Source: Pseudodesulfovibrio profundus (lineage in GTDB: Bacteria > Desulfobacterota > Desulfovibrionia > Desulfovibrionales > Desulfovibrionaceae). Taken from it: a stretch of 64,000 bases of DNA. How positions within the stretch are numbered: position 1 is the stretch's first letter; each line of letters begins with the position of its first letter. Shown here piece by piece: positions 1 to 64,000 of the stretch. A program made the position numbers and the translations under genes. The DNA lies in the NCBI RefSeq assembly GCF_900217235.1, contig NZ_LT907975.1, positions 2,703,001 through 2,767,000 of the forward strand, in the 5' to 3' direction. The notes under the pieces are model-generated. The model worked only from the letters and a program-made list of their open reading frames with translations. It searched no databases and was not told the origin of the DNA.

Positions 1-2
1 AC

Positions 3-917
3 CCTGAGGTCATGGAATATGATGAATCTTATCAAAATGAGCAAGCGCACTCCTTGGCTTTCCAAAAACACCTGAATGACACGCTTGGAGTGGTTAATAG
101 TATCGCTAAGCCAGGACAAAACGTCATTGAAATAGGTTGTGGAAAGGGTGTTTTTTTGAGCATGATCCGGGATGCCGGTTACAAAGTCACAGGCTACGAC
201 CCGGCCCATGAAGGCAACGATCCCGATGTTGTGTCGGAATATTTCAACAAAGAACTTGATGTGACTCCAGGGGATATTGTCGTTCTGCGCCACACACTGG
301 AGCATGTGGCGGCTCCTGTTGAGTTCCTTCATGCCATCTGTGAGGCCAACGGGTTCACTGGTAAAATACTGATCGAAGTCCCTCGATTCGAATGGATTGT
401 TCAAAGGCGGGCTTTTTGGGACATCTTTCATGAGCACTGTAATTATTTCACGGAATCCTCTATTGCTGGCCTTTTTGATGAATGCTCCGTAGTTCCGTGT
501 TTTGAAGATCAATATATGTGGATAATCGCCGATATCAATAAGCTCAGAGAATTCACATCTTGCAAAAAAAGCTGCCAAGCTACAGTCGATCCCAACATCT
601 TTTCTGATGAAGTGGAGCGGCTGAAGAAGTATGTGGCCCTTCGCCCTGGTTGCCTGATATGGGGTGCTGGTGCAAAAGGGATTGCATTCGCCAATCAGGT
701 CGATCCTCAAGGGACGGTGCTTGGCGGAATCGTCGACATCAGCCCTAAAAAACAAGGCCGTTATGCGGCTAAAAGTGGTCACTTAATATTATCGCCCGAT
801 GAGCTGCGAGATCATGAAAATGCAGACATCATCATAATGAACGAAAATTACAAAGATGAAATACAAGCCATGTGCGAAAGAAATCCTAACGCACTGCTGA
901 CATTAGGAGAAATATGA
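3..917 (+). CDS. SAM-dependent methyltransferase with C-methyltransferase-like C-terminus (probably 5'-truncated)
   Basis: Class I SAM methyltransferase. The SAM-binding glycine motif VIEIGCGKG sits about 40 residues after the first ATG (position 12), followed by an acidic D in GYDPAH and a LRHTLEHV segment. The C-terminal part has a second Rossmann-like stretch (IWGAGAKGIAFANQVD), as seen in sugar C-methyltransferases and related two-domain enzymes. The frame stays open upstream to the window edge (codons from base 3), and no well-spaced ribosome site precedes the ATG at 12, so the true start is probably outside the window. It overlaps the next gene by ATGA, implying co-translation. Inference: a tailoring step in surface-polysaccharide or nucleotide-sugar biosynthesis; the substrate cannot be read. 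Confidence 0.75.
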   Translation, partial: PEVMEYDESYQNEQAHSLAFQKHLNDTLGVVNSIAKPGQNVIEIGCGKGVFLSMIRDAGYKVTGYDPAHEGNDPDVVSEYFNKELDVTPGDIVVLRHTLEHVAAPVEFLHAICEANGFTGKILIEVPRFEWIVQRRAFWDIFHEHCNYFTESSIAGLFDECSVVPCFEDQYMWIIADINKLREFTSCKKSCQATVDPNIFSDEVERLKKYVALRPGCLIWGAGAKGIAFANQVDPQGTVLGGIVDISPKKQGRYAAKSGHLILSPDELRDHENADIIIMNENYKDEIQAMCERNPNALLTLGEI

Positions 918-1654
918 GCAATCCAATTGAAGATTTCAAGAAAGAACGGCAAGAACGCATTAACGCGCAGGGCAGCAATGAGAAACTGAAATCAGCTGCA
1001 GACAGTTTTATGCGTGAGTCGATCAAGACAGGATATTCATACAACTTTCATTGGCTCGGGCGTCCCATCATACAGTATCCTCAAGATATCATCGCAATGC
1101 AGGAACTCATATGGAATGTGCAGCCTGATATTATTATTGAGACCGGTATCGCACATGGTGGAACTGTGTTGTTTCACGCCTCAATGCTGCAGCTTTTGGG
1201 CGGCGAAAGAAAAACCGTTAGTATTGATATCGATATTCGCGACCACAATCGTGCCGAAATTGAGGCACATCCCATGTGTAAGAACGTCACCATGTTGCAA
1301 GGTTCTTCCATCGACTCCGAGATTGTGGAATCAGCCTTCGACCTTGCCAAGGGGTGCGAGAACCCCATGGTGATTCTTGACTCTAATCATACCCATGAAC
1401 ATGTCCTTGAAGAAATGAAATTATACTCACCTCTTGTCAAAAAAGGTTCATACATGGTTGTTTTCGACACGGTCATTGAAGAACTCCCGGAAGAAGCGTC
1501 TGCCGATCGTCCGTGGGCGCCTGGTAATAACCCCATGACTGCTGTTGACGAATTCCTGAAGACAAATGACCGCTTTGTGCGTGACACGGACATTGACAAC
1601 AAACTCATGTTTTCAGTCGCTCCTCGCGGCTACTTGAAATGCATCAAAGATTGA
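914..1654 (+). CDS. CmcI/rhamnosyl O-methyltransferase family protein
   Basis: A 246-residue protein resembling the CmcI family (called cephalosporin hydroxylases, in practice SAM-dependent O-methyltransferases on sugars). Visible landmarks are IIQYPQDIIAMQELIW near residues 50-65, the SAM-binding segment IIETGIAHGGTVLFHASML around 76-94, an acidic VSIDIDIR segment, and MVILDSNHTHEHVLEEM, where the Asp and His residues typical of a metal-assisted methyltransferase lie. It starts on an ATG overlapping the stop of the preceding methyltransferase (ATGA), with AGGAGA just upstream. The two genes are therefore one operon, probably the tail of a glycan cluster lying upstream of the window. Substrate unknown. 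Confidence 0.8.
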   Translation: MSNPIEDFKKERQERINAQGSNEKLKSAADSFMRESIKTGYSYNFHWLGRPIIQYPQDIIAMQELIWNVQPDIIIETGIAHGGTVLFHASMLQLLGGERKTVSIDIDIRDHNRAEIEAHPMCKNVTMLQGSSIDSEIVESAFDLAKGCENPMVILDSNHTHEHVLEEMKLYSPLVKKGSYMVVFDTVIEELPEEASADRPWAPGNNPMTAVDEFLKTNDRFVRDTDIDNKLMFSVAPRGYLKCIKD

Positions 1655-1756
1655 TAGGTGTTATTCAAGGGCTTCAAGGCCAGGGTAGGCGCTCTTTGAC
1701 CCCCAAGGTGTTGTTGAGCGTGCCTTCCTCTCAGGACCATGATTAATTGAAAATCC

Positions 1757-1803
1757 GGCTTTCACTCTCTGGATATAATTATCCTATCTAGAGGGTGAAA
1801 GCC
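1757..1803. other. Imperfect inverted repeat, possible weak terminator
   Basis: The arms GGCTTTCACTCTCT (1757-1770) and AGAGGGTGAAAGCC (1790-1803) pair at 13 of 14 positions, with a nested GGATA/TATCC palindrome between them. It lies about 100 nt after the CmcI-family gene. There is no T-run directly after it, so a simple intrinsic terminator is doubtful. A second small CACTC/GAGTG stem at 1863-1885 is followed by a short T-rich stretch. The 1655-1930 interval otherwise shows no coding signal. Confidence 0.35.
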
Positions 1804-1936
1804 TGCTCAATCTCGGATCGCAGACTGATCGACCTATGGGTATGAAGTTCGCTGCACTCTTTCACTCCGTTTTACAACTAGAGTGTGGCTTTTTCGCTAT
1901 TGGTCATTTTTCGGTAACAAGAGATAAAATCTGAAT

Positions 1937-2143
1937 GCCGCTTTGCGGCGATTTATTGGATGGCTTCGCCTCTGGCGGCCAAAGGGCGAGCCCCTTTGGA
2001 ATCCTGTGTCGCCGTTGGCGAAGGGTATGTGGGTAGTTGGCGGTGTACTTCGGCAAACTCGCCCCGAAGGGCAGATGGGATGCAAGGGCGGTAGTCCTTG
2101 CCCGCCGGAGGCGAAATCACCTGACCAATCCCGCCGAAGGCGG
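1937..2143. repeat. Palindrome-rich intergenic repeat (REP-like mosaic)
   Basis: About 200 bp packed with short hairpins: GCCGC/GCGGC at 1937-1949, CCAAAGGG/CCCTTTGG at 1979-1999, CTTCGG/CCGAAG at 2048-2069, a CAAGG/CCTTG and GGCGG/CCGCC cluster at 2092-2105, and CCGCC/GGCGG at 2131-2143. Spurious open frames exist on both strands (1943-2209 plus, 1897-2184 minus), but their Gly/Pro/Arg/Ser-rich translations look like read-through of repetitive GC-rich DNA and have no ribosome site. From memory, similar unlikely translations are often annotated as hypothetical proteins in Desulfovibrio genomes, which would fit a dispersed element. This could not be checked here. Confidence 0.5.
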
Positions 2144-2170
2144 TTTCCCATGAATATCTTTAGGCAAAAG

Positions 2171-2204
2171 AAAAGGCCGCCCAAACGAGCGGCCTTATAT
2201 TTTG
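2171..2204 (-). terminator. Rho-independent terminator downstream of ribB
   Basis: Stem AAGGCCGC/GCGGCCTT (2173-2180 and 2189-2196) with an 8-nt loop. On the minus strand it is followed by TTTTCTTTTG, so it terminates ribB transcription. The plus side has a weaker TATATTTTG tail. Confidence 0.8.
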
Positions 2205-2234
2205 TTTAGATGAGGGGGAGGAGTGTTGGTGGCG

Positions 2235-2891
2235 TTATGCTGCCACGCGTTCCTTCGCCCTGCGATAGGCGACGATATCGTCCACGGTGCATACGGGCAT
2301 ATCGTGCTTGTTGGCGAATTCGATGATTTCGGGCAACCGGGCCATGGTGCCGTCGGGGTTGGTCACTTCGCATAATACGCCACATGGCTCGAAACCGGCC
2401 AGTCGGGTCATGTCCACGGTCGCTTCAGTGTGTCCGCCGCGCTCAAGAACGCCGCCACTGCGGGCGCGGAGCGGGAACACATTGCCGGGGCTGGCGATGT
2501 CGGTGGGCTTGGCGTCTTTTGCGATGGCAGCCTTGACCGTGGTGACGCGATCGGAAGCGGAAACACCGGTGGTGACACCTTCGGTGGCCTCGATGGAAAC
2601 GGTGAATGCGGTCTGGTACTGCGAGTTGTTTTCCTCGACCATCATGGGCAGGTTGAGTGAACGGACTTTTTCATCGGTCATGCAGAGACAGACGATGCCG
2701 CTGCACTCGCGGATGAGCAGAGCCATCTGTTCGTCGGTCAGCGTTTCTGCCGCAAAAATGAGGTCTCCCTCGTTTTCGCGATCCTCGTTATCGGTAACAA
2801 GGATGCCGCGACCTTCGCGCAAGGCCGTCAGCGCATTCTCGACACGCTCGATGGCATCGCCGAAATCAGTGAGTTGGGTTTTCTGATTCAT
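2235..2891 (-). CDS. ribB: 3,4-dihydroxy-2-butanone-4-phosphate synthase
   Basis: A 218-residue RibB, which converts ribulose 5-phosphate to the four-carbon precursor of riboflavin plus formate. Family hallmarks are visible: the acidic [11 protein letters not shown] metal-binding loop near residues 33-43, the [16 protein letters not shown] segment with catalytic His, and [18 protein letters not shown] near the C-terminus. The length fits a stand-alone RibB without a fused GTP cyclohydrolase II. The start is the ATG at 2891, preceded by AAGAGGAG; a longer frame to 3008 would run into the riboswitch and is not real. An FMN riboswitch lies just upstream, so expression should fall as FMN rises. 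The other riboflavin genes seen (ribE, ribD) are about 38-40 kb away. Confidence 0.95.
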
Positions 2892-3005
2892 CTGAATCTC
2901 CTCTTTGGAAGATGGTGAATCAGGGCGCAAGGATAGACAGTGGAGCACGGCGTGGCCGTGTCTCGGACGCGTGCCGGGTGAAAAACCGACAGCGGGTGAC
3001 TGCCT

Positions 3006-3148
3006 CATTCTCTTTCTTCCGGACTCTTACCGTCGGCCCCGGATTTACACCGGGTCTGCTTGACCTTCTCCACACGGAGAAGCGCTCGCGGGCTTTCTGA
3101 AAGATCAGATTACCGCCGGTGGGGACTTCCACCCCGCCCTGAGAACAA
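3006..3148 (-). promoter_or_regulatory. FMN riboswitch (RFN element) controlling ribB
   Basis: Read on the minus strand, the conserved RFN pieces appear in order: CTCAGGGCGGGGTGGAAGTC, CCCCACCGGCGGTAAT, AGCCCGCGAGCGC, a variable stem (CTTCTCCGTGTGGAGAAG), CCGGTGTAAATCCGGGGCCG, and ACGGTAAGAGTCCGGA. The element ends about 115 nt before the ribB ATG, leaving room for an expression platform. The known role of this class is FMN-dependent down-regulation of riboflavin synthesis or transport genes. Upstream on the minus strand, TTGACA (3185-3180) is followed by an A/T tract, but the spacing to a -10 box is too short to call a promoter. Confidence 0.95.
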
Positions 3149-3245
3149 GTGCATGCAACCTCATATAATTCCCCCTGAATGTCAATAGAAAGGAGTGTCT
3201 TCCGGGGAGAAATCAAGAGAGGGCGGAAGGAGTGAAAAGCCGAAG

Positions 3246-5108
3246 CTATGCCGATGGGATAGTGAAAAAGAAACTGCTTCCTTTGCCTATCTCGGATTCG
3301 ACGCTGATGGTGCCGCCATAGTGCTCGACAATCTCTTTGCAGATCGCCAGCCCGATGCCTGTTCCGAGTGAAGGTGTTTCCCTGTCACCCCGATCAGCTT
3401 GATAGAACAGCTCGAAGAGCCGAGGAACGTCATTGGAGCTAATGCCCTTGCCGGTGTCGGAAACAGAGAACTGTACACCGTCCGGCACTTTGCTGGCGGA
3501 TATCTTGATGTAACCATCCTCGGTGAACTTAACGGCGTTATTCAACAGATTGATGAGGACCTGATGGAGCCGGTCTTTGTCTACATGCACATGTGGAAGT
3601 TGCGGCTCGATGTCGACCAGCAACTCGACGGCGCCATTGGATTCAATGAGTCCGGCGATAGATTTTGCCGCACGATTGACGATTTGGCCGGGGGCGACAT
3701 TGGCATCCCGCCAGATGATCTTGCCCGCTTCGATTTTGTTGAGGTCAAGCATGTCACCGATGAGTGTGCCGAGGCGCTTGGTTTCATTGTGAACCACGGT
3801 GAAGTTGGTCAGATGCTTTGAGACCTTGGTTGTCAGGTCTTCTTGTTGTTTAAGGTGCGGGCTGAAATGCTTTTTGAAATCACGTTCCATCAGTTTGACG
3901 AACCCGTGGATGGCTGTCAGCGGGGTGCGCAATTCATGGGACGTGGCCGACAGAAAGTGGTTCTTTGCGATATCGAGTGTTCGCAGTTCCTTGTTGGCTT
4001 TTTCCAATTCCTTGGTCCTGTCTGCCACTTTGTCTTCGAGCTCATCACGGGCTTCGCTCAACTTGCGCTGATCGGATTCCAGTCTTTCAAGCATCATGTT
4101 GACGCTGTATGCGAGCTGGGCAAGCTCATCGCTGCCGCTGATGTTAACCCTGTCAGTGTGGCCGGAAATGCGGATGCGCTGGACCTGTGAATTGAGCCGT
4201 TCCAGTCGTGAGAGAACGCGTCTTTGGAGAATGATGAAGATCAGAATGCCTGCAACGAGAATGACTACGGCCATGGAAATGGCACTGAGCTGCGAAACGG
4301 ATTTGCCCAAATTCATGATGCGCCGATCAGATGACACCTGAATGACAAGGGCGGGCTTGTTGTATATGTCGCCAATGGTGATGAACCCTTTGATGGTGTC
4401 TTCACTTTCCGGGATGATAGTGGGATCAGGCGTGGAGTGAGGAAGGATATCGCTCGATTCGTCCCAATCAATGGGTGACTGTGCTTCAGTGAAAACCGTC
4501 ATGTCCAACACCAGGTCTTCTGCTATGGTTTCGACCAGTGCAGGAGAAATATGTCGGGCCATGAGAAAGTGACCGATATCAGTACCACGACCTGCTGAAG
4601 TGAATATTTGTCGAACAGAGAATACGTATGGCTTGCCCCCGACTATGACGAATCCGCCTCGTCCGCCTTCATCTGAGATGGCCGGAAGGGTTTCGGGTTG
4701 GGCCATGATGTCTCTCAGAAACTGATTGAGCGGTTGGTTCTCACTGCCATCTTCGTTGTATGCCTTTCCGAAAACAGTTTTACCGTCGCCATTGTTGATG
4801 ATCATGGCAGCCAGATGCTGCTCCTGAAATGTCAATGGCATCAGGTTTGATGTGCGATAGTCTTCATTGCCGTCCATGGCGAAATCGAAGGTGTCGTCCC
4901 AGGAACTCCAATCCCATAAAAAAAGATCAAGTCGATGTAACTGATTGTGCAGTTCATTTTTGGCACGAACCACATGAGAGGTAATCTCTTCCTTTTCCAA
5001 TTGCAGAAAAGCGCCACTTACAAGGCGGTTGGTTATGGCGTATCCAACTGACAGAACAATGACAGCAAGTATGCCTAATGATGCAAAAAGTATGTTTCGC
5101 AGCTTCAT
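3246..5108 (-). CDS. Membrane sensor histidine kinase with CHASE4 domain
   Basis: A 620-residue two-component sensor. N-terminal membrane segment at about 6-28; periplasmic CHASE4-type domain at about 40-260 (LDLFLWDWSSWDDTFDF and the following LMPLTFQEQHLAAMII are characteristic); second membrane segment at about 275-297; HAMP linker; a Glu/Lys-rich coiled coil; HisKA with the phospho-acceptor His in ATSHELRTPL; HATPase with NLLNNAVKF (N box), DTGKGI (G1) and GTGIGLAI (G2). It has no receiver domain and no adjacent response regulator, so its partner is unknown. It is transcribed toward ribB and divergently from hypA, across about 150 bp holding a 9-bp inverted repeat (5162-5170/5193-5201). 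Confidence 0.9.
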   Translation of the reverse strand: MKLRNILFASLGILAVIVLSVGYAITNRLVSGAFLQLEKEEITSHVVRAKNELHNQLHRLDLFLWDWSSWDDTFDFAMDGNEDYRTSNLMPLTFQEQHLAAMIINNGDGKTVFGKAYNEDGSENQPLNQFLRDIMAQPETLPAISDEGGRGGFVIVGGKPYVFSVRQIFTSAGRGTDIGHFLMARHISPALVETIAEDLVLDMTVFTEAQSPIDWDESSDILPHSTPDPTIIPESEDTIKGFITIGDIYNKPALVIQVSSDRRIMNLGKSVSQLSAISMAVVILVAGILIFIILQRRVLSRLERLNSQVQRIRISGHTDRVNISGSDELAQLAYSVNMMLERLESDQRKLSEARDELEDKVADRTKELEKANKELRTLDIAKNHFLSATSHELRTPLTAIHGFVKLMERDFKKHFSPHLKQQEDLTTKVSKHLTNFTVVHNETKRLGTLIGDMLDLNKIEAGKIIWRDANVAPGQIVNRAAKSIAGLIESNGAVELLVDIEPQLPHVHVDKDRLHQVLINLLNNAVKFTEDGYIKISASKVPDGVQFSVSDTGKGISSNDVPRLFELFYQADRGDRETPSLGTGIGLAICKEIVEHYGGTISVESEIGKGSSFFFTIPSA

Positions 5109-5259
5109 GAATTACCTGTAATCCACTCTTTCCACCGTGTATATTAGTAATTCATCCTGAAGAAGATATTGTCGGATCAGAGAAGTAATTTGAATATCTT
5201 CCGAATTGAGGGCAAACACCCTCTTGCCGCCATTTGAAAAAAGGGGTACCCAGTTCTCC

Positions 5260-5616
5260 ATGCATGAAATGTCTATAGTTCAATCCATTCTCGGTATTCT
5301 GCAGGAAGAGATGGTCAAACACGATGGCAAGAAGCTCAAGAAAGTGGTGATCAAGAACGGCGCACTGGCCGGGGTTGTCACTGAAGCTCTGAAGTTCGCC
5401 TGGGACGCCATGACCCCCGCAGAGGGTTTTGATGGTGCCCAACTGGAAATCATTGAAGTGCCTATCAAGGTAGCTTGCGGTGACTGTGGTGAGGAGTTCA
5501 TGCCGGAGCATACGCGCTGCATGCCTTGTCCGAAGTGTGACCAGCTGCTGGGGCATACCGTGATCCAGGGGAAGGAAATGCTTATCGATTCGATTGAAAT
5601 CGACGACGAGCAGTAA
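5260..5616 (+). CDS. hypA: Hydrogenase nickel-incorporation protein HypA
   Basis: A 118-residue HypA, the Ni(II)-binding partner of HypB that delivers nickel to [NiFe]-hydrogenase precursors. The ATG at 5260 was chosen because it gives the N-terminus MHEMS, whose His2 is the known nickel ligand; a longer frame from 5206 has no support. The C-terminal zinc site is CGDC followed by CMPCPKC. The C-terminus is acidic. hypB follows 19 nt downstream with its own Shine-Dalgarno. No other hyp or hydrogenase structural genes lie in the window, so the enzymes served are encoded elsewhere. Confidence 0.93.
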   Translation: MHEMSIVQSILGILQEEMVKHDGKKLKKVVIKNGALAGVVTEALKFAWDAMTPAEGFDGAQLEIIEVPIKVACGDCGEEFMPEHTRCMPCPKCDQLLGHTVIQGKEMLIDSIEIDDEQ

Positions 5617-5635
5617 CATATATCAGGAGAAAAGC

Positions 5636-6295
5636 ATGACACAGGAAGTCACTATCGTCCGCAATGTCCTTGAGGCCAACGACCGTCTGGCCGAAGAACT
5701 CAAGGCGACATTCAAAGAGAAGAAGATTCTCTGTCTGAATCTCATGAGTTCCCCCGGCGCTGGTAAGACCACGCTGCTGGAACGCACCCTCACCGATTTG
5801 AAGGACGAGTTCAAGATGGCTGTCATCGAAGGCGACCTGCAGACGGATAACGATGCGCAGCGTGTCGCTGCCACTGGTGCTCAGGCCGTCCAGGTCAACA
5901 CCGAAGGCGGTTGTCATCTTGATTCCGGCATGGTGCTGGATTCTCTGAAGTCCATTGACATGGAAGGACTTGATATTCTGTTCGTGGAAAATGTAGGCAA
6001 CCTCGTCTGCCCGGCTGAATTTGAAGTGGGCGAAGATTACAAAGTGACCCTGCTTTCCGTGGCCGAAGGGGACGACAAGCCGGAGAAGTATCCCCTCATG
6101 TTCCATATTTCCGCGGTCATGCTGCTGAACAAGGTCGATCTGATGCCGTATGTGGATTTTGATCTGGATAAGGCAAGCGGACATGCGACCAAATTGAACA
6201 AAGACATCAAGGTCATTCCTATTTCCGCACGTAGTGGAGAAAACCTTGAGGAGTGGTACTCCTGGTTGCGCGAAAAGCGGGCCGAAAAGCAGTAA
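5636..6295 (+). CDS. hypB: Hydrogenase/urease-type nickel GTPase HypB
   Basis: A 219-residue SIMIBI-class GTPase for nickel insertion. Walker A is SSPGAGKTTLLERT (around residues 37-50). It also shows EGDLQTDNDAQR, then NTEGGCHLD (metal-site region), FVENVGNLVCP, and the base-recognition motif LLNKVDL. It lacks the N-terminal CxxCGC motif and the His-rich tract found in some HypB proteins, so high-affinity nickel storage is not expected. AGGAGA at 5625-5630 sets the start at 5636. It is co-transcribed with hypA and followed by a strong terminator. Confidence 0.95.
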   Translation: MTQEVTIVRNVLEANDRLAEELKATFKEKKILCLNLMSSPGAGKTTLLERTLTDLKDEFKMAVIEGDLQTDNDAQRVAATGAQAVQVNTEGGCHLDSGMVLDSLKSIDMEGLDILFVENVGNLVCPAEFEVGEDYKVTLLSVAEGDDKPEKYPLMFHISAVMLLNKVDLMPYVDFDLDKASGHATKLNKDIKVIPISARSGENLEEWYSWLREKRAEKQ

Positions 6296-6320
6296 CCGCT
6301 GGGAACCAATATGGTTTTAC

Positions 6321-6354
6321 AATCCCGTCCGCATTGTGCGGGCGGGATTTTTTT
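6321..6354 (+). terminator. Rho-independent terminator after hypAB
   Basis: Stem AATCCCGTCCGCA/TGCGGGCGGGATT with a 2-3 nt loop, then seven T residues (6348-6354). Confidence 0.92.
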
Positions 6355-6491
6355 GTGCCTGTCGGGCAAAGAGCATCCGGCTTTGAGGAAGAATGCACGC
6401 AATGCGAGTATTTTACCTGCTGGGATTATATCCTGTTCATTCGTGAGCTTTTCCCATTGGCAGAAATTGTGGGGAGGCGTATGTTGTAATC

Positions 6492-7817
6492 ATGTCTTTC
6501 CCGGATGACCTGGCTTTAGACGATATTTTCTCCTCCATAGCCGACGGCCTGTTTACGGTCGATGCGGAGTGGAACATCACGTTCTTCAACGAGGCGGCCC
6601 AGCGTATTACCGGTATGTCGTCCAAATCGGCGCTGGGCAGCAAATGCTGGGATGTCCTCCGGTCGAGCCTTTGTGACGGCAACTGTGCCGTGGCCGAGTG
6701 CATGGAAACAGGGGAACGGCTGAACAATAAATCCATATCCATTGAGCGTGCGGACGGTACTACGGTCCCGATTTCCATCTCCGCTGCCCCATTGCGTAAT
6801 AAGCAGGGGCAGGTGGTCGGCGGCGTGGAAACATTCCGTGATTTGACTGAAATCAACGGCATGCGGAAACGGGTGCATGACCTGTACGGCGTTGAGGATA
6901 TCGTCGGGCGTAGTTCGGCGCTGAACCGGGTTCTCAAAATACTCCCTCAGGTAAGCGACAGCTCGGCTACCGTGCTGCTTTCAGGGCGGTCGGGAACCGG
7001 CAAGGAGCTGTTTGCCAGCGCTATCCATAACCTGAGCCCCCGCAAGGAGAAACCGTTTGTGGCGGTGAACTGCGGAGCATTGCCCGAGACCCTGCTGGAA
7101 TCGGAGCTGTTCGGATACAAGGCCGGCGCATTCACGGATGCACGAACCGACAAACCCGGGCGCATCGAGCGGGCAGAGGGCGGGACCATTTTCCTGGATG
7201 AGGTCGGCGATTTGCCCGGACCGTTGCAGGTGAAGCTCTTGCGGTTTTTGCAGGAACGGACCTTTGAGCCGCTTGGCGGTGTCGAGCCGGTCCAGGCCGA
7301 TGTGCGAGTTGTCGCTGCAACCAATCGTGATTTGGAACAGGCCGTGGCAGACAGTTCATTCCGGCGGGACTTGTACTATCGGCTCAATGTCGTGAACCTT
7401 CCGCTTCCCGCGCTGACAGAGCGACGAGAAGATATTCCGGTACTGGTCGAGCACTTTGTCGATCGGTTCAATGCGTTGCAGGGCAAGTCATTGGATGGAG
7501 TCAGCAGTGAGGTGCTGCAACTCCTCATGTCATACGACTTCCCCGGCAATGTCCGGGAGCTGGAAAACATCATCGAGTATGCCTTTATTTTGTGTTCAAC
7601 AGGCCCTATTCAGGTTGAACATCTGCCCGACAATCTCCAGTTTGCCAAAGGCGGGCTTGGGCGCGATCTCTTCAAAGGGACCATGGATGAAATCAAGTGT
7701 CGCGCAGCCCAGATCGCCCTTGAGCGTAACAACGGCAAAAAGATGGCAACCTGCCGTGAATTGAAGATCTCCAAGGATACCCTCCGTCGTATGCTTGCTC
7801 GCTGCGGTTTGGGCTAA
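6492..7817 (+). CDS. PAS-domain sigma-54-dependent transcriptional activator
   Basis: A 441-residue enhancer-binding protein: N-terminal PAS at about 8-120 (DGLFTVDAEWNITFFNEAAQRITG), AAA+ domain at about 137-365 with Walker A LSGRSGTGKE, Walker B GGTIFLDEVGDL, arginine-finger region and [10 protein letters not shown], and a C-terminal Fis-type helix-turn-helix (CRELKISKDTLRRMLAR). There is no receiver domain, so it senses through PAS. The sigma-54 contact loop reads GAFTDA (residues 212-217) instead of GAFTGA. A -24/-12 promoter lies about 95 nt after its stop, before mrp. From memory, Desulfovibrio vulgaris has a similar PAS sigma-54 regulator next to Mrp/ORP ATPase genes. Regulation of mrp is an inference from position. 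Confidence 0.88.
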   Translation: MSFPDDLALDDIFSSIADGLFTVDAEWNITFFNEAAQRITGMSSKSALGSKCWDVLRSSLCDGNCAVAECMETGERLNNKSISIERADGTTVPISISAAPLRNKQGQVVGGVETFRDLTEINGMRKRVHDLYGVEDIVGRSSALNRVLKILPQVSDSSATVLLSGRSGTGKELFASAIHNLSPRKEKPFVAVNCGALPETLLESELFGYKAGAFTDARTDKPGRIERAEGGTIFLDEVGDLPGPLQVKLLRFLQERTFEPLGGVEPVQADVRVVAATNRDLEQAVADSSFRRDLYYRLNVVNLPLPALTERREDIPVLVEHFVDRFNALQGKSLDGVSSEVLQLLMSYDFPGNVRELENIIEYAFILCSTGPIQVEHLPDNLQFAKGGLGRDLFKGTMDEIKCRAAQIALERNNGKKMATCRELKISKDTLRRMLARCGLG

Positions 7818-7910
7818 AAATTCGTCCTTCTCCTCTTATGATAGACGCATTTTGCGTCGCTTCTTTTGTCGCGTTCCCTGCAAAATGTTGAAATGTGGAC
7901 GATAATTTTT

Positions 7911-7926
7911 TGGCATGTTCCGTGCT
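7911..7926 (+). promoter_or_regulatory. Sigma-54 (-24/-12) promoter candidate
   Basis: TGGCATGTTCCGTGCT matches TGGCACG-N4-TTGCT with two mismatches and exact GG-N10-GC spacing. Upstream, an inverted repeat GACGCA-TTT-TGCGTC (7844-7858) could be an activator site. No ORF follows until mrp at 8396, so the transcript would carry a leader of about 460 nt or include a separate small RNA. Confidence 0.65.
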
Positions 7927-8395
7927 AAATCCGTTTGTCGGTTTTGGCAGTATAGATCAGTCAAGCGGCGGCGGATATCTTCAGTATCATACCTTGTCGA
8001 GGAAGGTCCCTGTGTCGTTTTAGCAAAAGAGGTTGTTATACCGTAACTTTTCATGCACACGGTGCCCATATTTACCCCGCAGGCCTCCTATCCCTTCCCT
8101 CAAAGGACCCTATGGACAGGACATCCGCCATATTGGCCTGCGGGGTATTCCGCTGTCGGGTGGCGCAATTTGCCGCACCTGGCGAAAACGCATCCCTTTT
8201 TTTGCAGCGCAAGTTTTCGCATGTATTAATCCTTTCTATGGAATTGGCTGAAACCGTTGGTAAAAGCAGACTTATTCGCTCTGTAATTTGACTTTTCCCT
8301 TCTGATGAGTATTTCTCTGAAACCGTCGGCGTTACGCCGGTCTATCGGTACGCAATTCAACGGCGGCCAGGAGCCGTCATATTAGGAGTATAGTT
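7927..8395 (+). other. Long non-coding interval upstream of mrp with stable inverted repeats
   Basis: No convincing ORF on either strand. Two strong secondary-structure elements are present: a perfect 13-bp inverted repeat TACCCCGCAGGCC/GGCCTGCGGGGTA (8073-8085/8135-8147, 49-nt loop) and an 8-bp repeat GCGAAAAC/GTTTTCGC (8182-8189/8213-8220) whose loop holds seven Ts. CTGAAACCGT also occurs twice (near 8248 and 8318). It may be a structured leader of mrp or a separate small RNA driven from the sigma-54 promoter. A second apparent -24/-12 at 8161 (TGGCGCAATTTGC) has the wrong spacing and was not called. Confidence 0.5.
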
Positions 8396-9274
8396 ATGAG
8401 CGGATGCAGTGGTTGTTCTTCTGCGGCCCCGGATGGAAGCTGTTCCAGCAGCGCCGGCTGTCAGCCGGGTGATGAAAAGCTTCAGAAAACGCTTGGTCGT
8501 ATCAAGAACAAGATAGTTGTCATGTCCGGAAAAGGCGGCGTGGGTAAAACCACCGTTGCCACCAATATAGCAGTGGCCCTCTCCCTGCAGGGCAAGAAAG
8601 TCGGTTTGCTGGATGTGGACGTGCACGGTCCTTCGGTTCCGCGACTCCTTTCCCTCAAGGGTGAAAAGCCGCACATGGGTGACGAGTGCATGGAGCCGGT
8701 CCCCTGGAGCAAGAATCTTTCCGTCATGTCCCTGGGCTTTTTGCTGGAAGACGAACGTCAGGCTGTGATCTGGCGTGGACCGGTCAAGGTCGGCCTGATC
8801 AAGCAGTTCGTGGAAGACGTCATGTGGGGCGACCTCGACTATCTGGTCGTGGACTGCCCTCCTGGCACCGGTGATGAACCCCTTTCCGCACTCCAGACTC
8901 TCGGCCCCACCGCGCTGGCAGTTGTGGTCACCACCCCGCAGGGCGTGGCCATCGACGACGTGCGTCGCTCCCTGTCCTTTGTCGGTCAGGTCGGCAACCG
9001 CGTGCTCGGTCTGGTGGAGAACATGTCCGGTTTCGCCTGTCCCGATTGCGGTTCCGTACATAACATCTTCAATTCCGGCGGTGGCGAAGAACTGGCCAAG
9101 GAAGCTGGCGTACAGTTCCTCGGTCGTATCCCCATGGACCCGGAAGTGGCTCACTCCGGTGACGAAGGGTTCCCCTTCATGAAGGTTCACAAGGAGACCG
9201 CCACCGGCAAGGCCATGGAGGAGATCATCCGTCCCATGCTGCATCTGCCGGATATGTCCAAGCTGGAAAAGTAG
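8396..9274 (+). CDS. mrp: Mrp/NBP35-family ATPase, iron-sulfur cluster carrier
   Basis: A 292-residue P-loop ATPase of the Mrp/ApbC/Nbp35 family. The deviant Walker A MSGKGGVGKTT is at residues 43-53, with DVDVHGPSVPRL (switch) and VVDCPPGTGDEPL (Walker B). The C-terminal CPDC (C215/C218) is the bridging-cluster motif. The N-terminus SGCSGCSS...C...C carries four further Cys (4, 7, 16, 22), as in Nbp35-like proteins, suggesting a second cluster. No C-terminal orange-protein domain is fused, unlike some Desulfovibrio Mrp proteins known to me. The ATG at 8396 is preceded by AGGAG. Likely role: assembling or transferring Fe-S clusters to apo-proteins. Confidence 0.92.
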   Translation: MSGCSGCSSAAPDGSCSSSAGCQPGDEKLQKTLGRIKNKIVVMSGKGGVGKTTVATNIAVALSLQGKKVGLLDVDVHGPSVPRLLSLKGEKPHMGDECMEPVPWSKNLSVMSLGFLLEDERQAVIWRGPVKVGLIKQFVEDVMWGDLDYLVVDCPPGTGDEPLSALQTLGPTALAVVVTTPQGVAIDDVRRSLSFVGQVGNRVLGLVENMSGFACPDCGSVHNIFNSGGGEELAKEAGVQFLGRIPMDPEVAHSGDEGFPFMKVHKETATGKAMEEIIRPMLHLPDMSKLEK

Positions 9275-9291
9275 TAGTTGTTCCGAATTCA

Positions 9292-9329
9292 AAAGGCCCG
9301 GGAAGCATCAGGCTTTCCGGGCCTTTCTT
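9292..9329 (+). terminator. Rho-independent terminator after mrp
   Basis: Stem AAAGGCCCGG/CCGGGCCTTT (9292-9301 and 9317-9326), extended by AAGC/GCTT inside, then TTTCTTG. Confidence 0.88.
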
Positions 9330-9416
9330 GTAGGGAATCCGAACCTGATACTGTCTGCGCCAACCATGTGCCGAGTTTGACACATCACTTCACCAGCGGT
9401 CTGAAAAGAGGTACCA

Positions 9417-10844
9417 TTGCGTATGCCCAAACATCTGAAACATCTTGTCACGTTTGCCGCTGTGATCATCATCGGCTCGTTTCTTGTTTTTCTCTATAAC
9501 TGCATTGTCGGGCTTTCCGGCTTTGCCGGTCGGATAAATCCTGCGCTGGAACCATGGCTGTTCTGGACGTTGAGTGCCGTTGCCGGTGGCTTGGTCCTGT
9601 GGTCCATGGCCGTGGCATTCATGCGGCCGCGACCAATGATGGTCCATGAGAATCCCACGGAAAAGGAGATGGAGGATTTTCGCCGCATCCTGCTGGGGCG
9701 GTTGCGCAAGAACAAGTATTTGCGTGATGCGGAAGTGGTCATCAATGACGCCTCGGAAATGGATCATGCGCTGGCGTATCTTAAAGAGAAGGCGGACGAA
9801 GAAATCCGATCCACGGCCAAGCGGGTCTTCATCAGCACGGCCATATCCCAAAACGGACGCCTTGATGTGCTGGTGGTTCTGTATCTGATCACGCGCCTGA
9901 ACTGGCGCATTGCCAAGCTCTACAATCAGCGCCCCCATTATCGCGAACTCATGAACCTCTACGCCAATGTGGCGATCACCGCCTTTGTGGCGGGCAGCCT
10001 CGAAGACCTCGGGCTGGAGGATCACGTGACCGAACTGATGGGACCGCTTGTGGGAGGCTCCGCCATCGGAGCGGTGCCCGGAGCGCAGGCCATATCCTCG
10101 ACCATCACCAACTCCGTGCTGACCGGATCGGCCAATGGTCTGATGACTCTTCGGTGCGGTATTCTGGCTCGGAACTACATGAGCCTCAACCTTGATTCCA
10201 AAGGCAGCATGCGGCGTAATGCGACCATGGAAGCATCTCGGATGTTCGTATCGATGAGCGCCGAGACCGTGACCTACGTCACCCGGAAGCTGGTCAAAGG
10301 CACCACCGGGGCCATGAAGTCGGGATCGGCTCGGGCTGTTCGAGGCGTGACCGGTACCGTAACCGGAACGGCAGAAGCCGTGGGCAGTGGTGTGCGCAAG
10401 GTCGGTCAGGGAGTGAAAAGCAGCGCTTCTGCTGTAGGAGAAACAGTGCGAAGCGTGGGTGACCGTTCAAAGCAGAGCGTGCGTAAAGTGAGCGATGGAA
10501 CCCGTCAGGCCGTCAATTCGACCACCGGAGCCGTGAAGTCTGCCGTGAGCTCCATCGGCAAGCAGGCCAAGGATACCGTTTCTTCCGTGAAGGAGGGGAC
10601 GCGCAAATCAGGTCAGAAAGCCGCAGATGGCGCTCGTAAGTTGCAGGAGACAACAAGTTCTCTAAAGCGATCGGCTGAAACGGTTATTGAAAAAAGTGGC
10701 AAGACCGTCGCTGATTCACGACGAAAGACCGGCAAGGCACTGTCTGACATCAGCAGTTCGCTCAAGAAAAAACGGGAGTCGGCATCGAAACGGATTCGCG
10801 GGTTGTGGAAGCGATCCAGGCAGTCAGAAGACGACGCTGAATAA
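9417..10844 (+). CDS. DUF697 (YcjF-like) membrane protein with long low-complexity tail
   Basis: A 475-residue protein. Two N-terminal membrane helices (about 8-30 and 47-68) are followed by a DUF697-like domain at about 75-285, with several hydrophobic segments including the Gly-rich GPLVGGSAIGAVPGAQAISS. From about residue 290 to the end the sequence is a Ser/Lys/Ala/Gly/Val-rich, nearly cysteine-free tail with recurring AVKS/SVGD/TVSSVKEGTRK-type units, resembling LEA or apolipoprotein-like amphipathic repeats. The start is a TTG at 9417, six nt after AGAGG; an ATG at 9423 is the alternative. It is a single gene flanked by terminators. Function unknown; the tail may lie along the membrane or bind nucleic acid, given its strong positive charge. 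Confidence 0.8.
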   Translation: MRMPKHLKHLVTFAAVIIIGSFLVFLYNCIVGLSGFAGRINPALEPWLFWTLSAVAGGLVLWSMAVAFMRPRPMMVHENPTEKEMEDFRRILLGRLRKNKYLRDAEVVINDASEMDHALAYLKEKADEEIRSTAKRVFISTAISQNGRLDVLVVLYLITRLNWRIAKLYNQRPHYRELMNLYANVAITAFVAGSLEDLGLEDHVTELMGPLVGGSAIGAVPGAQAISSTITNSVLTGSANGLMTLRCGILARNYMSLNLDSKGSMRRNATMEASRMFVSMSAETVTYVTRKLVKGTTGAMKSGSARAVRGVTGTVTGTAEAVGSGVRKVGQGVKSSASAVGETVRSVGDRSKQSVRKVSDGTRQAVNSTTGAVKSAVSSIGKQAKDTVSSVKEGTRKSGQKAADGARKLQETTSSLKRSAETVIEKSGKTVADSRRKTGKALSDISSSLKKKRESASKRIRGLWKRSRQSEDDAE

Positions 10845-10860
10845 TCCACCCCTCTAAAAC

Positions 10861-10895
10861 GAGAAAAGCCTCCTTGCGGAGGCTGACGTTTTCTC
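10861..10895 (+). terminator. Terminator after the DUF697 gene
   Basis: AGCCTCC/GGAGGCT with TTGC loop (10867-10884), enclosed by GAGAAAA/TTTTCTC (10861-10867/10889-10895). Confidence 0.8.
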
Positions 10896-11118
10896 GGTGC
10901 AAACAAAAGGAAGATGCTTTCTATATTGCACTCGGCGTGCCAAGTTTGAGCATAAAACAAATAAAACTTAAAAGCCGTTGTTTTACAGTTGTTTGCACTC
11001 AACCTGTTCCCCGCGGCAGTGGGGCAGGAAATACCGGAGTGTGTACAAAAAATTTTACCCACTCCATTTTCACTGACCTGGGGACAAAATTTTTGAACTG
11101 CTGGCCTTGGTGCAAAAA
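10896..11118. other. AT-rich convergent intergenic region without recognisable gene
   Basis: This stretch separates two convergent genes. It contains a 10-bp inverted repeat GTGCAAACAA/TTGTTTGCAC (10897-10906/10989-10998) and runs of A/T, but no ORF with a ribosome site. Its codon-like composition differs from the neighbours. Confidence 0.4.
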
Positions 11119-11119
11119 A

Positions 11120-11145
11120 AAGAAGCCCGCACAAGCGGGCTTCTT
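11120..11145 (-). terminator. Terminator of the aminotransferase gene
   Basis: Perfect stem AAGAAGCCCGC/GCGGGCTTCTT with ACAA loop. On the minus strand it is followed by TTTTTTTGCAC, so it serves the minus-strand gene. Confidence 0.88.
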
Positions 11146-11213
11146 CATTTTCAATGGGTGTCACGAGAACATTTCGTCATCGTGAGAGCCGCCTCATTTG
11201 GCGGCAAGTCGTT

Positions 11214-12401
11214 CTATGCTTTGTCCATGGCGCGTTTGAACGCATCCTTGGCGCGCAAGATGACATCTTCGCCCACGCAGAAGGCGAGGCGGAAGTAGCC
11301 GGGGCAGCCGAAGCCGGTGCCGGGAACTGCCAGAATCTTTTCCTCCTGCAGGGTGGCGCAGAAAGCGACATCATCGCCGCCCGGAGCCTCGGGGAAGAAG
11401 TAGAAGGCGCCCTTGGGCATGGTGTAGTTGAACCCGGCGTTGTCGAGCACTTCAGCCATGGCCTTGCGGCGTTTGTCGTAGATGGAAACATCCACCGAGC
11501 TGCCAAGAGCCTTGCCGAGCAGCTTCTGAGCCAGTGCCGGAGCATTGACGAAACCGAGAATGCGGTTGGACATGATGATGGCGCCCATCAGCACTTCCTT
11601 GCCTTCGATGGCCGGATTGATCAGGGCATAGCCTACGCGCTCGCCAGCCATGCTCAGGTTCTTGGAGAACGAGGAGCAGACGATGGAGTAGCGGTAGATG
11701 TCGAGAACGCTCGGCACTTCCACGCCGTCAAAGGCAAGGAAGCGGTATGGTTCGTCCGACAGAATGAAAATGGGGCGTTCCCGCTTGGCATTGTGCTTTT
11801 CGAGGATGGCGGCCAGCTTTTCCAACTCTTCACGGCTGTAGACTGCGCCGGTGGGGTTGTTGGGGGAGTTGATCAGGACTACGCGGGTCTTGTCGTTGAT
11901 GGCTGCATCGATGGCGTCGAGGTCCAGCTCGAACGTCAGCGGCTTGGATGGGATCGGTTTGAGCTGTGCCGCATGGTTGTCGGCATAAAATCCATACTCA
12001 ACGAAAAACGGGGCCGGGGTGATGATCTCGTCACCGGGTTCGAGCACGGCGCGGAACACCGAGTTGAGCGCTCCGGCAGCGCCGCAGGTGATGACCAGAC
12101 TGTCGGCCGGGACTTCAACACCCTGCTCTTTGGAGACTTCCTCGGCCAGACGCTGGCGAACATCGGGGTAGCCGAAGTTGGGCATGTATCCGAGGAAGAA
12201 TGGCTGATCAGCCTCATCGGCCAACTCGGCGAGGGTCTCCTTGATGATGGACGGCGGCGGCAGGTCGGGATTGCCGAGGCTGAAGTCGTGTACGTTTTCC
12301 GCACCGAACTCCTGTTTCAGCTTGATCCCTTCTTCAAACATTTTACGAATCCAGGACGCCTTTTTAATATATCCGGTCATCTGTGATGAAATGAGCTGCA
12401 T
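11214..12401 (-). CDS. Pyridoxal-phosphate-dependent class I/II aminotransferase
   Basis: A 395-residue fold-type I aminotransferase. SLGNPDLPPP near the N-terminus, the ITCGAAGALN cofactor-phosphate region, INSPNNPTGAVY, ILSDEPY (Asp and Tyr contacting PLP) and SSFSKNLSMAGERVGY with the Schiff-base lysine are all visible. The family acts on aspartate, alanine or related amino acids; the substrate is not clear from sequence. The start is the ATG at 12401, preceded by AAGGAGA; the longer frame to 12470 lacks support. A large open frame on the opposite strand (11154-12386) is a GC-bias shadow. cobS lies upstream on the same strand, 90 bp away. Confidence 0.9.
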   Translation of the reverse strand: MQLISSQMTGYIKKASWIRKMFEEGIKLKQEFGAENVHDFSLGNPDLPPPSIIKETLAELADEADQPFFLGYMPNFGYPDVRQRLAEEVSKEQGVEVPADSLVITCGAAGALNSVFRAVLEPGDEIITPAPFFVEYGFYADNHAAQLKPIPSKPLTFELDLDAIDAAINDKTRVVLINSPNNPTGAVYSREELEKLAAILEKHNAKRERPIFILSDEPYRFLAFDGVEVPSVLDIYRYSIVCSSFSKNLSMAGERVGYALINPAIEGKEVLMGAIIMSNRILGFVNAPALAQKLLGKALGSSVDVSIYDKRRKAMAEVLDNAGFNYTMPKGAFYFFPEAPGGDDVAFCATLQEEKILAVPGTGFGCPGYFRLAFCVGEDVILRAKDAFKRAMDKA

Positions 12402-12491
12402 GAAAATCTCCTTATGGTCGAATTGAAGCCGCCACTGTACGGCAAAGCCACGCCGCTCGCAACAATGCAAGGGGGTGGCGTCGAAAGGGGG

Positions 12492-13229
12492 CTAGAGAAA
12501 AAGTGCGAAGCCAAGTCCTGCGGCGAGTTCGCCCAGGAGTACCGAGCAGCCAAGGAAATCGCCGTTCACGCCGTCCACGCGGGTGGCGAGGCGATAGAGC
12601 GCGTACATGGCACAGGTGGCGATGAACATGGCGCTCAAGGTGGTGATCGGCCCGGCCATGAATACACCGAGAATGAATGTGGAGCCGGAAGCAATGAGCG
12701 TGACCGGCAGGGTGGCCCCGTCCATGTAGAGCTTGCCCAGGCCCGGACGGGCAAGGTGGCGCACTACATAGGCGAACCCGACACAGGCAGCGCGTCCGAG
12801 CACAAACGCCCAGGCCACGGCAGCGTATGCACCGGCGGCCAGCATGGTTTCGAAAAGGATGATCTGGCCGACGATGGTCAGGCACAGGCCGATGATCGCA
12901 AAAGCCCCGGCCCGACTGTCCTTGATGACTTCCCAAAAACGTTCGGGGTCGCCATGGGTGGTCACGGCGTCACAGACATCCCCCAGCCCGTCAAAGTGAA
13001 GCCCGCGGGTGAGGTAGACATTCAGCGCCGTGATGAGAAAGGCCTGCGTCCATGTGGAGCCGGAAAACATGCCGAGCCAGAAAGGAAATACCAGAACAAC
13101 ACCGAGAATGAGCCCCACCGGCATCATGTATGCCATGCATCGGTTCATTTCCTGTTCAGTCACAATACGCGCCGGAGCGAGTCGGGTCAGAAAACCGAGG
13201 GTGTTGCCAAGCGATCGGATCGAAAACAT
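12492..13229 (-). CDS. cobS: Adenosylcobinamide-GDP ribazoletransferase (cobalamin synthase)
   Basis: A 245-residue polytopic membrane enzyme that joins adenosylcobinamide-GDP and alpha-ribazole in the last steps of B12 synthesis. The family motif LHFDGLGDVCDA with acidic metal ligands is at about residues 78-89, followed by KDSRAGAFAIIG, and VNGDFLGCSVLLGE near the C-terminus; the rest is hydrophobic helices. The start codon overlaps the stop of the upstream gene as TAATG, so they are co-translated. cobT, which supplies the ribazole phosphate branch, is at 39363, also in this window but not linked. Confidence 0.92.
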   Translation of the reverse strand: MFSIRSLGNTLGFLTRLAPARIVTEQEMNRCMAYMMPVGLILGVVLVFPFWLGMFSGSTWTQAFLITALNVYLTRGLHFDGLGDVCDAVTTHGDPERFWEVIKDSRAGAFAIIGLCLTIVGQIILFETMLAAGAYAAVAWAFVLGRAACVGFAYVVRHLARPGLGKLYMDGATLPVTLIASGSTFILGVFMAGPITTLSAMFIATCAMYALYRLATRVDGVNGDFLGCSVLLGELAAGLGFALFL

Positions 13230-14050
13230 TATTCCTCCCAGGTCAGGGTGAGTTGATCACCCATGGACAGTCCCAGTTCTTTGGCAGCGGAATGCTGGTT
13301 CATGGCTATTTCGAGAAACCCCTGACTGCCTTCAAGCAGCCCGGGCATGCCATCAGGCATTTCTGCATATGTGGTGACGTACGCCAGGTCGAAGCGGGAT
13401 GGCGATTGCAGGTGCAGGCGCGAGATGTTGGGAACACTGGCTGCTTCGAGATTCAGCACGCAGTTGCCGAAACGATCGATATGCAGCACGTGACACCGCG
13501 CTGACGTTTCCTTCACTTCAGGAGCGGACCAGTCGCAGCGCACTAGTGACGCTGGATCAATTTCACCGCCAAGCCCGGCCGGGTTGCCGCCCAGGGCGAG
13601 CCATGCCGCCAGCGGGGCGAATACATCCCGGCCATGGAAGGTGTGCGAAACCTTGTTCGGGGCTTCCACGGCCTTGGTGAGGTCATAGGCGCGTACCTGA
13701 TTGGTCCACGATGAAGACAGAGCCAGCGAAAGCAGTCCGTTGTCCGGTGCAATGAGCAGTCGCTCGTCCAGTTGCAGGCCAACGATTCGCCGGTCTGTGC
13801 CCACACCGGGATCGACCACGGCAAGGATCACGGCGTCTTTGGGAAAGTGCACATGGCTGGCTGCCAGAAAGAATCCGGCTTGCGCCACGTTGAAAGGGGC
13901 CACGTCATGGGAAATATCGATGATCGTGCAGGCCGGAGCCTTGCCGTTTATCACCGCTTTCATCTGGCCGACATACGGATCGGAAAGCCCGAAATCAGTG
14001 AGCAGTCCAATGGTGCGCGGCGGTGTTTCCTCTTTGCGTGGCGTGAACAT
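13229..14050 (-). CDS. SAM hydroxide adenosyltransferase (DUF62 / chlorinase-fluorinase fold)
   Basis: A 273-residue member of the DUF62 family, whose usual activity is hydrolysis of S-adenosylmethionine to adenosine and methionine. Characteristic segments are GLLTDFGLSDPYVGQMKAVI near the N-terminus, ISHDVAPFNVAQAGFFLAAS, VDPGVGTDRR, LLIAPDNGLLSL, FHGRDVFAPLAAWLA, and IDRFGNCVLNL. The last matches the IDxFGN region of the hydrolases rather than true halogenases. It ends in a TAATG overlap with cobS. The link to cobalamin synthesis is positional only; such genes often neighbour cobalt or vitamin transport genes. Confidence 0.88.
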   Translation of the reverse strand: MFTPRKEETPPRTIGLLTDFGLSDPYVGQMKAVINGKAPACTIIDISHDVAPFNVAQAGFFLAASHVHFPKDAVILAVVDPGVGTDRRIVGLQLDERLLIAPDNGLLSLALSSSWTNQVRAYDLTKAVEAPNKVSHTFHGRDVFAPLAAWLALGGNPAGLGGEIDPASLVRCDWSAPEVKETSARCHVLHIDRFGNCVLNLEAASVPNISRLHLQSPSRFDLAYVTTYAEMPDGMPGLLEGSQGFLEIAMNQHSAAKELGLSMGDQLTLTWEE

Positions 14051-14062
14051 TGTTACCTCGCC

Positions 14063-14941
14063 TTAATATATTTTTCTGGCCGAGAAACCCTGCCCCTGTA
14101 CGTGGAACCCGGACCCCATGATGAAGAAGGCGTCGGGATCACCGGCGTAAACCAGCTCTTCCAGCTCCTTGAGTTGCATGGACGAGATCATGGTCAGGAT
14201 GACCTTCTTGTTGGTGCCGGACCAGCCGCCCGTGCCATCAAGGACGGTGACGCCGCGGTCAAGGTCTTCAAGGATGGATTTCTTGATCGCTTCATACTTG
14301 TCGGAAATGATGATGCACATCATTCGTTCCGAGAACATGCCCAGCACGTACTCGATGCTGATGGCGATGACGAAGGTCATGGCGATGGAGTACAGGACGA
14401 TGGTCATTTCAAGATAGATGAACCCGCCGATGAAGCCGATCATGTTGAACCAGAACTCGAACGAGCCCATGGACATGTTGAATTTTTCCTTGCACAGCAC
14501 GGCCAGAATATCCGCACCGCCGGTGGAACCGAGGGAGCGCAGGGCGACGCCGACGCCTGCGCCCATGAGTCCGCCGCCCGTGAGCACGGCCAGCCAGATA
14601 TCCTGGATAGGCAGTTCCCAGGGGATGATGTCAATGAAGATGGAAGTGGCGAACATCCCGTAGAGGGAATAGAAAAAGAATCGACGGCTAACGAAAACCC
14701 AGCCGAGTACGAATACCGGCAGGTTCAGCAGCAGATACCACTGACCGGTGCTCAGCCCGCCGAACGCATAATAGCAGAGCAGGGCGATACCGGACATACC
14801 GCCTGTGAGCAGACCATGAGGGACGGCCACTGCCTTGACCGAAAAAGCGATCAGGAAAGCCCCGAAGGTCAGCATCATGATATTCCACGGCACGCCGAAT
14901 GTCAGGCCGCGCAGTGTGGTTTTGAAGTTCTTTTGTTGCAT
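14063..14941 (-). CDS. YitT family membrane protein (DUF2179 C-terminus)
   Basis: A 292-residue protein with about five to six membrane helices in the first 200 residues, including GLLTGGMSGIALL and LRSLGSTGGADILA, which are typical of the YitT family. A soluble C-terminal DUF2179 domain follows (GVTVLDGTGGWSGTNKKVILTMIS and the closing FFIMGSGFHVQGQGF). The family is widespread but its function is not established. It ends 13 nt before the SAM hydrolase start, so the cobS/SAM-hydrolase/YitT trio is probably one operon. Confidence 0.88.
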   Translation of the reverse strand: MQQKNFKTTLRGLTFGVPWNIMMLTFGAFLIAFSVKAVAVPHGLLTGGMSGIALLCYYAFGGLSTGQWYLLLNLPVFVLGWVFVSRRFFFYSLYGMFATSIFIDIIPWELPIQDIWLAVLTGGGLMGAGVGVALRSLGSTGGADILAVLCKEKFNMSMGSFEFWFNMIGFIGGFIYLEMTIVLYSIAMTFVIAISIEYVLGMFSERMMCIIISDKYEAIKKSILEDLDRGVTVLDGTGGWSGTNKKVILTMISSMQLKELEELVYAGDPDAFFIMGSGFHVQGQGFSARKIY

Positions 14942-15123
14942 AGTGTGTCTCCGCCCATTTTTCTAGCGACTTTTGTCAGCGCTGGAAACCTTTATTGCAC
15001 ACTTTTTGCGATATGTATGAACACTTGCGCATGCATGGAAATGAGAGTAGAAACGGAGTCCGGCAGTCATGCGAGGGGCAATTCGCATGGCATGTTTCAT
15101 CAAAAAGCTGAGGGGCAATACAA

Positions 15124-15609
15124 ATGGAACTCACGGATTTAATGCCGGTAGAGGACTGGGTTGCGTTGCAATACGAACTGCATGATCGGTTCGGGCTGAA
15201 CGCAGATGTAGTGAACAGCAAGGGGCAACGTCTGGCCGGAAATACCTGGGGTAACGAACTGTGCCACAAGTTGCGTGCAGACAGTAAAGGGTACGGGGCG
15301 ATCTGCGCCACGGCCGGGATGATGTTCACGCAAATGGTACAGGAAGGGCAGCCGTTCGTAGAGGAATGTGACGCCGGGATGACCCGGATTTCCGTTCCGA
15401 TTGTGGTTGATGGCGAGCACCTGGGTGCATTGGGTGGTTGCGGCGTCGTGGCCGAAGACGGCGAAGTGGACGGGTTTACCATCGGCATGATGAGTAATCT
15501 CTCCGAGGATGACATCAGCCAGACAATAGAAACGGTGTCCACGGTTTCTTACGAGAATATTCAGGAAATTCAGGACTACATAGAAAGTCGTCTGGCATCC
15601 CTGTCATAA
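15124..15609 (+). CDS. PocR ligand-binding-domain protein
   Basis: A 161-residue single-domain protein resembling the PocR sensory domain. Conserved features include WVALQYELHDRFGLNADVV, a Cys in ELCHKLRAD, AICATAGMMFTQM, and the EECDAGMTRISVPIVVDGEHLGALGGCGV core. No DNA-binding or kinase domain is attached, so it would act as a stand-alone sensor or binding module. In larger proteins PocR domains bind small hydroxylated compounds. GAGGGG precedes the ATG by 8 nt. Two of its cysteines fall in positions often found in the family and might bind metal or haem, but this is speculative. Confidence 0.82.
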   Translation: MELTDLMPVEDWVALQYELHDRFGLNADVVNSKGQRLAGNTWGNELCHKLRADSKGYGAICATAGMMFTQMVQEGQPFVEECDAGMTRISVPIVVDGEHLGALGGCGVVAEDGEVDGFTIGMMSNLSEDDISQTIETVSTVSYENIQEIQDYIESRLASLS

Positions 15610-15729
15610 GCAGACAGCCGGGATGTCCGGTCATGCTTTTCCCTCCTGTGCAGGGAAGGTCGGCCCGCCTGTGCGCCATGTCCGCTCGATAGATCGGGTA
15701 TGCCGCATGGGCGGTTATCGCATGATTTT

Positions 15730-15765
15730 ACAGCCTCCACACAGTCGTGTAGAGGCTGTTTTTTT
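15730..15765 (+). terminator. Rho-independent terminator after the PocR gene
   Basis: ACAGCCTC/GAGGCTGT stem (15730-15737/15752-15759) followed by seven T residues. Confidence 0.9.
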
Positions 15766-15799
15766 GTATGGGTGCCAGAAATGACAAAGGTGGGGCATC

Positions 15800-16231
15800 A
15801 TGGAGATCGTTGTTGGAGTTGAGTCGGATTACCAGGAAATCGTTGCTGTTTGGGAAGCATCTGTCCGGGCTACCCATGACTTCTTGGCTGAAGAGGATAT
15901 TCAGTTTTTCAAGCCGCTGATTTTGAATGAATACCTTGCAGCCGTCACGCTCTATTGCGCTAAAAACGAAGATGGCACTATTCTCGGTTTCATTGGTGTG
16001 GCCGAGCACAATGTCGAGATGCTGTTCCTTGCTCCAGAGTCTCGTGGCAAAGGGATAGGTAGGGTGCTGTTGCAGTTTGCGATCAACAATCTCGGCGCGA
16101 CAAAGGTTGACGTGAACGAGCAGAATCCTTCCGCTGTCGGCTTTTACGAACACATGGGCTTCAAGGTCGTAGGCCGTTCACCACTGGATGGAATGGGCAA
16201 GCCGTTCCCTCTCCTTCATATGGAACTGTAG
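15800..16231 (+). CDS. GNAT-family N-acetyltransferase (YjaB-like)
   Basis: A 143-residue acetyl-CoA-dependent acyltransferase. The acetyl-CoA-binding motif A is MLFLAPESRGKGIGRVLL (about residues 74-91), and motif B is VNEQNPSAVGFYEHMGFKVVGRS. The N-terminal VWEASVRATHDFL and C-terminal GKPFPLLHMEL match the E. coli YjaB subgroup closely by eye. Substrate unknown. Monocistronic: a terminator precedes it and the next gene begins 92 nt later. Confidence 0.88.
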   Translation: MEIVVGVESDYQEIVAVWEASVRATHDFLAEEDIQFFKPLILNEYLAAVTLYCAKNEDGTILGFIGVAEHNVEMLFLAPESRGKGIGRVLLQFAINNLGATKVDVNEQNPSAVGFYEHMGFKVVGRSPLDGMGKPFPLLHMEL

Positions 16232-16268
16232 CGACAACATCTGCGGCGATGGCAATTTGTTGGTGAGG

Positions 16269-16287
16269 GTTGCACTTGTTGCACATG
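16269..16287. promoter_or_regulatory. Motif shared with the Zra-like promoter region
   Basis: GTTGCACTTGTTGCACATG differs at one base from GTTGCACTTGTCGCACATG at 44979-44997, which lies in the presumed activator site of the zraP-like operon. Here it sits 37 bp before the NapH-like gene. No -24/-12 promoter with correct spacing was found nearby, so its role is uncertain. Confidence 0.4.
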
Positions 16288-16323
16288 ATTGCCACTCTCT
16301 AATGGATTGGCTAGGGCCGATGC

Positions 16324-17328
16324 ATGCAGATCAATGAATCCCCCCGCGAACGCCTGACACCTGTCCAATTTCGCCTGTTGCTCCAGGCGGCCTTCACGCT
16401 TTTCAATATCTATGTGGGAATCCGATTCGCGGCGTTCCTGTCATGGGCTCTTGGTAAATCGGAAGTATTCGTAGCCAAACCCGGTGCGGTCGAGGGTTTT
16501 CTGCCCATCAGTGCGCTGCTCGGATTGCGCCAGTGGCTGTCTACGGCGGAATGGGACCCTGTGCATCCGGCAGGGCTGACCATTTTTCTGGCAATCGTGA
16601 CCATGGCCTTCCTGTTTCGTAAGGGATTCTGCGCCTATATCTGCCCGGTGGGATTCATCTCCAACCTCATCGACAGGGCGGGCCGCCGCCTGAAACTGTC
16701 CCGCGTCCCCCGGCCATGGGCAGACTATCCGCTGACCGGCATCAAATACCTCGGGGTGGGCTTTTTCAGCTACACGGTCTTCATCTCCATGGACCTTCGT
16801 TCGGTACAGTCCTTCCTGACAGGACCGTACAACATGGTGGCCGACGCCAAGATGATGGCCTTTTTTACCGACCCGTCCACCACATCGCTGATCGTCGTGA
16901 CCGCCATCGTGCTCCTCAGTCTGGTCATTCGTAATGCGTGGTGTCGCTACCTGTGTCCGTATGGCGCACTACTCGGGCTGTTCTCCTGGCTCAGTCCGAC
17001 TGCCGTGACGCGTGACGAAGAGCGGTGCATCGGGTGCGGCAAATGCACCAAAGGATGCCCCGGTGCCATCAAGGTGGAGGAAAAGAAGATCGTTCGCTCG
17101 CCGGAATGTATCGGCTGCATGGAATGCGTGGGCCACTGTCCTGTTGACGATTGCCTGACCGTGAAAGCCGCCGGACGATTCCGCGTTCACTGGCTGACCG
17201 TCGGCATCTGTTCGGTGGCCGTGCTGCTCCTTTTCTGGGGATGGGCCAAGCTGACAGGTCACTGGGACTCGGAAATGCCACCCTTCATGTTCAAGCGGAT
17301 GTATTCCATGTTTCTCGGTGCTGTATAA
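16324..17328 (+). CDS. NapH/RdxA-like membrane 4Fe-4S ferredoxin
   Basis: A 334-residue integral-membrane electron carrier with about five to six helices. Two membrane-edge CxxxCP motifs, CAYICPVG and CRYLCPYG, are typical of the NapH/CcoG group. Two ferredoxin-type clusters follow at about 237-280: CIGCGKCTKGCP and CIGCMECVGHCP. A last helix closes the protein. It likely passes electrons between the quinone pool and a periplasmic or membrane acceptor; the partner is not encoded next to it. A TGCAC-rich motif like that of the Zra-like promoter lies just upstream. Confidence 0.88.
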   Translation: MQINESPRERLTPVQFRLLLQAAFTLFNIYVGIRFAAFLSWALGKSEVFVAKPGAVEGFLPISALLGLRQWLSTAEWDPVHPAGLTIFLAIVTMAFLFRKGFCAYICPVGFISNLIDRAGRRLKLSRVPRPWADYPLTGIKYLGVGFFSYTVFISMDLRSVQSFLTGPYNMVADAKMMAFFTDPSTTSLIVVTAIVLLSLVIRNAWCRYLCPYGALLGLFSWLSPTAVTRDEERCIGCGKCTKGCPGAIKVEEKKIVRSPECIGCMECVGHCPVDDCLTVKAAGRFRVHWLTVGICSVAVLLLFWGWAKLTGHWDSEMPPFMFKRMYSMFLGAV

Positions 17329-17561
17329 GTGATTTACTGCTGGCCGCTTGCCGTCATTTTGAGACCGTTCGCCATGAAAGGTTGAGAAATAGTCATTTTT
17401 TATCTTGACTGTTTTGGTCGAAATTGTTTGTAAATCAATCGGCTGCACCGTATTGCGTCCGCGTTCATTGCGTCGAGGACGTAAACCGTGTATGCAGGCC
17501 GGACATAAACGAACCGGTTTGTAGCGGTTGGTAAACAGCCATATCCAAGGAGGATTGCTCA

Positions 17562-18218
17562 ATGTACGTCGGTCTGAAAATGCTGCGCGACTTCGTCAAG
17601 GTCACCCCGAACACCCTGGTCAAGGACGCCCAGAAACAACTGGAGGACAGCAAACTCTGGATGCTTCTCGTGGTTGACGACAGCGGCAAACTGGTCGGCT
17701 ACGTTCGCAAGGAGGATATCTCCGCGGCCCTGCCGAGCATCATGACCTCCCTGGAAAAACATGAACTGAACTATCTGATGAGCAAACTCACGGTGGAGAA
17801 AATCTACCGCACCGACATCAAGACCGTCACCCCGGAGACCGAAATCGAGGGCGCGGCGGACATGATGTATGAGATGAACCTGGCCGGACTGGCCGTGGTC
17901 GACAAGGAAGGAGAACTCATCGGATACATCAACCGAAGCGTCATGCTCGACGTCCTGTCCGAAGAGATGGGATACCGCGAGGGCGGCAGCCGCATTACCC
18001 TCGAGGTCGAAGATCGCTCAGGCGTTCTTTATGAAGTCGCAGGCGTTATTGCCAATATGAAGATGTCCATCATCTCTACTGGCACATTCTTTTATAACGG
18101 ACGCCGCGTCGTGGTCGTCCGAATAGATACCGAAGACTCGTCTCCCGTGGCCGCCGCGCTGAAGGAACGAGGCTACAAATTGGTCGCTCCCGAAGATTTT
18201 CAGGGAGAATGGACCTAA
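17562..18218 (+). CDS. CBS-pair protein with C-terminal ACT domain
   Basis: A 218-residue cytoplasmic regulator. Two CBS motifs (about 5-60 and 80-135; LVVDDSGKLVGYVRKEDI and AVVDKEGELIGYINRSVML) are followed by an ACT-like domain at about 145-205 (ITLEVEDRSGVLYEVAGVIANMKMSI). CBS pairs usually bind adenine nucleotides and ACT domains bind amino acids. Position directly upstream of a branched-chain-amino-acid-type ABC transporter operon suggests it senses the transported solute or the energy state. AAGGAGG precedes the ATG. A weak sigma-70-like pair TTGACT (17405) and TTGTAA (17428), spaced 17 nt, lies upstream. Confidence 0.85.
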   Translation: MYVGLKMLRDFVKVTPNTLVKDAQKQLEDSKLWMLLVVDDSGKLVGYVRKEDISAALPSIMTSLEKHELNYLMSKLTVEKIYRTDIKTVTPETEIEGAADMMYEMNLAGLAVVDKEGELIGYINRSVMLDVLSEEMGYREGGSRITLEVEDRSGVLYEVAGVIANMKMSIISTGTFFYNGRRVVVVRIDTEDSSPVAAALKERGYKLVAPEDFQGEWT

Positions 18219-18331
18219 GGGTCTGCTCACAACTCGATAGTGCAGGACCGGGGGCGGTGTTACAGGATTCACCCACCGGCCGTACAAACATCGTGAACAT
18301 GGGGTAGGTTCTCAACCATAATTGCAGGATT

Positions 18332-19129
18332 ATGGCCTATCTTGACGTCAGTGACGTGACACTCACCTTCAAAGGCATTGCTGCCCTCATGGGTGTGTCC
18401 TTCACCGTGGAGCAGGGAACTATTGCGTCCCTGATCGGCCCCAACGGCGCCGGTAAAACCTCCATGCTCAATTGTATCAGTGGTCGCTACATCCCCGACG
18501 GGGGCGCAGCCGGCCCGTGTTCCATCAAACTCGACGGCGAGTGTCTGCTCTCCATGCCCGCGCATAAACGCACGGAGCTGGGGCTTTCACGTACCTTCCA
18601 GAATATTGCCCTGTTCAAGGGGCTGTCCGTTCTCGACAACCTTATGGTCGGGCGGCACAGCCGGATGAACTACGGTATCCTTTCCTCGATCATGTATTGG
18701 GGCAAGGCCGTTCGGCATGAGGAAGCCCATCGCCGCCGTGTAGAAGATGTCATCGACTTTCTCAATCTTTCACCCTATCGGCACCAGCATGCGGGCCGCC
18801 TACCCTATGGCGTGCAGAAACGGGTGGAACTAGGACGCGCACTTGCCGCCGAACCCAAACTCATCCTCCTGGATGAGCCCATGGCCGGAATGAACCTCGA
18901 AGAAACCGAGGACATGGCCAGGTATATTCTCGACATATCCGAAGAATGGGGAGTCACCGTGCTCCTCGTTGAACACGACATGGGAGTTGTCATGGACATC
19001 TCCGACAAGGTCGTGGTCATCGATTTCGGTCAGAAAATTGCCGAGGGGTCGCCGGACGAAGTGCAGGCAAACAAGGACGTCATCGCCGCGTACCTAGGTA
19101 CCGAAGAAGCGACGTTCACAGGGAGATAA
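18332..19129 (+). CDS. livG: LIV-type ABC transporter ATP-binding protein (LivG-like)
   Basis: A 265-residue ATPase. Walker A is GPNGAGKTS, the Q-loop is SRTFQNIALF, the degenerate signature is LPYGVQKRVELGRAL (usual for LivG rather than LSGGQ), Walker B is LILLDEPMAGMN and the switch His is VEHDMGVV. The long C-terminal EGSPDEVQANKDVIAAYLG is the LivG hallmark. With the LivH, LivM, LivF and LivK-type proteins downstream it forms a complete importer of the branched-chain amino acid/aromatic acid class. The neighbouring acyl-CoA ligases suggest a carboxylic-acid substrate. Confidence 0.9.
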   Translation: MAYLDVSDVTLTFKGIAALMGVSFTVEQGTIASLIGPNGAGKTSMLNCISGRYIPDGGAAGPCSIKLDGECLLSMPAHKRTELGLSRTFQNIALFKGLSVLDNLMVGRHSRMNYGILSSIMYWGKAVRHEEAHRRRVEDVIDFLNLSPYRHQHAGRLPYGVQKRVELGRALAAEPKLILLDEPMAGMNLEETEDMARYILDISEEWGVTVLLVEHDMGVVMDISDKVVVIDFGQKIAEGSPDEVQANKDVIAAYLGTEEATFTGR

Positions 19130-19191
19130 AATAACAAGGCCCGGCTCCTGTTTCAGGAGACGAGACACATTTCAGACATACGGACGGACAT

Positions 19192-21102
19192 ATGGCATCT
19201 TATACAACAACGTTGCCCAGATTGCTCATCAGACAGGCCCACGAACGCGGCGACAAGCCCGCTATCCGTGAAAAGGAGTGGGGCGTCTGGCAGACGGTCA
19301 ACTGGCGCGACAACCTCAGAATTACGGCGGAATTCGCCTGCGGCCTCAAGGAATTGGGGTTTGGCAAAGGCGACATCGTCATCCTCATCGGCGACAACCG
19401 GCCCGAATGGATATGGGCGGAACTCGCCATCCAGGCACTCGGCGGCATGGCCCTGGGGCTCTATCAGGACTCGCCCGCAGAAGAAATCGAATACATTTTT
19501 GCCCTCGCCAACTGCCGACTGGTAGTGGCCGAGGACCAGGAACAGGTGGATAAGATCCTCTCGTTCCGGGAGAACCTGCCTGCCCTTGAGCACATCGTTT
19601 ACCATGATCCCAAGGGACTCGTCGCGTACGAAAAGTCGGTCGACGGACTCAAGGATTTCGATGCGGTTCGCCGCAAGGGACGCGAGGCACACTCCGAACC
19701 GGTGGAAGATTACAAGCGATGGGTCGGGGAGCTGAATCCCGACGACCCCACGTTGATCACCACCACATCCGGCACCACTGGCCGCCCCAAGCTGGCCATG
19801 CTGTCCCACGTCAACCTGCTTTCCATGGCGCACAACCTGGGCAAGGTGGACCCCAAGCACCCCACGGACGAGTTTGTCTCGTTCCTGCCGCTGGCATGGA
19901 TCGGCGAGCAGATGATGGCGGTGGCTTCCGCGCTGCTGTACGGCTTTTGCGTCAACTTCCCGGAGACGCCGGTCACGGCGCAGTCGGACTCCCGTGAGAT
20001 CGGGCCGCACTTCCTGTTTTCGCCGCCTCGCGTTTACGAATCCATCGCTGCCAAGGTGCAGGGGGATATCATGGAAACCACGCCCTTCAAGCGGTTTCTG
20101 TACAATCTCTTCCTGCCCATCGGTCACGAGTATGTGGATACGCTGTTTGCGGGCGAGAAACCCTCGGCACTGCTTCGGTTCAAATACTTTATTGCGGATC
20201 AGGGGCTGTTCCGCGCCCTGCGCGACCGGCTCGGGTTTTCCAACATGCGGTCAGCCACCACGGGTGGCGCGGCGCTGGGACCGGATATCTTCCGCTTCTT
20301 CCACGCCATCGGCGTCAATTTGAAGCAGATTTACGGACAGACCGAGATCGCCGGCATTTCATGCATTCACCGCGAAGGCGAAGTGGATTTCACATCGGTC
20401 GGGGCACCCATCCCCGAGACAGAGGTGGAGATCTCCGAGGAAGGCGAAATCCTGTCGCGGTCACCGGCGGTGTTTCTCGGCTACTACAAGAACGAGGAAG
20501 CCACGCGAGAGACCGTTACCGAAGACGGCTGGCTTCTCTCCGGCGATGCCGGATACTTTGACGACAACGGACGACTGGTTGTCATCGATCGCCTCAAGGA
20601 CGTGATGTATCTCAACGACGGCACCCAGTTCTCGCCTCAATTCCTGGAAAACAAGCTCAAGTTCTCGCCGTTCCTGCGCGAGGCCGTGGTCATGGGTGGC
20701 AATCGTGACCACACCGCTGCCATTCTCTGCATCGACATGGCTATTGTGGGCCATTGGGCGGAAACGGAAATGATCACCTACACCACGTATCAGGACCTTG
20801 CTGCCAAGGATGAAGTCTACACACTGATACGGGAAGAAATAGCCAAGACCAACGAAACACTACCCGAAGAGACGCGCATCAGGCGGTTTTGCCTGCTCTA
20901 CAAGGAGCTGGACGCCGATGACGGCGAGTTGACCCGAACCCGCAAAGTGCGGCGCAAGGTCATCAATGACCGGTACGGCGAGTTGATTGACGCGCTGTAT
21001 ACGGATGTTTCGGGCGTGAACCTGAAGACACAAATCACCTATCAGGATGGTCGGGTTCGTGAAATGGGCGGTCAAATCCGCATCGAGGACATGGAGGCGT
21101 AA
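19192..21102 (+). CDS. AMP-forming long-chain-type acyl-CoA synthetase
   Basis: A 636-residue ANL-superfamily ligase (ATP + carboxylate + CoA to acyl-CoA + AMP). The AMP-binding P-loop is TTTSGTTGRPKLAM at about 185-198; also visible are IYGQTEIAG (A5 motif) and GWLLSGDAGYFDDNGRLVVIDRLKDV (A7-A8). The length and inserted middle region match the FadD15/long-chain subgroup. It sits inside an ABC-importer operon, between livG and livH, and its stop abuts the GTG start of livH, so production is tied to transport. Likely substrate: a fatty or aryl-alkyl acid brought in by the transporter. Confidence 0.9.
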   Translation: MASYTTTLPRLLIRQAHERGDKPAIREKEWGVWQTVNWRDNLRITAEFACGLKELGFGKGDIVILIGDNRPEWIWAELAIQALGGMALGLYQDSPAEEIEYIFALANCRLVVAEDQEQVDKILSFRENLPALEHIVYHDPKGLVAYEKSVDGLKDFDAVRRKGREAHSEPVEDYKRWVGELNPDDPTLITTTSGTTGRPKLAMLSHVNLLSMAHNLGKVDPKHPTDEFVSFLPLAWIGEQMMAVASALLYGFCVNFPETPVTAQSDSREIGPHFLFSPPRVYESIAAKVQGDIMETTPFKRFLYNLFLPIGHEYVDTLFAGEKPSALLRFKYFIADQGLFRALRDRLGFSNMRSATTGGAALGPDIFRFFHAIGVNLKQIYGQTEIAGISCIHREGEVDFTSVGAPIPETEVEISEEGEILSRSPAVFLGYYKNEEATRETVTEDGWLLSGDAGYFDDNGRLVVIDRLKDVMYLNDGTQFSPQFLENKLKFSPFLREAVVMGGNRDHTAAILCIDMAIVGHWAETEMITYTTYQDLAAKDEVYTLIREEIAKTNETLPEETRIRRFCLLYKELDADDGELTRTRKVRRKVINDRYGELIDALYTDVSGVNLKTQITYQDGRVREMGGQIRIEDMEA

Positions 21103-21990
21103 GTGGAATATTATCTGCAACTTATCGTTAACGGACTGGTCGTCGGCAGTATCTACTCGCTGGTGGCCCTCGGGTTCGTCATTATTTATAAAGCGACCAA
21201 GGTCGTCAACTTTGCCCAGGGTGAGCTGGTCATGGTGGGTGCATACATGTGTTTTGCGCTGACCGTGCAGTTCAACATCCCGTTTGTCTGGGCATTTTTC
21301 ATGACTCTCGGCTTCTCGGTGATGCTCGGGCTGGCTATTGAGCGAATGGTCCTCAGACCACTCATTGGTGAGGAGCATATCTCGGTCATCATGGTCACGG
21401 TGGGTATGAGTTCCATACTCAAGTCACTGGTGCAGCTTTTCTGGGGAACGCAGATTCGCGTTTACCCGCAGGTGCTGCCAAGCGAACCCATCATTGTTGC
21501 CGGACTGCCCATTGCTCCGGTCTATATCGCGGCCTTTGCCCTCTCGCTGGTCCTGTTCGTCATCTTCTCCGCCTTCTTCAAGTATTCGCGAACCGGCGTC
21601 GCCATGCGTGCCACGGCGTTTGATCAGCAGGCTGCCCAGTCCATGGGTATCGGCATCAAGAACATCTTTGCCATGAGCTGGTGCATCGCGTGCATCGTTT
21701 CCGCTGTGGGCGGCATCATCCTCGGCAACATCAATGGTATCAACTCCCAGTTGGGTCATCTTGGGCTGAAAGTCTTCCCGGCGGTTATCCTCGGAGGGCT
21801 GGATTCCCTGCTTGGCGCAGCGCTGGGCGGATTGATTATCGGCGTGCTGGAAAACGTCTGCGACGGCGCGGCCCGACAGCTGCTTGGTCTTGGCGGATTC
21901 CGCGAGGTGGCGGCGTTCATTGTTCTGGTCATCATCCTGATGATCAAGCCGTACGGGCTGTTCGGAACCAAGGAAATCGAACGGGTCTAA
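21103..21990 (+). CDS. livH: LIV-type ABC transporter permease (LivH-like)
   Basis: A 295-residue polytopic permease beginning with GTG immediately after the ligase stop. Conserved LivH segments: VNGLVVGSIYSLVALGFVIIYKATKVVNFAQGELVMVGAY near the N-terminus, the cytoplasmic coupling loop YSRTGVAMRATAFDQQAAQSMGI, and the C-terminal KVFPAVILGGLDSLLGAALGGLIIGVLEN. Eight or so membrane helices. Forms the channel with LivM. Confidence 0.92.
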   Translation: MEYYLQLIVNGLVVGSIYSLVALGFVIIYKATKVVNFAQGELVMVGAYMCFALTVQFNIPFVWAFFMTLGFSVMLGLAIERMVLRPLIGEEHISVIMVTVGMSSILKSLVQLFWGTQIRVYPQVLPSEPIIVAGLPIAPVYIAAFALSLVLFVIFSAFFKYSRTGVAMRATAFDQQAAQSMGIGIKNIFAMSWCIACIVSAVGGIILGNINGINSQLGHLGLKVFPAVILGGLDSLLGAALGGLIIGVLENVCDGAARQLLGLGGFREVAAFIVLVIILMIKPYGLFGTKEIERV

Positions 21991-22115
21991 CCCCAAGGGA
22001 TTATGCATGATGAATATATCCAACGAACAATTGGGGTGTGATATGACGACCTTCTCGATCAAGGCGGGAGACCGCGTGATTGGCCCGGGTAGCGTTCAGG
22101 CGACAGGAGGCGACC

Positions 22116-23162
22116 ATGCAGGGTAAATGCGGGTTGTTCTTCACGTCCTATCAGGGCGAGGCGCAACTGTTCCATTCGGGGTTCCAAAAGCTGATGATCG
22201 GCGGATTCCTGCTCGTGTTGCTCGCAGCACCGGCGGTGTTGAATATCCACCTGACATCCATAATGAACATGATCTTCATCGCCACTATTGCGGCGGTGTC
22301 GCTCAACCTGCTGACCGGTGTCTGCGGGCAGATATCTCTTGGGCATGGCGCCTTCATCGGCGTGGGAGCGTACGCGGCAGGGCAGTGTACACTGCACGGT
22401 GTGCCGTTTCCGCTGGCTATTCTGACGGCCGGGCTGGTTACCGCCATGGTCGGTATGGTCTTTGGCGTACCGTCCCTGCGGCTCAAAGGCATCTATCTGG
22501 CTATTGCGACACTGGCCGCACAGCTGGTGCTTGAATATGTGTTTCTGCACGGCGGCGCATTGACCGGTGGCTCCAACGGGCTGCTGCTCGATCCGCCTGT
22601 CATGTTCGGGTTCGTCTTCGATTCGGAAGCCCGGATGTACTACCTGCTGCTGTTCTTTGCAGCGGCATCATTGCTGATGGTCTCGAACATCATGCGCACC
22701 AAGTATGGGCGTGCGTTTGTTTCCATTCGCGACTTTTACCTGTCTGCCGAAATCGTTGGCGTGAACCTGTTCAAGTACAAGCTGGCCGCCTTTGGCATCA
22801 GCTCGTTCCTGGCGGGTGTGGCCGGCGGTTTGTGGGGACATTACACCGGATACATCTCTGCGGAGCAGTTCAATATCGGCCTTTCCATTTCCTATCTTGC
22901 CATGATCATCATCGGCGGTCTGGGGAGTGTGCTGGGGTCCGTGTTCGGCGCGGTCTTCCTGACCCTGTTGCCCGAGCTGCTCAATGTGATTTCCAATGGT
23001 CTCGGCGGCTACTTCCCTGATATAACGCAATACATCGTTGCGCTCAAAGATGGCGTGTTCGGGTTGGTTCTGATTCTGTTCCTCATCTACGAACCGGAAG
23101 GACTGGCTCACCGCTGGCGGCTGCTCAAGGCCTACTGGAAACTGTATCCGTTTGCCCATTAG
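22116..23162 (+). CDS. livM: LIV-type ABC transporter permease (LivM-like)
   Basis: A 348-residue permease. MNMIFIATIAAVSLNLLTGVCGQISLGHGAFIGVGAYAAG is the family N-terminal signature, and RDFYLSAEIVGVNLFKYKLAAFGISSFLAGVAGGLWGH the coupling region. The start was set at the ATG at 22116 because GGAGG precedes it by 6 nt; an in-frame TTG at 22080 is less likely. A short reading frame (22007-22126) overlaps its start and might provide translational coupling after livH. Confidence 0.92.
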   Translation: MQGKCGLFFTSYQGEAQLFHSGFQKLMIGGFLLVLLAAPAVLNIHLTSIMNMIFIATIAAVSLNLLTGVCGQISLGHGAFIGVGAYAAGQCTLHGVPFPLAILTAGLVTAMVGMVFGVPSLRLKGIYLAIATLAAQLVLEYVFLHGGALTGGSNGLLLDPPVMFGFVFDSEARMYYLLLFFAAASLLMVSNIMRTKYGRAFVSIRDFYLSAEIVGVNLFKYKLAAFGISSFLAGVAGGLWGHYTGYISAEQFNIGLSISYLAMIIIGGLGSVLGSVFGAVFLTLLPELLNVISNGLGGYFPDITQYIVALKDGVFGLVLILFLIYEPEGLAHRWRLLKAYWKLYPFAH

Positions 23163-23260
23163 GGCGTGGCACAATCCCGCTTCGGGCGGGTTCATCATAC
23201 AATGGTTGTTCCGTTCAATTTGAGCGGACATGAACACCTCAATTCTTCAGGAGAACCACA

Positions 23261-24478
23261 ATGAGGGTTGAAAAAATCATAACCGCAGTCTGCATCATGG
23301 TCCTGGCCGGTCTGATGCTGGTCGGCTGCGGAGGCGAAGAACAGAAACCGGCTGAAAACAAGGAAACCGCAGCGCAGGCTCCGGTCAAAGTGGGCGGGTT
23401 GATCGACCTGTCCGGGCCGACATCGTCGGTTGGCGTACCGTATTCCGAAGGGCTGAAGGATGCGGTTCAGTACATCAACGACAACGGCGGCATCAATGGT
23501 CGTCCCCTTGAGTTCGATCTTCAGGATACGGCCTACAACGTCCAGCAGGGATTGTCCCTGTACAAGAAAATGGTCAACACCGATAAGGTGGTGTGCATTC
23601 AGGGATATGGATCGGCCGTTACCGAAGCATTGATCAGAAATCTGGCCAAGGACAAGGTGCCCAACTTTTCGGCATCCTACTCGGCGCATCTGACTGACCC
23701 GAAAAAAGCCCCGTACAACTTCTTCATTGCTGCGGACTACACCACACAGTTGCGTGCATCGCTGAAGTATTTCCGTGATACATGGACCGAAGAACGCGCT
23801 CCCAAGCTGGCCTTCATCTACCCGGATCACCCGTATGGCCTCGCTCCCATCAAGGGCGGCAAGGAATACGCCAAGGAACTGGGCTTTGAACTGGTCGGTG
23901 ACGCCAACGTATCGCTCAAGGCCATCGACGCCACCACCGAGCTGTTGCCGCTCAAGGATACTGCCCCGGATTTCTGCTGGATCGGCGGTACTACGCCGTC
24001 CACTTCGGTCATCCTGAAGTCGGCCAAGAACATCGGCATGGAGACCACCTTCTTCACCAATATCTGGGGTTCGGATGAGAACCTGTTCAAGCTGGCCGGT
24101 GACGATGCCAACGGCGCCTACTCCAACCAGTCGGCTGCCGTATACGGAAAGGATGTCCCGGGCATGAAGATCATCGAGCAGTACACCAACGGCGAATCAA
24201 AGATGACGCACTACACTCGCGGTTTCGTTTCCATACTGGTCATGGCCGAAGGAATGAAGCGCGCCGCCGAAAAGGGCGAAGTGACGGGTGAGGCGATCAA
24301 GGATGCGCTGGAAACCCTGCGTGACTACGATCCCATGGGACTGTCTCCGGCCATTTCCTTCTTCCCGGATGATCACCGACCCAATATGGCGGTCTTCATT
24401 TATACGGTGAAGGATGGTCAACTGACCTTTGTGGAAGAGGAAAACCTTGACCGCAGGGTCGACTGGCTCGGTCACTAG
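23261..24478 (+). CDS. LIV-type ABC transporter substrate-binding lipoprotein (LivK-like)
   Basis: A 405-residue periplasmic binding protein with a lipoprotein signal (MVLAGLMLVGCGG; lipobox Cys at about residue 23) and a charged linker before the mature fold. VKVGGLIDLSGPTSSVGVPYSEGLKDAVQYINDNGGINGRPLEF is the typical start of the family, followed by YIYPDHPYG-like and GGTTPSTSVILKSAK segments. A CCCGC-TTCG-GGCGGG hairpin lies between livM and this gene, which may stabilise or partition the message. It is expected to define substrate choice; in related clusters these bind leucine-type or aromatic acids. Confidence 0.9.
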   Translation: MRVEKIITAVCIMVLAGLMLVGCGGEEQKPAENKETAAQAPVKVGGLIDLSGPTSSVGVPYSEGLKDAVQYINDNGGINGRPLEFDLQDTAYNVQQGLSLYKKMVNTDKVVCIQGYGSAVTEALIRNLAKDKVPNFSASYSAHLTDPKKAPYNFFIAADYTTQLRASLKYFRDTWTEERAPKLAFIYPDHPYGLAPIKGGKEYAKELGFELVGDANVSLKAIDATTELLPLKDTAPDFCWIGGTTPSTSVILKSAKNIGMETTFFTNIWGSDENLFKLAGDDANGAYSNQSAAVYGKDVPGMKIIEQYTNGESKMTHYTRGFVSILVMAEGMKRAAEKGEVTGEAIKDALETLRDYDPMGLSPAISFFPDDHRPNMAVFIYTVKDGQLTFVEEENLDRRVDWLGH

Positions 24479-24493
24479 AAGAATTGAGATATA

Positions 24494-24519
24494 CCCCGGA
24501 GACCTGTGGGTCTCCGGGG
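24494..24519 (+). terminator. Strong hairpin after the binding-protein gene
   Basis: CCCCGGAGACC/GGTCTCCGGGG with a 4-nt loop, but no T-run. It may act as a partial terminator or 3' stabiliser, giving more binding protein than ATPase, a usual stoichiometry for importers. Confidence 0.6.
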
Positions 24520-24634
24520 CTGCTTCATGGTGAAATCCATGCGGGCCGCTGTCGAAACCCGGCTGCGGCATGTGGAACGTATATGCTGGCTTCAGTCCTC
24601 GGTTGATGGGTGATTGGAGCGCGGGAGGCATCCC

Positions 24635-25435
24635 TTGAGTGATATTTTGAAGGTTGAAAACCTGGAAGTGGTCTACAACGATGTGGTGCTGGTCCTCAAA
24701 GGCCTGTCCCTGTCCTGCCCTCGCGGCGAGATCACGGCCCTGCTTGGCGCTAATGGCGCAGGAAAATCCACCACGTTGAAAGCCATCTCCGGTCTGCTCG
24801 AAACCGAAGACGGCAAGGTGACCGATGGGTCCATTGTCTACAACGATGAGCCTATACAGGGCATCATCCCCGAAAAGATCGTCCGTAAAGGCGTGTTTCA
24901 GGTCATGGAAGGGCGGCGCATTTTCGAGGATCTGACCGTTGAGGAGAATCTCAAGTGCGGGGCGTTCACGCGCCCCCGTTCCGAGATCGCCGGGTCCATG
25001 GAAAAGGTCTACGATTATTTCCCCCGCCTCAAGGAGCGTCGCAAACAGTTGGCCGGATACATGTCCGGTGGTGAACAGCAGATGTGCGCCATTGGTCGCG
25101 CCATCATGGCCCGTCCTGAGTTGCTGCTCCTTGATGAGCCGTCCCTCGGGTTGGCTCCCATGCTTGTGGAAGAGATTTTTGACATCATCAAGAAGTTCAA
25201 CGCAGCCGAAGACGTCACGGTGTTGCTCGTGGAGCAGAATGCTCGCGCCGCACTGTCGGTGGCGAAACAGGCGTACATAATGGAAAACGGGCGCGTGGTG
25301 ATGGATGGAACGGCCACGGACCTGCTGAACAACCCGGATGTGCAGGAGTTCTATCTGGGTATGGGGCAGAGTGGCGACAAGCGCAGTTACCGGGATGTGA
25401 AGCACTATCGTCGTCGCAAGCGTTGGCTGGGATAG
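24635..25435 (+). CDS. livF: LIV-type ABC transporter ATP-binding protein (LivF-like)
   Basis: A 266-residue ATPase. Walker A is GANGAGKST, the Q-loop is VFQVMEGRRIFEDLTVEEN, the signature is YMSGGEQQMCAIGRA, Walker B is LLLLDEPSLGLAP and the switch is VEQNARAAL, all in the LivF pattern. The start was taken as TTG at 24635, six nt after GGGAGG, which gives MSDILKVENLEVVYND; an upstream TTG at 24614 in the same frame has no ribosome site. The basic C-terminal extension (HYRRRKRWLG) is somewhat longer than usual. Confidence 0.9.
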   Translation: MSDILKVENLEVVYNDVVLVLKGLSLSCPRGEITALLGANGAGKSTTLKAISGLLETEDGKVTDGSIVYNDEPIQGIIPEKIVRKGVFQVMEGRRIFEDLTVEENLKCGAFTRPRSEIAGSMEKVYDYFPRLKERRKQLAGYMSGGEQQMCAIGRAIMARPELLLLDEPSLGLAPMLVEEIFDIIKKFNAAEDVTVLLVEQNARAALSVAKQAYIMENGRVVMDGTATDLLNNPDVQEFYLGMGQSGDKRSYRDVKHYRRRKRWLG

Positions 25436-25676
25436 TCTCCTATCCTTCGGGATGTCGGCCCGCGAATACAGATTGTGTACGTTAGGGTATTTCGGAAATC
25501 CTGATAGAGATTTGCGATGATTTGTCGTATTATTACCCATGGTGGAAAAATAGGGTTTTTCATGGGCTCGGGAACTGAAGGCAAAGCGCAGCATCCCGAG
25601 TTCCGAAGAGACACTGAATGTACGGTGGAGGGCTGTTGGGACGGCGGTTGCCGGTTCTGATTGTCGGAGGTTGTTC

Positions 25677-26915
25677 ATGTACTATACTGAGTTTGAGACC
25701 GAGGCCCGCGAAAAGCGGATGAAACGCAAGTGGAAAGGCGTTCGTGAAGTGTTGTTCGAGGCGGAAAAAGCGTCTGCCGAGTTCCGCAACCGCCTGTCCA
25801 CCCTTGGCGCATGCGTCAAGGATATCAAGGGGTGGGAGGATTATGGTAAGATTCCGCCCTTGCGCAAGCAGGACATCATCAGTTGGCAGGAAGAGCACGG
25901 TCTGGAGTGGTTCCTCAACTGCAAACCCGGAGAGCTGAAGCGTATTTATCAATCTCCCGGTCCCATCTTTGATCCCGAAGGCACGGAAGAGGATTACTGG
26001 GCATGGTCCGAAGGATTCTTCGCGGCCGGTTTCCGTCCCGGTGATCTGGCCCAGATGACGTTCTCCTACCATTTGACCCCGGCCGGATTGATGCTTGAGG
26101 AGCCGCTGCGCGATATCGGCTGCGCGGTCATCCCGGCTGGCCCCGGCAATACCGACAAGCAGATCGAGCTGATGACCCGCCTTCCTGTCACCGCCTTTAT
26201 CGGCATGGCGAGTTATCTGAAAGTGATCGGTGAGAAAGCCCTGGCTGCCGGTCTTGATCTGAAAGAGGATTTTTCTCTGGAGAAGGCCTACGTCGCTGCC
26301 GAGCCGCTCCCGGAAACGCTACGCGCTGAAGTGGAAGAGATGTTCGGCATCACCGTGCGTCAGGGATATGGCACCGCTGATGTCGGGTGCATTGCCTACG
26401 AGTGCATGGAACTTGGCGGGATGCACCTCTCCAACTACCGGCACGTGGAAATTTGCGACCCGGTAACGGGCGAGCCGCTTCCTGATGGTGAGATCGGGGA
26501 AGTGGTGGTGACGCCGTTCTTCACGGATTATCCGTTGGTGCGCCTTGCCACCGGCGATTTGTCGTCCATCGATACATCCATGTGCGGCTGTGGTCGAACG
26601 GCCCGCAAGCTGACCGGCTGGAAGGGCAGGGCCGATGATACGGCCAAGGTCAAGGGACAATTCATTTATCCGGCTCAGGCTGCTTCGGTCATGCGGCTGT
26701 ATCCCGACGTGTCAAACTGGCAGGTCAGAGTGCGTAATCCCGATGGACGCGATGCGTTGATCGTGTTACTGGAAACAAGCGTGGATTTGGACACCAAGGC
26801 GTTTGCCGAAGATTTTCAGTCCACCATGAAATTGAAGCCTCTCGTCGAGACCGTTGCGCCCGGTACCATACCGGATGCCGCTCCCCGGCTCGTCGATGAA
26901 AGGACTTTCGATTAA
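25677..26915 (+). CDS. Phenylacetate-CoA ligase-like AMP-binding enzyme
   Basis: A 412-residue ANL-family enzyme resembling PaaK by overall layout: IPPLRKQDIISWQ near the N-terminus, FSYHLTPAGLML replacing the usual Ser/Thr-Gly P-loop, GYGTADVGCIAYEC (A5), and YPLVRLATGDLSSI plus CGCGRTARKLTGWKGRADDTAKVKGQFIYP, the C-terminal PaaK pattern. The degenerate P-loop region (no SGTTG) is notable; activity may be altered. GGAGG precedes the ATG at 25677 by 6 nt. As the last gene of the transporter operon it gives a second candidate CoA ligase for an imported aromatic or similar acid. Confidence 0.82.
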   Translation: MYYTEFETEAREKRMKRKWKGVREVLFEAEKASAEFRNRLSTLGACVKDIKGWEDYGKIPPLRKQDIISWQEEHGLEWFLNCKPGELKRIYQSPGPIFDPEGTEEDYWAWSEGFFAAGFRPGDLAQMTFSYHLTPAGLMLEEPLRDIGCAVIPAGPGNTDKQIELMTRLPVTAFIGMASYLKVIGEKALAAGLDLKEDFSLEKAYVAAEPLPETLRAEVEEMFGITVRQGYGTADVGCIAYECMELGGMHLSNYRHVEICDPVTGEPLPDGEIGEVVVTPFFTDYPLVRLATGDLSSIDTSMCGCGRTARKLTGWKGRADDTAKVKGQFIYPAQAASVMRLYPDVSNWQVRVRNPDGRDALIVLLETSVDLDTKAFAEDFQSTMKLKPLVETVAPGTIPDAAPRLVDERTFD

Positions 26916-27034
26916 ACCCGGCTATTAGCTGGGGTTGCGGTCCTAATCGAGTGGGTCGGTGCATCGGTGCATCGGCCCTTTTTCTTTGTCTAGTCGTACG
27001 AACTCGCTTCGTAAAGTCTCTTCATATTTCAGTC

Positions 27035-27069
27035 AAAAAAGCGGCAGGAGTCTCACTCCTGCCGCCTTG
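27035..27069 (-). terminator. Terminator of sppA
   Basis: AGCGGCAGGAGT/ACTCCTGCCGC stem with a 3-nt loop; minus-strand tail TTTTTTGACTG. Confidence 0.9.
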
Positions 27070-27074
27070 TATTG

Positions 27075-28049
27075 TTACTGGCTCATGCCTTGGGGCCAGA
27101 CGTAGTAGAATCCGGCTCTGGGTGGCATGATCAAATCGGTATCCACACCCAGCAGGTTCAGTTTTTCACCGCCTGTTGCCGTCATGGTGTTGTACGGGTT
27201 GTCGTTGGGGTACATGTCGCGACGGTAGGCAACGATCTTTGCATCGTCAGGCAGATTCGCCAGCGAGCGAGCCTTGGCAAAGGCGTCCTGCATGTAGCCC
27301 ACCTGATCGATGAGGCCGAGGGCCACGGCCTGCCCTGCGGTGAATACGCGCGCTGTTTTGACCACATCCATGCTGGTTGAAGACAGCGAGCGGTGCTTGG
27401 CGACCAGCGCGTGAAAGCGTTGGGCATAGTCGTCTATGATCGCCTGAAAGAGGATGGTTTCTTCTTCGGTGGTGGGGCGGAAAGGCGACCCCATGTCCTT
27501 GTCCCTGCCGGATTTGGACACTTCAACTTCGACACCGACCTTATCCAGCAGCCCGTACACCTTGGGCCGCATGAACACGACGCCCACGGAACCGGTGATG
27601 GTGGTGGGATGGGCCATGATCCAGTCGGCCGGAAGCGCTGCATAGTAGCCGCCCGAGGCCGCCACATCGAGCATGGTCACCACGACCTTCTTGCCGGTGC
27701 GCAGCTTGAAATCATCTATCTCGTGATAGACGATATCCGATGCCGTGGTGGTCCCGCCGGGGGAGTCGATGGCGATGATTACGCCGCGTACATCGTCGTC
27801 GTTTTCGGCCAGATCAAGGGCGCTGACCAGCTCCTGCAACTGGCTGGGCTTGGAGCGCAGCGCACCCTGTTTGGGCTGGGTCTGCAGGAATCCGGTCAGG
27901 TGGATCAGGGCGATTTTCCCGTCCCCTTCACCGTCGATCACGAATTCCTTGAGCGGTTCGGTTGTGGGGGCAGCGAAAATTTTCAGTTTCGGGGCACAGC
28001 CGGGCAGGATGCTCACGGCGAGCAGGGCGAGGAGTATGTATCGTAGCAT
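27075..28049 (-). CDS. sppA: Signal peptide peptidase SppA, S49 family, lipoprotein form
   Basis: A 324-residue serine protease that degrades signal peptides after secretion. The N-terminus (LLALLAVSILPGC) is a lipoprotein signal with lipobox LPGC, so it is anchored to a membrane and faces the periplasm. VRGVIIAIDSPGGTTTASDIVYHEI, the nucleophile region TGSVGVVF and the LDVAASGGYYAALPADWIMA helix with the general-base Lys expected further on match the short (36 kDa) SppA type. The start ATG at 28049 is preceded by GGAGGT; the longer frame to 28211 has no support. Confidence 0.88.
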   Translation of the reverse strand: MLRYILLALLAVSILPGCAPKLKIFAAPTTEPLKEFVIDGEGDGKIALIHLTGFLQTQPKQGALRSKPSQLQELVSALDLAENDDDVRGVIIAIDSPGGTTTASDIVYHEIDDFKLRTGKKVVVTMLDVAASGGYYAALPADWIMAHPTTITGSVGVVFMRPKVYGLLDKVGVEVEVSKSGRDKDMGSPFRPTTEEETILFQAIIDDYAQRFHALVAKHRSLSSTSMDVVKTARVFTAGQAVALGLIDQVGYMQDAFAKARSLANLPDDAKIVAYRRDMYPNDNPYNTMTATGGEKLNLLGVDTDLIMPPRAGFYYVWPQGMSQ

Positions 28050-28175
28050 TGGGACCTCCATGGTTATCGATTGCAATTGTTCCAGACTACGCGGCACAAA
28101 CCGTCTTGCCAAGGTGGTAATGGGAAAACTGTGGAGGTGTGGCCCGGGTGGTATGCGAGTCAGCGTGGCGACATG

Positions 28176-28202
28176 AAAAAAGCCGCCTGAGAGGCGGCTT
28201 TG
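28176..28202 (-). terminator. Terminator downstream of the YkgJ-type gene
   Basis: AAAGCCGCC/GGCGGCTTT with TGAGA loop; minus-strand T-tail TTTTTTC. Confidence 0.88.
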
Positions 28203-28223
28203 AAAATACATGTGACGTTACGT

Positions 28224-28838
28224 CTACTTGATCCGTGGCGGACCGAGGACGATCATCTCGGCAATGGTGTGGTCCACCTTGGGCAGTTGGCGCAGGTTCT
28301 TGCCCACGAACTGCATCTCCAGCATGACCAGATCCTTGTACAGGGCGGTTCGGTTGACTACCGGTGCGACTTTGCCGTCCTTTTCATACTCCTCGGTCTG
28401 CTCCTGGCATCGATAACATCCCGGGAACTGTACCTGTTGTCCGTTGGGCTTGACCAGCAGATTGGGGACGCCGTGCATACGACAGATCATGAGCCGGTGC
28501 TTGTACAGACCGCAGATTCCCTGCTTTTCGTCGATGTTCAGCGGACACATGGTGTGCGGGCGTTCGCCGCGATTGAGGGCGGATTGCGCTTCCTCTACGT
28601 ACTGCTGTGCCTTGGCCTTGATCGCTTCCAATTGGTCGGCGGGCAGTTCGTTGAGGCCTTCCCAAAGGTACGCCCACTCGATGTAGGTGTGGTGTTGGAA
28701 AAAGGTGAGACAGCAGTTGTCAGTGCACCCTTCACAGGTCAGTCCGATGGCGTCGGCTGCCTGCCCGTACTGGGCGACCATTTTATCGTATATGGCGGCT
28801 AGTTTGCGATATGCGGCCTTGGGAGTGAGCTTTTTCAT
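28224..28838 (-). CDS. YkgJ-type cysteine-cluster protein
   Basis: A 204-residue protein with conserved Cys spacing: CEGCTDNCC near residue 36, CPLN, CGLYKHRLMICRMHG and FPGCYRC. This matches the CxxCxxxCC family thought to bind zinc or an Fe-S cluster. No signal peptide. Start at ATG 28838; its start overlaps the stop of the upstream kinase gene. Function unknown; the operon with a small-molecule kinase and pyrR suggests a housekeeping role. Confidence 0.82.
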   Translation of the reverse strand: MKKLTPKAAYRKLAAIYDKMVAQYGQAADAIGLTCEGCTDNCCLTFFQHHTYIEWAYLWEGLNELPADQLEAIKAKAQQYVEEAQSALNRGERPHTMCPLNIDEKQGICGLYKHRLMICRMHGVPNLLVKPNGQQVQFPGCYRCQEQTEEYEKDGKVAPVVNRTALYKDLVMLEMQFVGKNLRQLPKVDHTIAEMIVLGPPRIK

Positions 28839-29371
28839 GGTAGATTGATGGCTTCGAGAATTTGATCCACACATTCTTCCGGCGTGTGGCGGTCCGTGCG
28901 GACAACGATGTCAGCCGCGGCACGATACAGTGGCTGCCGTTCGTTGTAAAGATCGCTCATGCTCTTGCCCGGAGCAATGGCCAGCCCGCGGTTTTCCCCG
29001 TCACCGACGCGTTCCAGAAACGTATCCCGGTCGATATCCAGCATGACGATCTTGCCAAGCTCCTTGAGCCGGGCAACGGCCTTGGGGCCATAGATGACGC
29101 TGCCGCCGGTGGATATGACGGTCCGTGTCAGGCCGAGATCGCTGACCAGCGTTTCTTCAATACGAAGAAATTCGTCCAGCCCGAAGGTGTCCATGATCCC
29201 TTGCAGCGGCATGGCGTAAAAGGCTTCCATGTGGCGGTCAGTGTCGAGCTGTCCCCAGCCGAGGCGTTCGGCCAGTTTTTGCCCGAGGGTGGATTTACCC
29301 GCTGCCGCCATGCCGACGAGCGTGATGCAGGGTTGCGGGATCGGGTCCCGATCCAGAGGGGTGAATGCCAT
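28835..29371 (-). CDS. Shikimate-kinase-family small-molecule kinase (possibly homoserine kinase)
   Basis: A 178-residue P-loop kinase. Walker A is GMAAAGKSTLG, the substrate Asp motif is DTDRHMEAF, then LRIEETLV and VISTGGSVIYGP, and a lid with R...RQPLY. True shikimate kinases usually have STGGG and a FRxxE motif; here STGGS and RIEE differ slightly. I recall genetic work in Desulfovibrio vulgaris assigning homoserine phosphorylation to a shikimate-kinase-like protein, so this may be a non-canonical homoserine kinase rather than AroK. Overlaps the YkgJ-type gene by 4 nt and follows pyrR by 2 nt. Confidence 0.78.
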   Translation of the reverse strand: MAFTPLDRDPIPQPCITLVGMAAAGKSTLGQKLAERLGWGQLDTDRHMEAFYAMPLQGIMDTFGLDEFLRIEETLVSDLGLTRTVISTGGSVIYGPKAVARLKELGKIVMLDIDRDTFLERVGDGENRGLAIAPGKSMSDLYNERQPLYRAAADIVVRTDRHTPEECVDQILEAINLP

Positions 29372-29373
29372 GA

Positions 29374-29916
29374 TCAGTTCCTTTCGACCAGACAGACACG
29401 ATCCTCGTCGTCGCGCTCGGTGACAAGCACGTTGACGTGCTGGGCGCCAATGGTTTCGACCTTTTTGCCGATGTAGTCGGCCTGGATGGGAAGTTCCCTG
29501 TGGCCGCGATCGACCATGACGAGCAGTTCCACGCGCTTGGGACGACCATAGTCGAGAATGGCCTCAAGGGCTGCACGGATGGTCCTGCCCGAGTAGAGGA
29601 CATCATCCACCAGCACGATGGTCGCGCCTTCGATGTCAAACCCGATTTCGGAACAGTTGATGGTCGGAGCGAGTTCGAGATTGGTGGTCCAGTCGTCCCG
29701 GTACAGGTTGATATCGAGCTTGCCCAGGGGAACCTTGCGCCCCAGACGCTCGTCGAGAAGAAGTTTCAAACGTTCCGCCAAATCGGCTCCGCGTCGCTGG
29801 ATACCGAGTATGGCGAGGTTCTCGTCGTCGCCGTTACGCTCGTGTACTTCAAGCGCCAGACGCTCCAGCGTCCGGTTCATTTCCTTGGAATTCAATATGG
29901 TGCCGCAATCTTTCAT
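29374..29916 (-). CDS. pyrR: PyrR-type pyrimidine regulator / uracil phosphoribosyltransferase
   Basis: A 180-residue type I phosphoribosyltransferase. The PRPP-binding motif is VLVDDVLYSGRTIRAALEAI (about 97-116), and LAILGIQRRGADLAERL near residue 40 is a PyrR signature. In Gram-positives it binds pyr mRNA to control attenuation; in other groups it may act mainly as a UPRT. No pyr biosynthetic gene is adjacent here, so an attenuator role is not supported by context. A sigma-70-like promoter lies about 45-70 nt upstream. Confidence 0.92.
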   Translation of the reverse strand: MKDCGTILNSKEMNRTLERLALEVHERNGDDENLAILGIQRRGADLAERLKLLLDERLGRKVPLGKLDINLYRDDWTTNLELAPTINCSEIGFDIEGATIVLVDDVLYSGRTIRAALEAILDYGRPKRVELLVMVDRGHRELPIQADYIGKKVETIGAQHVNVLVTERDDEDRVCLVERN

Positions 29917-29959
29917 ATGTAATGCCTCTTGTTGCCCGGGGGCTGATTAGCAAAGGGAG

Positions 29960-29988
29960 AAAATATCCTATGCTATAATGTGGGTCAA
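29960..29988 (-). promoter_or_regulatory. Sigma-70-type promoter for the pyrR operon
   Basis: On the minus strand TTGACC (29988-29983) is followed after 17 nt by TATTTT (29965-29960), about 45 nt before the pyrR start. Confidence 0.6.
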
Positions 29989-30083
29989 CACTATCGGCGA
30001 AAAGTAGCCATTTTCGATTTGACAAAGCCGAATATAGGTCTTACCTCTTCTATTCCCGACCACCCATAGGAGGAAATTAGCAA

Positions 30084-30428
30084 ATGTTTGAATTGACCGA
30101 AGCTGCAGCGAAGCAGCTTGAAGGCTACTTCCAGGACAAAGAAAAATCCCCCATCCGCGTTTATCTTGCGGCTGGCGGTTGAGCAGGCCCTCGCCTGACC
30201 CTGGCTCTGGATGAGCCTAACGATAAAGACGAAGTGTTAGAGGCCGGTGGATTCACCTTCCTCATCGACAAAGAACTTCAAGCCCAGACCGGCAAAGTGA
30301 AGATCGACATGACCTACTACGGTTTTGTTGTTGAATCCGAAAACCCGGTTGGCGGTGGCGGCGGCTGCTCTTCCGGCTGCGGCACCGATAGTGGTGGCGG
30401 CTGCTCTTCCAGCGGCTGTTCCTGCTAA
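30084..30428 (+). CDS. HesB/IscA-like selenoprotein (in-frame UGA = Sec33)
   Basis: Reading through the TGA at 30180-30182 gives one 114-residue protein. Codons 1-32 end in RVYLAAGG, Sec is residue 33, and AGPRLTLALDEPNDKDEV continues in the same frame to a TAA at 30426. In HesB/IscA-like relatives this position is the conserved Cys of the GGCxGPRLxLALDE motif, so U replaces a metal-ligand Cys. AGGAGG precedes the ATG. The C-terminus is a Gly/Ser/Cys tail with several CS/CG units. HesB-like selenoproteins are a known bacterial family in sulfate reducers. Standard callers would report only the part after the UGA (30234-30428). A Cys-containing paralogue follows at 30575. Confidence 0.9.
30180..30222 (+). 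promoter_or_regulatory. Presumed bacterial SECIS element
   Basis: Directly after the UGA, GCAGGCCCTCGCCTGACC can form a CAGG/CCTG hairpin with a CCCTCG loop, and further CTGG/CCAG-type pairing is possible. Bacterial SECIS elements lie within about 40 nt downstream of the UGA and have little sequence conservation, so the call rests on position and on the selenoprotein reading. Confidence 0.45.
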
Positions 30429-30470
30429 CCTGCGAGTACTTGCTGAACGAGTACAGCGTATGGAAATAAG

Positions 30471-30505
30471 AAGGGCGACACTCTGTTGAGTGTCGTCCTT
30501 TTTTT
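30471..30505 (+). terminator. Rho-independent terminator after the selenoprotein gene
   Basis: AAGGGCGACACTC/GAGTGTCGTCCTT stem with TGTT loop, followed by a seven-T run. Confidence 0.93.
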
Positions 30506-30574
30506 ACCATAATTACGCTTTACAAAGAATGATTCCTGGCTATACTCGTTCAACTTTGAGTCCAAGGAGCGTGA

Positions 30575-30889
30575 ATGATCAAGGTGTCAGAAGCAGCCAT
30601 GCAGGGGCTGGCAACCTTTTTTGAAGGAAAGGATGTCAGGCCTATTCGTATACAGTTTGCAGAAGATGACTGTAACGGGTCCGGCTTGCTGTTGACGCTT
30701 GACGACTATTGCTCGGGAGACAAATACGTCACCTACAACGATCTGACGTTCCTGATCAATGAACGTCTGGCTGAAGCGGCAGGAGATGTCTACATCGACA
30801 CCAGTACCACCGGCTTCAGCGTTGACTGCGAAAAACCGGTCAACAAGCGGTACGAACGAACCTATGGTTCACGCGACTGCGGCAGTTAA
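30575..30889 (+). CDS. HesB/IscA-like protein (Cys paralogue of the selenoprotein)
   Basis: A 104-residue protein aligning with the selenoprotein upstream: IKVSEAAMQGLATFFEGKDVRPIRIQFAEDDCNGSGLLLTLDD corresponds to FELTEAAAKQLEGYF...RVYLAAGGU-AGPRLTLALDE. A Cys sits one position from where Sec occurs, and FLINERLAEAAGDVYIDTSTTGFSV matches FLIDKELQAQTGKVKIDMTYYGFVV. The C-terminal Gly/Cys tail is replaced by RYERTYGSRDCGS. It is probably a duplicate with changed metal-binding chemistry. CCAAGGAGCGTGA precedes the ATG. Confidence 0.82.
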   Translation: MIKVSEAAMQGLATFFEGKDVRPIRIQFAEDDCNGSGLLLTLDDYCSGDKYVTYNDLTFLINERLAEAAGDVYIDTSTTGFSVDCEKPVNKRYERTYGSRDCGS

Positions 30890-30930
30890 GCCGGCTCCTT
30901 CTTTTTTCTCCCATATCCTTATCTTATACA

Positions 30931-31284
30931 TCACACGGTCTTTGCGAACCCTGCCTTGGCAAAGGTGAACTGTCCTGCCTGAAGCAGGGCGATCTCGTTT
31001 TCCTTGGATGATATCTGACGATACTTTTCGTCATCCGGCAGTGCCGAATTCCATACCTGTGCGATCTCGGAGCGAACCACGCTGATCCTGCGCTCGATCT
31101 GCTCCAGCGAGAACGTGCCGTTCTTTATCGGTTCGATGGCTGCTTCCTTGAACGCCGCGATGGCCTCCTCGGAGAACTCCGTCACATCACCGAGCAAGCG
31201 CTTTGCTTCGGCTTGTGCCACTTCCCTGAGATGCATCTCGAAACTGGTGCCTCCTGTCCGGGCTTCATTAAATTCAATATACAT
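30931..31284 (-). CDS. Small helical protein of unknown function
   Basis: A 117-residue protein I do not recognise. MYIEFNEARTGGTSFEMHLREVAQAEAKRLLGD opens it, followed by mostly helical, charged sequence (EEAIAAFKEAAIEPI, LEQIERRISVVRSEIAQVWN, KYRQISSKENEIALLQAG). No signal peptide, membrane segment or Cys. The ATG at 31284 has GGGAGGG 6 nt upstream; a longer frame to 31392 is not supported. Convergent with the HesB paralogue, whose stop is about 40 nt away. Confidence 0.65.
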   Translation of the reverse strand: MYIEFNEARTGGTSFEMHLREVAQAEAKRLLGDVTEFSEEAIAAFKEAAIEPIKNGTFSLEQIERRISVVRSEIAQVWNSALPDDEKYRQISSKENEIALLQAGQFTFAKAGFAKTV

Positions 31285-31407
31285 GACCGACCCTCCCTGG
31301 TGGCTGTGTATGCTTCCCTTATCGGACGAATTCTCCATTTCCTTTATATGAAGGACGCTTGTCAGCTGCTTTTTGAGCGGCCGATTCACCACTTGTACGA
31401 CACGAAA

Positions 31408-31433
31408 AAGGCCCCCTGATATCAGGGGGCCTT
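31408..31433 (-). terminator. Terminator of the HAO-like cytochrome gene
   Basis: Perfect 26-bp palindrome with arms AAGGCCCCCTGAT and ATCAGGGGGCCTT. The minus strand continues TTTCG, with outer ACGAC/GTCGT pairing. Serves the operon ending at 31477. Confidence 0.85.
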
Positions 31434-31476
31434 GTCGTGTTCGAGGCAGGCGTCGTAGGCGGCAACAGGTGTCGGC

Positions 31477-32838
31477 CTAGTCCGGAGCTGTGCTCATCAC
31501 GTGAGACAACTCTTCGATCTTTCCATGCTTGAGGCGGTAATCGTACAGGGCGGCCATGTCCTTATAGACCTGGAAGACCTGGAAGAAACCGTGCCAGTGA
31601 GCGTAGTCCGGTCCGTTCATGGCGGCTCCGTGACGAGCGCGGCGTCCGCAGTGGTGCCACAGGAAGTACATCAACTCCTGGAAGCCGTCAGACCACGGGT
31701 CCTCGCCCAGGAGATTCTTCTCCTTCAGCACGGTCTTCATCTCAACTGCCTTGTCCCAGTATGTATTGTACAGGGCAACGCTGTTATCGAGCAGGTCGCG
31801 CTGGACATTGGTGTGGGTGGTCGAGTGGCAATTCTTACAGACGGCGCGCATCTTCTTGTCGCCTTCCATGCCGTTGCCGCGGGTGCCGGAGCGGATCTCG
31901 GAGCGGGCATGGACAAGGTCCCACTTCAGGCGGTCGGCCACGTTATGGGTGGTGCTCAACTCGCCTATGCCGGACATGTGACAGACGGCGCAGGTGGGTG
32001 CATCGTAGTCGCCCGGTTCCCAGGTGTCGGGAGCGGCTTCAAAGTTCCACTTCTCACCATGGGCGTTGTAAATCTGGCCGTGCTTGGATTCTTCGTAAAT
32101 CTCGATTTGCGGATGATCCGGCCCAAGGTGGCAGGAGGCACAGGCTTCGGGCTTGCGCGCTTCGGCTACCGAGAACTGGTGACGAGTGTGGCAGACGGTG
32201 CAAGTACCAACGGAACCGTCGGGGTAGCGGGTGCCAACGCCGCCGGGCCAGGTCTCATTGATGGGTTTGTTGTCCGGGCCAAGCTCCACCTTGGTGCCGT
32301 GGCACATCTGGCAGCCGGAAGCGCGTGCAGCGCGATTGGGACCGGAGCCGAGTTCTACGCCGAGGAATTCAGCGCCTTCATTGTGGTACATGAGCGACTG
32401 AAATTTGGGCACTTCCAGCAATGGACGGCCTGCGCCCATGGCATGGTTGGATTCCAGGAACTGCTCCACTTCACGAGGGTGACATCTGGAGCAGGTCTTG
32501 GAAGAGACCATGGGGGACGTGTAGATATCGGTTCCCCTCAAACCTTCACACTGACTGGCCATGGGGGAGTCCTTTTCCACGACATGACAGTCGTAGCAGG
32601 AGACCGTTGCATGGCCCATTTTGCCGTTTTTCCAGTTCTCGATGATACCGGGTGTTTTTTGGGAGTGACACTCGATGCACGATTTGGCTTCCTTGGTGTA
32701 GCCCCTGTGCACCACGAGCCTTTTTTTGCCGAGTTCAATCCCCTCAAGTTCTGCGGCGGCTTGCGCCTGTCCCGCGAATATGAGGGTCATGCAGCAAACG
32801 AATCCGGCGACGAATAACGTACCGAAGACCTTTTTCAT
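31477..32838 (-). CDS. Octahaem hydroxylamine-oxidoreductase-like cytochrome c
   Basis: A 453-residue exported multihaem protein: signal peptide about 1-28 ([20 protein letters not shown]) and eight CxxCH motifs (CIECH, CYDCH, CSRCH, CQMCH, CTVCH, CASCH, CAVCH, CKNCH). The C-terminal [29 protein letters not shown] is the HAO-family hallmark. The family oxidises hydroxylamine or, in the epsilon-type group, reduces nitrite or hydroxylamine; I could not decide which because the crosslinking Tyr region is not identifiable by eye. Encoded 9 nt after a NapC-type tetrahaem protein, the usual quinol partner of reductive HAO enzymes. A nitrogen-oxide detoxification or respiration role is therefore likely. 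Confidence 0.9.
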
Positions 32839-32847
32839 AAACCTCTC

Positions 32848-33417
32848 CTACTCTTTGCCTGCGACTTGCGGGCTTTGCTTAAAATAGTTGTTGATTTCCG
32901 TGACCATGTTCTTGTGGCCGACATGCTCGTGGCAATCCACGCAACGTTTGTCCAGATCGCCGATGAGGTACTGCCTGTGCGCGAGAATACCGCTGGTCCT
33001 CATGCCCTTGGGCTCGAGGTTCACGTGGCATTTTCTACAGGCATTGTCGTAGGTGAATTCGCGCCGGAACTTGGCGCGTCCAGCCCAGTCGTACGTATAG
33101 GGGTCGATGATCATGTTCATGATGATGTCCCGAGTCCCGGTGTACGCCTTGGCGGTCACATACTCCACAAAACCGCCATGCGGCAGGTGACAGTCAACAC
33201 ATTGCGCTTCAAGGCCTTTGGCGTTGGCTCCTCCGTGTGTTTCTTTTTTCCATGCAGTTCTGAATGGTGTCATTACGTGGCAGGAAACACAGAATTCATC
33301 CGTATTGGTGACCTGGATCATGTAACCCGAGGCCAGAATCACGGTTATGGTGAGCACAACTCCCACAAGCATGCCTGGCAACAGCTTTCTGCTCAGTCGC
33401 TTTTCACTGTCTGCCAT
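32848..33417 (-). CDS. NapC/NirT-type tetrahaem cytochrome c (quinol dehydrogenase)
   Basis: A 189-residue membrane-anchored cytochrome: one N-terminal helix (about 13-33, LLPGMLVGVVLTITVILASGYMI), then CVSCH, CVDCH, CRKCH and CVDCH haem motifs. NTDEFCVSCHVMTPF and LPHGGFVEYVTAKAYTG are NrfH/NapC features. It would take electrons from menaquinol and pass them to the HAO-like cytochrome, as in known HaoC-HaoA pairs. Upstream, toward the divergent sensor kinase, lies a candidate -24/-12 box (33555-33541) and a palindrome (33661-33674). Confidence 0.9.
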   Translation of the reverse strand: MADSEKRLSRKLLPGMLVGVVLTITVILASGYMIQVTNTDEFCVSCHVMTPFRTAWKKETHGGANAKGLEAQCVDCHLPHGGFVEYVTAKAYTGTRDIIMNMIIDPYTYDWAGRAKFRREFTYDNACRKCHVNLEPKGMRTSGILAHRQYLIGDLDKRCVDCHEHVGHKNMVTEINNYFKQSPQVAGKE

Positions 33418-33540
33418 TCATACATCCCTTGCTTTTGTTGAACGTGTCATGTGCGACCGATTGATGCCGCCAGCCCCCAGCCAACCTCGTAATTTCAGTC
33501 GTTTGTCATGGACGACGATTGAAATGATGGCTGTGCAAGA

Positions 33541-33555
33541 ACAAGTTTCATGCCA
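33541..33555 (-). promoter_or_regulatory. Possible sigma-54 promoter for the cytochrome pair
   Basis: Minus-strand TGGCATGAAACTTGT has a good -24 half and correct spacing, but the -12 reads TTGT instead of TTGC. It is about 125 nt before the tetrahaem start. The linked sigma-54 response regulator makes it plausible. Confidence 0.35.
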
Positions 33556-33660
33556 CCTTGTGGTGTTTGCCGGGGCAGGAGATGAGCCTTGGTATCAGCG
33601 GGTTTCACGCTTGGTGCAAAAGATGGGGCGGGATAGATGAGAAAATGTTGTCATTTATTT

Positions 33661-33674
33661 ATGACATGTGTCAT
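33661..33674. promoter_or_regulatory. Palindromic operator candidate between HAO-like operon and its two-component system
   Basis: ATGACA-TG-TGTCAT, flanked by ATTT...AAAT symmetry. Related half-sites GTGTCATG (near 33446) and ATGACACA (near 33700) flank it. It lies about 105 bp upstream of the candidate -24 box for the cytochromes and 60 bp before the kinase start. Rest of the 33418-33733 interval: no ORF. Confidence 0.55.
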
Positions 33675-33733
33675 GTAAATTAAACATACTGTTTGTTATT
33701 CATGACACACGCACGGAATCACGCGAGGGAAGC

Positions 33734-36004
33734 ATGGACAAGGGACAATTCACAATCCGAAATCGACTGGTCTGGCCGCTGGGACTTGGTTTTCTATGGC
33801 TGATTTTCCTACTGGTGCTCGCAATATGGTCGGTGCAGGCCGAGCGAGAGCACGTGATGCGAATGGCCGAGCGGGAAGCCAAAGCGTTTTTTCAGCAGGT
33901 TGTCGTGACCCGCTCCTGGAACGCGGCCCATGGCGGCGTGTATGTGCTCGCAACGGATTCCAATCCACCCAATAAATATCTGCCGGTCGAGGATCGGCTG
34001 GTCGAGACCGTTGATGGTCGTATGCTAACCATGATCAATCCGGCCTACATGACCCGTCAGATATCTTCCATCGCCAATGAAGACCATCAGGTACAATTTC
34101 ACATCACCAGCCTTGATCCCATTCGACCCGAGAACAAGGCTGACGAGTGGGAATCCGGTGCTCTGACGGAATTCAGCAGCGGGGGACGGGAAAAGTTTGA
34201 GCTGGTGCAGACCTCTGGCGGCCAGCAGTTCCGGTACATGGCGCCACTCGATGCCGAAGAGCGGTGTATGAAATGCCATGCCAAATACGGGCATGACGGT
34301 CGCGACATCCTTGGCGGTATTTCCGTATCATTTTCAGCAGCCCCACTTGTCGAGACCCGCAAGAGTTCCGTTGCCCAGACCCATCTGGCGTTCACCATGA
34401 TTTTTCTTGTGGGATTTGTGGGGATATGCGGCTCCACCTATCTCGTGCAGAAAAAGCGCGACGAAGCTGAACGGGCCAACAGGACGAAATCCATATTTCT
34501 CGCCAACATGAGCCACGACATGCGCACGCCGCTCAACGGCATCATGGGCATGACCGAACTGATGCAGCAGAAGGGATTGAGCCAGGAGCAATCAAGGTAT
34601 GCGGACATGGTGCGCCATTCGGCATGGACCCTGCTTGAAATCGTCAAGGACATCACGGATTTCTCCCGCCTTGAGTCGGGCCGTATGGACTTGTCGGCAG
34701 TGACTTTTGATGTTCGTGAGATGCTGCATGAAACCCTTTCGGTCTTTCGTTACGAAACCAGCTCCAAGGGGCTGGAACTTTCTTCCATCGTCGCCCCCAA
34801 TCTGCCGAACAAACTGAAGGGCGACGTGTTCCGTCTTAAGCAGATCCTCACCAATCTGGTCGGTAACGCCGTGAAGTTCACAGATCATGGCAAGGTCTCG
34901 GTGCGAGTCTTCAGGGGGGCATCTCCCGAAGGGGCCAATCCTGATCTTGTACGTATGCGTGTCGAAGTTGAGGATACCGGCATCGGGATACCTGTCGAGG
35001 AGCAGAAGGGGATTTTCGACAGCTTCCGGCAGGTGGATGATTCCTATGCCAAAAAGCATGAAGGCTCCGGCCTCGGCCTGACCATCTGCCGCCAGTTGGT
35101 TGAAATGATGGGCGGCTCCATTGCCGTGGAAAGCGATCCGGGCAAAGGATCGGTCTTCTCTTTTGATGTCTTGGTGGAAGAAGCATTGGACGATGTCGAA
35201 GGGCTGGAAGATGAAGTGTCTTCTGATGAGATTCCGGCCACACGTCCCCGTCAGATACTGGTTGCCGAAGACAACATACTCAATCAGACCTTTGCCCAGG
35301 AGATACTGGAAGAGGCCGGTCATCCCGTCGTCATAGTCGAAAACGGTATCGAAGCGTTGGAAGCCCTCCGCAATGCGGATTTCGACATGGTGTTCATGGA
35401 CGTTCAGATGCCGGACATGGACGGGCTGGAAGCCACTCGTCGCATACGTGCCGGAGAAGCAGGAGAGCACGCCAGGAATATTCCCATCGTTGCTGCCACG
35501 GCATTTGCCGTGCGTGGCGATTGTGAGAAGTGCCGCGAGGCCGGAATGAACGGGTACGTGGTCAAGCCCATGCAGAGCAGTGATCTGCTCCGGGCGGTGG
35601 CGATGTACACCTGCGAAGACGAGGAACTGAATTGTGAAGTGATTGTGGGTGATGTGAAAGGAAGCGAAATGACCATCGATATTGATGCTGCACTGAAGCG
35701 GCTTGGCGGTCGCCGGGAACTCTTTGACAAGCTGGCGGCGAAGTTCATGGAAGATGTTCCGTTAAAGATGGACGATCTGGGTCAACGCATAGCCGAGGGC
35801 GACATGGATGATGTGTTGCGCCTGGCCCATGGCATCAAGAATTCCGCTGGTATGATTCAGGCTAACTCCATGGCCGAGGTGGCGCTGGATATGGAAATGG
35901 CGGTACGGGAAAATCGCCTGACCGAGATTCCCGAGTTGTTCGATAACCTGCGACTGGTTTCGGACAAGGCACTGGCAGCGGTGAAGCGCTGTCTGGAGGT
36001 GTAG
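33734..36004 (+). CDS. Hybrid sensor histidine kinase with c-haem (DUF3365) sensor domain
   Basis: A 756-residue kinase. Membrane helix at about 15-37; periplasmic DUF3365-type domain (about 45-215) with RSWNAAHGGVYV and a haem-binding CMKCH (C178, C181, H182); second helix; HisKA with H261 (NMSHDMRTPL); HATPase; receiver domain with D556 (FMDVQMPDMDG); HPt domain with H699 (AHGIKNSAGM). The haem suggests sensing redox state or a diatomic/nitrogen-oxide ligand. ATG 33734 has GAGGGA upstream. It is followed directly by a sigma-54 response regulator and is divergent from the HAO-like operon, which it most likely controls. Confidence 0.9.
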   Translation: MDKGQFTIRNRLVWPLGLGFLWLIFLLVLAIWSVQAEREHVMRMAEREAKAFFQQVVVTRSWNAAHGGVYVLATDSNPPNKYLPVEDRLVETVDGRMLTMINPAYMTRQISSIANEDHQVQFHITSLDPIRPENKADEWESGALTEFSSGGREKFELVQTSGGQQFRYMAPLDAEERCMKCHAKYGHDGRDILGGISVSFSAAPLVETRKSSVAQTHLAFTMIFLVGFVGICGSTYLVQKKRDEAERANRTKSIFLANMSHDMRTPLNGIMGMTELMQQKGLSQEQSRYADMVRHSAWTLLEIVKDITDFSRLESGRMDLSAVTFDVREMLHETLSVFRYETSSKGLELSSIVAPNLPNKLKGDVFRLKQILTNLVGNAVKFTDHGKVSVRVFRGASPEGANPDLVRMRVEVEDTGIGIPVEEQKGIFDSFRQVDDSYAKKHEGSGLGLTICRQLVEMMGGSIAVESDPGKGSVFSFDVLVEEALDDVEGLEDEVSSDEIPATRPRQILVAEDNILNQTFAQEILEEAGHPVVIVENGIEALEALRNADFDMVFMDVQMPDMDGLEATRRIRAGEAGEHARNIPIVAATAFAVRGDCEKCREAGMNGYVVKPMQSSDLLRAVAMYTCEDEELNCEVIVGDVKGSEMTIDIDAALKRLGGRRELFDKLAAKFMEDVPLKMDDLGQRIAEGDMDDVLRLAHGIKNSAGMIQANSMAEVALDMEMAVRENRLTEIPELFDNLRLVSDKALAAVKRCLEV

Positions 36005-36005
36005 C

Positions 36006-37385
36006 GTGTCCCGCATCTTATTAATCGACGACGAACCCATGATGCATGTCCTGTTCGGCGATGTTGCCGCAGGGCTTGGACATCAGCTGGATACTGCCGA
36101 ATCGTTGTCCGAAGGATGGGCCAAGGCCAGAAGCGGTGAGCACGATGTCGTGTTTCTTGATGTGCTGCTGCCTGACGGCAACGGTATCGAGGAATTGCAG
36201 CGCTACAAATCGTTGCCTTCATCCCCGGAGATTATCGTCATCACCAGTTACGGTGAATCGACGGGTGCGGCCACGGTGCTGGAGCAGGGGGGATGGGAGT
36301 ATCTGACCAAGCCGCTCACCGTGGACAAGATTGAACAGTCCATGCGCGATGTCATTACTTACAGACTGAACAACCACGGCGCGGTGAAGCCGTCATCACG
36401 CCCGTCAGATATTATTGGCTCAAGTCCCAAGCTGCTCGAATGCCTGAGTAAGATCGACGAAGCGGCCAGCCTTGATGTGGCGACCATGATCCACGGGGAG
36501 ACCGGCACCGGTAAGGAATTGTTTGCCAAGGCGGTCCATGAGCGGAGTAGTCGCTCCTCTCGACCGTTCGTGACGCTGGACTGCGCCGCGCTTTCGCCCA
36601 CTCTTATCGGTTCCCAGTTGTTCGGCCATGTTCGCGGAGCGTTCACCGGGGCGGACCGTTCCCGGGAAGGGGTCATTGCCCAGGCGCATACGGGCACGCT
36701 GTTCATGGATGAAATCGGGGAGTTGCCACTGGAGATGCAGGCGTCCCTGCTGCGGGTTCTGGAAACCGGTCGGTATCGTCCTGTGGGGAGTCAGCGCGAG
36801 CGGGAATCGGATTTTCGACTGGTTGCTGCCACCAACCGTGATCTGGAAGAGATGAGTCGACTTGGTCTCTTTCGGAGTGATCTGCTGTACCGGCTGCGGG
36901 GTGTGACAGTCTCTCTGCCGCCACTGCGAGAACGGCCGGAAGACATTGAACCGTTGGCCCGGCATTATATCGATCACGCCTGTGAAGAGATGGGCGGCGG
37001 CCCCAAGGATATCAGCGATGAATTCTGGTCCACACTGGCCAACTATCCGTGGCCCGGCAATGTGCGCGAATTGAAACACGCTGTTCGCCGTGCTTTGGCT
37101 GCGGCACAGGATGGGCCGGTCATCTATAGTCGGCATCTGCCCACGCAGATCCGTATCAAGGTTGCGCAGCAGGGATTGGAACCTGCCGTGTCGCCGGTGC
37201 CGCGTGCCGAGGCGGAAGGGCATCCCATGCCCAAGCTCAAGGATTATCGAGACAAGGCCGAGCGTGAATATGTGGAGTTGCTTCTGGAACGGACCGACTC
37301 AAGCATGAAACAGGCGGCGAAAACAGCCGGAGTCTCTCGCGGCTATCTGTACGAACTGATCAAGAAACACGGGCTGAAACGGTAA
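36006..37385 (+). CDS. Sigma-54-dependent response regulator
   Basis: A 459-residue NtrC-type regulator starting on GTG one nt after the kinase stop, with GGAGG inside the kinase end. Receiver phospho-acceptor D52 (VVFLDVLLPDG), AAA+ domain at about 135-370 with Walker A HGETGTGKE and an intact sigma-54 loop GAFTGA, Walker B TLFMDEIGEL, then PWPGNVREL and a C-terminal Fis-type HTH (AAKTAGVSRGYLYELIKKHGL). Partner of the haem-sensor kinase; predicted to bind the palindrome in the divergent intergenic region. Confidence 0.92.
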   Translation: MSRILLIDDEPMMHVLFGDVAAGLGHQLDTAESLSEGWAKARSGEHDVVFLDVLLPDGNGIEELQRYKSLPSSPEIIVITSYGESTGAATVLEQGGWEYLTKPLTVDKIEQSMRDVITYRLNNHGAVKPSSRPSDIIGSSPKLLECLSKIDEAASLDVATMIHGETGTGKELFAKAVHERSSRSSRPFVTLDCAALSPTLIGSQLFGHVRGAFTGADRSREGVIAQAHTGTLFMDEIGELPLEMQASLLRVLETGRYRPVGSQRERESDFRLVAATNRDLEEMSRLGLFRSDLLYRLRGVTVSLPPLRERPEDIEPLARHYIDHACEEMGGGPKDISDEFWSTLANYPWPGNVRELKHAVRRALAAAQDGPVIYSRHLPTQIRIKVAQQGLEPAVSPVPRAEAEGHPMPKLKDYRDKAEREYVELLLERTDSSMKQAAKTAGVSRGYLYELIKKHGLKR

Positions 37386-38378
37386 TCAGCGATTGAGCGC
37401 GGCCTTGAGGTACGCTCGCCCCAGCGGGGTGTCGCCGTAGACCTCGGCCCAGTGCAGGTAAACCAGCTTCAGATACTTGGTGTGGATGAATGCGGCGTCA
37501 GCCAGTCGGTTGGCAACCACCTCGTCCGGTAAGGTAGTGATGGCGTCGTGCAGTGACTTTGCGCGATGCACGGGGCGGTGTGCATCGTCGATGGCTTTAC
37601 TCCCTGCTATGCCCATGCGCTCCCGTGTACCTTCGTCATCCAGCAGCCGACAGGCGGTTTCGATCAGTTGGTCCATGTCATCGGGCGGATAGGTGGCAAG
37701 GTGTTCGCCATCCGTGAAAAGCTGCGATTGGCCGTTGCCGATGGCCGGGGTGAGCAGGCATGAGCCGCAGGCCAACGCTTCGAAAACCCGGAAATTCAGA
37801 TCTCCCCGTTCAGCGATATTCAGCACCACCCGCGCCTTGGGAAACAATTCGCCGAAGTGGCCGGAGCGCACTTCCAGATTGGGGAACCGGCTTTTCAGTT
37901 CCTTGAGGAATTCGTACCGTTCTGGCGTTGTCTCCTTGTCCACACTCCCCGCAAACAACAGGTCCCATTCCTTGGCGACCGGTTCTGTGGGCGGTTGCAG
38001 GTCGCGTAGCGGATAGGGCGGTAGCCAGATAACTTGATCATCCCGTAATCGTTGCCGAAAGCGCGGCAGATGATCGCGCAGGCTGACCAACGCCAGATCG
38101 AATCCCTGTGCATACATGGGATACCATGAGTGGATGTGTGAATCGATGGCGTAAAAGGCCGTCAGGCAGGGGAAGCGCTCTACGCCGAGCAGGGGCGGGG
38201 GAAAGCTCCGGTCTGCATATATGACCATGTCGGGCTCACCGCCCACACGGTCGACGATCTCCTCCCAGCGCAGCAGGTCCGGCTCGGTCATGGGGATATG
38301 GGTAACGGAATAACCCAGATCAGCGAATTCGTTTTTGAAGTAGATGCCGCCTATCCAGGCCACTTTTTTAGGATTCAC
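37386..38378 (-). CDS. Glycosyltransferase with CgeB-like C-terminus
   Basis: A 330-residue GT-B-like protein. The C-terminal half carries [26 protein letters not shown], a CgeB/glycosyl-transferase group 1-type donor-binding segment, with [15 protein letters not shown] after it; the N-terminal half has [11 protein letters not shown] and [20 protein letters not shown]. Start chosen at GTG 38378 ([13 protein letters not shown]), 6 nt after AAGGGGA; the longer frame to 38459 has no ribosome site and overlaps the upstream gene strongly. Overlaps the WcbI-like gene by 11 nt. Acceptor unknown; glycan or flagellin decoration is possible. Confidence 0.8.
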
Positions 38379-39201
38379 GATATTCCCCTTGCAGATAACC
38401 GATGAAATCTTCGATGCCCGCTTTCTGGCAGGATACGTAATTCGCCACATAGCGGGCATGGCTCATGGGTATGCCGTACACGTTGTACTGAGCATCGGCT
38501 CCACCAAAGGGCCATCCGAAGTGAGCGGCTATGTGCGGATTGATGGGCTGCTCGAATTCAGGGAATGGATCGCCCAGCGCGTCGAGGACCGCTCTGTCCG
38601 GAGGCGTCATGCCCAGATGGCGCAGTACCTCCGTGGCCGCATGGTCCATGAGTCGGGCGTTGGGATGATTTACGGTGTTGAAGAGGCGGTGCTGGCCGTG
38701 TTCGTTTTCAATGATGTCCACATACTTGATCGGCGTGTGTGCTTCGCGCTGTTGTTCCTGCGCGATGGTCTGGTGCAGCAGTGCATTCAGGTCAAATTTT
38801 TGGGACAGGTTGGAGCGAAGGTAGAGCAGGACGGTCTCTTCGTCGGGCAGGCCCATGTTGATGATGTCGTCCAGGTGGGTGCAGCGGTAGTTGAATCCCG
38901 GCTTTCCGTTCCAGAAGGGCCAGTATCCGGCAAAGAACATGTTCGGGATGCAGAGACTCTTGCAGTCTGTCTTAAGTTTGCCCAGCAGGGTGTCGGAAGC
39001 AAGCTCTCCCCAGTTTGCGTTGAGATACTGATACAGAAACAGATCGCACCGCTCAAGGAGGCCGTCCGGGATCGCTTCACGGGTGTAATTGGTGATGATC
39101 CGGCATTCGTATTGATCGGTAAATTCCGGGGAAGCGTTGAGCCGTGCCAGTAGTGGTTCGCCCTGACAGTTGGCGTGCAGTATGCAAAGTCGTTTGTTCA
39201 T
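38368..39201 (-). CDS. WcbI-like polysaccharide-biosynthesis protein (putative acyltransferase)
   Basis: A 277-residue protein with the N-terminal [16 protein letters not shown] motif characteristic of the WcbI domain, which binds CoA and is linked to capsule acetylation. Further conserved-looking stretches are [14 protein letters not shown] and [12 protein letters not shown]. The ATG at 39201 is used; upstream ATGs give unlikely extensions. Co-transcribed with the glycosyltransferase gene that follows it. Likely modifies a surface glycan; target unknown. Confidence 0.75.
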
Positions 39202-39362
39202 GATGTCCCGGAACCTGTTGAAATATCCACTCTTCGACGCGATCAAAGAAGTACCACGGATGCCCATGCCCATCAATACCGCTGCATCGTCTAGTTTACA
39301 CTTCACGTGCAAGGGTGTATCTGTGCTGCGACAAATCACACAAAGACCATTGAGGGCATATA

Positions 39363-40433
39363 ATGCGAAAGAAATTTGACGATATCGTTGCGGCCGTTGA
39401 ACCGCTGGATCACTCCCTTGCCGCCGTGGGGCAGGCTCATCTTGACGACCTGACCAAACCCAAGGGCAGCCTGGGTAAACTGGAAGATCTGGCTCTTCAG
39501 TTATTCCTCATTCAGGGTGGCAAAGCGCCCCAGGCCGATCCCATGCGGATTTATACCGTGGCCGGTGATCATGGCGTCAATGATGAAGGTGTTTCTGTCT
39601 TTCCGCAGGAAGTCACCCGCCAGATGATCCTGAATTTCCTGAACGGCGGCGCCGGAATCAATGTGCTGGCGAAGACCGCCAATGCGCAACTGTATGTTGT
39701 TGATGCCGGTTCCTGTGGCGGTGGGTATGACGAGCATCCCTACCTTATTCAGGAAAAAGTGGCCCAAGGCACGGCCAACCTCGCTAAAGGCCCGGCCATG
39801 ACAGAAGAGCAGTGCCTCAAGGCGTTGCTGCTCGGCGTTTCCTTGGCCGACCGTGCCCACGCCGAAGGTGTCAAGGTACTGGGGACCGGCGATATGGGTA
39901 TTTCGAACACCACGCCGTCCACTGCCCTCTACTGTGCCTACCTTGGCCTTGAGCCGGAGATCATTACCGGTCCCGGAACCGGTCTGGATGCCGAAGGGGT
40001 CGCCAACAAGGCTGCCGTTATTCGCCGTGGACTTGAGGCCAACCGTGAAGCTGTTGCTTCGGGTGACCCTTTGGCAATCCTCGCAGGACTGGGTGGACTG
40101 GAAATCGCCACCCTTGCAGGGCTGATTATCGGTGGTGCGCGGAACAAACAGCTTGTCTGTGTGGATGGTTTCATCTCCACCGCTGCCTATGCCGCTGCAT
40201 GGAAACTCTGCCCCACGGTCAAGGAATACTGCATCATCAGCCATGTTTCAGCCGAACCCGGACACCGTGATGCGGTTGCCGCCATGGGCATGGAACCGTA
40301 CCTTGATCTCGGCTTCCGTCTGGGCGAAGGAACCGGTGGAGCGTGCGTCATGTATCTGGTGCGCAGTGCTGCTGATATTTACAATGATATGGCAACATTC
40401 AGTGCGGCCGGGGTTTCCGAAGCCGTTGAGTAA
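39363..40433 (+). CDS. cobT: Nicotinate-nucleotide-dimethylbenzimidazole phosphoribosyltransferase
   Basis: A 356-residue CobT, which forms alpha-ribazole phosphate for the lower ligand of cobalamin. LTKPKGSLGKLEDLA, YTVAGDHGVNDEGVSVFPQEVT, FLNGGAGINVLA, GTGDMGISNTTPSTAL and FRLGEGTGGACVM are all CobT signatures; the last contains the catalytic Glu region. Single gene ending at a shared bidirectional terminator. No cobalamin riboswitch seen in the 160 nt upstream. cobS (12492) is the downstream pathway partner. Confidence 0.95.
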   Translation: MRKKFDDIVAAVEPLDHSLAAVGQAHLDDLTKPKGSLGKLEDLALQLFLIQGGKAPQADPMRIYTVAGDHGVNDEGVSVFPQEVTRQMILNFLNGGAGINVLAKTANAQLYVVDAGSCGGGYDEHPYLIQEKVAQGTANLAKGPAMTEEQCLKALLLGVSLADRAHAEGVKVLGTGDMGISNTTPSTALYCAYLGLEPEIITGPGTGLDAEGVANKAAVIRRGLEANREAVASGDPLAILAGLGGLEIATLAGLIIGGARNKQLVCVDGFISTAAYAAAWKLCPTVKEYCIISHVSAEPGHRDAVAAMGMEPYLDLGFRLGEGTGGACVMYLVRSAADIYNDMATFSAAGVSEAVE

Positions 40434-40473
40434 GTGGCTGTTTTCGGTCGCTGCCATCCAGCAGTGAAAACAA

Positions 40474-40505
40474 AAGGGCGACATGTGATCATGTCGCCCT
40501 TATTT
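40474..40505. terminator. Bidirectional terminator between cobT and ribE
   Basis: Stem AAGGGCGACATG/CATGTCGCCCTT with TGAT loop. Minus strand continues TTTTGTTTTC; plus strand TTATTTG. Confidence 0.9.
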
Positions 40506-40537
40506 GTTGCGTATGGATAGGGAATGGCTGGATCGGG

Positions 40538-41194
40538 TTAGAATCCATGCTCCCGAAGATAGTCCATGGTGATGCCTGTCTTTTTGGGTTCCGATTCCTC
40601 GGCCACCCACGGCTGGACCATGCGTTCGACGTACTTGCCGATGACATCGGTTTCCATATTCACCTTGCGGCCAGCAGTCCATTCGGCAATGGTGGTCGCT
40701 TTTTGTGTTTCAGGGATGATGTTCACCTCAAGCCATGTGGGACCGCAGTCATTGACCGTCAGCGAAATGCCGTCCAGCGCAATGGACCCCTTGGGAATGA
40801 CGTACTTGCCGTGGGCAGCGTCGAATCCGAGCTTGTAGATGTTGGATTCACCGGCAGGACGCACTTCAAGCACATCCGCAAGGGCATCGACGTGGCCGGA
40901 CACGATATGGCCGCCGAACCGGTCGCCCATGGCCATGGCCCGTTCAAGATTGGCCTTGCTGCCTATCCTGAGTTCCCCCAGGCTGGTGACGGACATGGTC
41001 TCACGACTTGCATAGGCGGTGAACCAGTTGTCGCCGAAGGTCTCCACTGTCAGACAGACGCCGTTGACGGCAATGGATTCGCCCAGTTCGATCTCTGGCA
41101 GGTCGAATAATGTCTTGATGCGGAAACGGGTTTCGGCTCCGCGGTTTTCAGCCGCTTCGATGCGGCCCATTCCCATGATCAGTCCTGTAAACAT
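40538..41194 (-). CDS. ribE: Riboflavin synthase alpha chain
   Basis: A 218-residue trimeric enzyme that dismutates two 6,7-dimethyl-8-ribityllumazine molecules to riboflavin. MFTGLI at the N-terminus, the two internal-repeat motifs (SIAVNGVCLTV and SIALDGISLTV) and GGHIVSGHVDALADV are diagnostic. Transcribed in the same direction as the binding-protein gene, ribD and the dCMP deaminase upstream. No riboswitch is visible in front of it; the only FMN riboswitch seen is at ribB. Confidence 0.96.
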   Translation of the reverse strand: MFTGLIMGMGRIEAAENRGAETRFRIKTLFDLPEIELGESIAVNGVCLTVETFGDNWFTAYASRETMSVTSLGELRIGSKANLERAMAMGDRFGGHIVSGHVDALADVLEVRPAGESNIYKLGFDAAHGKYVIPKGSIALDGISLTVNDCGPTWLEVNIIPETQKATTIAEWTAGRKVNMETDVIGKYVERMVQPWVAEESEPKKTGITMDYLREHGF

Positions 41195-41233
41195 GGTATT
41201 CCTCGCAATATGTATTGTTGGGAACGAGTAGTA

Positions 41234-42013
41234 TCAGGGAGCGGGCTGGGTGTAAATTGTCGTTTCACCCAAATACTGTTTCAGGATCGTTGAGTACATG
41301 GGCGAGTTGCGCACCGAGTCGCATGCTATCTGCATTCGCTCCACAAGGGAGTCCGGCAGGCTGCGGCTCAGCGCAAAGTACACACCCCATGGCGGTTGCT
41401 GGTAGACGACCCGAAATCGGTTTGCAGGAATGTGCTTGGTTTTAGCAATATACTCAAAGGCTATCCGGTCGAAAAAAACCAGATCGAGCCGACCGGCCAT
41501 GAGTTTGTCTATGGCAATCTCAGGTGAATTGAGAATATCGAGATAGAGTTTATTCTTGTGGCTTTGGAGCAGTGAGATTTCCGCATACCCCTTGATGACA
41601 CCAATGCGAAGGCCGGACGTATCTTCCAGGCTGCTTATTTTCTTGTCAAAGTTATCAAGACCAATCAGTACAACGCTGGTGGTGAGAACCGGGCCAACCC
41701 ATTTGAAAAGGGATTCTCGTTCCGGAGTGCGGATAGTTGAAAAAAGGACTGTTACCGAACCCTGAACTGCCATTTCATATGCTCGCGGCCACGGCAAAAA
41801 ATCAATGGGTTGCTCTTCCACTCCCATGTTTTTCAACATGGCGAACAGAAAGTCGGTCACCAGCCCTTTGGATTCATGGTATTCCTTGTAATTGTATGGT
41901 CGGTAATCTTCTGAAAGATAGCGCAGATCAGCGGGTGTCAGTGAGGGGTCGGCCATGCAGGGCAGGGCCATACTCAGCATCCATATAAGGGCGGCAAAAA
42001 AGGCGTATCGCAT
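41234..42013 (-). CDS. Orphan periplasmic binding protein (SBP family 3)
   Basis: A 259-residue exported protein with signal peptide about 1-21 (FAALIWMLSMALPCMA) and the family 3 fold: YLSEDYRPYNYKE near the N-terminus, PWPRAYEMAVQGSVTVLFSTIRTPERE, FKWVGPV, and GRLDLVFFDRIAFEYIA. No permease or ATPase is adjacent, so it may work with a remote importer or a sensor. It lies between ribE and ribD. AAAGGGAGGG precedes the ATG at 42013. A second member with the same KWVGPV signature is at 43821. Confidence 0.82.
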   Translation of the reverse strand: MRYAFFAALIWMLSMALPCMADPSLTPADLRYLSEDYRPYNYKEYHESKGLVTDFLFAMLKNMGVEEQPIDFLPWPRAYEMAVQGSVTVLFSTIRTPERESLFKWVGPVLTTSVVLIGLDNFDKKISSLEDTSGLRIGVIKGYAEISLLQSHKNKLYLDILNSPEIAIDKLMAGRLDLVFFDRIAFEYIAKTKHIPANRFRVVYQQPPWGVYFALSRSLPDSLVERMQIACDSVRNSPMYSTILKQYLGETTIYTQPAP

Positions 42014-42133
42014 AGCACCCTCCCTTTGCTCTTGTTCCCCCATAACCATGGTGCATCAAGGGATCGGCAATATCAATAGCCAATCCGAACAGCATTGGTA
42101 TTTCTAAAGGATGCTCAGTTTTGGCTCATAGGC

Positions 42134-43297
42134 CTATTCTGCGTCCGGTTCGACGGGGCGCATGACCATCATCATGTCAGGGCCTGACCGTTGGGTCTTG
42201 ATAATGCGGAAGTTTCGGGTCTGGCTCATGCTGATGTTTTCACGTCCGCTGAATGCGCTTGGAGCCTGGTCGTCGCCCAGAATGCGGGGTGCGATGAATT
42301 GGACCAGCTCCTGCGCCAGGCCGGATTCCACGCACTGCATGGCAAAGCGACCGCCGCCTTCGATCAGTGTGTAGTAACACTGGAGTTCATCGCGGAGGCG
42401 CTCGAATCCCTGCTTGAGGTCCAGGTCGCCCGTGGTTCCTCCAAGGGGCCAGACACGCGCTCCCAGCTCACGAAGAGCATCGGCGTTGGTGCTTCGGGCC
42501 GCTTCTTCCGTGGTGAAAAAGATTGCCTGATCGGGGCGGTCACGGAGCAGCTTGAATTCTCCGGCTTTATCCGGAAGTCGTGAGGTCACGATAACACCGA
42601 AGGGCTGCCGAAAGTCTTTTGGCAATTCATCCTGTCGACAGGTGAGGCTGGGATTGTCTGCTCTGAAGGTTCCGCCGCCGACGACTACCGCATGGACCAT
42701 GCCGCGCAGGTCATGGACACGGGCAAAGGATTCGGCAGAAGAGACCGGCTCGGGTACCATGTGCCGTGATGCGATCTTCCCATCCAGGGTGGTGGCCATC
42801 TTGACGATGTTGAAGGTGCCGGCGGTGTTCTGCCAGTGGAGAAAGTCGGCGATCATGTCGCGGCATTCGTTCTCAAGCACGCCTTCGGTTACCTGGATTC
42901 CGTGTTCCCTGAGCTTTTCAATGCCGCCGGCAGCTATCGGGTTGGGATCACGGGTGCCGATGACGACACGGGTAATGCCCGCCTCGATAATCGCCTCGGT
43001 GCAGGGAGGTGTCTTGCCGTGATGATTGCACGGCTCGAGCGTGACGTACATGGTCATGCCGCAGGGGTCGAGCTGGCGTTCGCGGGCGGCAGCCAGACAT
43101 TCCCGCTCGGCGTGGAGTGCACCATATTGCGTGTGCCATCCCCCGGCGACCACTTCCTCGCCCTGTCCGTTGTCGGCAACCAGTACTGCCCCGACACACG
43201 GATTGGGTGCGGTCGGGCCACGTCCTTTCGCTGCCAGGTCCAGGGCGCAGGCCATGAATCCTTCGTCGTTAGAGGAATTCACCCGGCATGTAGACAT
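42134..43297 (-). CDS. ribD: Bifunctional riboflavin deaminase/reductase RibD
   Basis: A 387-residue fused enzyme: N-terminal deaminase (about 10-155) with zinc ligands in [10 protein letters not shown] and [13 protein letters not shown], and C-terminal reductase (about 160-375) with [27 protein letters not shown] and [11 protein letters not shown]. The start is uncertain: ATG 43297 overlaps the dCMP deaminase end by 29 nt, while an ATG at 43255 has GAAGGA upstream but would leave no residues before the deaminase core. Substrates are the GTP-derived pyrimidines of riboflavin synthesis. Confidence 0.93.
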
Positions 43298-43727
43298 AGT
43301 TCACTCCGGCTTCTTCAAGCATCTGTTCGGACAGCTCGTCAGGATAGTTGTCTGCAAAGTAGATGTTCTTGACTTCACAGTTGATCAGCATCTTGGTGCA
43401 CAGGATGCACGGCTTGGTGGTGCAGTATATGTCGCATCCGGTCAGTTCGAGACTGTGGGTCGCGGCCTGGATGATGACATTCTGCTCGGCATGCAGGCCA
43501 CGGCAGAGTTCATGCCGTTCTCCGGAAGGAATCCCCATTTTGTCACGGATGCAGCCGACATCGGCGCAGTGAGCTATGTTGGTGGGGACACCGTTGTAAC
43601 CGGTGGCAAGTATGCGTTTTTCTCGTACGGCAATGGCGCCGACAGCCCGTCGGGTGCATGTGGAGCGTTGTGCCACCAGATGGGCGATCCGCATGAAATA
43701 TTCGGGCCAGGGGAGTCTCTCGTCCAT
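43269..43727 (-). CDS. Deoxycytidylate (dCMP) deaminase
   Basis: A 152-residue ComE/dCMP-deaminase-type enzyme making dUMP for thymidylate synthesis. Zinc motif HAEQNVI and [14 protein letters not shown]-terminal [26 protein letters not shown], and [14 protein letters not shown] fit the family. Directly upstream of and overlapping ribD, an arrangement I recall as common in sulfate reducers. Confidence 0.92.
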
Positions 43728-43820
43728 GATTTGTTCCTCTCGCGTTCTGGCGTGGTTGTGCGATACAGTCGCTTATCACTTCTCGCGGTGAAAAGAAATG
43801 GCCGAAATGGTGTGCGGCAA

Positions 43821-44579
43821 TCAGAGGGAAGGCACGAAATAGCGGGAGATGATTCGTTTGTACTCGTTGTCGTTATCGTCCGAACGCTTCATGTCTTCAA
43901 GGGCATCCTGGAACTGTTGTATGGTCTGGTCGCTGGTATGCAGGTTGAAGGCAATGTACAAATCCACGCTGTCTATTTCATTGAGGACGACGTAATCGTG
44001 CGGGTCCAGCCCCTCGTGTGCGATCAGATGGAATGCCGGAGTAAGGGCAAAGACCAGAACATCTATGGTGTTACCTGCCAGTTGGCGGATGGCTTGGTCC
44101 GTGGTGGGGATTTGCCGGACTTTTTTGGACGGGAATTGCTTCCGGTATTTTTGTTCCGGTACACTCTGAGCCACGGATCCGACAATCAGATCGGAACTGT
44201 TCACTGATTTCAGCTCCTCCAGGCGACTTTTTTTGACGATCAAACCGAACCGGGTGGAGTACACCGGCCCTACCCACTTGAAGTGTTTTTCCCTTTGCGG
44301 GGTTCTGCCGAGGGCGGGACAGATGGAGTTTTTCGTCTGGCGGACCTGCTCATAGGCTGTTTTCAACGGAAGGGCGATGACCGTGTCGACACTATGATTG
44401 GTACGGCGCAGCAAGGCATCGAGAATTTCGCCTGCAACGCCCTTGAGCCTGTTGTTCTCCACAAATTTAATGGGGGGAACCGTATTGGTGAAAACAGTGA
44501 AAGCCTCAGCCTGCGCCGAGGAGACAGTAAAAAGCAGAACCATGATCGCAGCCGGGATATGACGTAGCATTTTAAGCAT
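43821..44579 (-). CDS. Orphan periplasmic binding protein (SBP family 3)
   Basis: A 252-residue exported protein: signal peptide about 1-24 (IPAAIMVLLFTVSSAQA), FTVFTNTVPPIKFVENNRLKGVAGEILDALLRR opening the mature fold, then PLKTAYEQVRQTKNSICPALGRTPQREKHFKWVGPVY. No transporter partner nearby. No Shine-Dalgarno is evident before either ATG 44579 or ATG 44570. Related in layout to the gene at 41234, so the two may be an expanded family in this genome. Confidence 0.8.
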   Translation of the reverse strand: MLKMLRHIPAAIMVLLFTVSSAQAEAFTVFTNTVPPIKFVENNRLKGVAGEILDALLRRTNHSVDTVIALPLKTAYEQVRQTKNSICPALGRTPQREKHFKWVGPVYSTRFGLIVKKSRLEELKSVNSSDLIVGSVAQSVPEQKYRKQFPSKKVRQIPTTDQAIRQLAGNTIDVLVFALTPAFHLIAHEGLDPHDYVVLNEIDSVDLYIAFNLHTSDQTIQQFQDALEDMKRSDDNDNEYKRIISRYFVPSL

Positions 44580-44664
44580 GCGGGGGATTTTCGTCGTTCC
44601 CTGTCTGCAAGTCTAGTTTCTTATTCTATTTATAACGGCGCAATATTTTCGCCATTGGTTTGAA

Positions 44665-44683
44665 GTACCCCGACCCGGGGTAC
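44665..44683. other. Short perfect hairpin downstream of fmdB-type gene
   Basis: GTACCCCG-ACC-CGGGGTAC, without a T-tract on either side. Possibly a weak terminator of the minus-strand gene. Confidence 0.35.
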
Positions 44684-44695
44684 GGATCAGATGCC

Positions 44696-44905
44696 TCAAC
44701 CGCCCCCGCCGCAGCCACCCATGGGAGGCATTTGGGGCATGGAAGGTGTCTTGCTGCCACTGTCTGCCTGAACAGAACAGGCGCTCATGAGTTTCTCTAC
44801 ATTCTCGGATGCGCATTTGGGACAAGGAGGCAGTGCCGTGCTGGAGAACACCAGTTCTTCAAACTCGTTGCCGCATTCTCTGCATGTGTATTCGTATATG
44901 GGCAT
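44696..44905 (-). CDS. FmdB-type zinc-ribbon protein
   Basis: A 69-residue protein: MPIYEYTCRECGNEFEEL and CPKCASENVEKLMS form the FmdB/CxxC-CxxC zinc ribbon, followed by a Pro/Met/Gly tail ending in GGCGGGG. AGAGGAAAC precedes the ATG. Divergent from the zraP-like operon and sharing its upstream region, so the UAS cluster at 44979-45031 could affect both genes. The family's role is unclear. Confidence 0.85.
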   Translation of the reverse strand: MPIYEYTCRECGNEFEELVFSSTALPPCPKCASENVEKLMSACSVQADSGSKTPSMPQMPPMGGCGGGG

Positions 44906-44978
44906 AATGTTTCCTCTGTGTTTAAATGGGTTGGATTCTACCAAATTGATGCTTGTATTGCAGTTGTCAAGTCGGGCT

Positions 44979-45031
44979 GTTGCACTTGTCGCACATGTTT
45001 GTGCAAAAAATAGTGCATCCAACTGCACAAA
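44979..45031. promoter_or_regulatory. Presumed upstream activating sequence of the Zra-like operon
   Basis: A cluster of TGCAC/GTGCA half-sites: GTTGCACTTGTCGCACATG (44979-44997), then TTTGTGCA (44998-45005) paired with TGCACAAA (45024-45031) across 18 nt, with GTGCAT between. It sits 63-115 bp upstream of the -24 box at 45094, the usual enhancer distance for sigma-54 activators. A similar cluster precedes the SHOCT gene (55594-55643). Confidence 0.7.
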
Positions 45032-45093
45032 TCTCTCGAATTAATAAAAGTCCGATATATGTTTTAGTAGTAAAAACAGATTGTTAATGTGTT

Positions 45094-45109
45094 TGGCACG
45101 CGCTGTGCT
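45094..45109 (+). promoter_or_regulatory. Sigma-54 (-24/-12) promoter of the Zra-like operon
   Basis: TGGCACGCGCTGTGCT has a perfect TGGCACG -24 box and GTGCT at -12, with exact spacing, 75 nt before the first ATG. Confidence 0.88.
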
Positions 45110-45183
45110 TCTATAGTGGGCAAGAAGACACACACACTCTCTTCTTCCTGATTGCATGAACATATAAACTGAGGAGCACATTA

Positions 45184-45354
45184 ATGACTAAAAAAAGTAT
45201 CATCATCACCGCGCTGGCGGCAGTTCTGACCCTCTCTCTCACGGCAATGGCTTTTGCCGGCCCGGGTTACGGACGCAGCGGATGTGGCGGCCCCGGCGGC
45301 AATGGTGGTTCATACGGTGGTCATGGCACCTACAATCACATGACAGGTCAATAG
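45184..45354 (+). CDS. Short exported Gly-rich peptide, truncated paralogue of the ZraP-like protein
   Basis: A 56-residue ORF: MTKKSIIITALAAVLTLSLTAMAFA is a signal peptide nearly identical to that of the next gene (MTKKNLTITALAAVLTLFISAMAFA), and GPGYGRSGCGGPGG continues the similarity. It then ends after a Gly/His/Tyr tail, lacking the helical Spy/CpxP domain. GGAG lies upstream. It is the first gene behind the sigma-54 promoter. Either a decayed duplicate or a small secreted metal-binding peptide of about 30 mature residues. Confidence 0.75.
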   Translation: MTKKSIIITALAAVLTLSLTAMAFAGPGYGRSGCGGPGGNGGSYGGHGTYNHMTGQ

Positions 45355-45406
45355 GCCTGAATTGGTTAAAAGCAAGAGAAACATTTTTTAAAGCAAGGAG
45401 CACACA

Positions 45407-45904
45407 ATGACTAAGAAGAACCTTACTATCACCGCTTTGGCAGCAGTTCTGACTCTTTTCATCTCCGCAATGGCCTTTGCCGGTCCCGGTTACGGACGCG
45501 GCGGCTGCGGCGGCCCCTACGGCGGCAACGGCGCATACAGCCAGTTGACCCCTGAAAAGCAGGCTGCAGTGGATACCATCGTTGAAAAGTACAACAAGCA
45601 GTTCGAGGAGCTCCGCACTCAGATGTGGACCAAGCACTCCACCCTGCAGGCAATGGTCAATGGCGGCCAGGCTGATGAAGCAAAGATCGGCAAGCTGACC
45701 AAGGAAGTGACCGAGCTTCGCGACCAGATGTTCGAGCTGCGTACCCAGATGTCTACCGAACTGGAAAAGGAAACCGGACTGACCGGCTTTGGTGGACGCG
45801 GACGTCATCACCAGGGATTCCACGGCGGCGGTAATTATGGTGACTGCCCCGGTCTTCAGGGACAGGGTCGAGGCCACGGTTACCACGGTGGTGGACGCTA
45901 CTAG
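45407..45904 (+). CDS. zraP: ZraP/Spy-like periplasmic metal-stress chaperone
   Basis: A 165-residue exported protein: signal peptide about 1-25; Gly/Cys-rich mature N-terminus; helical region about 45-125 with YSQLTPEKQAAVDTIVEKYNKQFEELRTQMWTKHSTLQAM and TELRDQMFELRTQMSTELE, the ZraP/CpxP pattern; and a His/Gly-rich tail (GRGRHHQGFHGGG...GRGHGYHGGGRY) suited to zinc or copper. In E. coli ZraP is an accessory zinc-binding chaperone that damps ZraSR. The same gene set (zraP, zraS, zraR) is present here. Confidence 0.85.
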   Translation: MTKKNLTITALAAVLTLFISAMAFAGPGYGRGGCGGPYGGNGAYSQLTPEKQAAVDTIVEKYNKQFEELRTQMWTKHSTLQAMVNGGQADEAKIGKLTKEVTELRDQMFELRTQMSTELEKETGLTGFGGRGRHHQGFHGGGNYGDCPGLQGQGRGHGYHGGGRY

Positions 45905-46074
45905 CAACATTTCCGAATACCCCGGAAAACAGGATAAGAACGGAGCTGGCATTCACGGGGAATGCCACTCCGTTTTTTTAAATATAATAGACCGCATCCA
46001 ATAATGATTACAGCACGATATTCGGAGTCCGTAATTGGGAGATTACGCTAATACACACTTAAAGGAGACTTCCG

Positions 46075-46902
46075 ATGTTGCGCAAGATCACTTCCCTGAC
46101 AAGCTTTTTGGCCCTGATCATCACGTTGGTGACAAGTGTCATTTTGTATATCGTCCCACAAGGCCGCGTGGCCTATTGGGCGGATTGGCATTTGATGGGC
46201 CTGTCCAAGGAGCAATGGGGCGATATCCACATCACGGTCGGAACACTGTTTCTGGTCATGCTGTTCATTCACCTCTGGCTGAACTGGAAACCAATTACCG
46301 CCTACATGAAGAATCAGGCCAGAGAAATGGTGGTCATGACCAAGCCCATGATTATCAGTGTTGCCCTGACAGCGTTCGTTACGGTCGGTACGTTGCTGGG
46401 GCTTCCGCCCATGCAGCAATTGATCGATCTTGGGGCTTCCATAAAGGATGGAGCCGTGGCGACATATGGTAATCCTCCGTATGGTCATGCCGAGCTGAGT
46501 CCGCTGAAAAAGTTCTGCGGTTTCCTCGGTTTCGATGCAGAAAAGGCTCTGGCGGCCCTGCAGCAAAAAGGGTACGGTCCCGACATATCCCTGCAGACGC
46601 CGGTGAAGGAGATTGCTGCCTCAAAGGGTGTCAGCCCTCAGCAGGTGCTTGATGATATCCGGGTTGCTCTGGGCGAATCCATGGATCCGTTTGCGGCGAT
46701 GCCAGCCACGCCACCGGAAGGAACCGGGAAGCTCGCGCTGGCTGACATCTGCAAGACATTCGGACTGCCCCTGCAGGAGGCGGTCGCCAAGTTGAACACA
46801 CAGTCCATCAAGGCCGACGGCGCATGGACGATGAAAAAAATAGCTAATGAAAACGGGATGAATCCCAAGGAAGTCTACGACGCCTTGCGAGCCACCCCAT
46901 AG
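46075..46902 (+). CDS. DUF4405 membrane protein with duplicated C-terminal module
   Basis: A 275-residue protein. N-terminal helices at about 5-27, 52-72 and 88-110 carry HxxxG-type His (WGDIHITVGTLFLVMLFIHLWLNWKPI) as in DUF4405, which resembles a cytochrome b-type fold. The rest is two tandem copies of about 50 residues: KKFCGFLGFDAEKALAALQ...PVKEIAASKGVSPQQVLDDIRVAL and ADICKTFGLPLQEAVAKLN...TMKKIANENGMNPKEVYDALRA. It lies between zraP-like and zraS-like genes, suggesting a membrane sensor or effector of the same stress. Confidence 0.8.
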   Translation: MLRKITSLTSFLALIITLVTSVILYIVPQGRVAYWADWHLMGLSKEQWGDIHITVGTLFLVMLFIHLWLNWKPITAYMKNQAREMVVMTKPMIISVALTAFVTVGTLLGLPPMQQLIDLGASIKDGAVATYGNPPYGHAELSPLKKFCGFLGFDAEKALAALQQKGYGPDISLQTPVKEIAASKGVSPQQVLDDIRVALGESMDPFAAMPATPPEGTGKLALADICKTFGLPLQEAVAKLNTQSIKADGAWTMKKIANENGMNPKEVYDALRATP

Positions 46903-46912
46903 TGAGAACGGA

Positions 46913-48691
46913 ATGGAAGTACACGCCATAAGTAAGGAAAAAGGACCGCTCATCGCCCTTGTCCTGGCGCTTATCGTGCTGGGACTGGGCAGTCTCTATC
47001 TGACCTGGCGGTCTATTGCGCATCAGCGGCAGATCGTCGAGGACCACATGATCATGACTGGGTCCTCCATTCTGCGTGGCGTGGATAACAACCTGACCCG
47101 GTTGATGCGTTCCCTGCGCATGAATCCCAAGGCGGCACCGCTTTTCCCGACCATGGCTGAAGAGCTGTTCACCGAGCTTGCCGCTTCCGAGGATATCCGT
47201 TTTATCACGTTGTACAGTGTTGACGGGAAGCCCATTGTCACCTCCGAAGAGGACAAGACCAAGCCTACTATCGAACTACCTTCCAACGTCACTCAGGACG
47301 TCGAGGTCGGACTGGTCTGGCACGTCATGGCCGAATTCAACAAGCACAGCGTGCTGATATCCGGTCTGAAAGTACCCAATCCCATGGCCGCTCTGGTTCA
47401 GGGCAAGAACCCCCGTGGCATGATGGGCCATGGCATGATGCAGGGCCGGGGACACGGCGGCAATCGTGCGCAGGATGTCCCGGATGTATTTCTTGTCGTG
47501 GGCTTCAACGCCGAAAAGCACTTTGCCCAGTTCCGTCAGTATCGCCGTGCGGCAACATATCAGACAGGTTATGTTTTTCTGGCAGCCGTTGTCCTTTGGT
47601 CTCTGGCCTTTGCTTATATGCGTCGCCGGGGTGAAGGCCGAAAGCTGATGCGCATGGAGCGCTTCCAGAACAAGCTGCTCGACAATATGCCCGATGGTCT
47701 GGTCACCGTTTCCGGATCGGGTGAGATCACGGCCGCCAACCATTCCGCCAAGCGACTCCTTGCCCCGGCCGATCAGGAAGGGGAACACGAAATTCTCGGT
47801 ATTCATTGGAATACCCTGCCTTTTGCTGAAACCAATGGTGATGGTACGGCCGATGCTCCACAATGGCAGCAGTATGATTATCAGGGACGGCAACTGGAAA
47901 TTCTTTCACTGCCCTTGCAGGCCAACGGTGAGGAGAAGACGTCCGAGCTGGGCCAGCGACTGGTCCTGATTCGCGATCGAACCGAAATCCGTTCCCTTGA
48001 GGAAGACCTGCACGAAGCCAACAGGCTCGCAGCCATCGGTTCGCTTGCTGCCGGTGTGGCCCACGAGGTGCGCAACCCCTTGAGTTCTTTGCGCGGATTT
48101 GCGCAACTGTTTGCCAACAAGCTCAAAGGGCAGCCGCCGCTTGATCAGTACGCGACCACCATGGTTCAGGAGGCGGATCGCCTCAACCGAGTGGTGACGG
48201 ACCTGTTGTATCTGGCCAAGCCGCGCCAGCTCGACCCTGTTGCCGTGGATCTTTCCGCTGTGGGCGAGTCGCTCAGACAGCTTATGCGGTTCGATTTTGA
48301 GAGCAGGGACACGGAGTTGGTCTTTGATTTCGGGCCGGAACCGGCCCACGCTGATCAGGACGCATTGCGCCAGATACTGCTGAATCTTATTTCCAACAGT
48401 CTTGACGCCATTACCGGCTGCACGGACTGCGACAAGCCCGGCCACATTATCTTGACCTCCGAGCACACAGGTGACGGGGTCTGGATTACGGTTGCCGATG
48501 ACGGCCCGGGAATGCCTGAGGACTTTGGTGACGAAGTGCTCAAGCCTTTTGTGACCGGCAAGAAGACCGGCACCGGTTTGGGGCTTGCCATTGTTCAGAA
48601 TATCATGCGCGCCCACAAGGGGAAGCTGGAGTTGGATTCCAGACCCGGTGAGGGCATGACCATTCGATTGTTTTTCCCGGATGGAGAATAG
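46913..48691 (+). CDS. zraS: ZraS-like membrane sensor histidine kinase
   Basis: A 592-residue kinase: membrane helices at about 13-33 and 222-240 flank a periplasmic domain of about 185 residues. Near its end is a Met/His/Gly-rich stretch GMMGHGMMQGRGHGGN, a likely soft-metal (copper or zinc) site not present in typical kinases. Then PAS (about 262-360), HisKA with VAHEVRNPLSSLRGF, and HATPase with NLISNSLDAI, DDGPGM and GTGLGLAI, the NtrB/ZraS type. Starts 10 nt after the DUF4405 gene. Expected to phosphorylate the regulator at 48795. Confidence 0.88.
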   Translation: MEVHAISKEKGPLIALVLALIVLGLGSLYLTWRSIAHQRQIVEDHMIMTGSSILRGVDNNLTRLMRSLRMNPKAAPLFPTMAEELFTELAASEDIRFITLYSVDGKPIVTSEEDKTKPTIELPSNVTQDVEVGLVWHVMAEFNKHSVLISGLKVPNPMAALVQGKNPRGMMGHGMMQGRGHGGNRAQDVPDVFLVVGFNAEKHFAQFRQYRRAATYQTGYVFLAAVVLWSLAFAYMRRRGEGRKLMRMERFQNKLLDNMPDGLVTVSGSGEITAANHSAKRLLAPADQEGEHEILGIHWNTLPFAETNGDGTADAPQWQQYDYQGRQLEILSLPLQANGEEKTSELGQRLVLIRDRTEIRSLEEDLHEANRLAAIGSLAAGVAHEVRNPLSSLRGFAQLFANKLKGQPPLDQYATTMVQEADRLNRVVTDLLYLAKPRQLDPVAVDLSAVGESLRQLMRFDFESRDTELVFDFGPEPAHADQDALRQILLNLISNSLDAITGCTDCDKPGHIILTSEHTGDGVWITVADDGPGMPEDFGDEVLKPFVTGKKTGTGLGLAIVQNIMRAHKGKLELDSRPGEGMTIRLFFPDGE

Positions 48692-48794
48692 GCGAAGTAT
48701 AAAATTGAGTCGGAACTGTATTTTTTCGTTCCGGCTGATATGATCGAAGCCAATCACACGAAATGAAGTCACCTGCGAGATGCCGGAGGCACCA

Positions 48795-50195
48795 ATGGAA
48801 GAAAGAATAGTACTGATTGTTGATGATGAACCCGGACACCGGATGATGGTTCGCGCCGTTCTGGAAGATGACGGGTGGATGGTTCTGGAGGCCGACTCCG
48901 GCGAACAGGCGTTGTCTGTCCTCGCCGAAGAAGCGGAATCCTCGACATTCCCCGATGTGGCCATGGTCGACATGAAAATGCCCGGCATGGACGGCATGCA
49001 GCTCCTCAAGGAGTTGCAGGTGCGTTGTCCCGGTATGCCCGTTGTGCTGCTGACTGCGTTCGGTAGTGTGGGCAGCGCTGTGGATGCCATGAAAAAGGGC
49101 GCTTTCGATTATCTGACAAAGCCCGCCGATAATGACGAACTGACCGCCGTGCTCGGCAAGGCGTACGAATATTACAAGCTGGTGAAGGAAAATACTCGCC
49201 TCAAAGCGCAAATGGGCGGTGAGGCCGACTTTATCGGGGACAGCCCCGGTATCCAGCGTGTGCGCGATCTTGTGGCCCAGGCTGGGCCGACCGAGGCTAC
49301 GGTCCTGATTCTCGGACAGTCCGGTACCGGTAAGGAATTGATTGCCGAAGGGTTGCATCAATCCAGTAATAGGGCCAATCGTCCGCTGATCAAGGTCAAC
49401 TGCGCGGCGTTGCCCGACGACCTGCTGGAAAGCGAACTCTTCGGTTACGAGAAGGGCGCATTCACCGGTGCGGTCAAGGACAAGCCCGGACGATTCCAGC
49501 TCGCCGACGGTGGCACGCTCTTTCTCGATGAGATAGGTGAGATGCCTGCTGCCTTGCAGGCCAAGCTGTTGCGCGCCTTGCAGGAAAAGACCGTGGAGCC
49601 GCTGGGGTCCGTCAAGACCATCAAGGTCGACACCCGGATCATTGCTGCCACCAACCGCAACCTCAAGGCCGAGGTCGAGGCAGGGCGTTTTCGCGAAGAC
49701 CTGTATTACCGGCTCGCGGTGCTTGAAATCCGTATCCCACCGCTGTGCGAACGCAAGGAAGACCTGCCTCTGCTGGTCAGTTTCCTGCTGCGGCGACTGG
49801 GTAACAAGAACAACAAGATCATCCGCACGGTGACCCCTGCATTCCTGGATGCGCTCTCCGGCTACGACTGGCCGGGTAACGTGCGTGAGCTTGAAAACGT
49901 TCTGGAGCGTGCGCTCATCCTGTCGCGATCGGATGCCCTTGGTCCGGACCTGCTGCCGCCACAGGTGACAGGTGCTCGCGAAGCTGCCATCGACATGAGC
50001 AACGGCATGGAGCCTGCGCCACACGCGTCTTCCTCCATGAGCACGCCCGCGTCATTGGAAGAAGCCGAAAAGCTGGCCATCATGCGCGCTCTTGAAGAGA
50101 ACGGCAACCACCGTGAACGAACAGCCGACGCGCTGGGAATCAGCCGTCGGACCTTGCAGTACAAGCTCAAGAAGTTCGGACTGACCCGTCGATAG
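48795..50195 (+). CDS. zraR: ZraR-like sigma-54 response regulator
   Basis: A 466-residue NtrC-family regulator: receiver with D59 ([13 protein letters not shown]), AAA+ domain at about 143-375 with Walker [16 protein letters not shown] loop (221-226), Walker [11 protein letters not shown], and [11 protein letters not shown]; Fis-type HTH at the end ([22 protein letters not shown]). The ATG at 48795 has GGAGG 5 nt upstream; an ATG at 48780 is too close to it. Between zraS and this gene a hairpin GTCGGAAC/GTTCCGGCT (about 48709-48740) occurs. Likely activates the promoter at 45094 and also the SHOCT gene promoter. Confidence 0.9.
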
Positions 50196-50200
50196 CAGAC

Positions 50201-50833
50201 ATGGACAAGCTCACCATCGAAACCTTTGTTCTCGGCCCGGACGAGACAAACTGCTACCTGCTCAGCGTGGGCAGGAAAGCGGTTGTCATCGATCCGGGCA
50301 TTGCTCCTGACCGGCTCATCGAGCGTATTTCGGAGCAGGGACTGCAATTGCAGCGTGTTCTGATCACGCACTTTCACCTCGACCACATCGGGGGCGTCAA
50401 GGAACTCATCGCTGCCCATCCTGCACCGGTCTATGGCAGCTCCAAGGATCTCTTTCTCAAGGAAATATCCCTTGAGGGTGGCGGAATAAGGGAGTTCGTG
50501 GAGTACCTCGACTTTCCCCTCAGCCCTCTTGAGCCGGGAAAAACGACGGTGTTGGGCCAGCCGGTTATCGTTTTGCCCACGCCCGGTCATACGCCCGGCA
50601 GCCTGTCCTACTTTTTCCCGGCTGCCGGTTGCGTGTTTGTGGGCGACCTCATTTTCATGATCGGGGTCGGGCGGACCGATCTGCCTCGCGGGTCCGGTCC
50701 CGAGTTGATCGGGTCCATTCGATCCCGCATTTTCAGCCTGCCGGATGAAACCCGTATCTATTCGGGCCATGGTCCCATGACTACCGTGACCCATGAAAAA
50801 GCCAACAACCCGGAGTTTCAGCGCGGGGTGTAA
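50201..50833 (+). CDS. MBL-fold metallo-hydrolase (glyoxalase II-like)
   Basis: A 210-residue metallo-beta-lactamase-fold hydrolase. Metal motif THFHLDHIGG at about 64-73, later His in LPTPGHTPGSLSYF, Asp in FVGDLIF and His in YSGHGPMTT complete the di-zinc site. It follows zraR by 5 nt and is probably co-transcribed. Substrate not identifiable; glyoxalase II-type thioesterase is one option. Confidence 0.9.
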   Translation: MDKLTIETFVLGPDETNCYLLSVGRKAVVIDPGIAPDRLIERISEQGLQLQRVLITHFHLDHIGGVKELIAAHPAPVYGSSKDLFLKEISLEGGGIREFVEYLDFPLSPLEPGKTTVLGQPVIVLPTPGHTPGSLSYFFPAAGCVFVGDLIFMIGVGRTDLPRGSGPELIGSIRSRIFSLPDETRIYSGHGPMTTVTHEKANNPEFQRGV

Positions 50834-50914
50834 TCTCCTATCTCTCTTTTTTTATGCATTTACTTTCTTTTCATGATATGCCCGAATGTAACGAGTACAT
50901 ATCAGGAGAGAAAG

Positions 50915-52133
50915 ATGAAAAGCATGAAGCAACCAGTGTCTATTGTTCTGTGTTTCGTATTGTGTCTGCTGGCGTTCCCAGCGTGGGCCGCTGATGAAGA
51001 AGAACCCTGGGCATTTGGCAAGGTCAGTGGTCAGTTGCGGTACTATTATTTTACGCAACGTGATGATGTGGACGGGCAGGCGAGCGAAGATGTCAAGGAA
51101 TCCTTGGCCCTTGGCGGATACCTCAAATACGAGACTCCCTGGATCCAGGATGTCTTCAACAGTGGCGTTGCCATGTATACCTCCCAGCCGTTCCCCGAGA
51201 CATTCAACCAGACCGACAGAGCCGGAACCAATCTGCTCACCAGTCAGAATACCGGAATCACTGTGCTGGGCGAAGCCTATGCAAAAATGAACATTCAGGG
51301 CGTGGTCTCCAGTCTGTATCGTCAGAAGATCGAGACTCCGTTGATCAACTCCAATGACAGCCGGATGATCCCGCAGACCTACGAAGCGTATATTCTCGAA
51401 TACGACGAGGACGACCTGCGGTTGATTGGTGGCTGGATCGACAAGATAAAGCTTCGTGATACCAAGCGGTTTCGATACATGAGCGAAGTGACGGGTGCTC
51501 TGGATTCGTCCCAGCGCGGCATGTGGATGATCGGTGGGGAATGGGCGCCCGATTCCTTTGAATCCAAGGTGTATTACTATGCAGTTCCCGATTACATTCA
51601 AACTTCCTTTTTTCACCTTGGCGCAACGCATCCATTGGCCGAGGACCTCTCCTGGCACTGGCAGTTGATCGGCCTTGATCAGCGGAGTCTGGGTAGTGAA
51701 GATGCCGGCGATTTCAATGTAGCGGAGGGTGGCGCATTGGCTGGTCTGACCGTCAGTGGATTCACCATGGATGTCGGCGGTACCATTGTGGATGACACCA
51801 CGGATGTTACCGAATGGGCTTCATACCCGTTTTTCAATGAAATGATGGGCTACTCCAATAATCGGGCCGGTGAAAAGGCGTTGTATCTCGGCGCATCCTA
51901 TGATTTCAAATGGGTTCAGCACGAACGTGAAAGCATCCTTTGCCACAACGCCTGACGAAGGGCGCACCGCTTCCCCTGACAGAAACGAGTATGATCTGAA
52001 CATGAGTTATGCTTTTGATGGCGACCTCAAAGGGTTTTCCATACTCAACCGTTGGTCCTATCAGGAAAGCAAAGGCGAACGCGACGGAGTGCAGGTTCGC
52101 TTACGCTTGCAGTATGACTTCCAACTGCTGTAG
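50915..52133 (+). pseudogene. OprD-like outer-membrane porin interrupted by a frameshift
   Basis: A porin-like protein with a signal peptide (VLCFVLCLLAFPAWA) and alternating aromatic/polar strands (GKVSGQLRYYYFTQRDD, RFRYMSEVTGALDSS). The first frame ends at 51955 with an unrelated tail (WVQHERESILCHNA). Removing one base near 51911 in TTCAAATGGGTTC lets the frame continue as DFKGFSTNVKASFATTPDEG, running to a TAA at 52133 and ending with the aromatic strand RLRLQYDFQLL usual for a porin C-terminus. So an apparent one-base insertion splits about 405 residues. Start ATG 50915 with AGGAGAG upstream. It may be a true pseudogene, a sequencing error or a slippage site. Confidence 0.8.
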
Positions 52134-52237
52134 AAAGAGCAGCCAAAGAGGAAGGGAAGTATAAAGCACTTTTTCCCCGACTCCTTTTCTTTTATGATCT
52201 GAATACTGGTATGCTTCAAACTGTACAGGGATGACAA

Positions 52238-53311
52238 ATGGCAGATGAAATAACAGAAGAAGTCACTGAAGAGCAGGTCGTGATCGCCCCGGAAACCATG
52301 ACCGCAGCCAAAAAACTGATGGGCAAACGGTTCCAGTTCGTCACGGACCCGGATGCAACCCTCATACGCTTGGCCCGTTTGGGTGTCCGATATATAGCAA
52401 GGGACATGACCAAGTGCCCGGAGCGATATGAGCAGACGCCTGAAACCGAAGAGCCGCCACAAGTCGAGCCGCTGGACCCGTTGGATATCCTTCGCAAGGA
52501 ACATCAGTTGCCCTCACTGCCGCAGGTCTTTCTCGACCTGCAGCGGGCCATCAACGGTAAATCCACATCAGCCGACAATCTGGCAGCCATCATCAGTCAG
52601 GACCCGAGCCTGACGGCGTTTCTTTTGCGCATGGTCAACTCCGCCTTTTACAGTCTGCCACAGCCTGTTGATACGATCTCGCGAGCCGTGACGGTCATTG
52701 GCGTCAATCAGCTTTCCACGCTGGCCGTGGGTACGTCGGTCATGTCGCTGTTCAAGGATGTGCCTGCCGAAGTACTCGATATGGAGCAGTTCTGGAAACA
52801 CTCCATCACCTGTGGCCTGGTTGCCAGACGGCTGTGTCGTACGCTGGGCAAAGGCGAACCCGAGCGCGCTTTCGTCGCCGGACTGCTGCACGATATCGGG
52901 CTGCTGATTCTGCTGAAGGCAGAGCCGGAACGGGCTGCCGGCGTCATGAAGCACGCCAAGGCCAAGGATGTGCTGCTGTGGAAAGAGGAAAAGGAACTGC
53001 TCGGTTTCGATCACGCCACCCTTGGCGGCATGTTGCTGCGCAAATGGAACTTCCCCTTCGTACTTGTTTCAGCTGTCCTTGAGCACCACCAGCCCAAACG
53101 TGAACAGAAAGAGCCGGAAGCGGCGTTGGTTCATTGCGCGGAAACCATTGCCACGGCATTGGGGATTGGTTCGAGTGGCGAGTTTTTCGTCCAGCCGCCC
53201 AACCCGGAAGTCTGGGCTTCCATGAACCTGTCGCCCGATCGCATGGAAGAGATGATCGAGGACCTGGACGAAGAGCTGGAAGAAGCGTTTACCATCCTCC
53301 TTGACCAGTAG
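52238..53311 (+). CDS. HDOD-domain protein
   Basis: A 357-residue protein: an N-terminal, charged linker region (about 1-85), then an HDOD domain at about 90-290 (LPSLPQVFLDLQRAINGKSTSADNLAAIISQDPSLTAFLLRMVNSAFYSLPQPVDTISRAVTVIGVNQL), with VAGLLHDIGLLILL and AVLEHHQP as HD-like remnants. HDOD domains lack a full catalytic set and act in signalling complexes. Its neighbour genes do not reveal a partner. Confidence 0.88.
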   Translation: MADEITEEVTEEQVVIAPETMTAAKKLMGKRFQFVTDPDATLIRLARLGVRYIARDMTKCPERYEQTPETEEPPQVEPLDPLDILRKEHQLPSLPQVFLDLQRAINGKSTSADNLAAIISQDPSLTAFLLRMVNSAFYSLPQPVDTISRAVTVIGVNQLSTLAVGTSVMSLFKDVPAEVLDMEQFWKHSITCGLVARRLCRTLGKGEPERAFVAGLLHDIGLLILLKAEPERAAGVMKHAKAKDVLLWKEEKELLGFDHATLGGMLLRKWNFPFVLVSAVLEHHQPKREQKEPEAALVHCAETIATALGIGSSGEFFVQPPNPEVWASMNLSPDRMEEMIEDLDEELEEAFTILLDQ

Positions 53312-53375
53312 TTGCATTGACATGGCCGGCGCAAAGCCGTACTTCTCGCACCAATATATTCATGTGGAGGCAAGT

Positions 53376-53600
53376 ATGCTCGAACAGGTAGAAAAGGTGC
53401 TGGAAAAAGTACGTCCCATGTTGCAGTCCGATGGCGGCGATGTGGAACTCGTGAATGTGACTGATACCGGCGTAGTTCAGGTCCGGCTGACCGGCGCCTG
53501 TAAAGGGTGTCCCATGTCACAAATGACTCTCAAGAACGGTATTGAGCGGATCGTGCTCAAGGAAGTCCCTTCGGTGAAGCGCGTCGAAGCCGTGGACTAG
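53376..53600 (+). CDS. NifU C-terminal-like Fe-S scaffold protein
   Basis: A 74-residue NifU-like domain: VRPMLQSDGGDVELV and the cluster motif GACKGCPMSQMTLKNGIERI with CxxC. Delivers or assembles 4Fe-4S clusters. The ATG at 53376 has TGGAGG 6 nt before it; a longer frame is not supported. It stands alone between the HDOD gene and gltX. Confidence 0.92.
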   Translation: MLEQVEKVLEKVRPMLQSDGGDVELVNVTDTGVVQVRLTGACKGCPMSQMTLKNGIERIVLKEVPSVKRVEAVD

Positions 53601-53738
53601 CCCTTGAGGCATGTGACCATCATGGTCTTGCCTTTGCCCGTTTGAAATTTATTGAATTGAATACTGGGTACCATGATGGTGCCACGCTTTCGGTCGCTAC
53701 GAGCATATGCTCAAGGGCCGAGACAGGAGATACATACG

Positions 53739-55124
53739 ATGACGAAAATTGTTTCCCGGTTCGCGCCAAGTCCAACCGGCTATCTGCATATCGGCGGTGC
53801 CCGTACCGCTCTGTTTTCATGGCTTCTGGCCCGGTCCTCGGGCGGCAAGTTCCTGCTGCGTATCGAAGATACAGACAGGGAGCGCTCTACACAGGAAGCA
53901 ACGGATGCCATTATCGATTCCATGCAGTGGCTGGGCCTGGAGCATGACGGCGAGATCGTCTTTCAGTCCACCCGGGCGGACCGTCACAATGAAGTTATCG
54001 ATCAGTTGATTGAAAACGGCCACGCCTACTACTGCCAGTGCTCCAAGGAAGAAGTGGATGCCATGCGCGAGAAGGCGATGAAAGAGGGCCGCAAGCCGAA
54101 ATACGATGGTAGCTGTCGTGCCAAGGGCCTGACCGAAGGCGTTGTGCGCCTCAAGGCTCCTGAAGAAGGACACACCGGCTTCGTTGATATGGTCAAGGGC
54201 CCCATCAACGTGGAAAACGTCGAGATGGACGATATGATCCTGCGTCGAAGCGATGGATCGCCGACCTACAACCTCGCCGTTGTGGTAGATGATCACGACA
54301 TGGGGATCAACACGGTGCTGCGTGGCGATGACCACGTCAACAATACCCCTCGTCAGATCCTGATTTACCGGGCAATGGGCTGGGATGTACCGCAGTTCGG
54401 TCATGTTCCCATGATCCTTGGACCGGACAAGAAGAAACTTTCCAAGCGTCATGGCGCACTTTCGGTCATGGAATACGAGAAAATGGGCTACCTGCCTGAA
54501 GCGGTGTGCAACTATCTCGCCCGCCTCGGTTGGTCCCATGGCGATCAGGAACTCTTCACCATGGATGAAATGATCGAGTTGTTCTCCACCGACAATCTCG
54601 GCAAGTCGCCGTCTGTCTTTGACCTGACTAAATTCGAGTGGGTCAATGGACAGTACATGCAGAAAGCCGATCCTGAGTACCTGGCCGGGTTGCTGTGTGA
54701 ATTCCTGGATCGTGAGGGAGCCGAGCCTGTCGATAAGGCGTTGTTCGCTCAGATTGCGCCGTTGTTGCAGCCCAGAGCCAAGTCCATCGTGGATATGCTG
54801 GAGCAGTCCCGTCCGTTTATCGTCAAGTCCGATTTCCTTCCCTACGACGAAAAGGCCGTGAAGAAATTCCTCACCGAGGAATCCAAGCCGCTGTTGGAAG
54901 AGATTGCCGAGCGCATCGAAGCCATGGACGAGTACACGGAGAAGGCGCTGGAAGATGTCCACCGGCAGTTCCTTGAAGACAAGGATATCAAGTTCAAAGT
55001 CATTGCCCAGCCCATTCGGGTCGCCATTGTTGGCAAGACCCAGTCTCCCGGTCTGTTCGAGACCATGATGGTTCTTGGCAAGGAAGAAACGCTGGCACGC
55101 ATGAAGCGGGCTGTTGAACTGTAA
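53739..55124 (+). CDS. gltX: Glutamyl-tRNA synthetase
   Basis: A 461-residue class I aminoacyl-tRNA synthetase. The HIGH-like motif is in RFAPSPTGYLHIGGA and the KMSKS-like motif is KKLSKRHGA; LLRIEDTDRERS and YNLAVVVDDHDMGINTVLRGDDHV are GluRS landmarks. CAGGAGA precedes the ATG at 53739. Length is typical. It charges tRNA-Glu and feeds tetrapyrrole synthesis through glutamyl-tRNA, relevant for the haem and B12 enzymes in the window. Confidence 0.96.
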   Translation: MTKIVSRFAPSPTGYLHIGGARTALFSWLLARSSGGKFLLRIEDTDRERSTQEATDAIIDSMQWLGLEHDGEIVFQSTRADRHNEVIDQLIENGHAYYCQCSKEEVDAMREKAMKEGRKPKYDGSCRAKGLTEGVVRLKAPEEGHTGFVDMVKGPINVENVEMDDMILRRSDGSPTYNLAVVVDDHDMGINTVLRGDDHVNNTPRQILIYRAMGWDVPQFGHVPMILGPDKKKLSKRHGALSVMEYEKMGYLPEAVCNYLARLGWSHGDQELFTMDEMIELFSTDNLGKSPSVFDLTKFEWVNGQYMQKADPEYLAGLLCEFLDREGAEPVDKALFAQIAPLLQPRAKSIVDMLEQSRPFIVKSDFLPYDEKAVKKFLTEESKPLLEEIAERIEAMDEYTEKALEDVHRQFLEDKDIKFKVIAQPIRVAIVGKTQSPGLFETMMVLGKEETLARMKRAVEL

Positions 55125-55148
55125 TTCCTTTTTCCTATATCAATGCAC

Positions 55149-55186
55149 GAAGCCCCTGTCGGATGATCCGGCAGGGGCTTCTTTTG
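55149..55186 (+). terminator. Rho-independent terminator after gltX
   Basis: GAAGCCCCTG/CAGGGGCTTC stem with CGG/CCG extension and ATGAT loop, then TTTTG. Confidence 0.9.
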
Positions 55187-55218
55187 GGAGAGGATGAATG
55201 TTGCGCGTCTATCGAAAA

Positions 55219-55494
55219 TTATTTCAGGTCGTTCTTCATGCTCTTGAAGGTCTGTTCGTCAATCTCACCGTTGGCATACCGTCTTTTGAGAATGGCCTCG
55301 GGGCTGGGTGTGTCGGTGGGCGTGGCAGGTTTTTTCAACATGCGCACGACGAAATAGATGATGAGGCCGATAATGAGCAATTGGAAGATGGAGCCCATGT
55401 GAAACGGCATGAATCCGCCACCCCATCCATGCCCGGCGCCCTGAAAGAATCCTGGGCCGCTACACCAACTATTGAAGCTCGATAAAAATTCCAT
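55219..55494 (-). CDS. Small membrane protein with C-terminal SHOCT domain
   Basis: A 91-residue protein: Gly/Phe-rich N-terminus (GPGFFQGAGHGWGGGFMPFHMG) with His and Met, one membrane helix about 34-51 (IFQLLIIGLIIYFVVRML), then a SHOCT motif (PEAILKRRYANGEIDEQTFKSMKNDL). AAGGAGGAC precedes the ATG at 55494. A sigma-54 promoter lies 29 nt upstream and TGCAC half-sites further on, matching the Zra-like operon. It is probably a member of that regulon and acts at the envelope. Confidence 0.85.
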   Translation of the reverse strand: MEFLSSFNSWCSGPGFFQGAGHGWGGGFMPFHMGSIFQLLIIGLIIYFVVRMLKKPATPTDTPSPEAILKRRYANGEIDEQTFKSMKNDLK

Positions 55495-55522
55495 CTGTCC
55501 TCCTTGCTTTTGCTTAAAGGAG

Positions 55523-55538
55523 AGCAGTATGTGTGCCA
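55523..55538 (-). promoter_or_regulatory. Sigma-54 promoter of the SHOCT-protein gene
   Basis: On the minus strand TGGCACACATACTGCT: perfect TGGCAC, five nt, CTGCT, with exact spacing, ending 28 nt before the start codon. Confidence 0.8.
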
Positions 55539-55593
55539 AACTTTATCAGCTTAAATATCAATTGGTTGTCGATTTATAGCATTTAGCGCGATG

Positions 55594-55643
55594 TGCACTT
55601 GTGCATCATATTGCATGCTCTTGTGTGTCATAGTTGCACATGA
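55594..55643. promoter_or_regulatory. Presumed activator sites of the SHOCT-protein gene
   Basis: TGCACTTGTGCAT (55594-55606), TTGCATGC (55611-55618), TTGTGTGTCA and GTTGCACATGA (55633-55643). They share TGCACTTGT and GTTGCACATG pieces with the UAS at 44979-45031 and lie 56-105 bp upstream of the -24 box, the same distance as there. Confidence 0.6.
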
Positions 55644-55658
55644 GGGTGATTGGTGTGG

Positions 55659-57572
55659 CTACAGCGGAAGCTCAATGATGAAGGTTGCCCCATTGCCCGG
55701 TTCCGACTCCACCCAGATGGTCCCATTGTAGTGCTTGACGATCTCTCGGGAGATGGCAAGCCCGAGTCCGGCTCCGTGCGGCTTGCTGTCAGAAGGCCCT
55801 GTGTTGCCAGCCTGATGAAAGACATCAAAGATACGATCCTGCTCCAACGTGTCGATGCCAGGCCCTGTGTCTTTCACCTCAAAGCGAAGCATGCCTGCCT
55901 CTGTGACGTAAGTGGAAAACGTAACACTGCCTCTGGCTGTGAACTTGGCTGCATTGGTCAGGAGATTGAGTAGCACCTGGGTCATACGGTCGGCATCGAC
56001 GACGATGTCAGGCAAGTTGCTGCTGGTATTCGTGACCAGATCAATGGTCGGGTGTTCTTCGAACTGCCCCTTCACTGCATTGGTCGCATTTCGGGCCAGG
56101 GTGGCCGCATTGATCGGTTCATCCCGCCATTCAGTGTAGCCCATTTCAATCTTGTTGAGGTCAAGGACATCGTTGATGAGCCGGGTCAATCGGTTGCCTT
56201 CATGAATGAGGATGTTCAGGTTCTCGACTATCTGCGCACCCTTGGTCAGAAGCTTTGGGTTTCCTTTTGCAAGCGGCCAGAAATTGTTGGCGAAATTCTT
56301 GAGAATGAGTTTGGAGAACCCGAGGAGGGAGGTCAACGGGGTGCGAAGCTCATGCGATACCGATGAGACAAGCGCAGACTTGGTCCTGTCCAGTTCGCGT
56401 AGCTGCTGATTGACTTTTTCCGTGTCTTCCTTGGCCTTGGTGAGAGTCTCTTCCATCTCCTTTCGGTAGGTAATGTCCCGAATGAGCCAGACCGCCCCCT
56501 GGTACTGCGATGTCTTGCCAATGGGAGAAATGCGAGCTTCAAACCATCGGTGTCCGCTCAGGACATTCATGTCGTATTCAATGGTCTGGACAGTGCCGGT
56601 GCGCATGCATGTTTCATTGACCAGAAAGAAACGGTCCGCAGTCTTGGTGTCCATGACATCGTGGAGCCGTTTACCTCTGAGATTTTCTATGTCCTCATAC
56701 AGTACGTTGTGTTCAGGAGCGTGAATTTCCTGATATGTCCCATCCTTGTCCAGTATGAGGACCAGATCGGGCATGGCTTCGATCAGCGCGGTCTGTTTTT
56801 GTTCCTTGATGCTGATATCGGCATACGCCTGGGTGAGTTCGTCAATGTTGCGGTTGATGGCTTGCTGCATGGCGGAGAAACCATTGGCGAGGCTGCCAAT
56901 TTCATCAATGCGTTGTACCGGAAATTCCACATCATAATCACCGCGTCGAACACTGTCGGTTGCCTCTTTCAGATGATTGATGGGATTCGTCAGGTGGCGG
57001 CGTGAGTACCCGATGATAAAGAGGGAAGTGAGGGTGATGCATGCCAGGGAACCTAAAATGAACATGGCCGCAATGCGCCCTTTGCGAGCCTGCGACTCAG
57101 TGGTGCTGGACTTGATGTAGACGATGAAAAACGGCTTTGCCCCTTCGTAGGCGACCAGTGGAGTGATGGAGGCAATGGTCGTGGTACTAGGGCGAAATAT
57201 AATCAGGGATTCCGTGTTGAGATTCGACTTCAACTCTGACTCGATATTCGGCAGGTCAAAAAGGGATTTGCCGACGTTCTCCTGATGGAGGGAGTAATAG
57301 ATCCGCCCATCGGTTCCAATGACCATCCCATCAAGAAAAGTCTCACCAACCAGCTTGTTCATGACCTTGAGGTCTGCCACGGATTCATAGCGAAGCAATT
57401 GGTGGTTCATCAGTTCGCCGGGCATTTTGATGGTCTCTTCAAGAAACGCGTCGACCTGACTGGAAAAGCGATCGATATAAAAGAGACCAAGGGGTGCCAG
57501 TACTGCAATCTCGACGAGGACTACCACGACACTGAACTTGAGGATCAGGCTTTTTTTGAGCAGACTAATCAT
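55659..57572 (-). CDS. Membrane PAS sensor histidine kinase paired with a binding protein
   Basis: A 637-residue kinase: membrane helix at about 11-32, periplasmic sensor about 33-165, second helix about 168-188, HAMP about 190-245, PAS about 260-375, a linker coil, HisKA (SSVSHELRTPLTSLLGF), and HATPase (NLLTNAAKF, DTGPGI, GAGLGLAI). The ATG lies inside the end of the upstream binding-protein gene (8-nt overlap), so the two are translationally coupled. No response regulator is adjacent. Built like the CHASE4 kinase at 3246 in its catalytic half (KNFLANNF/KLIL-type HisKA extension), suggesting common descent. Confidence 0.9.
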   Translation of the reverse strand: MISLLKKSLILKFSVVVVLVEIAVLAPLGLFYIDRFSSQVDAFLEETIKMPGELMNHQLLRYESVADLKVMNKLVGETFLDGMVIGTDGRIYYSLHQENVGKSLFDLPNIESELKSNLNTESLIIFRPSTTTIASITPLVAYEGAKPFFIVYIKSSTTESQARKGRIAAMFILGSLACITLTSLFIIGYSRRHLTNPINHLKEATDSVRRGDYDVEFPVQRIDEIGSLANGFSAMQQAINRNIDELTQAYADISIKEQKQTALIEAMPDLVLILDKDGTYQEIHAPEHNVLYEDIENLRGKRLHDVMDTKTADRFFLVNETCMRTGTVQTIEYDMNVLSGHRWFEARISPIGKTSQYQGAVWLIRDITYRKEMEETLTKAKEDTEKVNQQLRELDRTKSALVSSVSHELRTPLTSLLGFSKLILKNFANNFWPLAKGNPKLLTKGAQIVENLNILIHEGNRLTRLINDVLDLNKIEMGYTEWRDEPINAATLARNATNAVKGQFEEHPTIDLVTNTSSNLPDIVVDADRMTQVLLNLLTNAAKFTARGSVTFSTYVTEAGMLRFEVKDTGPGIDTLEQDRIFDVFHQAGNTGPSDSKPHGAGLGLAISREIVKHYNGTIWVESEPGNGATFIIELPL

Positions 57573-58902
57573 GTGGTACCTGCGAACTTCGTGGTGGGGA
57601 GATTGACAGGCATGTGTCCTTGGCGAGCTGTTGGAGTAACGTTTTGTATGTGTCCGGGGAGTCGATAAAGCGTGCCATCATGTCCAGACCCTGACGAGCT
57701 ATGCAGGGGCGAGTGGAGAGATCGTAATTGGAGGCCCAGTTGGGAGTGGATCGTATGGTTTTGAGAATTCGCTGCTGCATTGGTGGATAAAAATCCAAAG
57801 TCACGGCAGAGCTGGGAGAAAATGCGCCGGATCCTCGGCTCATTGCCATTTGCGGCTCGGGCTTGGAAAGGTAGGCAAGTATCTTGTTGACTTCACTGTG
57901 TCGGCCGTGACGGGGGACGAGTACCACATCCATGGACCCCAAAGCCGTCAGCGGGAGCGATTTGTTGATGATGGGAAAGCGGAAAAAGTCATAATCCTCT
58001 TCCTGTTTCCAGTGAAGCTGATTTTCGAAAAGTCCGATGATCCACGTACCCATGAGGGTCATGCCCGCCTGTCCCGAGTGGACAAGCTTGGCCGCCTCGG
58101 CCCAGTCGAGGAGGTTGGGCATTTGATTGAAGTAGCCTGAATCCAGCAGCCCTTTCCACATTGCAAACGCCTCGATGACACGAGGATCATCGTATGGTTT
58201 ATCGCCTTTCATGAGCTTGTCGCGGAAAGCCGGGCCGGCTGTGCGTAGTAACAGGTAATCGAACCAGAACTGGGCAGGCCACTTGTCCCTGGAACCCAGG
58301 GCAATGGGGGTCACCCCAGCCTGTTTCAGTGTTTCACAGGCTATGAGGAAGGATTTCCAATCGGTGGGTGGTTTGAGTGCGTGTTGCTCAAAGAGCTTTT
58401 TGTTGTAGAAAAAGGCTGCATAGTGCTGCGTCAGGGGTAACGCGTATTTATGCCCATGGTAAGTGCAGGCTTTCTGAACAGTCGGGGAGAAAATACTATC
58501 CAGTCCAGCCTCCAACCACACTTGATCGATGGGGGTGAGGTAATTGAGGTTGACCAGTGTTTCGGTTCGTGCTCCGGCCCAATATGAGAACATGTCCGGA
58601 GGGTGTCCGCTGTCGAGCATCACATTGATGCCGACCTTGAATGACTCGTGTTCAAAACCGGTTGCCCTGACCGGGGCCTTGTCGTGGAGCTTGTTGTAGG
58701 CTTGCATCATTTCATTGATGCCGCCGCTCAAGTCATCTGTCCAATAATGAAGAAATATCAGATCGTTAGCATGATCAGCAGAGGCTGTAGAAGGGACGAT
58801 GGCATGCGCGGCAACCAAACACAGCAGGGTGCCGAAAAGGGATGTGATATATTGAATCCCAAATCTTCTTGAACAAGATATGACGACCGCATAAGATATC
58901 AT
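57565..58902 (-). CDS. Extracellular solute-binding protein, family 1, coupled to a sensor kinase
   Basis: A 445-residue periplasmic protein of the sugar-binding (MalE/UgpB-like) cluster: N-terminal signal region about 15-42, FLHYWTDDLSGGINEMMQAYNKLHDKAPV, DMFSYWAGARTETLVNLNYLTPID, YALPLTQHYAAFFYNKKLFEQHALKPPTDWKSFL and GQAGMTLMGTWIIGLFE. No ABC permease or ATPase follows. Instead its stop overlaps the start of a histidine kinase. Inference: it is the ligand-binding part of a sensory pair, or feeds a remote sugar importer while signalling. Confidence 0.88.
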   Translation of the reverse strand: MISYAVVISCSRRFGIQYITSLFGTLLCLVAAHAIVPSTASADHANDLIFLHYWTDDLSGGINEMMQAYNKLHDKAPVRATGFEHESFKVGINVMLDSGHPPDMFSYWAGARTETLVNLNYLTPIDQVWLEAGLDSIFSPTVQKACTYHGHKYALPLTQHYAAFFYNKKLFEQHALKPPTDWKSFLIACETLKQAGVTPIALGSRDKWPAQFWFDYLLLRTAGPAFRDKLMKGDKPYDDPRVIEAFAMWKGLLDSGYFNQMPNLLDWAEAAKLVHSGQAGMTLMGTWIIGLFENQLHWKQEEDYDFFRFPIINKSLPLTALGSMDVVLVPRHGRHSEVNKILAYLSKPEPQMAMSRGSGAFSPSSAVTLDFYPPMQQRILKTIRSTPNWASNYDLSTRPCIARQGLDMMARFIDSPDTYKTLLQQLAKDTCLSISPPRSSQVPHD

Positions 58903-58989
58903 CGCAGACAGTCTGCCATAAACAGCTATGAAAATGAATTAGATATTGGCGAACTACAGGAATAGCTGCTGGCTGATCAGAAGACGCAA

Positions 58990-59023
58990 AAAAGCTGCCG
59001 CCGATATGAACGGCGGCAGCAGT
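58990..59023 (-). terminator. Terminator of rpmB
   Basis: GCTGCCGCC/GGCGGCAGC stem with GATATGAAC loop; minus-strand tail TTTTTTGCG. Confidence 0.9.
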
Positions 59024-59050
59024 GCTCAGAGAGCGAAATGTTGCGCGAGC

Positions 59051-59266
59051 CTAAGCTTCTGCTTTCTGGCGAGCGACGGGCTTGGTGATAGCGCCGCTAC
59101 GGATGCAACGAGTGCAAGCCTTGATGCTGACAACCTGACCGGATTCGAGCTGATGACGAACTTTCTGCAGGTTGGGCATGAAACGGCGTTTGGTCTTGAT
59201 GTGGGAGTGAGAGACGTTGTTGCCGGTCTGGGGACCCTTTCCACATATATCGCAAACCTGGGACAT
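59051..59266 (-). CDS. rpmB: 50S ribosomal protein L28
   Basis: A 71-residue L28: [38 protein letters not shown] is diagnostic. CDIC and CTRC together give the four-Cys zinc-binding form. AGGAGGTCTCC precedes the ATG. Single gene with its own terminator, divergent from the DUF177 operon. Confidence 0.97.
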
Positions 59267-59398
59267 GGAGACCTCCTAGTATATTCTAAACGAATTGTTT
59301 ACTTTTTTAAAATTTTCGCCGGATGGGGTTGCTAGCTCCCCCAGGCAGCGGGAGTGATTCATTACCGAGCCTTTTCGCAAATGGCAAGTGTTTTTTTC

Positions 59399-59426
59399 TT
59401 GACAACAGAAAAACTTCCCATATAGG
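59399..59426 (+). promoter_or_regulatory. Sigma-70 promoter of the DUF177-rpmF-plsX-fab operon
   Basis: TTGACA (59399-59404), 16 nt, TATAGG (59421-59426), 36 nt before the first start codon. A run of T precedes the -35. Confidence 0.75.
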
Positions 59427-59461
59427 GAACTCCGGTTGCCCACAACCGGGCGGAGAATATT

Positions 59462-59980
59462 ATGCCGAATTTATGGATAGCGATCAGCGACATTTCCGCC
59501 GAAGGGCGGACCTTTACTTTTGACGACCAGACATTGTGGCGTGACGGGTGGAAAGAGTTTTCCATCGACGTGCGTCCTAAAGATGACTTGGTCGCCGAAT
59601 ACACCGTTTTACCGCAAGGCGAAAACGCTGCCCTGGTGCGTGGCACCCTGAAGGGGAGCGTGCTTCTGCCGTGTGATCGTTGCACCTCCGATTTTGAATT
59701 GTCTGTCGATGCACAGTTCGATACATACGAGCAGTTGCCTGACGAAGACTACGACGAAGAACCGCGAGTACGCGAGGAAAGCGGGCAATTGCAGCTCGAT
59801 ATCGGTGCCATCCTCTGGGAAGAATTCGCTCTGACTCTCCCGGTAAAACCCTTGTGCGGCGATGCCTGCAAGGGAATGTGCGCCAAGTGCGGCCAGGACC
59901 TGAACAAGGGTGATTGCACTTGTGAGCAGGATGAGGGCGACGAAAGGCTTGCGGTTTTCCGCAATTTAAAGATAAAGTAA
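59462..59980 (+). CDS. DUF177 (YceD-like) protein
   Basis: A 172-residue YceD-family protein: LKGSVLLPCDRCTSDFELSVD in the middle, EEFALTLPVKPLCGDACKGMCAKCGQDLNKGDCTC near the C-terminus, the latter a Cys-rich site. The conserved order yceD-rpmF-plsX-fab is present here. In plants and some bacteria the family is linked to 23S rRNA processing. Conserved position upstream of rpmF supports a ribosome-assembly role. Confidence 0.9.
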   Translation: MPNLWIAISDISAEGRTFTFDDQTLWRDGWKEFSIDVRPKDDLVAEYTVLPQGENAALVRGTLKGSVLLPCDRCTSDFELSVDAQFDTYEQLPDEDYDEEPRVREESGQLQLDIGAILWEEFALTLPVKPLCGDACKGMCAKCGQDLNKGDCTCEQDEGDERLAVFRNLKIK

Positions 59981-60059
59981 CGCCCTTCGGTTGGACGGCT
60001 TCCTTGTGAACCGTTTCCGAAGCGTAACAGAAATAGAGAATATTAAAGAGGTATACATC

Positions 60060-60239
60060 ATGGCAGTCCCCAAGAAAAAGACATCCCGGTCCCGTAAAGG
60101 CATGCGCCGCTCCCACGATCGCGTGGCAGTTCCCAATGTTGTTTACTGCGAATGCGGTGAGCCCAATCTTTCTCATCGCGCTTGCGCCGTGTGCGGTTCC
60201 TACAAGGGCCGTCAGGTAGTTAGCAGCGAAGATGCCTAA
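60060..60239 (+). CDS. rpmF: 50S ribosomal protein L32
   Basis: A 59-residue L32: MAVPKKKTSRSRKGMRRSHD is the usual N-terminus, and YCECGEPNLSHRACAVCG carries the four Cys of the zinc-binding form. AAAGAGGT precedes the ATG at 60060. Its stop overlaps the plsX start by 8 nt. Confidence 0.97.
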   Translation: MAVPKKKTSRSRKGMRRSHDRVAVPNVVYCECGEPNLSHRACAVCGSYKGRQVVSSEDA

Positions 60240-61281
60240 CACCGAGGAGACAGTGGCGCCACGCATTGCCGTTGACGCCATGGGGGGAGATTATGGCCCC
60301 CGAATCGTCGTGCCCGGTGCGGTGGAAGCCGCTCGCGAGGGAGTTGCTGTTGTCCTTGTCGGTGACGAGGCGCAGATCAATGACGAGCTTGTCAAGCTCG
60401 ATACCAATGGGCTGGACATAACAGTTGTCCCGGCTTCGCAGGTTGTCGAGATGAATGACAAGCCCGCTGACGCGTTGCGTCGAAAGCGTGATTCTTCCAT
60501 CCAGGTGGCTTGCCGTCTGGTCAAGGCGGGTGATGCTGATGGCGTGGTCTCTGCTGGTAATTCCGGCGCGACCGTTGCCTGCGGCATGTTCGTGCTGGGA
60601 AGGATCAAGGGTGTTTTGCGCCCTGCGCTGGCTGGAATCATGCCCACCGAGAAGAACCCCGTTGTTCTGATCGATGTCGGGGCCAATGTGGACTCCAAGC
60701 CGCAGCATCTCTTCCAGTTCGGTCTCATGGCCGACGTGCTTGCCCGTTTCGTTCTCGGCACTAAGGATCCTTCCGTAGGTATCCTTTCCATTGGCGAGGA
60801 AGAAGGAAAGGGCAACGCTGCTGTACGCGAAGCGTTTGACCTGCTGCGTGAATCGAACCTTCGATTCATCGGCAACGTTGAAGGACGCGACATATTCACC
60901 GGTGATGTTGATGTGGTTGTTTGTGACGGCTTCGTGGGCAATGTTGCCCTGAAGTTGTCTGAAGGGCTGGCCAAGTCCATGAGCCGCATCCTCAAGCTTC
61001 AGTTGCGTTCGAGCTGGCTGTCAAAGCTCGGCACATTGCTTTCCATTCGTGCGTTCCGCAAATTCAAGAAAGTTGTGGATTACGCCGAGTATGGCGGTGC
61101 TCCGCTTCTTGGTCTCAAGGGAACGGTTATTGTCGCTCATGGTAAATCCAATGAGCTGGCTGTTTCCAATTGTATCAAGATGGCTGCTACATCCGTGCGC
61201 AATAAAACCCATGAGCATTTGTCCAAGGGGCTTGCAGAGCATCAGGCTCTGTCAGGCACACAGGGCAAGACTGCTGCCTGA
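60232..61281 (+). CDS. plsX: Phosphate acyltransferase PlsX
   Basis: A 349-residue PlsX, which converts acyl-ACP and phosphate to acyl-phosphate for phospholipid synthesis. RIAVDAMGGDYGPRIVVPGAVEAA, SAGNSGATVACGMFVLGRIKGVLRPALAG, DVGANVDSKPQHLFQFG and VVCDGFVGNVALKLSEG match the family closely. Starts within rpmF (overlap 8 nt). A terminator lies between it and fabH, so some transcripts stop here. Confidence 0.96.
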   Translation: MPNTEETVAPRIAVDAMGGDYGPRIVVPGAVEAAREGVAVVLVGDEAQINDELVKLDTNGLDITVVPASQVVEMNDKPADALRRKRDSSIQVACRLVKAGDADGVVSAGNSGATVACGMFVLGRIKGVLRPALAGIMPTEKNPVVLIDVGANVDSKPQHLFQFGLMADVLARFVLGTKDPSVGILSIGEEEGKGNAAVREAFDLLRESNLRFIGNVEGRDIFTGDVDVVVCDGFVGNVALKLSEGLAKSMSRILKLQLRSSWLSKLGTLLSIRAFRKFKKVVDYAEYGGAPLLGLKGTVIVAHGKSNELAVSNCIKMAATSVRNKTHEHLSKGLAEHQALSGTQGKTAA

Positions 61282-61341
61282 GCGACTTCGCCCGGAAGCA
61301 TGTGCTGATGGCAAGTGCCGCTAAGCCAATGATTAAAAAAT

Positions 61342-61376
61342 AACCCCGCGAAATCAGATTGATTCGCGGGGTTTTT
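61342..61376 (+). terminator. Intercistronic terminator between plsX and fabH
   Basis: ACCCCGCGAA/TTCGCGGGGT stem with AATC/GATT inner pairing, then TTTTT. It may be a partial terminator, because fabH lacks an obvious strong promoter in the next 100 nt. Confidence 0.85.
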
Positions 61377-61474
61377 ATCTTACATAATATTGAGTGTTTA
61401 CGTTGTTAAACGGCTGTTTGCGTAATTTTTCGTAGTACTTGACCGTTTACAATCAATCACTTACATGAGCGACC

Positions 61475-62464
61475 ATGAAAACAAACTTCATCATACGCGG
61501 CCTTGGCATGTATGCGCCCGAGCGTGTCGTGACCAACGTCGATCTTGAAAAGATAGTAGATACGTCCGATGAGTGGATCACCACTCGGACGGGTATCAGG
61601 CAACGGCACGTTGTTGCCGAGGATGAGGCTGCTTCCGACATGGCTTACGAGGCCGCCAAAAAGGCCCTTGCCAATGCTGGAATGGAAGCCGATGAGCTGA
61701 CACACATCGTGTGCGGTACGTTCACCCCTGATGCCATCATTCCCTCAACTGCCTGCCGTGTTCAGGAAAAACTGGGCATCACCGGCCAGATGTGCATTGA
61801 TGTACAGGCTGCCTGCTCCGGTTTCCTTTATGCAATGCAGACCGCCCGAGGCTATCTGGCCCTTGAGCCGGAAAGCAAGGTGCTGGTCGTCACCTCCGAA
61901 GTCATTTCCCGTCGTTTGAACTGGGAAGACCGGACAACCTGTGTCCTGTTCGGCGATGCCGCAGGCGCAGCCATCATCACCACCGGCGAAGCGGATGAAA
62001 CGCCCCGAATCGTGGATGTCATCCTGGCTGCCGATGGTTCGCTTGGCGATCTGCTCACCGTCAACGGCGGTGGCTCTGCCCATTCCTACAAGAAGGGCGA
62101 GACTGTAGGCGACGAGTACTTTGTCCAGATGCAGGGTCGCGACATCTTCAAGCATGCCGTGCGCAACATGGTCGGTATCTCCGAAAAGCTGCTCGCCAAG
62201 CATGGCATCGACAAAAACGATGTGGATGTACTCATCCCGCATCAGGCCAATCTGCGCATCATCGATGCCGTCGGTCGCAAGTTTGACATCCCCGAAGAAA
62301 AAGTCTTCAGCAACATTGATCGCTACGGTAACACATCCGCAGCCTCGGTTCCGGTTGCTCTGACGGAAGCGGTAGAAACCGGATTCGTCAAGAAAGGCGA
62401 CCTGGTACTCATGCCGACCTTTGGTGGCGGCTTCACCTGGGGCGCGGGTCTGATACAGTTTTAG
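61475..62464 (+). CDS. fabH: 3-oxoacyl-ACP synthase III
   Basis: A 329-residue FabH, which starts fatty-acid synthesis by condensing acetyl-CoA with malonyl-ACP. Catalytic triad: Cys114 in DVQAACSGFLYA, His in LIPHQANLRI, and Asn in YGNTSAASVPVAL. TRTGIRQRH and GGGFTWGAGLIQF are family ends. The Shine-Dalgarno is weak (GAGCGACC). Length is standard. Confidence 0.95.
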   Translation: MKTNFIIRGLGMYAPERVVTNVDLEKIVDTSDEWITTRTGIRQRHVVAEDEAASDMAYEAAKKALANAGMEADELTHIVCGTFTPDAIIPSTACRVQEKLGITGQMCIDVQAACSGFLYAMQTARGYLALEPESKVLVVTSEVISRRLNWEDRTTCVLFGDAAGAAIITTGEADETPRIVDVILAADGSLGDLLTVNGGGSAHSYKKGETVGDEYFVQMQGRDIFKHAVRNMVGISEKLLAKHGIDKNDVDVLIPHQANLRIIDAVGRKFDIPEEKVFSNIDRYGNTSAASVPVALTEAVETGFVKKGDLVLMPTFGGGFTWGAGLIQF

Positions 62465-62605
62465 ATATTCAAACACCCGTTTCGCTATACTTTCGTAACA
62501 GAAGTATGATAGACGACTGCTCTCTTTGCACCCGGAAATTTGCAGTCGCAGATCAATTAGTATATTGGGGTGCTGTTCAAGAGAAAATCTCGAGGTAGTA
62601 TATAT

Positions 62606-63349
62606 ATGAGTGATCTTCCGAAAGTCGCACTGGTCACGGGTGGGTCCCGTGGCATTGGTCGTGTAGTCGCTGAACGCCTGGCTGCAGACGGCTTTGCCGT
62701 TTACCTGACGTATGTTTCCCGCCCTGAAGAAGCGGAGAAAGTCGTTGGTGCAATCGAGGCAAAAGGTGGACAGGCCAAGGCCTTCCAACTGGACTCCGGT
62801 GATCGGGAAGCTATCGCTGCCTTCTTCAAGGATGAGATCAAGGGCAAAGTATCGCTTGAGGTACTGGTCAACAACGCGGGTATTACCCGCGACGGCCTCA
62901 TGATGCGCATGAAGGACGAGGATTGGGACAAGGTTATCGAAATCAACCTGACCGGTTGTTTCGCTTTTCTCAAGGAATCCTCCAAGATCATGGGTAAACA
63001 GCGCCGTGGTCGCATCGTAAATATTACCAGCATTGTTGGACAGATGGGCAACGCTGGCCAAGCCAACTACTGCGCGGCAAAGGCGGGTCTCATTGGCCTG
63101 ACCAAGTCCGCTGCACGCGAGCTTGCCGGACGTGGAATTACGGTTAACGCCGTGGCTCCTGGCTTCATCGAAACCGACATGACCGCCGAACTCCCTGAGA
63201 AGGTCGTGGAGTCGATGCTGGCGCAAATTCCGTTAAAGTCCCTCGGGCAGTCCGAGGATATCGCAGCCGCAGTCGCATTCCTGGCCGGTCCCGGTGCAGG
63301 ATACATCACCGGTCAGGTGTTGGGCGTCAATGGCGGCATGTACATGTAA
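62606..63349 (+). CDS. fabG: 3-oxoacyl-ACP reductase
   Basis: A 247-residue SDR enzyme. Nucleotide motif VTGGSRGIGRVVAERL near residue 11, NNAGITRDGLMMRM, catalytic Ser in ITSIVGQMGNAGQANYCAAKAGLIGLTKSAARE with the Tyr and Lys, and PGFIETDM. The ATG at 62606 is preceded by CGAGGT; the frame to 62570 is not needed. Reduces 3-oxoacyl-ACP in elongation. Confidence 0.95.
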   Translation: MSDLPKVALVTGGSRGIGRVVAERLAADGFAVYLTYVSRPEEAEKVVGAIEAKGGQAKAFQLDSGDREAIAAFFKDEIKGKVSLEVLVNNAGITRDGLMMRMKDEDWDKVIEINLTGCFAFLKESSKIMGKQRRGRIVNITSIVGQMGNAGQANYCAAKAGLIGLTKSAARELAGRGITVNAVAPGFIETDMTAELPEKVVESMLAQIPLKSLGQSEDIAAAVAFLAGPGAGYITGQVLGVNGGMYM

Positions 63350-63384
63350 TTGAAAAATAAACCAATTTGATACTGGAGGAAGTT

Positions 63385-63618
63385 ATGTCCGATGTCGCAG
63401 CAAAAGTAAAAGATATCATCGTTGAGCAGCTTGGTGTTTCCGAAGACGAAGTCGTTAACTCCGCAGCTTTCGTTGAAGATCTGGGCGCTGATTCTCTGGA
63501 CCTGACCGAACTGATCATGGCCATGGAAGAAGAATTCGACCTGGAAATCGACGACGAAGTAGCTCAGAAGATCGTCAAGGTCGAAGATGCCATTTCCCAC
63601 ATCGAAAAGGCCATCTAA
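63385..63618 (+). CDS. acpP: Acyl carrier protein
   Basis: A 77-residue acidic protein with the phosphopantetheine site [10 protein letters not shown] (Ser37). TGGAGGA precedes the ATG at 63385. Usual place between fabG and fabF. Carries the growing acyl chain for the surrounding enzymes. Confidence 0.97.
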
Positions 63619-63645
63619 TTAAACGGTCTTTGAATGGGTAATAAT

Positions 63646-63686
63646 GTGAGCGTCTTGTACACTTATTGTGTCAGGCGCTCCTTTTT
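63646..63686 (+). terminator. Intercistronic terminator between acpP and fabF
   Basis: GAGCG (63648-63652) pairs with CGCTC (63676-63680), with TTGTACA/TGTGTCA-type partial pairing inside, followed by CTTTTTCATTTTTT. It would give more acpP than fabF transcript, which suits the high demand for ACP. Confidence 0.6.
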
Positions 63687-63715
63687 CATTTTTTACGAGC
63701 CAACGGAATAACAAT

Positions 63716-64000
63716 ATGAATAGGGTTGTTGTCACCAGCGTCGCTGCTATCACACCCATCGGTAATGATGTAGAGACAAGCTGGGAAAATCTTCTGGCCG
63801 GTAAGTCCGGTATCAGCAAGATCACAAGATTCGATGCATCCGAACATGCAACCAAAATCGCCGGGGAAGTGAAGGATTTCGATCCGACCATCTACATTCC
63901 CAAAAAGGAAGCCCGGCGCATGGAAATCTTCACCCAGTATGCGGTGGGTTGTACTAAGATGCTGTTTGAAAAGGCTGGATGGACCATTCCCGAAGAGGAA
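63716..64000 (+). CDS. fabF: 3-oxoacyl-ACP synthase II (N-terminal part; cut by window end)
   Basis: 95 codons are present, beginning MNRVVVTSVAAITPIGNDVETSWENLLAGKSGISKITRFDASEHATKIAGEVKDFDP, the typical N-terminus of FabF, continuing with KKEARRMEIFTQYAV. The active-site Cys and His residues lie beyond the window. Shine-Dalgarno weak (GGAATAAC). Condenses acyl-ACP with malonyl-ACP. Confidence 0.94.
   Translation, partial: MNRVVVTSVAAITPIGNDVETSWENLLAGKSGISKITRFDASEHATKIAGEVKDFDPTIYIPKKEARRMEIFTQYAVGCTKMLFEKAGWTIPEEE

Follow-up and report, generated by a model that had tools for sequence, protein, structure and literature searches.

HesB-like selenoproteins have been in print since at least 2005–2006, for about twenty years, and the published members include proteins of Desulfovibrio. 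HesB-like selenoproteins were listed in 2006 for Desulfovibrio vulgaris and Desulfovibrio desulfuricans (PMC1794560, Table 3), and the same source shows a Cys-containing homologue from Desulfitobacterium hafniense with a putative SECIS remnant (PMC1794560). The D. vulgaris gene DVU_1382 was listed as a HesB-like selenoprotein in 2007 (PMC1914089) and a 2026 review lists the HesB-like family with the motif UxGP (PMC13188914). A HesB-like protein is also known from Methanococcus maripaludis, where mutagenesis and 75Se labelling led to it (PMC11097638); archaeal SECIS elements are located in the 3' UTR (PMC1088965). The gene described here is an ordinary finding, since both the family and members of it from Desulfovibrio have already been published.

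The window analyzed is a stretch of 64,000 nucleotides from Pseudodesulfovibrio profundus. It contains a hesB-like gene on the forward strand (30084–30428) that encodes 114 residues when TGA is translated as selenocysteine (Sec, U), with Sec at position 33 and a Cys-rich tail (CSSGCG...CSSSGCSC). The protein begins MFELTEAAAKQLEGYFQDKEKSPIRVYLAAGGUAGPRLTLALDEPN... and its frame runs from an ATG at 30084 to a TAA at 30426–30428, open on either side of the TGA. The initial annotation had described exactly this arrangement, an in-frame TGA at 30180–30182 in codon 33 with a clean frame on both sides and an AGGAGG before the start, and the coordinates and the translation agree; the AGGAGG is a ribosome binding site-like sequence, identified from the sequence, at 30068–30073 (+ strand), 10 nt upstream of the ATG. 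It also expected standard annotation to yield a fragment, and the open reading frame list made with translation table 11 gives in this frame only a 64-amino-acid piece with a GTG start at 30234. The gene is likened to the Desulfovibrio HesB-like selenoproteins such as DVU_1382, which belong to a different genus, by the family name, the TGA codon reported in print and the UxGP motif, present here as UAGP. It belongs to the same HesB-like group as the 75Se-labelled protein of M. maripaludis, but the latter is archaeal, with the SECIS in the 3' UTR. Judged from sequence, the hesB-like gene is very probably a genuine selenoprotein gene of the IscA_HesB_Se family, and the insertion of Sec at UGA33 is predicted with near certainty.

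Two genes on the opposite strand lie upstream of the hesB-like gene, encoding a phosphoribosyltransferase (29374–29916) and a shikimate kinase (28835–29371). Downstream, a paralogue follows on the same strand (30575–30889), and a 16-bp hairpin that runs into a T stretch (30468–30503, + strand, −25.4 kcal/mol, z = −7.9) is a likely intrinsic terminator between the two genes, at a position where the consensus scan reports a terminator-like site on the − strand only. With this hairpin between them, the two hesB-like genes are probably transcribed separately. A promoter-like sequence (TTTACA-16-TATACT, 30519–30546, + strand) precedes the paralogue; it is a consensus match only (10/12), in a region where the scan found three promoter-like sites against 1.0 expected. 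The same scan found no sigma-70-like promoter before the Sec gene on the + strand. Elsewhere in the window, a gene pair on the − strand (31477–33417) encodes a multihaem cytochrome (PF13447) and a NapC/NirT-type cytochrome (PF03264), which is probably a respiratory module. A scan of the window for other frames of at least 150 codons with a single TGA, a minimum that makes it blind to short genes such as the hesB-like gene, gave 13 candidates, of which the four that were scanned had no Pfam match; the candidates are taken for chance or antisense frames.

With the TGA read as a residue, the protein matches the NCBIfam model NF038090 (IscA_HesB_Se) over its full length at 118.6 bits (cut-off 85), with residues 1–97 aligned to positions 1–101 of the 101-position profile and no difference from the model seen in the Sec protein. 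The Pfam domain PF01521 (Fe-S_biosyn) is also above its cut-off (38.6 bits, cut-off 26.3), and both matches place the protein in the HesB/IscA-like family, as proposed initially. None of the equivalog models for the A-type carriers reached its cut-off (IscA 24.5 of 150.6 bits, SufA 27 of 136.2 bits, and ErpA 28.1 of 117 bits), and the protein is also below the cut-off of TIGR00049. The model TIGR01911 (HesB_rel_seleno), which describes related HesB-like selenoproteins, was rejected as the filing family since the score of 40.6 bits is below its cut-off of 66.35.

A phmmer comparison with solved HesB/IscA proteins gave E-values of 1.9e-5 for 2apn and 7.3e-5 for 1nwb and of only 0.08 for E. coli IscA. 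In these alignments Sec33 shares a column with the first conserved Cys (GGCSG) of the solved proteins, which bears out the placement of the TGA at the conserved Cys of homologues that had been proposed from the sequence. Alignment with IscA-type proteins, the only basis for the assignment, makes Sec33 a putative metal ligand. An AlphaFold2 model built from 18 sequences is of moderate quality (mean pLDDT 75), with residues 91–114 below 50 and disordered; two Cys residues of this disordered Cys-rich tail, C95 and C99, are nearly invariant. The best PDB matches of the predicted model in Foldseek are IscA and SufA (E = 8.4e-6 to the IscA structure 1x0g), with TM-scores of only 0.47–0.57 over the nine best matches. 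Overall, the Sec protein has the PF01521 domain, the fold and the place of the first conserved Cys in common with the A-type carriers IscA, SufA, and ErpA, but it has Sec instead of that Cys and UAGPRL instead of CSGFQY or CSGMAY, and it ends in the disordered Cys-rich tail, which may stand in for the C-terminal CxC (CGCG) ligands.

The likeliest role of the Sec protein, which we put at about an even chance, is that of an A-type carrier of Fe-S clusters or metals that has a selenolate-thiolate site. The IscA-like fold would hold a selenolate where IscA has its first conserved Cys, the flexible Cys-rich tail would replace the CxC end, and selenolate and tail together may build a metal or Fe-S site like that of IscA. 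Somewhat below an even chance stands a different function for the same selenoprotein, in which the selenolate would serve redox chemistry or the binding of another metal or metalloid. Several published statements favor this possibility: nitrogen fixation was not impaired in a M. maripaludis disruption mutant (reported as an unpublished observation, PMC11097638), the function of the HesB-like selenoprotein is called not clear in the same text (PMC11097638), and most uncharacterised selenoproteins are expected in the 2026 review to have redox roles (PMC13188914). The departure of the tail from the classical CxC and the UxGP that follows the Sec, rather than the CSGF or CSGM of solved relatives, point in the same direction. 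Against it, the solved structures that come closest in sequence and in fold are of the HesB/IscA/SufA type and include an IscA with a [2Fe-2S] cluster, and the genomes searched appear to have a vacancy for a carrier. A search set of 60 genomes (the P. profundus genome, 35 more of the genus and 24 from other families of the order) was screened with PF01521 at an E-value of 0.001, and matches were found in 29 of the 60 genomes, all 37 of them inside hesB-like loci. No canonical IscA, SufA, or ErpA, scored as PF01521 outside the hesB-like loci, was seen among the 60 genomes with this model, which is above its cut-off in 9 of 14 control genomes but is insensitive to divergent members and fails to match the hesB-like copies in 7 of the 36 genomes from the genus and in all 24 genomes from other families. 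Many Deltaproteobacteria have been described previously as lacking A-type carriers (PMC2682760).

The reading of the gene as a selenoprotein gene, common to both functional proposals, was examined through the conservation of the codon. A homologue of the Sec protein was found in all 60 genomes of the search set. Each of the 36 genomes from the genus (P. profundus included) and each of the 24 from other families has a copy in which the codon aligned with residue 33 is TGA. A total of 119 copies, a few of which are counted twice where loci overlap, carry 61 TGA, 57 TGC or TGT and a single CTT (Leu) codon in this column. The exchange of Sec and Cys in relatives for which the initial annotation had called is thus seen at codon 33. 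In a wider sampling of the order, 145 of 150 genomes contained the family, with scores above the cut-off in 137; 8 of 14 control genomes gave a match, none of them above the cut-off.

In bacterial Sec decoding a hairpin is bound by SelB with Sec-tRNA-Sec. Folding of the sequence past the UGA, proposed initially as a check, identified a SECIS-like hairpin, and the folding and its conservation in the Sec copies predict the upper stem-loop of a bacterial SECIS at 30203–30217 (+ strand, GGCUC-UGGAU-GAGCC). The stem has 5 bp and the loop 5 nt with a G at the second position; the hairpin starts 20 nt past the UGA and the loop 25 nt past it. The published limits for bacterial SECIS elements are a loop of 3–9 nt, a stem of 4–16 bp, a G in the first two loop positions and a distance of 16–37 nt from the UGA (PMC13188914), and the hairpin lies within all of them. 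A smaller hairpin, the first past the UGA (30184–30197), was dropped as a SECIS candidate as it is not kept across relatives. Single-sequence folding is weak (z = −2.2 for 41–46 nt and about 0 for the two longer pieces) and, taken alone, is therefore little proof.

The Cys copies serve as a control for the conservation of the hairpin because much of the protein constraint is common to Cys and Sec copies. All 58 distinct Sec sequences have the four inner pairs and the loop UGGAU or UGGAC (GCUC-UGGAU/C-GAGC) intact, compared with 0 of 53 Cys sequences, and the Ala codon is GCT in all 58 Sec sequences versus 10 of the 53 Cys sequences. When synonymous codons were resampled in 200 rounds, the four inner pairs were kept in a mean of 4.9 and a maximum of 11 of the 58 sequences. 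As the four inner pairs are invariant in these first 58 sequences, they represent frozen codons and not covariation. The outer pair, with its 5' side at the third position of a Leu codon, is GC in 33, TA in 21, AT in one and CG in one of the 58 Sec sequences and unpaired in two; this variation, counted as moderate support, runs largely or partly along lineage. Among 31 further TGA copies from other genera the element is found at the same offset in 30, and in one it is three bases nearer to the UGA after the loss of a codon, while 0 of 8 Cys copies have it intact.

The P. profundus genome (completeness 100) contains selA (615.7 bits), selB (383.8 bits), and selD (327.7 bits), each above the curated cut-off, and the selD gene has an in-frame TGA of its own (in AAGUAAK). 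A tRNA-Sec was identified at 78.4 bits, above the Rfam cut-off, with the next best tRNA at 46 bits. Among 14 control genomes, selA is above the cut-off in one, selB in two, selD in two and tRNA-Sec in five, so that the Rfam model for tRNA-Sec is not strict when used alone. The search for Sec genes that the initial annotation had recommended came out in its favor, and a lack of such machinery, which it had named as grounds for giving up the reading, did not appear.

The link between TGA copies and selA was analyzed in 40 further genomes of the same family that were picked after the wider sampling of the order had been seen. Among these, selA is above the cut-off in 34; of the 34 genomes with selA, 31 have a TGA copy, versus 0 of the 6 without it (Fisher p = 2.2e-5, kinship ignored). 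Three genomes have selA but no TGA copy (G097, G136, and G165); a weak second match with TGA in one of them (locus L158 in G165) was not recovered by phmmer and was left out of the TGA copies. Five of the genomes without selA (G123, G141, G152, G161, and G164) contain Cys copies and the sixth (G158) contains no copy.

Taken together, the machinery, the SECIS-like hairpin, the exchange of Sec and Cys and the co-occurrence with selA argue for the original reading of a selenoprotein with UGA at codon 33. Ribosomes would reach UGA33, the hairpin within the gene (GGCUC-UGGAU-GAGCC) would recruit SelB carrying Sec-tRNA-Sec, and Sec would be inserted in place of termination. Readthrough of UGA occurs in bacteria, and suppression that reads the codon as Trp or Cys instead of Sec is a conceivable but very improbable alternative: Cys occupies column 33 in 57 of the 119 copies and Trp in none, the Sec machinery is complete, the hairpin falls within the published SECIS limits, and TGA copies are absent from all 6 genomes that lack selA. 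Equally improbable are two separate products, a 32-residue peptide that ends at the UGA and a 64-residue protein from the GTG at 30234. This is how table 11 lists the frame, but the residues on both sides of the UGA align as a single domain across 18 sequences, and no AGGAGG-like sequence was seen before the GTG. A nonsense mutation or a sequencing error in an ordinary Cys gene is refuted in effect, with a negligible probability. In its favor, a one-base change turns a Cys codon into TGA and the evidence comes from sequence alone; against it, all 60 genomes searched, P. profundus included, have a copy with TGA at this codon, followed by a fixed hairpin, and the protein downstream is conserved.

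The paralogue at 30575–30889 had initially been described as a Cys paralogue that follows the Sec gene. It does carry Cys at codon 33, but it is a divergent copy of a third type, without a Cys-rich tail, and not the usual Cys partner. It scores 59.2 bits with NF038090, below the cut-off, has no Pfam match, and is 35% identical to the Sec protein, compared with 39–74% for the other non-Sec copies in the genus. The assignment as the usual partner was rejected because the paralogue forms a clade (100/99) with the third copies of two genomes of the set (G022 and G018), in a tree of 113 rows and few columns in which the bootstrap values are otherwise unsettled. The third copy in G018 (L022), an orthologue of the paralogue in the window, has Leu at the conserved Cys column, and the third-copy type may, to judge from this residue, have lost a role at the metal site. 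In 33 of the 36 genomes from the genus, a non-Sec copy lies within 3 kb downstream of the Sec gene (within 1 kb in 27) and has the same orientation; in the remaining three it is on another contig. The P. profundus genome gave only two matches to the family in both the 60-genome search and the wider search of the order, and as the paralogue in the window is not of the common type, the usual tandem Cys copy is apparently missing from this genome, which appears to keep only the divergent third-copy type.

A Cys copy in another genome (L026, G026:C30:28516-28845) is 74% identical to the Sec protein and groups among the Sec copies at a fork that the tree does not settle, and is perhaps a recent duplication with a change from Sec to Cys. 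Two further Cys copies, L164 (G097:C80:12400-12950) and L160 (G152:C1:517900-518400), retain a near-intact SECIS remnant, GGCTCTGGACGATCC and GGCTCTGGACGAACC, respectively, and their sequences suggest that they are likely to be recent conversions from Sec to Cys. G152 has no selA match and G097 retains selA.

The tandem Cys-type copies that are usual in relatives may act as selenium-independent backups. A more far-reaching proposal, which we consider unlikely, is that the Sec protein is the main A-type carrier in these anaerobes and that the tandem non-Sec copies form with it a selenium-dependent isoform switch for Fe-S delivery, resembling the Sec/Cys enzyme pairs of Methanococcus. The value of the hesB-like gene is that of a clean positive case, in which a recoded stop codon was found by reading the sequence without tools, and the Sec and Cys copies act as a natural control by which constraint on the protein can be told apart from constraint on the RNA. 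The question that the gene raises is why an A-type-carrier-like protein would need selenium, and cultivable relatives carry both forms.
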